From an uncultured Clostridium sp. (GTDB lineage: Bacteria > Bacillota > Clostridia > Lachnospirales > Anaerotignaceae), in contig CAMXTM010000002.1 in the NCBI GenBank assembly GCA_947246775.1, positions 1 to 21,984 of the forward strand: a DNA stretch of 21,984 nt. The letters run 5' to 3'. The translations under genes were made by a program, and so were the position numbers. Shown here in pieces: positions 1-21,984 of this stretch. How positions within the stretch are numbered: position 1 is the first letter of the stretch; every line of letters begins with the position of its first letter. A model generated the notes under the pieces. The model saw only the letters and a list, made by a program, of their open reading frames with translations. It was not told the origin of the DNA and made no database searches.

Positions 1-4
1 CCAT
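1..4 (-). CDS. Start codon of a gene that runs out of the window
   Basis: On the minus strand an ATG lies at positions 4-2, preceded at 15-11 by an AGGAG ribosome site with a 6-base spacer. This looks like the beginning of a gene that continues to the left of the window. Nothing can be said about its product. A terminator for the upstream FMN-binding gene lies at 51-86, so it may be a separate transcript. Confidence 0.35.
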
Positions 5-45
5 TATATTCTCCTGTCCTATAAAATAGCACTACATTTTTTTGT

Positions 46-86
46 AAATAAAAAAGGATTACACATAATTGATTCGTGTATAATCC
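46..86 (-). terminator. Intrinsic terminator after the FMN-binding lipoprotein gene
   Basis: On the minus strand a stem formed by 86-76 and 64-56 (GGATTATACAC against GTGTAATCC, with a two-base bulge) is followed by a T-rich run at 55-46. It lies 19 bp past the stop codon of the lipoprotein gene and closes the MCP-lipoprotein transcript. Confidence 0.75.
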
Positions 87-104
87 CTTCTTACTTTCTC
101 TACT

Positions 105-551
105 CTAATTTGCTATCGGTGATGTTACTACTGCTACAGAAGAATCCCCTGCTTTTGCTTTTTCCAGTACTGCCTCTACCAACAGTTTGAAATTTTCTCC
201 AGATTCTGTTGCTCCAGAAATCATATCTATATCAGATGACTGTTTTTGCAAAAGCTGTGTCGCATACGCTCTTGTATAATGGTTTGGATACGTTCCATAA
301 GTAGGATTCATTACTCTCATATAGGCTATATCCCACGACTTTATAAAGCCTGTTGGTGTTGTTGCGTTATACTCTACTGTGATAATCTCCCCATTGCTTA
401 CACAAATTGTTACAAACTCTTGCCAGCCAAAGTTATAACCATCTATATGTGCTGTATAATAGCCATCTTTTAGTTCTTGCTCTTTTCCGCAGCTACTCAA
501 AGAAAACAGCATGACTATTGTCAATAAAATTACTATTATTTTTTTCATCAT
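105..551 (-). CDS. FMN-binding domain lipoprotein, probably flavinylated
   Basis: A 148-residue secreted lipoprotein. The signal peptide (residues 1-20) ends in a lipobox with Cys21. The rest resembles a single FMN-binding (FMN_bind) domain, as in RnfG/NqrC and extracellular flavoproteins: it begins with a DGYY segment near residue 29 and ends with DMISGAT at 109-115. DxxSGAT is the motif that ApbE-type transferases use to attach FMN covalently to the Thr, so Thr115 is the likely site. The start is the first of two adjacent ATGs, 7 bases after AGGGAG. It lies 13 bp after the stop of the upstream chemoreceptor gene, with no terminator between, so the two are probably co-transcribed. A role in electron transfer outside the membrane is inference; no apbE or rnf gene is visible. 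Confidence 0.8.
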   Translation of the reverse strand: MMKKIIVILLTIVMLFSLSSCGKEQELKDGYYTAHIDGYNFGWQEFVTICVSNGEIITVEYNATTPTGFIKSWDIAYMRVMNPTYGTYPNHYTRAYATQLLQKQSSDIDMISGATESGENFKLLVEAVLEKAKAGDSSVAVVTSPIAN

Positions 552-564
552 ACCATCTCTCCCT

Positions 565-2553
565 TTATTTTACATAATGGTCTTTTGTTTGAAATCTTTC
601 TACCATTTTTTGAAGCATTACCGCCTGCTGAGCAAGCTCATCAATCGAATTTGCACTATCGGTACTTACTGTCAAATTCTTTGATGCCATATTAGATATG
701 GACTCTACTGCATATGCTACATTTTCTAACGCAACCATTTCACTCTCTACAGAAACTAACAACTTATCTGTAATATCTGCAATCTGTTGTGATATCGTTG
801 CAATATCATTCATAGACACTGATGTCTCATCTGCTACTCTTACACCTACATCAATCGCTGCCGCAGAATTTTTTATAATATTCGCTGTATATTTTGCAAA
901 ATCAGAACTCTTTCCAGCAAGATTCCTTACCTCATCCGCTACAACAGAAAAGCCTTTTCCTGCCTCTCCTGCACGTGCTGCTTCTATTGAGGCATTGATT
1001 GCCAATATATTTGTCTGAAATGCAATATCTTCCATAAATCCTGTTGTTTTACTAATTTCTTCTTCACTATTTCTAATATCAGCCATCGCCTTTAAAAGCG
1101 CTTTCATATGTGCTATGCCCTCTTCCAGCTTTTGCTCTACTCCAGTTGTTAAATCTTTTGTGTCTTTTGCATTTTCATCTACTGCTATAATGCTCTCTGA
1201 AATCTCATTCGATTCTTTTATCAATTTCTCTATAGAGCCAGACTGTTCTTCACTAGCACTACGCACTTGCCTTGCATCTCCTGATACTGCTAAAGCTGCT
1301 GTAGACAACATATTCGCTGCTGATTTTATTTCCGCAATCATTTCATTTAAAAAGTCTATAATATGGTTTGTAGACTCCTTTAATACTACAAAATCTCCCG
1401 TAAAATCTTCTTTTACTTCTACATTCAAATCGCCTTGTGACACAGACATCAAAACTTCTCTCAATTCCATAATATACGTTCTAATATCTTGTATGCTATA
1501 CTCCAACGCAACAGACAATTCCTCTACTTCGTCCCCTGTTTGCAGTACCTCTACTGGGCTTGCAATATCCCCTTTTGCTAATTTTTGTATTCTCTCTTTT
1601 ACACTTCCAATAGAACGTGAAATTTTATTCGCTACTACACTCGCTATTATTGCAACTATAATACAACACACTATCGCTACCACAATATTAACCACTATCG
1701 CATGACGCTCTATTGCTGCAAATTCTTTATGTGGCATAAAAATTGCCATATACCAATTTGTTCCCCTTACTGGAGTATACGATACAAATTGCTGCTCTCC
1801 ATTGATTCTAACATTTTTAATATTCGTTTCTCCTGTATACATATTTTCAAACAATGTCATCAATTTTTCATTTCCTGTATACATTTGTGAAACATTTGTA
1901 TTACTTTGCACTATCTCTTTATCTGGGTGTGCCATAATCGTACCCTCTCTATTGACGATGACTGCATAGCCACTATAGCCAATATGCAAATTACTTAACA
2001 CATCATTCAATACATCGTATTTATAACTACCTACAACGTAGTACATTATCTCACTATCCCCTGACAGCACTGGCGTTCCTACTACTATCTGTAGCTGCCC
2101 ATCAACATACTCTACATCATTGACTACCAAATTTTTTGTCTGTTCCATGCCCTCAAACAATTTCGTAGTGCTAATGTCTTTTGGGCTATTCTCTCCGCCA
2201 AAATAATATTTACCCTCAGGCGTATAGGCAGACAGCCACACAAATTCTATACCAGAACTAAAATCTGTCAGCACTTGCTCCTTTTGCTCTATTGTTGTCT
2301 CTGTACTATGTAATATTTCATTATCAGAAACAGTAAAGATTCTATCCGCTAACATATGCAGATTTCCTTCTACCGTTTGGGAAGAAATTTTTGTCAGTGG
2401 TTTTAACAGTCCTTCTGCTAATGTAGTTGTTAATGTACTAATACCATACATTGTTACTATCGCTGTAAAAGCTGCTACACAAAGTACTCCAATTATCGCC
2501 GTAGCCATAATCTTAGTTTTGATACTTCTTCTTTTTAACTTCTCTTTCAACAT
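565..2553 (-). CDS. Methyl-accepting chemotaxis protein with dCache-like sensor
   Basis: A 662-residue membrane chemoreceptor. TM1 is at about 13-36, followed by an extracellular sensor (37-285) with the pattern of a double Cache domain (the segment near 195-218 contains GTIMAHPD), TM2 at about 286-308, a HAMP domain (306-358), a second HAMP-like segment (359-410, containing QGDLNVEV) and the cytoplasmic signalling domain. The highly conserved hairpin tip that contacts CheA and CheW is at about 508-545 ([19 protein letters not shown], then [10 protein letters not shown]). The start is fixed by GAGGGGAG just upstream of ATG. Ligand unknown; double Cache sensors usually bind small molecules such as amino acids or organic acids. 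It precedes the FMN lipoprotein gene in one probable transcript. Its own promoter is not obvious, and a terminator hairpin separates it from the next receptor. Confidence 0.93.
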
Positions 2554-2578
2554 TAACTCCCCTCTTCCCTACCATATA

Positions 2579-2620
2579 TAATAAAAGCAGTGCAGAATAT
2601 CATTTTTCCGCACTGCTTCT
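2579..2620 (-). terminator. Terminator between the two chemoreceptor genes
   Basis: GCAGTGC at 2616-2610 pairs with GCACTGC at 2593-2587 on the minus strand, followed by TTTTATTAT. It lies 7-40 bp after the stop of the 4HB-type receptor gene. The downstream receptor has no clear promoter of its own, so some readthrough is likely. Confidence 0.75.
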
Positions 2621-2626
2621 GCTTTT

Positions 2627-4411
2627 TTAATATTTACTATCAAAATGGTTTTCTTCAAAGTTATAATCCATATTTACACTATCATAATCTACTGGTTGGT
2701 ATACCATTGTATCTCCCATGGAGGAAGAGCCACCTTTTAATTTGAATTGTCCTATCAATGACTTCAACATTTCTGATTGACTTGACAACTCTTCACTCGC
2801 TGCTGCACTTTCTTCTGCTGTTGCAGAGTTTGTTTGAATTACTGCTGATATTTGTTCCATACCAAGTGTTACTTGGCTAATTGCAGCCGCTTGGTCATTA
2901 GACGCTTTTGTGATTCTACTAATAATGCTTGCTACTTCTTGTACACCCTCAACAACAGAATTTAATGACTCTGCTGTTTCGTTTGCAATTTCTTCACCAT
3001 TTTTTACCGCTCTAATAGAGTTTTCAATTAACATTGCTGTATTTTTAGATGCTTCCGCACTTCTACCTGCCAATGTTCTTACTTCATCTGCTACTACTGC
3101 AAAACCTTTTCCTGCTGCGCCTGCTCTCGCTGCTTCTACTGCCGCATTTAATGCAAGTATATTTGTCTGGAACGCAATGTCTTCAATCGTTTTAATGATT
3201 TTTCCGATTTCACTAGAAGAACTACTAATATCTTCCATTGCTGACAACATATTTTTCATTCTATCGCTACTTTCAGATGCTTCATTCTCTACCTGTCCTG
3301 TTCTATTATTTGCATCATTCGCATTTTGCGCATTTTGTGATACCTGATTTGATATTTCTGTAATTGTTGCGGAAAGTTCTTCTACAGAACTTGCTTGCTC
3401 TGTTGTTCCTTGTGAAAGCGCTTGCGCTCCACTAGATACCTGTGATGCACCACTTGAAACTTGTACAGAAGATTCTGCTACGGTATGCAAAGTCTCTGAC
3501 ATTCTATCCATAAATTTCAAAATAGAAGCCTGTATGCTCGCAAAGTCTCCCTTAAAGTCACTTCCTGTACTCTCAATTGTAAAGTCTCCATCAGACATTC
3601 TATGCATCGCTGTATCAATTCTTGTAATATAATCCTCTAATATTTCAATACAGCCTCTTACACTATTTGCCATTTCTCCAAATTCATCTTTAGATTGATA
3701 CTCTACTGTTGTATGTATATTTCCTTTTGCCATCTCATTCATTGCATACAATACTTCATTCAATGGTGTTAATATCATACGGCTCAAAGTTGCTACAATT
3801 ACCATAGCAATAATAATTGAAACAATCAAGATTGCAGCAATCAAGCAATAAACTCTTTTTGTTACATTTTCTGAATCTTCCATTTGTTTCTGTATAATAT
3901 CATTTTGTGAATTGACCATCGTATTTAATGTGCTTTCTGCTTCATCTAATGCAGACTGATATTCATTCTTATACATCTCATACGCTTGCGCATTCAATTC
4001 TAGGTCATCTGCTGATGTTAAAGAAGAAATTTGAGCGCCTATACTGGATATTTTACTCACTGAACTCTCTAGTGAGGTAAACATACTAGCATCTACCCTT
4101 GCCGTTTGTTTATACAAAGCAATAATATCACTGATTGCCGCTGTATCTTCTGTTACACTCTGCAATCTCTGTGAAATTAAATTAGGTTCTGTTTCTATGA
4201 TTGCGCTTAACATATCAACTTGCACTTTTTCCAACTGTGTTTGTATTTGTTGAGCATATTTTGTATTTGGTACTGCTCTTTGTGTAAAAATTCCTACTTG
4301 GTCATTTACATGCCCTATACTAATAAAAGCGGTAATACCCAATACAAGCGTTGCAATCACTATGATTGCTAAACTAACAAGCAGTTTCATTCTTACTCTT
4401 AAATTTTTCAT
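2627..4411 (-). CDS. Methyl-accepting chemotaxis protein with four-helix-bundle sensor
   Basis: A 594-residue chemoreceptor. TM1 is at 9-31. The extracellular part (about 35-185) is all-helical without Cache motifs, fitting the 4HB_MCP class. TM2 is at 187-209 and HAMP at about 208-262. The methylation and signalling domain occupies about 300-557 with the tip at 405-445 ([20 protein letters not shown], then [16 protein letters not shown]). A hydrophilic tail of about 35 residues follows and ends in FDSKY. This is not the classic NWETF CheR tether, though an acidic-aromatic tail could serve a similar role. GGAGGA lies 8 bases before the ATG. It differs from the adjacent receptor in sensor type, so the two probably detect different signals. 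Confidence 0.93.
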
Positions 4412-4785
4412 AAACCGTTTCCTCCAAAATCTTTTTTATTTTAATTTACCCCTTTTTTTGACACCTAATCTTATTATTCCCCTCCTTTATACCATTGCAA
4501 CAAGCAAATTTATTCTTTCACATTATCTGCAAATGACAAATTTACTATTATATCTATTTTAATATATATATTCTACTAAAAACAATATCTTTTTTTGGAA
4601 ATAATCATTTTTTTGTATAAACAATACCCTATTTGTATTTTTATACCACTTTTTCCAACCCTTTTTCTATCTTTATTATGCAATATCTCTTTGTTTTATA
4701 ACATATACAATATAACACCTTATGACACCATAGTCAATATGATTCCATTAAACCAAAAAAATTACGTGATATTTTTTTCTCAAAT

Positions 4786-4824
4786 GAAAAAGCAGTATCT
4801 CCTTTTGATAAAAAAGATACCGCT
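4786..4824 (-). terminator. Terminator-like hairpin downstream of abrB
   Basis: On the minus strand AGCGGTATCT (4824-4815) pairs with AGATACTGCT (4800-4791), ten pairs with one G-U, followed by TTTTT. It faces the abrB transcript but lies about 207 bp past the abrB stop, with another hairpin between. It could be a back-up terminator or the end of a lost gene. Confidence 0.6.
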
Positions 4825-4931
4825 CAGACTGTCGACAAACCTCATTTCACTGCAAAATGCAATGGTTTGAATATTACAAATTGTTTACACAATCCCACAA
4901 TCATAAAATTACTTACCTACATGAGAAAAGC

Positions 4932-4954
4932 AAAAATTCTATAACAGAATTTTT
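4932..4954 (-). terminator. AT-rich hairpin after abrB, possible bidirectional terminator
   Basis: AAAAATTCT and AGAATTTTT form a perfect 9-bp inverted repeat with a 5-base loop, 78 bp after the abrB stop. The T-run is part of the 3' arm and continues as GCTTTT on the minus strand. The stem is weak because it is AT-rich. Confidence 0.5.
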
Positions 4955-5031
4955 ACTCAATTACTCTATTTCGGTAAGCCAAATTTCTTTGAATGTCTTA
5001 TACACTCAATTTAGTGGAAAAGAACACAGGC

Positions 5032-5295
5032 TTATTCTATTACTCTCAAGCCTGCAAGTGCTGCCATCTCTTTTATAGAGCTTTTTGCTACTTTTTTACC
5101 TTTGTAATCAATTAAATCGTCCATTGCACCTGTAAAAACATCAGCAGGCTCATATTTTTTTAGTATTACTTTTTCATCATCTACAAAAATTTCTAAAGAA
5201 TCCTTTTCTTTGATGTTTAATACCCGTCGCAGTTCAATAGGTAGCACAACTCGTCCCAATTCATCTACTTTTCTTACAATTCCTGTTGATTTCAT
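5032..5295 (-). CDS. abrB: AbrB/SpoVT-family transition-state regulator
   Basis: An 87-residue protein whose N-terminal 50 residues are a classic AbrB swapped-hairpin DNA-binding domain: MKSTGIVRKVDELGR, then LPIELRRVLNI and KDSLEIFVDDEKVILKKYEP. Such proteins act as dimers or tetramers repressing post-exponential genes. The C-terminal 37 residues lack the paired cysteines found in many clostridial AbrB paralogs. The ATG at 5295 is chosen: GGAGG lies 10 bases upstream. A TTG two codons earlier would have only a 4-base spacer, although some relatives are annotated with an extra N-terminal residue pair. A strong promoter lies at 5352-5380. It diverges from spmA; control of spmAB by this protein is plausible but not shown. 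Confidence 0.9.
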   Translation of the reverse strand: MKSTGIVRKVDELGRVVLPIELRRVLNIKEKDSLEIFVDDEKVILKKYEPADVFTGAMDDLIDYKGKKVAKSSIKEMAALAGLRVIE

Positions 5296-5351
5296 ATTCA
5301 AAAATCCTCCCGAATAGCACTGTTAATGTTTTTTATATACCTATTTATTTG

Positions 5352-5380
5352 AATATAACACATTTGTCAAACAATGTCAA
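5352..5380 (-). promoter_or_regulatory. Sigma-A-type promoter for abrB
   Basis: On the minus strand TTGACA (5380-5375), a 17-bp spacer and TATATT (5357-5352). Transcription would begin near 5345, giving a leader of about 50 bases. The spacer contains TTGTTTGACAA, a small inverted repeat that could be an operator; AbrB proteins commonly control their own genes, but the site is inference. Confidence 0.8.
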
Positions 5381-5477
5381 CTTTTAAAAAAACACAAACA
5401 AATATCATTTATTTTTGTAGCAATTTTTTAAATAATACAGAATATATTACTATAAGACAAGGAAAGGATTGGTAAGT

Positions 5478-6056
5478 ATGTTAAATTTTATCTGGGTATT
5501 TTGTATCCTATTTGGTATCTTATTCGCTTTAATCACAGGTGAAATGAATTCTGTTTCTCAAGCTGTACTCTCTGGCGGCAGAGATGCTGTCAATCTTGCC
5601 ATTACTATGGCTGGTGTTGTCGCAACTTGGAGCGGTATTATGAAAATTGCTGAAAAAGGTGGTTTGATTTCTTCCCTCTCTAACCGCTTTGCTCCTGTAT
5701 TACATTTTCTTTTTCCCGAAATTCCCAAAAAAAGCAAAGCTTTACAATACATATCAGCAAACTTTATTGCCAATTTTTTAGGCTTAGGCTGGGCAGCTAC
5801 CCCCGCTGGCATACTCGCTATGAAAGAATTACAAAAATACAACAAAAAAAAAGACACGGCAAGCAATGCTATGTGCATCTTTATGATTATCAATATGTCA
5901 TCTCTACAGCTTGTCACCATCAACATACTCGCCTACAGAACGCAATACGGTTCAGCAAATCCTGGCGAAATTATCGCCCCCAGTATTATCGCCACCCTTT
6001 TTTCTACATTAGTAGGCGTTTTTGTTGGCAAATTACTAGAGCGGAGGTGTAAATAA
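5478..6056 (+). CDS. spmA: Spore maturation protein A
   Basis: A 192-residue polytopic membrane protein with the features of SpmA: an N-terminal hydrophobic segment, a nucleoside-transporter-gate-like core (GGRDAVNLAITMAGVVATW), the strongly conserved NFLGLGWAATPAGILAMKEL near the middle and two C-terminal hydrophobic segments. With SpmB it promotes dehydration of the spore core, affecting heat resistance. The ATG at 5478 follows a GGAAAGG site; an in-frame TTG at 5469 overlaps that site and is rejected. Its stop codon is directly followed by the spmB start, so the pair is translationally coupled. It diverges from abrB. I did not find a convincing sigma-E or sigma-A promoter in the gap. Confidence 0.92.
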   Translation: MLNFIWVFCILFGILFALITGEMNSVSQAVLSGGRDAVNLAITMAGVVATWSGIMKIAEKGGLISSLSNRFAPVLHFLFPEIPKKSKALQYISANFIANFLGLGWAATPAGILAMKELQKYNKKKDTASNAMCIFMIINMSSLQLVTINILAYRTQYGSANPGEIIAPSIIATLFSTLVGVFVGKLLERRCK

Positions 6057-6590
6057 TTGTTATTTTTTTTATATCTCTCTGATTTTATTATCCCGATTAC
6101 CATCTTATTTATTGTGGTATTTGCTTGCATCAAAAAAGTAGACATCTATGATGCCTTTATTGAAGGCGCTTGGGACGGACTAAAAACTGTTGTAGACATC
6201 TTGCCTACTCTAATAGGACTTATGGTAGCAGTTGCTGTCTTACGCAGCAGCGGCTTTTTAGCCTTTTTAACAGAAGTATTAAAGCCTTTTGTACAGTGGA
6301 CTGGTTTCCCCGCTGAAATCATTCCTCTTAGCCTGATGCGTCTTGTGTCTTCTTCCGCTGCTACTGGGCTATTAGTGGACTTATTCACTACTTATGGCAC
6401 AGACTCCTTTATTGGCAGAATTTCTTCCGTTATGATGAGCTGCACAGAAACCGTATTTTATACGATGTCCGTATACTTTACTGCTGTTAAAGTTACAAAA
6501 ACACGCTTTACCTTAGCTGGCGCTATCGCCGCAAATATCGCAGGTATTGTCGCTGCCTATTACATCACTTTGCTACTCTTTGGTAAATAA
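6057..6590 (+). CDS. spmB: Spore maturation protein B
   Basis: A 177-residue membrane protein matching SpmB. It has an N-terminal hydrophobic helix, a conserved middle (AFIEGAWDGLKTVVDILPTL, then RSSGF), an SSAATGLLVD segment followed by YGTDSFIGR, and a C-terminal helix pair. It acts with SpmA in spore core dehydration. The start is the UUG at 6057-6059, immediately after the spmA stop codon, with GGAGG inside the last spmA codons 9 bases upstream. No in-frame ATG lies nearby: the next Met is deep in the protein, after the conserved start. The zero-gap UUG start implies reinitiation by ribosomes finishing spmA. Confidence 0.92.
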   Translation: MLFFLYLSDFIIPITILFIVVFACIKKVDIYDAFIEGAWDGLKTVVDILPTLIGLMVAVAVLRSSGFLAFLTEVLKPFVQWTGFPAEIIPLSLMRLVSSSAATGLLVDLFTTYGTDSFIGRISSVMMSCTETVFYTMSVYFTAVKVTKTRFTLAGAIAANIAGIVAAYYITLLLFGK

Positions 6591-6626
6591 ATAATAAAGG
6601 TGCTGATATGCTAATATCAACACCTT
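6591..6626 (-). terminator. Terminator between convergent spmB and the amino acid transporter operon
   Basis: A 13-bp stem with a 4-base loop spans 6597-6626. On the minus strand it pairs fully (one G-U) and is followed by TATTATTTATTT, so it mainly closes the transporter operon. On the plus strand it has one A-C mismatch and a poor T-run, and it may stop spmAB transcripts less well. Confidence 0.7.
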
Positions 6627-6670
6627 CATTACATAACATAAAACACTTTTTTCCTTAAATAAAGAATAAA

Positions 6671-6754
6671 GCATTGCCCCGCTTCGTTATAAAGCGAAGT
6701 ATAAAAAAATTGTCCCACTTATTTTATACCATACTATTCAGCAAAATGCAATGT
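6671..6754 (-). repeat. Nested inverted repeats downstream of the transporter operon
   Basis: GCATTGC at 6671-6677 can pair with GCAATG at 6749-6754, enclosing a smaller CTTCG/CGAAG hairpin at about 6680-6700. This could be a structured 3' end of the minus-strand transporter mRNA ahead of the terminator at 6597-6626. No function is known. Confidence 0.35.
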
Positions 6755-6755
6755 T

Positions 6756-7478
6756 TTACTCTCTCATATATTTCTCATATTCTTCCGCTGTCAGTTCTTC
6801 TGTTATTTTGCCCGACACCATAAAAAGCACCCTATCAGACACATCTCTTACGAATTTCTCATCATGGCTGATTATCAATACACCCATGCCTTCTTTTGCC
6901 AGCCCTCTTATGATTTTAATAATATCCAACACTAAGGCGGAATCTAACGCTGCTGTTGGCTCATCAAAACAGAGCAATTTTGGATTGGTTACACAACTCC
7001 TTGCTATGGCTACCCTTTGTTTTTGACCTCCCGAAAGAGAAAATGGCTTTTGCTGCATTTTATCGCCCATATCTAACTGCGTCAAGATTTCTTCCGCCTT
7101 TTGAAGTGCCTGCTGTTTTGGCATTTTATATACTTCTGTCAATGCTAATGTCACATTTTCTGCCACCGTCAAATGTGGAAATAAATGGTAATTTTGAAAC
7201 ACCATTCCCAAATCTTTTCTTACCTCAAAAAGCTGCTCTTTTGTCGCCCTTTTGATTGTGCCATTTTCCATAGAACATATGTATTTACCATTGATTTCAA
7301 TGCTACCTTTATCGCATTTTTCCAGTCCCGTAATACAGCGCAACACTGTTGTCTTTCCTGCACCACTTTTTCCTACCAGACTGACTACTTCTCCCGCTGA
7401 CACCTCAAAAGAAATATCTTGCAGTACTGTTACATTATCAAAGGATTTACAAAGTCCTTCCGCTTTCAAAAGCATCAT
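6756..7478 (-). CDS. Polar amino acid ABC transporter, ATP-binding protein
   Basis: A 240-residue ATPase of the GlnQ/HisP type that powers uptake with the adjacent permease. Visible motifs are Walker A GKSGAGKTT (36-44), a Q-loop (GMVFQNYHLFPHLT), signature LSGGQ (148-152), Walker B LLCFDEP (about 168-174), the D-loop after it and the switch His in ISHD. The start is the first of the ATG pair at 7478: GAGGAG, which overlaps the permease stop codon, lies 10 bases upstream. A longer frame from an ATG at 7496 overlaps that ribosome site and is rejected. It is last in a three-gene operon (binding protein, permease, ATPase). Substrate within the polar amino acids cannot be fixed from sequence. Confidence 0.93.
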   Translation of the reverse strand: MMLLKAEGLCKSFDNVTVLQDISFEVSAGEVVSLVGKSGAGKTTVLRCITGLEKCDKGSIEINGKYICSMENGTIKRATKEQLFEVRKDLGMVFQNYHLFPHLTVAENVTLALTEVYKMPKQQALQKAEEILTQLDMGDKMQQKPFSLSGGQKQRVAIARSCVTNPKLLCFDEPTAALDSALVLDIIKIIRGLAKEGMGVLIISHDEKFVRDVSDRVLFMVSGKITEELTAEEYEKYMRE

Positions 7479-7485
7479 CTTTTTT

Positions 7486-8133
7486 CTACTCCTCATACTG
7501 TACTTTTTTCTCTATTAACTCAAATAGTCTTGTTATCACATACGTCATAACCAAATAAAGCAAACCTGCGGCAACATAGGCAAGTAATGTATTGGCATCT
7601 CTACCGCCTGCTCCCTTTGCTACACGCAGTATATCATCTACTGCTACCACATATACCAGGGAAGTATCTTTTACCAAGGTAATGACTTCATTCCCTATCG
7701 CAGGCAAGGTTCTTTTTATCGCTTGCGGCAACAAAATAAAACGGTAAAACTGCCAAGTCTTAAAGCCTAATATATTTGCCGCTTCTCTTTGCCCTCTCTC
7801 AATAGACTGTATGCCAGAACGGAAGATTTCTCCAAAATATGCCGCATAGTTCAAGCCACAAGCCAAATATGCCGCTGGCAATCTATCAAATACAATTCCT
7901 ACTGAGGGCAAACCAAAAAAGACTAATGCTATTTGCAGCATAAGCGGTGTACCTCTCAGCACCCAAATATAAAACTTTGCTATGCTACAAACAATCTTAT
8001 TTTTCGATAGCCTACAAACTGCAACGACAATACCAAGTGGCAACGATATAATTAGTGTCATAACAAACACGCTTAATGTAGTGCCAAGCCCCCTTGATAC
8101 CTCTATCACATAACCAATCAATGATTGTAACAT
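7486..8133 (-). CDS. Polar amino acid ABC transporter, permease
   Basis: A 215-residue HisM/GlnP-type permease with about five membrane helices. The cytoplasmic coupling motif that docks on the ATPase is visible as AANILGFKTWQFYRFILLPQ (EAA loop). The N-terminal TLSVFVMTLIISLPLG and LRGTPLMLQI segments are typical of the family. The start is supported by GAGGTG 6 bases before the ATG. The stop codon lies inside the ribosome site region of the ATPase gene, so the two are translationally coupled. One permease gene suggests a homodimeric channel. Confidence 0.93.
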   Translation of the reverse strand: MLQSLIGYVIEVSRGLGTTLSVFVMTLIISLPLGIVVAVCRLSKNKIVCSIAKFYIWVLRGTPLMLQIALVFFGLPSVGIVFDRLPAAYLACGLNYAAYFGEIFRSGIQSIERGQREAANILGFKTWQFYRFILLPQAIKRTLPAIGNEVITLVKDTSLVYVVAVDDILRVAKGAGGRDANTLLAYVAAGLLYLVMTYVITRLFELIEKKVQYEE

Positions 8134-8146
8134 AAATTACACCTCA

Positions 8147-8983
8147 TTATTCCATAATAATGTCACTACCAAACCATTTTTCGGAAATTTCTTTTGTTGT
8201 TCCATTTTCTTTTAAAGTATCCAATGCTGCATTGAGTGCTTCCAAAAGTGCTGTATCCTCTTTTCTTACACCAATACCATACTGTTCTGTACCAAAGTCT
8301 TCATCTAATATTTTATATTTTTCTTCGCCTTTTTTAGAAACATAATAACGAATGATAACCTCATCTGCTACAACTGCATCTGTTCTACCTGATTCCAAAT
8401 CCATAAGACATTCATCATTTGTTGCAAATTGTCCTAAATCTTTAAAAGTATCAAATACTTCTGGTTTTGCATAAATTGCATCAATCGCACTAGATTCAGA
8501 CTGTGCTACAACAGACTTATCTTCCAAATCTGCTAATGTGTTAATATCAGAATCTGCCATTGTTACAACTACTTGTCTATTATTTAAATATGGTTGTGAA
8601 AATGCAACTTTTTCTTTTCTTTCTTCTGTAATAGTATAGCCATTCCAAATCATATCAATGTTTTTATTTGCTAATTCTGTTTCTTTCATGCCCCAGTCAA
8701 TTGGTTGTAATTCAAAAGGGATTCCCATTTCTTCACTCACTGCTTGAATTAACTCTACATCAACGCCAGAAAGGTTACCATCTTCATCTCTAAAGCCCAA
8801 AGGCGCAAATGTATCATCTAATCCTACTACAATTTTATCATAGCCTATTTCGCCACTATCTGCTGTTTGTTGTTCTCCCTCTGCTGGTTGCTGCTCCTCT
8901 GGTGCTGCACCGCCGCCGCAGGCTGCCATACCTAACATCATTACGCCTGCCATACAAATACTTAAAATTTTCTTTTTCATCAT
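8147..8983 (-). CDS. Polar amino acid ABC transporter, substrate-binding lipoprotein
   Basis: A 278-residue extracellular binding protein anchored by a lipidated Cys in GMAACGGG, followed by a low-complexity Glu/Gln/Pro linker. The mature part is a type II periplasmic-binding fold of the SBP_bac_3 family: IVVGLDDTFAPLGFRDEDG, then GVDVELIQAV, then MIWNGYTITEERKEKVAFS and the C-terminal EISEKWFGSD. The acidic and Arg positions of the amino acid site are kept, but the exact ligand is uncertain (glutamine, cystine or basic amino acids are all possible). Two adjacent ATGs follow GGGAGGA; the second, at 8980, has the more usual spacing. It is first in the operon, behind a strong promoter at 9036-9064. 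Confidence 0.92.
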   Translation of the reverse strand: MMKKKILSICMAGVMMLGMAACGGGAAPEEQQPAEGEQQTADSGEIGYDKIVVGLDDTFAPLGFRDEDGNLSGVDVELIQAVSEEMGIPFELQPIDWGMKETELANKNIDMIWNGYTITEERKEKVAFSQPYLNNRQVVVTMADSDINTLADLEDKSVVAQSESSAIDAIYAKPEVFDTFKDLGQFATNDECLMDLESGRTDAVVADEVIIRYYVSKKGEEKYKILDEDFGTEQYGIGVRKEDTALLEALNAALDTLKENGTTKEISEKWFGSDIIME

Positions 8984-9035
8984 TTCGTCCTCCCTAAATT
9001 TTTGGTTATCTATATTATCGTGTTATCACATTAGC

Positions 9036-9064
9036 ATAATAAAGTAATATTCTTATTTTGTCAA
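9036..9064 (-). promoter_or_regulatory. Sigma-A-type promoter of the amino acid transporter operon
   Basis: On the minus strand TTGACA (9064-9059), 17 bp, TATTAT (9041-9036). The predicted start near 9029 gives a leader of about 45 bases before the binding-protein gene. No riboswitch-sized leader is present. Confidence 0.8.
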
Positions 9065-9113
9065 GTTATTTGCCTTTCCCTTCCTATAAAAAAAATATAT
9101 TTTACAAAAACAC

Positions 9114-9142
9114 TTGACGAACCTTAAAAAATTTCATAGAAT
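9114..9142 (+). promoter_or_regulatory. Promoter of tRNA-Arg
   Basis: TTGACG (9114-9119), 17 bp, TAGAAT (9137-9142). The predicted start lies about 7 bases before the mature tRNA 5' end. It may also serve the NADAR gene 40 bp beyond the tRNA, because no separate promoter is apparent there. Confidence 0.8.
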
Positions 9143-9155
9143 AAGTATTACACTT

Positions 9156-9229
9156 GTTCTCGTAGCTCAGTTGGATAGAGCGACCGCCTCCTAAGCGGTA
9201 GGTCGGAGGTTCGAATCCTCTCGGGAACG
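9156..9229 (+). tRNA. tRNA-Arg (anticodon CCU)
   Basis: A complete 74-base cloverleaf: acceptor GTTCTCG paired with CGGGAAC (one G-U), D-arm GCTC/GAGC, anticodon stem ACCGC/GCGGT with loop CTCCTAA (anticodon CCT, reading AGG), variable loop AGGTC and T-arm GGAGG/CCTCT around TTCGAAT. The discriminator base is G and CCA is not encoded. A T7 run follows directly. Confidence 0.96.
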
Positions 9230-9269
9230 CTTTTTTTATTTCAAAATAAATACGTTAGGAGGGTTTCTT

Positions 9270-9932
9270 GTGGCAAATAGACCTGTTTTTGCAGTTTCTC
9301 TTGATAACAAATATTGTATTCGTCAAAATACAGAGTTTCAATACTTTAGCGGCTTTTCCGACAAACAAATGCAAAGAAGTATTCACAGTTTACATCAGGC
9401 TTATATCTCAAACTATCCAGACAGCAAAATCCTTGAAATCTCTACCAAATCAGAAAATACGCTTGGTGTGCAATTAAGCGCTTTCAATCTTATGATAAAA
9501 ACAAAAAATGGTAAAGAATGTTCTGTTGAGTCTGCTTTTCAGGCAAGCAAGGTTTTTGAACAGGGAGGTCCTTATACAGACTTACTAGATGCCTCCTCTC
9601 GAGACGCAAAAAAAGATGCTCGCCTAAAAAATAGTGGCAACATCATCTCTTTTTATCTCGACAAGGAAGTATTTCAAACAGAACCAAAAACTTATTTTTA
9701 TAACTGGCTCTATCTCAATGCTCTACATTCCCATCACGATTTAGCAAGGCAAATAGTAGACTATAATGCTTTTACAGATATTGCCTTTAATCCTAAAAAG
9801 TCTATTAACTGCCAAGCAGAAGCCGCCGCAATCTATGTTTCCTTACATACACAGGGTTTGCTGGAGCAGGCTCTAAAAAATAAAGAATCATTCCTCAATA
9901 TCGTTTATCCTAATAACAAAAAGACAAACTAA
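9270..9932 (+). CDS. NADAR-family protein, DarT1-associated antitoxin type, without a toxin partner
   Basis: A 220-residue soluble protein. It begins with ANRPVF, has LSAFNL (69-74) and the ESAFQASKVFEQGGPYTDLL segment from residue 87 (the Glu-x-x-x-Gln pattern matches the EHYFQAQKF motif of YbiA/NADAR proteins), then SSRDAKKDARLKNSG and, near the C-terminus, FTDIAFNPKKSINCQA. NADAR domains are N-glycosidases acting on ADP-ribose derivatives. This branch is named from its pairing with DarT1, a toxin that ADP-ribosylates guanine, which NADAR reverses. No DarT-like gene is in the window, so it is an orphan here. The GTG start follows AGGAGGG by 6 bases. It lies 40 bp after tRNA-Arg and may be transcribed with it. 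Family assignment is from remembered motifs; catalytic activity is inferred. Confidence 0.75.
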   Translation: MANRPVFAVSLDNKYCIRQNTEFQYFSGFSDKQMQRSIHSLHQAYISNYPDSKILEISTKSENTLGVQLSAFNLMIKTKNGKECSVESAFQASKVFEQGGPYTDLLDASSRDAKKDARLKNSGNIISFYLDKEVFQTEPKTYFYNWLYLNALHSHHDLARQIVDYNAFTDIAFNPKKSINCQAEAAAIYVSLHTQGLLEQALKNKESFLNIVYPNNKKTN

Positions 9933-9937
9933 AAATA

Positions 9938-9982
9938 AGAGAGACTAAAATTTTAATATTTTTAGTGTCTCTTTTCTTTTTT
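9938..9982 (+). terminator. Terminator after the NADAR gene
   Basis: AGAGACTAAAA at 9940-9950 pairs with TTTTAGTGTCTCT near 9960-9972 (two-base bulge), followed by a T-rich run to 9982. It separates the NADAR gene from the ORF6N gene. Confidence 0.8.
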
Positions 9983-10054
9983 AAAAAATTTATTTCCCCA
10001 TAAAACCAAGCCATATCACTATTTTACGCTTCCCTTTATCATAATTTTTGATGT

Positions 10055-10090
10055 TTCTATTTGATGAAATAGAATAGGATATGCTATACT
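10055..10090 (+). promoter_or_regulatory. Promoter of the ORF6N gene overlapped by an inverted repeat
   Basis: TTGATG (10061-10066), 18 bp, TATACT (10085-10090). An 8-bp inverted repeat, TTCTATTT (10055-10062) and AAATAGAA (10067-10074) around GATG, covers the -35 box. It would be a natural operator, perhaps for the ORF6N protein itself, but that is inference. Confidence 0.6.
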
Positions 10091-10123
10091 AAAAAACAAA
10101 TAAAATATGAAAGGATGATTACA

Positions 10124-11089
10124 ATGAAAAAATCGTCATTAACTAACACAGACGAAAAATTACAGAAAATTGTTGTAGAACCACTACAATATAATATAAA
10201 AAATATGATTTATGTTGTTCGTAATCAACAGGTCATGCTAGATAGTGATTTAGCTATGCTGTATCAAGTGGAAACTAAGCGATTAAATGAAGCAGTAAAA
10301 CGTAATATCTCTCGATTTCCAGAAAGATTCCGATTTCAACTGACGAAAGAAGAATATGAAAACTTGAAGTCGCAATTTGCGACTTCAAGTTTAGATGAAG
10401 ATAATGGATATGGCGGGCGTAGAAAATTACCCTTTGTGTTTACAGAACAAGGGATAGCGATGCTTTCTGCTGTTTTGCGAAGTGATGTCGCTATCCGAGT
10501 AAGTATCGGGATTATGGATACTTTTGTAGAAATGCGGAAGTATATGGCAAATACATCTTTGCTATATGAGCGTTTAAATGCGATGGAAGCTCGCCAGATA
10601 AATTATCAAGCCAAAACAGATGAGCGTTTCGAAAGAGTTTTTGAGTACATATCCGAACATGAAGAATCTAGTCAAAAGATATTTTTTGAGGGACAAATTT
10701 ATGATGCATTTAGTTTGATTGTCAGTCTAATACAAAAAGCAAAAAAAGAAATGATACTAATAGATGGGTATGCTGATATTGAAACATTAAATTTACTACG
10801 CAACAAAAAAGCGAATGTTTCTATCACCATTTACACACAAAAACGAAAACAAAATTTAACAGAAAAGGATATTAAAAACTTTAATGCACAATATCCGACA
10901 TTAGAAGTAAAATATACAAAAGCATTTCATGACAGATTTTTAATTATTGACCAAAAAATAGCCTATCATGTGGGAGCATCCCTAAAAGATGCTGGTAAAA
11001 AATGTTTTGGTATCAATCTCATTCAAGATAAAGGAATTATAAAAGACATATTACAACGTTTACAACTGGAATCAGAGGAATCTGTTTAA
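10124..11089 (+). CDS. ORF6N-domain DNA-binding protein with C-terminal PLD-like domain
   Basis: A 321-residue protein. Residues about 28-115 form an ORF6N domain (YVVRNQQVMLDSDLAMLYQV, then RFPERFRFQL, then LPFVFTEQGIAMLSAVLRS), a DNA-binding module of phage and bacterial regulators. A helical, probably coiled-coil linker (about 130-165) leads to a C-terminal domain with phospholipase-D-like features: HDRFLIID from residue 269 and HVGASLKDAGKK after it. Only one HxK/D-type motif is seen, so catalysis is doubtful; it may be a nucleic-acid-binding relative. The ATG at 10124 is chosen because AAAGGA lies 8 bases upstream; an ATG at 10115 overlaps that site. The coding DNA for residues about 80-90 is a 33-bp palindrome, and a related palindrome crosses the stop codon. 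The role is unknown; a defence or mobile-element regulator is possible. Confidence 0.8.
   Translation: MKKSSLTNTDEKLQKIVVEPLQYNIKNMIYVVRNQQVMLDSDLAMLYQVETKRLNEAVKRNISRFPERFRFQLTKEEYENLKSQFATSSLDEDNGYGGRRKLPFVFTEQGIAMLSAVLRSDVAIRVSIGIMDTFVEMRKYMANTSLLYERLNAMEARQINYQAKTDERFERVFEYISEHEESSQKIFFEGQIYDAFSLIVSLIQKAKKEMILIDGYADIETLNLLRNKKANVSITIYTQKRKQNLTEKDIKNFNAQYPTLEVKYTKAFHDRFLIIDQKIAYHVGASLKDAGKKCFGINLIQDKGIIKDILQRLQLESEESV
10360..10392. repeat. 33-bp perfect palindrome inside the ORF6N gene
   Basis: Two 16-base arms flank a single central T, and every position in the arms matches. The core is GTCGCAATTTGCGAC. It encodes the LKSQFATSSL part of the ORF6N domain in frame. The second copy of the core lies at the end of the same gene. 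Confidence 0.95.
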
Positions 11090-11113
11090 GGTCGCAATTT
11101 GCGACCTTAAACA
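11083..11113. repeat. 31-bp perfect palindrome across the ORF6N stop codon
   Basis: Two 15-base arms around a central T, sharing the 15-bp core GTCGCAATTTGCGAC with the internal palindrome; the flanks differ but remain self-complementary. The TAA stop at 11087-11089 lies inside the left arm. No T-run follows on either strand, so it is not a standard intrinsic terminator, although it sits between convergent genes. Confidence 0.95.
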
Positions 11114-11126
11114 ATATAACAAACTC

Positions 11127-12530
11127 TTATTTTACCTCAACCAATTCTTTTTTTATCTCAGTCATCTCAGACATTTCCTTTTTATGCTGTTTATGCAATC
11201 CAATTATCATATGTGTTCCTATAATTACACTTAACGCTGTAGTAGACAAATCGGCTGCCATTTGCACGTGCAAAAGTCCTTTTAATCCCCATATATACTG
11301 GAACAAATACAAATATGGCACATAAAACAAAAATTGTCTTCCCATATTGACTACAAGCGCCCGAAAAGCCTGCCCTGTCGCCTGAAATGTTGTCATAAGC
11401 GAAAGTTGCACGCCCATAAATGGTACTGCCCAAGCCTGCGCATTTAAAAACTGCACGCCAATATCAATAATCTCTTGATTACTTGTAAATATTTGCATAT
11501 AGTTTGGTGCAAGCACAGTAAACGGTATCAAAAAGATAACACACAATACGGTACTTGTTATCATCGTAAATTTCAATGCTTCTGTCAGTCTTGTGATATT
11601 TCCTGCGCCATAGTTATAGCCCGCAAAAGGCATATAGCCTGAAACATAGCCAAACAATATCATAAATTCCATTTGTATCATTTTAAGCGCAACGCCATAT
11701 GATGAAATCACAACATCACCATATTCTGCTGCCAAATTATTAAACAACACCATAACCGTACTACCCAATATCTGTGATATAGATGCAGGAAAACCAATTT
11801 TTAACACTTCTTTAAAAATACGCTTACTTGGTTTAAAATCACTAGGCTTAATAGACACCATGGTATTGCCTTTTATATACACAACAATATAAAACAACAC
11901 CGCTACCAAGTTTCCAATAACAGTCGCCCATGCTGCCCCCGCTGCTCCCATATTTAGCACCAATATAAACACAGGGTCAAGCACAATATTCAGCACTGTT
12001 CCAATTATCATACCCGCTACAGCCGGTTTTACTTTTCCCTCTGCCCTCAACATAGATGGTAACACAATTTGCAGTATGATTACAACGCTACAAGAAATAA
12101 TCACGCTCAAATAATTTCGTGTCGGCTCTATGGTTTCGCTACTTGTACCTATCATATGCAATATCGGCTCCATAAATATCATGCCCAATATAGACAATAC
12201 AATCATTGCTCCCATAGACACATAGACAGAAACAGCACTTGTTCTTTTTACTTCATCATACTTTTTTGCCCCCAAACATCTTGATATGTAAGAGGGCGCA
12301 CCAGCACCAAACATATTTCCTAATGCCTGAAATATCATAAAAACAGGAAAGGCTAAAGAAATTGCCCCCAACTGGATTGGGTCATCTAACAAACCGATAA
12401 AATAAGTGTCAGTGATATTATATATCAATGACACAATCATACTCAATACAGTAGGAATCGCAAGCGTTAAGATTGCCTTTGGTACAGGTGTACTTTCCAT
12501 TAGTTTTAAATTTTCATTGTCATTGCTCAA
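11127..12530 (-). CDS. MATE-family multidrug efflux protein
   Basis: A 467-residue membrane protein with about 12 helices in two homologous halves, as in MATE exporters, which push organic cations out in exchange for sodium or protons. Visible features include PKAILTLAIPTVLSMIVSLI and TDTYFIGLLDDP near the N-terminus, GNMFGAGAPSYISRCLGAKK, MLRAEGKVKPAVAGMI and, in the second half, VSGYMPFAGYNYGAGNITR. The start is a UUG at 12530 with AAGGAG about 8 bases upstream; the first in-frame ATG is codon 11, far from the ribosome site. The gene diverges from a MarR regulator, a common pairing in which the regulator represses the pump. The drug or metabolite exported is unknown. Confidence 0.92.
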   Translation of the reverse strand: MSNDNENLKLMESTPVPKAILTLAIPTVLSMIVSLIYNITDTYFIGLLDDPIQLGAISLAFPVFMIFQALGNMFGAGAPSYISRCLGAKKYDEVKRTSAVSVYVSMGAMIVLSILGMIFMEPILHMIGTSSETIEPTRNYLSVIISCSVVIILQIVLPSMLRAEGKVKPAVAGMIIGTVLNIVLDPVFILVLNMGAAGAAWATVIGNLVAVLFYIVVYIKGNTMVSIKPSDFKPSKRIFKEVLKIGFPASISQILGSTVMVLFNNLAAEYGDVVISSYGVALKMIQMEFMILFGYVSGYMPFAGYNYGAGNITRLTEALKFTMITSTVLCVIFLIPFTVLAPNYMQIFTSNQEIIDIGVQFLNAQAWAVPFMGVQLSLMTTFQATGQAFRALVVNMGRQFLFYVPYLYLFQYIWGLKGLLHVQMAADLSTTALSVIIGTHMIIGLHKQHKKEMSEMTEIKKELVEVK

Positions 12531-12551
12531 TCTTTTTCACTCCTTGTTTTG

Positions 12552-12580
12552 TTGACATTTTATTTCTATAACCCTATAAT
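12552..12580 (+). promoter_or_regulatory. Consensus promoter directed towards the MarR gene
   Basis: TTGACA (12552-12557), 17 bp, TATAAT (12575-12580): a full consensus match. The start would be near 12587, giving a leader of about 90 bases. It lies on the MATE side of the gap, so transcription runs through the MATE promoter. Confidence 0.85.
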
Positions 12581-12632
12581 AAACAAAAATAATGGATTGC
12601 TTTTTTGTAAACATAGTATTATAGTAAATAAA

Positions 12633-12661
12633 ATATTACCATATTGCTTTTATTTTGTCAA
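12633..12661 (-). promoter_or_regulatory. Promoter directed towards the MATE gene
   Basis: On the minus strand TTGACA (12661-12656), 17 bp, TAATAT (12638-12633). The start would be near 12626, with a leader of about 95 bases that crosses the MarR promoter. Its -35 box sits next to the MarR ribosome site. Confidence 0.8.
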
Positions 12662-12676
12662 TAGGAGAGTGAAGTG

Positions 12677-13153
12677 ATGAACTATTTAGAAATTCAAGAA
12701 AGTTTGCTAAAATTATTGCCTATGTGGAACTATCAAATTGCAAAACCTTTTAAACAGCTTTTAGATGATGGGATTAGCCTAGATATGTACTATTGTATTC
12801 GTGCATTAAAATGGAATGGTGGTTGCTCCACTATGACAGAAATTGCAAAATGGGCAAAAATGCCAAAACAGCAAACAACAAAATTGGTAAATCGTTTAGT
12901 AGAATATGGCTTTGTCACAAGATTAGATGACCCAACTGACCGCCGTATTGTAAAAATACAACTAACCGACAAAGCAACAGAATTTATTGATTATTTTATC
13001 GAACATGATGCTAGTTGTTTTCGTCCTTTGCTAGAACAAATGAATGACCAAGAATTACAAGATTTTTCTAATGCCCTCAATCGGCTTACAGAAATTTTTT
13101 CTAATATCTGTTTTCGCAATGATTGTGCTGCACCAGAACAAAATAAAAAATAA
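12677..13153 (+). CDS. MarR-family transcriptional regulator
   Basis: A 158-residue winged-helix regulator. The recognition region is MTEIAKWAKMPKQQTTKLVN followed by RLVEYGFVTRL, and the wing is DPTDRRIVKIQLT, all typical of MarR. The flanking N- and C-terminal helices form the dimer interface. Such dimers usually repress a neighbouring exporter and release DNA when they bind a phenolic or other ligand, or on cysteine oxidation. Four cysteines besides the mid-protein pair are present, with no clear sensor arrangement. The ATG at 12677 follows AGGAG by 9 bases; a GTG one codon earlier is possible. It is divergent from the MATE gene. No clean inverted repeat was found as an operator between the two promoters. 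Confidence 0.92.
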   Translation: MNYLEIQESLLKLLPMWNYQIAKPFKQLLDDGISLDMYYCIRALKWNGGCSTMTEIAKWAKMPKQQTTKLVNRLVEYGFVTRLDDPTDRRIVKIQLTDKATEFIDYFIEHDASCFRPLLEQMNDQELQDFSNALNRLTEIFSNICFRNDCAAPEQNKK

Positions 13154-13161
13154 CACATACA

Positions 13162-13201
13162 AAAAGCAGTGCTGTATGACCAACAACACTGCTTTTCTTT
13201 T
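13162..13201. terminator. Bidirectional terminator between marR-type gene and mglC
   Basis: AAAAGCAGTG (13162-13171) pairs with CACTGCTTTT (13187-13196). T-runs lie on both sides (CTTTT on plus, TTTTTGTATG on minus), so it serves both convergent genes. Confidence 0.85.
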
Positions 13202-13206
13202 AAACT

Positions 13207-14475
13207 TTATTTTCTTCTATATTTTGAAAGGTCAAGTGCTACCGCTATCGCAATAATAATACCTTTTATTACCTGCTGCCACATCGCACTAACGCCGATA
13301 AACTGCAAGCCATACTGTATAATCGTAAATATCAATACACCTATGATAATGCCAGAAACTTTACCAACACCACCATTTAACGAAACGCCACCTACAACGC
13401 ACGCCGCAATAGCGTCCAATTCATAGCCAACACCATAGTTATTCGTTGCGCCTGCTGTTCTCGCTGCTTCCAATACACCACCAACGCCATACAATGCAGA
13501 TGCCAACACAAAGATACAAAGAATTGTCTTAAATACATTGATACCAGAAACAACTGCCGCTTCTCTATTTCCGCCTATAGCATACACATTTTTACCAAAT
13601 ACTGTCTTATTTAGTACAAACCATATCACAGCAACAAAGATTAAAGCAATTGGTATCAAAATTGGAATACCATTGATTGCTGGCAAGGCATCTTGGAAAA
13701 ATCTCTTTTGTCCCCAAAATGTAAAATCTGGACGAATACCACCAATAGGCTGTGAGTTATTTGGTGGCAAGTCAAAATACAAGGAACACGCACCATAAAT
13801 AATAACCTGTACCGCAAGCGTTGCTATAAAGGGGTGCATATCAAATTTTGCTACCAAAAATCCATTTAACAAGCCAAACAGCATACAAACTGCAATGGCT
13901 ATCACAACTGGCACGATAACTGGAACTTGTGGTAAATTAGGGAAAAATCGGTTTGCATAATCTGGATTTTGTAACATAGATGCTGAAATAACTGCGGCAA
14001 GACCTACCATACGACAAGCAGAAAGGTCTGTACCTGCTATCAAAAGTGTAAAACAAATTCCCAGTGCAATAATCATTCTTGGAGACGCTTGCGCCAAAAT
14101 ATCAACAAGCACACGCCCCTGCATAAATCGATGCTCTTTTACTGCTATGACAATTACCATAATAACCAATGCTAATATAATACCATTATTTAACAAAAAT
14201 GTCTTTGCTGCCTTTGGAGAAGTGTCTATCATAGCAGTCTTATCTCCTATATATCTTCGCCACTTCAATGCGCCAAACACCAATATAAAAAGTCCCAATA
14301 TCAGTATAAACCATGGCAAATCATAAATCTCTTTCCAAAAACCTGTTAATGTACCAGCACGTTTGACAGAACCTTTTACACCAATCAATACTGCTCCCAC
14401 TATTCCAATGACAATACCAATCAAACTCATCATTTTACCGAACTTTTCGCAAGTTAATTGTTTGCTTTCACTCAT
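13207..14475 (-). CDS. mglC: Galactose/methyl galactoside ABC transporter, permease
   Basis: A 422-residue BPD_transp_2-type permease with about ten membrane helices, of the RbsC/MglC group. Family features include GTDLSACRMVGLAAVISASM, a DMHPFIATLAVQVI segment, FGKNVYAIGGNREAAVVSGI and AIAACVVGGVSLNGGVGKV. It is longer than E. coli MglC (about 336 residues) because of an N-terminal extension with two hydrophobic segments and an insertion after ACSLYFDLPP, as is common in Clostridia. The ATG at 14475 is chosen because GAGGG lies 7 bases upstream; an ATG two codons earlier is only one base from that site. Galactose specificity comes from the neighbouring mglB and galK. It is last in the mglBAC order. 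Confidence 0.9.
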   Translation of the reverse strand: MSESKQLTCEKFGKMMSLIGIVIGIVGAVLIGVKGSVKRAGTLTGFWKEIYDLPWFILILGLFILVFGALKWRRYIGDKTAMIDTSPKAAKTFLLNNGIILALVIMVIVIAVKEHRFMQGRVLVDILAQASPRMIIALGICFTLLIAGTDLSACRMVGLAAVISASMLQNPDYANRFFPNLPQVPVIVPVVIAIAVCMLFGLLNGFLVAKFDMHPFIATLAVQVIIYGACSLYFDLPPNNSQPIGGIRPDFTFWGQKRFFQDALPAINGIPILIPIALIFVAVIWFVLNKTVFGKNVYAIGGNREAAVVSGINVFKTILCIFVLASALYGVGGVLEAARTAGATNNYGVGYELDAIAACVVGGVSLNGGVGKVSGIIIGVLIFTIIQYGLQFIGVSAMWQQVIKGIIIAIAVALDLSKYRRK

Positions 14476-14509
14476 ATCCATTCCCTCGCTTTCTATCTTT
14501 TTCTATTTT

Positions 14510-16009
14510 TTACAAATATGCAGTAGCAAGCCTCATAACCTCTACTTGGTCAGCTTGCTCTTTATCCAATATTCCCGCTAAATGTCCATCACTCATGACC
14601 ATGACTCTATCACTCATTCCCAAAAGTTCTGGCATTTCAGAAGAAATCATAATAATCGCTTTTCCCTCTGCCGCAAGTGCTTGCATAATTGTATAAATTT
14701 CATATTTTGCACCAACGTCAATACCCCTTGTTGGCTCGTCCAATATCAATATGTCTGGTGTCGTTAATAGCCATCTTGCAAAAAGCACTTTTTGCTGATT
14801 TCCTCCAGAAAGATTTTGTATCAGCGTTTCCATCGTAGGCGTTTTCGTATTGAGCTTTTTATTTTCTTCTGCTGCAATATTTCTTCTTTTTTTATTATCC
14901 AATACGCCACCTGACGCAAATTTCTTTTCACTCGCTATAATCGTATTGTCTGTAATAGAAAGCACACCAAAAATACCTGTTGCACGCCTTTCTTCTGTCA
15001 ATAATCCAATTTTATGGTTTTTCGCATCGGCTACGCTCTTTGCTTGATAGGGTTTACCATGTATTGTGATTGTTCCGCTCGCTATCCCCCGCAAACCAAA
15101 TATCGCTTCTACTAGTTCTGTTCTCTGTGCGCCAACCAATCCGCCTAAACCTAGTATCTCCCCCTTATGCAAGTCAAATGTTACATCTTTAAAGGAACGT
15201 GGGTCTGTCGCTGTCAGATTTCTTACTTCCATAATCGTTTCTGTACTTGTTTCATAGGTCTTTGGTGGGAAACGGTTTGTCATATCTCGCCCAACCATTC
15301 GATTGATAATTAAATCCGTTGTTAATTCACTCGCTGACCATGTTCCTACATAAGTTCCATCTCTCATAATTGTTACTTCATCAGAAATTTTTAGTATTTC
15401 TTCCATTTTATGTGAGATATAAATAATAGAACGTCCCTCTGATTTGAGTTGTGCTATGATTTTAAAAAGATGCTCTACTTCATTATCGGTTAAAGATGAT
15501 GTTGGTTCATCCATAATAATAATTTTTGAATCATAACTAACTGCCTTTGCTATCTCTACTAGCTGCAACTGTGATGCGGAAAGCGTTCCAGCTAACACAG
15601 CAGGGTTAATGTCTAATTCTATTTTTTGAAATAAGTCCTTTGTCATTTGATACATCTTTTTATGGTCTACTGCAATACCCCCAATCATTGGAAAGCGTCC
15701 CAGCCATATGTTTTCCATTACTGGTCTAAAGGAAATTGGATGCAACTCTTGGTGAATCATAGAAACCCCTAAGTCTAATGCCATTTTTGAACTGTCAATT
15801 GACCGCTTTTGTCCATCTAATATGATTTCTCCCTCATCTTCATGATAAATGCCAAAAAGACATTTCATCAGCGTACTCTTTCCTGCTCCATTTTCTCCCA
15901 TCAGTGCGTGTACACTACCAGGACGTACTTTTAATGTGACTTTGTCCAATGCCTTTACACCAGGAAAAAATTTGGAAATTCCATTCATCTCTAATACATA
16001 TTCGCTCAT
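14510..16009 (-). CDS. mglA: Galactose/methyl galactoside ABC transporter, ATP-binding protein
   Basis: A 499-residue tandem ATPase typical of sugar importers with RbsC-type permeases. The first domain has Walker A GENGAGKST, signature LSASQ and Walker B IIIMDEPTSSL. The second has the degenerate Walker A usual for this family (GLVGAQRTE), signature LSGGN and Walker B ILILDEPTRGIDVG. Only the first site, and perhaps a composite site, is expected to hydrolyse ATP efficiently. AAAGGGGG lies 7 bases before the ATG. It is separated from mglC by 34 bp and from mglB by a hairpin that probably lowers its expression relative to the binding protein. Confidence 0.95.
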   Translation of the reverse strand: MSEYVLEMNGISKFFPGVKALDKVTLKVRPGSVHALMGENGAGKSTLMKCLFGIYHEDEGEIILDGQKRSIDSSKMALDLGVSMIHQELHPISFRPVMENIWLGRFPMIGGIAVDHKKMYQMTKDLFQKIELDINPAVLAGTLSASQLQLVEIAKAVSYDSKIIIMDEPTSSLTDNEVEHLFKIIAQLKSEGRSIIYISHKMEEILKISDEVTIMRDGTYVGTWSASELTTDLIINRMVGRDMTNRFPPKTYETSTETIMEVRNLTATDPRSFKDVTFDLHKGEILGLGGLVGAQRTELVEAIFGLRGIASGTITIHGKPYQAKSVADAKNHKIGLLTEERRATGIFGVLSITDNTIIASEKKFASGGVLDNKKRRNIAAEENKKLNTKTPTMETLIQNLSGGNQQKVLFARWLLTTPDILILDEPTRGIDVGAKYEIYTIMQALAAEGKAIIMISSEMPELLGMSDRVMVMSDGHLAGILDKEQADQVEVMRLATAYL

Positions 16010-16044
16010 AAAAATACCCCCTTTATTTATATCGTATTTCTATG

Positions 16045-16084
16045 CTTATAAAACGGAACGGAAAAGATACTCTCTCCCGTTCCG
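16045..16084 (-). terminator. Intercistronic hairpin between mglB and mglA, likely partial terminator
   Basis: On the minus strand CGGAACGG (16084-16077) pairs perfectly with CCGTTCCG (16061-16054), followed by TTTTAT. It lies inside the operon, 34 bp after mglB and 45 bp before mglA. Such elements cut transcription or protect the 3' end of the upstream mRNA, giving excess binding protein. Confidence 0.75.
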
Positions 16085-16118
16085 CAATTTACAATCAATC
16101 AGACTGTCTACTTCTTAA

Positions 16119-17213
16119 TTATTGAAAATCTTTATAATTTTCTGCTGTTACTTTTACATATGGTACCCAAACATATTTACCATCTGTAATTTCATATCCA
16201 ACTGTATCTTCTGTAATTTCTTGTCCTGCTGCTGCCTGTGCTGCAATATTTGTTGTAGCAATACCTTGGTTTTCAGCATCATTCAATACTGTTCCCAATA
16301 GGGAACCATTGCCCATTGCTTCCAATGCTGGTGCAGTTGCGTCAACACCTACTACTGGCACAAATTTACTTTCATCACCTGTATTATAACCATTTGCCTT
16401 TAATGACTCGATTACACCAAGTGCCATATCATCATTGTTACAAAGCACTGCTTCTATTGTATCAATACCTTGTGATGTAATAAACGCATTCATCAGTTCT
16501 GTTGCTTTTACTTTATCCCACATTGCTGTGTCATTACCAATTTCTTCTACTTCAATGCCTGCATCTTTTAATGCTTTTACAGAATATTCTGTCCTCAATG
16601 TTGCATCTTGATGTCCTGGCTCTCCTGTTACCATAATATATTGTAATTTTCCATCGCCATTTTTATCTGCTGTCTCTTTGTTTGCATTCCAATAATCAGC
16701 AATGATTTCTCCAGACATTGTGCCGGATTCTTCCGCCTTTGCTCCAACATACCACACTTTGTCATAGCTCTGCATTACATCAGGTTCTGGCTCTCTATTC
16801 AAAAATACAATAGGTAAACCTGCTGCACTTGCCTTTTCTACCAATGGGCCTGCTGCTGTACGGTCAACTGGATTGACTGCCAATGCTGTCATTCCTTTTG
16901 TTATAAAAGTATCCACTTGGTCATTTTGTGTAGCTTGTCTATTTTGTGAATCCACTACATCAATTTGAACACCCAGAGAATCCGCTTGTGACTGCATATT
17001 GTTTCTTACACCTGTCATAAATGTATCATCAAATTTGTAAATACAAACACCGATTTCTACATTAGACAAATCTGCACTGCCACCTTCTGTTGGTGTTTCT
17101 TCTCCTTCTGTTGGTGTCTCTGTTGGTGCTTCACTACCTCCGCCACCACAGCCTGTCATAACTCCCATCGCTACCATAGAAGCCATCAATAATGCAAATA
17201 ATCTTTTTTTCAT
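16119..17213 (-). CDS. mglB: Galactose/glucose-binding lipoprotein
   Basis: A 364-residue lipoprotein: signal peptide, lipobox ending at Cys22, a Thr/Glu/Pro repeat linker (28-45) and a periplasmic-binding domain closely following E. coli MglB. Ligand residues known from MglB are kept: FDDTF (61-65), the Asn in FLNREP, GHQDATLR (200-207), AMWD, CNNDD and GVDA. The calcium-binding loop is also present as DKNGDGKLQ (183-191) together with Glu254, so calcium binding is expected. GGGAGG lies 10 bases before the ATG. It is first in mglBAC and divergent from galK. Specificity for galactose and/or glucose follows from the conserved pocket and from galK next door. Confidence 0.95.
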   Translation of the reverse strand: MKKRLFALLMASMVAMGVMTGCGGGGSEAPTETPTEGEETPTEGGSADLSNVEIGVCIYKFDDTFMTGVRNNMQSQADSLGVQIDVVDSQNRQATQNDQVDTFITKGMTALAVNPVDRTAAGPLVEKASAAGLPIVFLNREPEPDVMQSYDKVWYVGAKAEESGTMSGEIIADYWNANKETADKNGDGKLQYIMVTGEPGHQDATLRTEYSVKALKDAGIEVEEIGNDTAMWDKVKATELMNAFITSQGIDTIEAVLCNNDDMALGVIESLKANGYNTGDESKFVPVVGVDATAPALEAMGNGSLLGTVLNDAENQGIATTNIAAQAAAGQEITEDTVGYEITDGKYVWVPYVKVTAENYKDFQ

Positions 17214-17260
17214 TTCTTAAAAACCTCCCTTAAAAACCTAGCATAATTTTTTTTGAACGC

Positions 17261-17313
17261 AGACCTTTTTATTACTCTCTTTTTATTTATGTACCTCATT
17301 GTTAAAAAGGTCT
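17261..17313 (-). repeat. Inverted repeat in the mgl leader
   Basis: AGACCTTTTTA (17261-17271) is perfectly complementary to TAAAAAGGTCT (17303-17313), with 31 bases between. It lies inside the predicted mglB leader. It is not followed by a T-run, so it is not a simple terminator. It could be an operator pair or an mRNA stem. Confidence 0.8.
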
Positions 17314-17337
17314 TACTGCACTTTACTTTGTGTTTTC

Positions 17338-17366
17338 ATTATAAATGCCCAAATTATGAAATACAA
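17338..17366 (-). promoter_or_regulatory. Promoter of the mglBAC operon
   Basis: On the minus strand TTGTAT (17366-17361), 17 bp, TATAAT (17343-17338). The start near 17331 gives a leader of about 117 bases that holds the 11-bp inverted repeat. No clear catabolite-response element was seen. Confidence 0.65.
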
Positions 17367-17537
17367 TATAATTTTCTTTTATTTATTATAAAAAATCTCC
17401 ATATTTTCACCATATTTTTACATATTTTTTCAAAAAAATCATGCAATATTTACTATATGACATACTTCCTTATGCTCTTTTATTGTACATTTTTATTTTA
17501 TCTCTCTTTAAATTTTTACTCTCTTTTTATTGTACTA

Positions 17538-17566
17538 TTGACAAAAGTTATATCATTATTGATAAT
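17538..17566 (+). promoter_or_regulatory. Promoter of galK
   Basis: TTGACA (17538-17543), 17 bp, GATAAT (17561-17566). The start near 17573 lies about 10 bases before a tandem 12-bp repeat and about 52 before the ATG. Confidence 0.8.
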
Positions 17567-17581
17567 AAAAATCAGGGATAT

Positions 17582-17605
17582 TTTGTACTTTGATTTGTAC
17601 TTTGA
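17582..17605 (+). repeat. Tandem 12-bp repeat in the galK leader
   Basis: TTTGTACTTTGA occurs twice in perfect tandem (17582-17593 and 17594-17605), ending at the ribosome site. The inner hexamer TTGTAC also occurs at 17483 and 17530, giving four copies within 118 bp upstream of galK. This is consistent with a regulator-binding array, but no regulator is identified. Confidence 0.85.
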
Positions 17606-17624
17606 AAGGAGGATTTTTCTTAAA

Positions 17625-18902
17625 ATGAATATCAAACAAAAACTTCTAAACAACGACTGTCTACCTCAGATAAAAATGATTTACAACACAGACGACAGTG
17701 GCGCAAAATTTTACACTGACAGAATCCTTAATTTAATCGAAAATTATGACTCCGTTTTTCATGACTCTCCACAACAGTTACGCATCTTTTCCGCTCCAGG
17801 ACGTACCGAAATTGGCGGAAATCACACAGACCATCAAAGAGGTCATGTATTAGCTGCTGGTGTCAATTTAGACATTGTTGCTGCTGTTAATCAAAACAAC
17901 AGCGATGTCATACAAATCAAAAGCGACGGTTATGACATGATTTCTGTTGATTTAAACCAACTTGACCCTATCGAAACAGAACAAGGTACTACCCTTTCTC
18001 TCGTTAGAGGTATCGCTGCCCATTTTATCAACGCTGGTTACGCCATAAAAGGTTTTAACGCTGTCATGACTTCCAGTGTCCTAAAAGGTTCTGGGCTTTC
18101 TTCTTCTGCTGCTTTTGAAGTCTTAGTTGGCACTATCTTAAACGCCCTATACTGTCAAAACGCAGAGTCTGCTGTTAAAATTGCTCAAATAGGACAATAT
18201 GCAGAAAACGTTTACTTTGGCAAACCTTGCGGTCTAATGGATCAAACTGCTTCCTCTGTTGGCAGTTTTGTTGCGATTGATTTTAAAGATGCACAACACC
18301 CTATTGTAGAACAAATTCCTTTTGATTTCGCTGCAGTTCATCACTCCCTTTGCATTGTTGACACAGGCGGAAATCATGCTGATTTAACCCCAGATTATGC
18401 CGCTATTACTACTGAAATGAAGTCTATCGCTTCTTTCTTTGGCAAAGAGGTTCTCTCTGAAATCTCAGAAGAAGATGTCTACAACAATGTTTTTGAATTA
18501 CGCCAAAAATACGGCGACAGAGCTGTTTTACGTGCAATTCACTTTTTCGCAGACGACAAAAAAGCTGTCCAAGAGGCACAAGCTCTCAAAAACAACGATT
18601 TTGATACTTTCAAAAAACTCATTATTGCCTCAGGTATTTCTTCCTTTACCTGTTTGCAAAATGTTTATTCTAACGCAAACCCTCAAGAACAAGGACTCAG
18701 TCTTGCCTTAGCTCTTTGTCAAAAAATATTGGGCAATCAAGGTGCTTACAGAGTACATGGCGGTGGTTTCGCTGGTACTATCCAAGCCTTTGTTCCTACA
18801 GAATTATTAGACACTTTCCACACAGAAATGGAATCCGCTTTTGGCAAAGGAAAATGTCATGTGCTTTCTATCCGTCCTGTAGGCGGTGTGGAAATTAAAT
18901 AA
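17625..18902 (+). CDS. galK: Galactokinase
   Basis: A 425-residue GHMP-family kinase converting galactose and ATP to galactose-1-phosphate, first step of the Leloir pathway. The galactokinase signature is at 57-72 (APGRTEIGGNHTDHQ), the GHMP phosphate loop GSGLSSSAAF at 155-164, and the catalytic Asp is Asp206 in CGLMDQ. A third motif appears as HGGGFAGTIQAFVP near the C-terminus. It is longer than E. coli GalK (382 residues) through an N-terminal extension of about 30-40 residues, a form common in Clostridia. The ATG at 17625 follows AAAGGAGG by 12 bases, a long spacer. An open frame continues upstream to 17253, but that part is AT-rich leader and promoter DNA. galT and galE are not in the window. 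Confidence 0.94.
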   Translation: MNIKQKLLNNDCLPQIKMIYNTDDSGAKFYTDRILNLIENYDSVFHDSPQQLRIFSAPGRTEIGGNHTDHQRGHVLAAGVNLDIVAAVNQNNSDVIQIKSDGYDMISVDLNQLDPIETEQGTTLSLVRGIAAHFINAGYAIKGFNAVMTSSVLKGSGLSSSAAFEVLVGTILNALYCQNAESAVKIAQIGQYAENVYFGKPCGLMDQTASSVGSFVAIDFKDAQHPIVEQIPFDFAAVHHSLCIVDTGGNHADLTPDYAAITTEMKSIASFFGKEVLSEISEEDVYNNVFELRQKYGDRAVLRAIHFFADDKKAVQEAQALKNNDFDTFKKLIIASGISSFTCLQNVYSNANPQEQGLSLALALCQKILGNQGAYRVHGGGFAGTIQAFVPTELLDTFHTEMESAFGKGKCHVLSIRPVGGVEIK

Positions 18903-18914
18903 TCTCTTAAATCA

Positions 18915-18961
18915 CAATAAAGCCAACAAATCAATTTTTCTGTTGGTTTTATTGTTTTTTT
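18915..18961 (+). terminator. Terminator of galK
   Basis: CAATAAAGCCAACA (from 18915) pairs with TGTTGGTTTTATTG (to 18954), followed by a run of T to 18961. It is a strong hairpin 13 bp after the galK stop. Confidence 0.88.
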
Positions 18962-18974
18962 CTATTTGTCTTAC

Positions 18975-19019
18975 TCTCGTCAGAAAAGACATATCGAATA
19001 TACTCCTTTCTCGTCAGAA
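18975..19019 (+). repeat. Direct repeat of TCTCGTCAGAA
   Basis: The 11-mer TCTCGTCAGAA occurs at 18975-18985 and 19009-19019, 34 bp apart. The second copy lies in the loop of the hairpin at 18996-19031 and the first just before its stem. No gene covers it. Confidence 0.7.
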
Positions 19020-19038
19020 TGAAGTATATTCTTTTTTT
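18996..19038 (+). terminator. Second terminator-like hairpin downstream of galK
   Basis: GAATATACT (18996-19004) pairs perfectly with AGTATATTC (19023-19031), followed by T7. It could be a back-up terminator for galK, 35 bp past the first one, or the end of a short unrecognised RNA. Confidence 0.65.
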
Positions 19039-19242
19039 AATCAAAAATAATAATCACCATCATTTGACCAAAATGATGTATAGATATTACTTTCCTTTAC
19101 TTTATTTAAAAATGTCAACATTTTTTTATTTTCTGTGTACATCATGTTAACATTTTTCTTTTTTGATTGGAACGATTATGAAACACTTCTTTTAGAACGA
19201 CTATATCATCTCAATTCCAATTATTTCGTTCGGTCGTTGTCA
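19039..19242. other. Gene-free region with several inverted repeats
   Basis: No supported ORF. Visible elements are a perfect 8-bp hairpin CATCATTT/AAATGATG (19058-19078), two ATGTYAACAT palindromes (19112-19121 and 19144-19153), and two interleaved complementary pairs between 19166 and 19238 (ATTGGAA with TTCCAAT, AACGAC with GTCGTT). This density of self-complementary DNA suggests regulatory or RNA-coding sequence rather than a decayed gene. Confidence 0.5.
19112..19153. repeat. Pair of ATGTYAACAT palindromes
   Basis: ATGTCAACAT (19112-19121, one central mismatch) and ATGTTAACAT (19144-19153, perfect) lie 32 bp apart, about three helical turns. Both are followed by TTTTT. They look like a repressor site pair, although no gene start lies next to them. 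Confidence 0.6.
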
Positions 19243-19393
19243 CCACACCTAACCAACCTTCCCGACCAGAAAGCAGACTAGGCACAGCCCTTATTTCTCC
19301 CACTCCTAACCAACCTCAGTCCCTGAAACAGATTAGAAACAGTTTTCTTACCACACCTAACCAACCTCATTATCTAAAACGGATTAGGCACAG
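19243..19393 (-). ncRNA. Candidate structured RNA: three tandem hairpins
   Basis: Three imperfect repeats of 43-45 bases (19243-19287, 19300-19342, 19351-19393) share a box CCTAACCAACCT and a box near CAGATTAGGCACAG on the plus strand, with unlike sequence between. On the minus strand each unit begins with CTGTGCCTAA or a variant and ends with TTAGGTGTGG or a variant, and these form a 10-bp stem in all three units. Differences keep pairing: at the fifth pair G-U in two units is U-A in the middle unit, the sixth goes from C-G to U-G, and the tenth from A-U to G-U. Several pairs are G-U only in the minus-strand RNA and would be A-C on plus. Small inner hairpins are possible in each unit. I do not recognise a known family. 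Confidence 0.5.
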
Positions 19394-19406
19394 CTTCATT
19401 ACTTCC

Positions 19407-19415
19407 TTTATATCA
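19407..19415 (-). promoter_or_regulatory. Possible extended -10 promoter upstream of the hairpin array
   Basis: On the minus strand TGATATAAA (19415-19407) has the extended -10 form TGnTATAAT with one mismatch. A start near 19400 would place the first hairpin at the very 5' end of the RNA. No good -35 box is present, so this is tentative. Confidence 0.35.
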
Positions 19416-19428
19416 CACCAAAAGTATC

Positions 19429-19448
19429 AAAAAGTATCACCTTATACT
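19429..19448 (-). terminator. Weak terminator after the DUF4291 gene
   Basis: On the minus strand AGTAT pairs with ATACT around AAGGTG, followed by TTTTT, 11 bp after the DUF4291 stop. The 5-bp stem is weak; readthrough into the hairpin array is likely. Confidence 0.4.
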
Positions 19449-19458
19449 GATTTTATTT

Positions 19459-20046
19459 CTATTTCATATTTAATCTATTCCTAATTCCTCTATCCTTAAC
19501 AGAATATATTTTCTCTACTGGCAACTCTTTTATATTTAATTTTCCTTTTTTCCTTTGCTCATTCCATTTTCTAACCAACGGTGTCAAATCCTCTATACGA
19601 CAAATTCCTACCTTTAAAAAATCCCTTAACGTATCTCCCTTTAATCCAATCTGAATCGCAGCCCGATTTACAGCATTTCCATTTACATTTCTATCAGGAT
19701 CCCACTGACAATACACCTCTGTCTTCTCAAAAGCCTTTTCCCACTGTGTACCTATATAACTAGCAGAATCTGGTGAGGTCAAAACTGCCTTTTGCAACAG
19801 CTCATCAAACTTTGACTGGTACACATCTACAGCTAAAATATATTCTTGATTCTTTTTTGTCCCCCAATTAGAACGGTACATCAACCACAAAAAAGAAGGC
19901 TTTATCCATGTCATACGATTCATATTAAAACTTTCCCCAAATGTTTGCAGCGCAACCGCTTCTTTTGCAATCGTATTACGATGTGCTTGATACACTCGAA
20001 TACACTGTCTATCATATCTCGCAAATATTTCTTTTACATATTCCAC
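19459..20046 (-). CDS. DUF4291 family protein
   Basis: A 195-residue soluble protein of unknown function. It matches the DUF4291 pattern: IRVYQAHRNTIAKEAV near the N-terminus, then MNRMTWIKPSFLWLMYRSNW and the segment KKNQEYILAVDVYQSKFDEL. No signal peptide or membrane segment is present. It begins with GTG at 20046, with AAAGGGG 8 bases upstream; the N-terminal ARYDRQCIRVYQ region would be lost with any later start. It lies downstream of serS beyond a strong terminator, so it probably has its own promoter, which I could not identify with confidence. The C-terminal 40 residues are rich in Lys and Arg. I do not assign a biochemical activity. Confidence 0.8.
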   Translation of the reverse strand: MEYVKEIFARYDRQCIRVYQAHRNTIAKEAVALQTFGESFNMNRMTWIKPSFLWLMYRSNWGTKKNQEYILAVDVYQSKFDELLQKAVLTSPDSASYIGTQWEKAFEKTEVYCQWDPDRNVNGNAVNRAAIQIGLKGDTLRDFLKVGICRIEDLTPLVRKWNEQRKKGKLNIKELPVEKIYSVKDRGIRNRLNMK

Positions 20047-20114
20047 ACACTTCGCCCCTTTCTATTGACTCGCTTTTTCCCTATCATTTTATCACTTTTT
20101 GCCCTTTTTATAGC

Positions 20115-20142
20115 AAAAAAGAGGGAAAATTCCCCCTTTTTT
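20115..20142 (-). terminator. Terminator of serS
   Basis: On the minus strand AAAAAAGGGGG (20142-20132) pairs with CCCTCTTTTTT (20125-20115), one G-U, loop of six, with the T-run in the 3' arm. It lies about 32 bp past the serS stop. Confidence 0.85.
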
Positions 20143-20174
20143 ACTCTTTTTTATCCTTTTTACACTCTTTTTTA

Positions 20175-21464
20175 TTATTTTTTTGGCTTTAATACTTCTG
20201 TTCCACCCATATATGGTTGCAATGGTTTTGGTATTGTAATACTTCCATCTGCATTGATATTATTTTCCAAAAACGCAATGAGCATACGTGGTGGCGCAAC
20301 CACTGTATTATTTAAGGTATGTGCAAAGTAATTTCCTTTTTCTTTATTCTTTACACGAATACCCAAGCGGCGTGCTTGTGCGTCTCCCAAATTAGAGCAG
20401 CTTCCTACCTCAAAGTATTTTTTCTGTCTTGGTGACCATGCCTCTACGTCAATACTTTTTACTTTTAAATCTGCCAAGTCCCCAGAACAGCACTCCAATG
20501 TTCTTACTGGTATATCCAATGTTCTAAAAAATTCTACTGTATTTTTATACAGTTGCTCAAACCAATATGGGCTATCCTCTGGTTTACATACAACTATCAT
20601 TTCTTGCTTTTCAAACTGGTGTATTCTATATACGCCTCTTTCTTCAATACCATGCGCGCCCACTTCTTTTCTAAAACATGGGGAATAACTTGTTAAGGTC
20701 TGTGGTAATGTTTCTTCCTCTAATATTGTATCAATAAATTTACCTATCATAGAGTGTTCGCTTGTACCTATCAAATACAAGTCTTCCCCCTCTATTTTAT
20801 ACATCATATTTTCCATTTCTGCAAAGCTCATAACACCCGTTACAACATTACTTCTTATCATAAATGGTGGAATATAATAGGTAAATCCTTTATTTATCAT
20901 AAAGTCCCTTGCATATGACAAGATAGAAGAATGTAATCTCGCTACATCTCCACACAAATAGTAAAAGCCATTTCCGCTTGTCTTTCTTGCACTATCCAAA
21001 TCAACCCCAGCAAGGCTTTCCATAATATCAATATGATATGGTACTTCAAAGTCTGGTACAGCAGGTTCGCCAAATTTCTCTACTTCTACATTTTCGCTAT
21101 CGTCTTTTCCAATAGGCACGCTCTCATCAATAATATTTGGTATGACTAACATTCTTTCCCTTATCTTTGCTGTCAATTCTTCCTCCAGCGCTTCCAACTC
21201 TGTCAACTCTTTTGCCATCTCTGACACTTGTGCTTTTGCTTTTTCTGCTTCCTCTTTTTCTCCTCTTGCCATCATTCCACCAATTGATTTACTAATGGAA
21301 TTTCTTTGACTTCTTAAGTCATCACATTTGCCTTTTGTTTCTCTGAACTTCTTGTCCATTTCAATGACCTCATCTACTAATACCAGCTTTTGGTCTTGAA
21401 ATTTCTTTTTGATATTCTCTTTTACTAATTCTGGATTGCTACGAATCAATTTAATATCTAACAT
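20175..21464 (-). CDS. serS: Seryl-tRNA synthetase
   Basis: A 429-residue class II synthetase that charges tRNA-Ser. The N-terminal 110 residues form the long antiparallel coiled-coil arm that grips the tRNA-Ser variable arm (Lys/Glu-rich, about 27-105). The catalytic domain has TSEH (234-237) in place of the usual TAEV serine-binding motif, motif 2 as FRKEVGAHGIEERGVYRIHQ (264-283) and motif 3 as NNTVVAPPRMLIAFLEN (385-401). Motif 3 keeps the catalytic Arg but lacks the usual Gly-rich lead. The ATG at 21464 follows GGGAGGA by about 9 bases. An open frame reaching further upstream runs through the T-box leader and is not coding. Expression is controlled by that T-box. Confidence 0.95.
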   Translation of the reverse strand: MLDIKLIRSNPELVKENIKKKFQDQKLVLVDEVIEMDKKFRETKGKCDDLRSQRNSISKSIGGMMARGEKEEAEKAKAQVSEMAKELTELEALEEELTAKIRERMLVIPNIIDESVPIGKDDSENVEVEKFGEPAVPDFEVPYHIDIMESLAGVDLDSARKTSGNGFYYLCGDVARLHSSILSYARDFMINKGFTYYIPPFMIRSNVVTGVMSFAEMENMMYKIEGEDLYLIGTSEHSMIGKFIDTILEEETLPQTLTSYSPCFRKEVGAHGIEERGVYRIHQFEKQEMIVVCKPEDSPYWFEQLYKNTVEFFRTLDIPVRTLECCSGDLADLKVKSIDVEAWSPRQKKYFEVGSCSNLGDAQARRLGIRVKNKEKGNYFAHTLNNTVVAPPRMLIAFLENNINADGSITIPKPLQPYMGGTEVLKPKK

Positions 21465-21494
21465 TATATTTTTTCCTCCCTTTGCTTTTTTGTA

Positions 21495-21735
21495 AATATT
21501 ATAAAAGCTCTCATCTCTTTTTATTATCCATAAAAAGGGACGAGAGCTATTTTTCCCGTGTTGCCACCCAATTTGTTCATTTTTATAAAACAAACCACTC
21601 AAAACAGCAATAAAGGGCTTACCCTTTTGGCTTTCACCAAACAAGCTCGAAAAGTGGAACATCTCTTTTTTACACCAATTTTCACCAGCCATTGGCTCTC
21701 TGTCGTATTATTACAAGACTTAGCTTTCCTCAAAC
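21495..21735 (-). promoter_or_regulatory. T-box riboswitch of serS (serine specific)
   Basis: The core T-box sequence GGGTGGCAACACGGG is at 21569-21555 on the minus strand. Stem I carries the AGAGAGCC element at 21701-21694 and the likely specifier UCC (Ser) at 21658-21656, followed by ACTTTTCGAGC as in other T-boxes. The terminator stem pairs GAGAGCT at 21542-21548 with AGCTCTC at 21506-21512, followed by TTTTAT. Uncharged tRNA-Ser would pair at the T-box bulge, favour the antiterminator and let serS be transcribed. Confidence 0.93.
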
Positions 21736-21762
21736 GCTTTTTTTGATATTCTTTTTTTTCTA

Positions 21763-21790
21763 ATTGTATCATATATTTTGGCTTTGTCAA
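21763..21790 (-). promoter_or_regulatory. Promoter of the T-box-serS transcript
   Basis: On the minus strand TTGACA (21790-21785), 16 bp, TACAAT (21768-21763). The start near 21756 precedes stem I of the T-box. Confidence 0.75.
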
Positions 21791-21806
21791 CAAGCATTTT
21801 ATACAC

Positions 21807-21835
21807 TAGACAAAATTTGACAAATTGTGTATAAT
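21807..21835 (+). promoter_or_regulatory. Promoter and possible operator of the small ORF at the right edge
   Basis: TAGACA (21807-21812), 17 bp, TATAAT (21830-21835). Between the boxes lies CAAAATTTG-A-CAAATTGTG (21811-21829), a 9-1-9 inverted repeat with one mismatch, placed where a repressor would block both boxes. The promoter is back-to-back with the serS promoter. Confidence 0.7.
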
Positions 21836-21848
21836 TATTTTGCTGTCG

Positions 21849-21870
21849 ACTCTTTCCAGCGGAAAGGAGT
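21849..21870 (+). promoter_or_regulatory. Hairpin covering the ribosome site of the small ORF
   Basis: ACTCTTTCC (21849-21857) can pair with GGAAAGGAGT (21861-21870), loop AGC, one bulged G. The AGGAG ribosome site is at 21865-21869, inside the 3' arm, so translation would be inhibited unless the hairpin opens. Confidence 0.65.
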
Positions 21871-21877
21871 GAGTTAT

Positions 21878-21940
21878 ATGCTCAATTTGGACAGTTTAAT
21901 TAATTCTGTCGTAGCAGGATTAGCTATTTTATCTGCATGA
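21878..21940 (+). CDS. Small hydrophobic peptide, 20 residues
   Basis: ATG at 21878 with AGGAG 8 bases upstream encodes MLNLDSLINSVVAGLAILSA and stops at TGA 21938-21940. It is hydrophobic from residue 8 onward and could insert in a membrane, which fits type I toxin peptides or a leader peptide. Support comes from the strong promoter 36 bases ahead, the ribosome site and the hairpin over it, rather than from similarity to a known protein. Without the TGA the frame would continue through a further hydrophobic stretch (GTFFILRMKTVSLF) to the window edge, so it could instead be a broken longer gene. I do not recognise a family. Confidence 0.45.
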   Translation: MLNLDSLINSVVAGLAILSA

Positions 21941-21947
21941 GGTACTT

Positions 21948-21968
21948 TTTTCATACTGCGTATGAAAA
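21948..21968 (+). repeat. Perfect 9-bp hairpin after the small ORF
   Basis: TTTTCATAC (21948-21956) and GTATGAAAA (21960-21968) with loop TGC, 8 bp after the small ORF stop. A pyrimidine-rich stretch follows to the window edge but no clean T-run, so its use as a terminator is uncertain. Confidence 0.6.
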
Positions 21969-21984
21969 CCGTTTCTCTCTTTGA

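Follow-up and report, generated by a model that had tools for sequence, protein, structure and literature searches.

The hairpin array on the minus strand of the window (the whole stretch of 21,984 nucleotides analyzed here) forms a genuine RNA structure, whose stability as sense RNA far exceeds that as antisense RNA or as DNA. The array occupies the leader position in phages and, together with a promoter-like box and phased sites, has been kept in chromosomal copies that lack an ORF. We interpret it as part of a phage module that combines a replication origin with a leader RNA, of which the window carries a solo copy, and we give this interpretation about an even chance. It is based on the arrays found upstream of rep genes, the covariation of the hairpins, the stem formed by the last unit, the phased sites and a precedent in phage lambda. 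By analogy, the role of the array would be a control of the initiator or of the origin, and the solo copies might be decoys like lambda oop-ori or Per.

The window array consists of unit 1 (19393-19351, 43 nt), unit 2 (19342-19300, 43 nt) and unit 3 (19287-19243, 45 nt), separated by linkers of 8 and then 12 nt, as given in the preliminary description. The units scored 59.4, 54.4, and 55.0 bits, respectively, with a covariance model in whose building they had themselves been used. While the three minus-strand units of 43-45 nt do form stems, the outer stem comprises 12 bp, not the 10 bp reported at first. What had been described as a small inner hairpin is an inner stem of 6 pairs in unit 1 and 7 pairs in units 2 and 3, continuous with the outer stem past a pyrimidine-U mismatch. 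The differences noticed earlier between units (G-U to U-A, C-G to U-G, and A-U to G-U) were all seen, and pairing is kept in each. The element is larger than the three hairpins and extends on to about 19030, with galK (plus strand, ending at 18902) on one side and a DUF4291 gene (minus strand, 19459-20046), with serS beyond, on the other; it has no initiator gene and retains the box, the array and three phased sites. A weak longer hairpin lies 3' of the array (19166..19221, minus strand; z of -0.96, 31 of 200 shuffles as good), and the second copy in the same genome has a similar fold (z of -1.38). At the distal end, a small minus-strand hairpin (19059..19077) was found by eye in the window, in this second copy and in the genome G002, its stem sequence not being the same between copies. 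It is followed by an inverted repeat with 16-nt arms of 88% complementarity (18996..19031, minus strand) and by a small hairpin with the same loop sequence (18968..18990, minus strand), both of which have counterparts in G002 by eye, that of the inverted repeat at the equivalent place.

At four phage or prophage loci, 3-5 tandem units are located between the promoter-like box and the start codon of rep, directly upstream of this gene: five units in the prophage of strain ASF356 (L031), five and four in two IMG/VR contigs (L042 and L043, respectively) and three in a MAG contig (L050). These are not four independent witnesses, because L042 and L050 have common unit sequences. Units follow one another in regular steps of 52-58 bp. 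The rep product matches PF14297 Lin1244_N (E 4.6e-22) and phrog_2562, and a DnaB-like gene comes next. Immediately after the last unit stands AGAAAGGA in L031, L042, and L050, and GGAAAGAAGGA in L043, where the likeliest ribosome site is about 6 nt further on; the last hairpin of the phage arrays is close to the ribosome site. The earlier proposal of a 3' UTR element is not supported by this arrangement: where relatives have the gene, the array immediately precedes rep as a 5' leader, and the window copy has an upstream box and a -10-like sequence of its own. In the ASF356 prophage, ORFs run from integrase-like through rep to tail- and lysis-like genes (names given mostly by eye), and its early region also contains a NACHT-domain gene (PF05729, E 1.5e-6; L031:7438-9000), possibly a defence or regulator gene.

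Covariation was examined in a MAFFT alignment of 28 units (27 distinct). A structure of 19 pairs was standard in 93.1% of cells, against a mean of 88.1% in shuffled and 36.6-47.4% in slid structures, a percentage that is high partly by construction since the structure was derived from the very units counted. Changes on both sides were found in 8 of the 19 pairs (5.2 in shuffles) and in 37 cells (14.6 in shuffles), and the covariation score was 0.343 (0.253 in shuffles); these shuffle figures are not probabilities, because shuffles ignore relatedness. Further pair types in this alignment showed no excess over shuffles (130 of 500), and the outer pair of column 5 with column 42 was unpaired in 14 of 27 units. 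The inner stems diverge strongly while pairing stays, e.g., G-UUUCAU with AUGGGG-U and G-UGUUAC with GUAAUA-U. Alignment A1 leaves out the units of L050, which are identical to those of L042, and one ASF356 unit. Homologs with covariation, whose absence would have spoken against the initial suggestion of a structured minus-strand RNA, thus exist, and together with the strand-biased G-U pairs described below they support it. Folded singly and compared with their own shuffles, window units 1-3 gave z of -1.8, -1.9, and -3.3 (11, 12, and 0 of 200 as good). The whole 186-nt stretch folded barely better than its shuffles (z of -1.14, 29 of 200 as good), and in its minimum-energy fold unit 1 is paired with unit 3, in place of three separate hairpins. 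The probability of forming its own stem was 0.83, 0.98, and 0.41 for window units 1-3 and 1.0, 0.96, and 0.93 for the last unit in three whole phage leaders, where most of the upstream units pair with one another.

The rep genes of L031, L042, L043, and L050 each have three ATGTNNRCA sites in the hinge-coding part at exact 21-bp steps. Among 52 viral rep loci (L124-L175), 27 have two or more such sites, and 33 of the 38 spacings between adjacent sites are exactly 21 bp (25 loci, some of them near-duplicates); the reversed control motif gave no pair in these 52 loci. Within coding DNA, a 21-bp phase can result from an Asn-Val heptad. Copies without an ORF keep the phase: spacings are 11 and 21 in the window and in the second copy of the same genome, 11 and 42 in the galK-serS copy of G002 and 21 in the pepF copy of G001, and the pepF copy of G002 has a single site. 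On the minus strand of the window, the sites are ATGTTAACA (19145..19153), ATGTACACA (19134..19142, 11 bp from the former) and ATGTTGACA (19113..19121, 21 bp from the second). No other three sites of the window cluster within 60 bp, and three sites within 43 nt occurred in 0 of 2000 resampled versions of its intergenic region. An AT-rich purine run, AAATAAAGTAAAGGAAAG (19087..19108, minus strand), is similar to the second copy by BLAST and resembles the hinge-coding DNA of rep by eye. The ATGTNNRCA sites are probably origin iterons bound by the initiator, and the 21-bp-phased motif in Lin1244_N rep genes may serve as an origin signature of this phage family. The array RNA is tied to initiator-gene sites that recur with 21-bp phase in many Lin1244_N phages.

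An intact phage of this type has, in order, an activator-like box with a -10, a leader RNA of 3-5 hairpins, a ribosome site, rep encoding a Lin1244_N initiator, with iteron-like sites phased by 21 bp in its hinge-coding DNA, and a DnaB-like helicase gene. A trans-acting factor, either the initiator or a regulator, may bind the repeated hairpins and tune both initiator synthesis and origin use, and the last hairpin may be so placed that a bound factor hinders the ribosome. Because the array adjoins the ribosome site, a control of initiator synthesis in cis is suggested. Since copies without an ORF have the array and the sites and no gene, the array may also matter in trans or in combination with the origin, or these copies may be relics. 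With the array, phage replication control would gain an RNA structure that Rfam release 15 does not contain and that shows strand-biased covariation.

Relatives were sought by BLAST of 98 genomes and by motif scans of genome contigs and viral contigs. The scan of genome contigs gave seven stretches, five of them with arrays; pattern matches L040 and L052 were dropped as having no array by eye, and L051 as a 19.3-bit match inside a 609-codon ORF. After merging duplicates there are nine array loci, four with rep and five without. The solo copies are those of the window (three units), contig C49 of the same genome (three units; positions 3828-4244, 84% identical to window 19032-19438 by BLAST), G002 at galK-serS (one unit), G001 at pepF (six units) and G002 at pepF (two units). 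Such copies occupy two chromosomal places, galK-serS and pepF, in three species of one genus. G001 was taken as NZ_CP097810 (Clostridium sp. MD294 ASF356) and G002 as CAJTDC01. Between galK and serS, the element is absent from G001, which has a single terminator hairpin there, and in G002 the element is flanked by two copies of the terminator hairpin about 453 bp apart, which agree with the empty site of G001 at 61 of 69 (right) and 43 of 49 (left) positions. This duplication suggests mobility. Identity to a known mobile repeat, which the preliminary description had considered, was not found, yet the element is phage-related and appears inserted at this one site. A dispersed repeat of REP or MITE type was rejected, as G000, G001, and G002 have two array loci each. 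Downstream of galK, no element was found in G003 and G004 (G004: 480 nt by eye and none by covariance model), the covariance model gave no match on the G003 loci, and the pepF comparison with G004 covers the sequence up to the contig end, before the 3' side. Over the last 505 nt of pepF, G001 and G002 are identical at 473 positions, and their arrays there differ in unit number and inner stems, which could reflect structure-keeping change or exchange with phages. A tyrosine integrase gene (L009:2115-3482), whose product has a Cro/C1-type HTH domain between the N-terminal and catalytic parts, was noticed 346 nt from the C49 copy.

The phage gene family is widespread, and the array is an addition to it with a narrow distribution. 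With stricter filters applied to the wider searches, the covariance model matched 5 of 58 genomes of the family at E 0.1, three of them of genus g1 and the other two weakly within ORFs of 592 and 597 codons (L085, L086). In the order, 4 of 392 genomes matched at E 0.01, three again of genus g1, and the fourth match (L104) was rejected as coding sequence by eye. A rep relative is present in 13 of the 58 family genomes. As a general feature of Lin1244_N genes the array was rejected, because 22 other rep loci (15 genome loci and L044, L045, and L105-L109) have 0-5 12-mers that recur upstream, compared with 113-157 in three control loci with arrays; L070, with its broken frame, and L071, at a contig end, give no information on this point. 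Among the 52 viral rep loci, the model matches L124, L125, and L167 alone, all three of them already known as array phages, and upstream repeats of L134 (5) and L138 (13, with a 15-nt period) proved on inspection not to be hairpin arrays.

It is possible, if on the unlikely side, that the RNA is or was functional in the phage leader, while the window copy is an inert, decaying leftover of an old prophage. The galK-serS copy of G002 is down to one good unit, the same place in G001 has no element, titration from one chromosomal copy would be weak, and phage exchange could account for the differences between the pepF arrays of G001 and G002. Against decay, pairing survives between the window and C49 copies although 12 pair positions differ: 54 of 57 pairs are intact in C49, where 48.2 (sd 1.4) were expected when the same substitutions were dealt randomly, and 8 of 20000 simulations reached 54. 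In addition, ORF-less copies at two places have retained both the phased sites and the box, and the pepF copy of G001 has six near-identical units without a rep gene.

Under the origin-plus-leader interpretation, the window copy, if transcribed, would supply RNA and iteron-like sites that compete with the corresponding RNA and sites of a related phage during infection or induction. A further step, which we regard as rather doubtful, is that the ORF-less elements are domesticated chromosomal decoys of phage origins, with a phage-responsive promoter, a hairpin-array RNA and phased sites, which capture the initiator or a leader-binding factor of a related phage or else fire lethally from the chromosome. 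Of these two alternatives, titration and lethal firing, the latter is the bolder. If the decoy idea is true, it would be a natural immunity element of RNA plus iterons, about 450 bp long and without a protein. According to the excerpts of PMC3349717, plasmids with a transcribed oop RNA and iterons ITN3-4 silence rep-lambda theta replication. Lambda oop-ori is alike in having a short RNA beside initiator iterons located inside the initiator gene, and in lambda such a fragment silences related phages even though it has no working initiator gene (PMC3349717). Compared with oop-ori, the solo copies keep phased ATGTNNRCA sites without rep, and the box and -10-like sequence are present; a difference from the lambda OOP as excerpted there is that OOP is a single 77-nt antisense RNA opposite O, whereas here there is a sense leader of tandem hairpins with a putative activity. 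The excerpts of PMC6356513 describe Per of PhiSfi21 as a 302-bp noncoding origin, infection-activated and copy-number dependent. Per is alike as a host-carried noncoding stretch of a phage origin of about 300 bp (PMC6356513; see also PMC3445015), and it differs in this dependence on copy number, the array elements here being present in the chromosome once or twice and including an RNA array. If the solo copies act, they would be a natural case of a phage being silenced, with no protein involved, by RNA and an origin that are its own, i.e., nature's version of the artificial oop-ori and Per plasmid experiments. The decoy idea is directly testable in ASF356, presumably a cultured mouse-gut strain, whose complete genome has both an array-bearing prophage and a solo copy.

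The promoter-like box of the window is a perfect tandem of the 10-mer TGATACTTTT (two copies, 19420..19439, minus strand). With up to two mismatches, it occurs in three of the five genomes of the genus (G000, G001, and G002), which are exactly the array carriers, and the reversed control pattern occurs in none of the five. Downstream of the box, the extended -10 suspected earlier can be read from the minus strand as TG-A-TATAAA (19415-19407; TATAAA at 19407..19412, with TG one base upstream); a sigma-70 scan of the array strand finds no -35/-10 pair and misses this -10-like sequence because it requires a -35. The first unit would begin about 7-10 nt from the predicted transcript start, and several stable stems lie at the 5' end, which would suit a leader RNA acting on RNA polymerase or on RNA decay, by put-like antitermination or 5' stabilisation, and not via a repressor or origin. 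We consider this improbable, as no downstream terminator for read-through was mapped, and the array units are repeats, unlike put, which has two unlike hairpins. Sequences like the box were also seen elsewhere. An orphan tail-fibre-like gene pair beside a sufC-like gene has the same box, TGATACTTTTTGATACTTTT, upstream (L010:5259-6464; L110:80-1424; L111); the pair is found in the genome of the window and in G001, with the start of a corresponding gene in G002, and resembles by eye ASF356 prophage genes at L123:9985-10989. In G001, a box-like sequence with one mismatch, which may be due to chance, lies between FtsE-like and flagellin-like genes, named by eye (L116:1501-1520), and the matching stretch of G002 (L114) also has a box-like sequence there.

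Regular 52-58 bp steps, inverted repeats and a nearby replication initiator would also fit an element that acts as DNA, double- or single-stranded, through iterons or cruciforms, and whose RNA fold is incidental. This is very improbable, because G-U pairs are found on one strand. In a hand alignment of 26 units, leaving out the decayed galK unit of G002 and one identical pepF unit of G001, 471 of 488 pair cells are standard (288 Watson-Crick and 183 G-U), 3 are A-C, which would be G-U on the other strand, and 14 are of other types. Fold energies of nine units were -9.2 to -15.6 kcal/mol as sense RNA, whereas the range was 0 to -9.2 for antisense RNA and 0 to -5.0 for DNA. Compared with their own shuffles, single-unit sense folds are only moderately beyond chance (z of -1.2 to -4.9), and several antisense (z to -3.0) and DNA (z to -3.8) folds are beyond chance as well, which qualifies this argument. 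The wobble asymmetry and the DNA folds together disfavor a DNA palindrome or single-stranded hairpin. A G-quadruplex from four GG tracts of the minus strand was set aside, since it would leave the covariation of the 5' arms unexplained.

The array has no match at or above the gathering score in Rfam release 15, in agreement with the earlier remark that no known family could be recognized, and the matches of a permissive scan were all weak, lying either outside the units or below gathering. A search of the literature by titles and abstract openings, with subscription papers outside its scope, found no paper on the hairpin array. A CRISPR array was rejected, as the linkers measure only 8-14 nt and are repeats too (e.g., in L031 and L049), and the units vary. 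A type III toxin-antitoxin RNA was also rejected, the downstream gene being the PF14297 initiator or, in solo copies, absent. STAXI and pan motifs are alike as small tandem RNA structures, STAXI near DNA-handling genes and pan in leaders; according to the excerpts of PMC2864571, STAXI is a pseudoknot and pan has bulged A residues, and neither appeared in Rfam scans of the array. ToxI-type antitoxin RNA and the pseudo-ToxI of PhiTE share tandem RNA repeats of variable number (PMC3475682, excerpts) but differ from the array, which has no adjacent RNase gene, pseudoknot or Rfam match. Least probable of all is an RNA mimic of a type III antitoxin by which the phage evades an RNase-based abortive system: although tandem RNA repeats of about 44 nt occur here in a phage in 1-6 copies and PhiTE expands its pseudo-ToxI repeats (excerpts of PMC3475682), the window and five array loci have no Rfam match at gathering score, the adjoining gene is rep and not an RNase gene, and the units are plain hairpins without pseudoknots. 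Rfam matches elsewhere were rRNA and tRNA in the relatives, and tRNA and a T-box in the window, the latter being a leader upstream of serS (RF00230, 105.1 bits; 21533-21743, minus strand).
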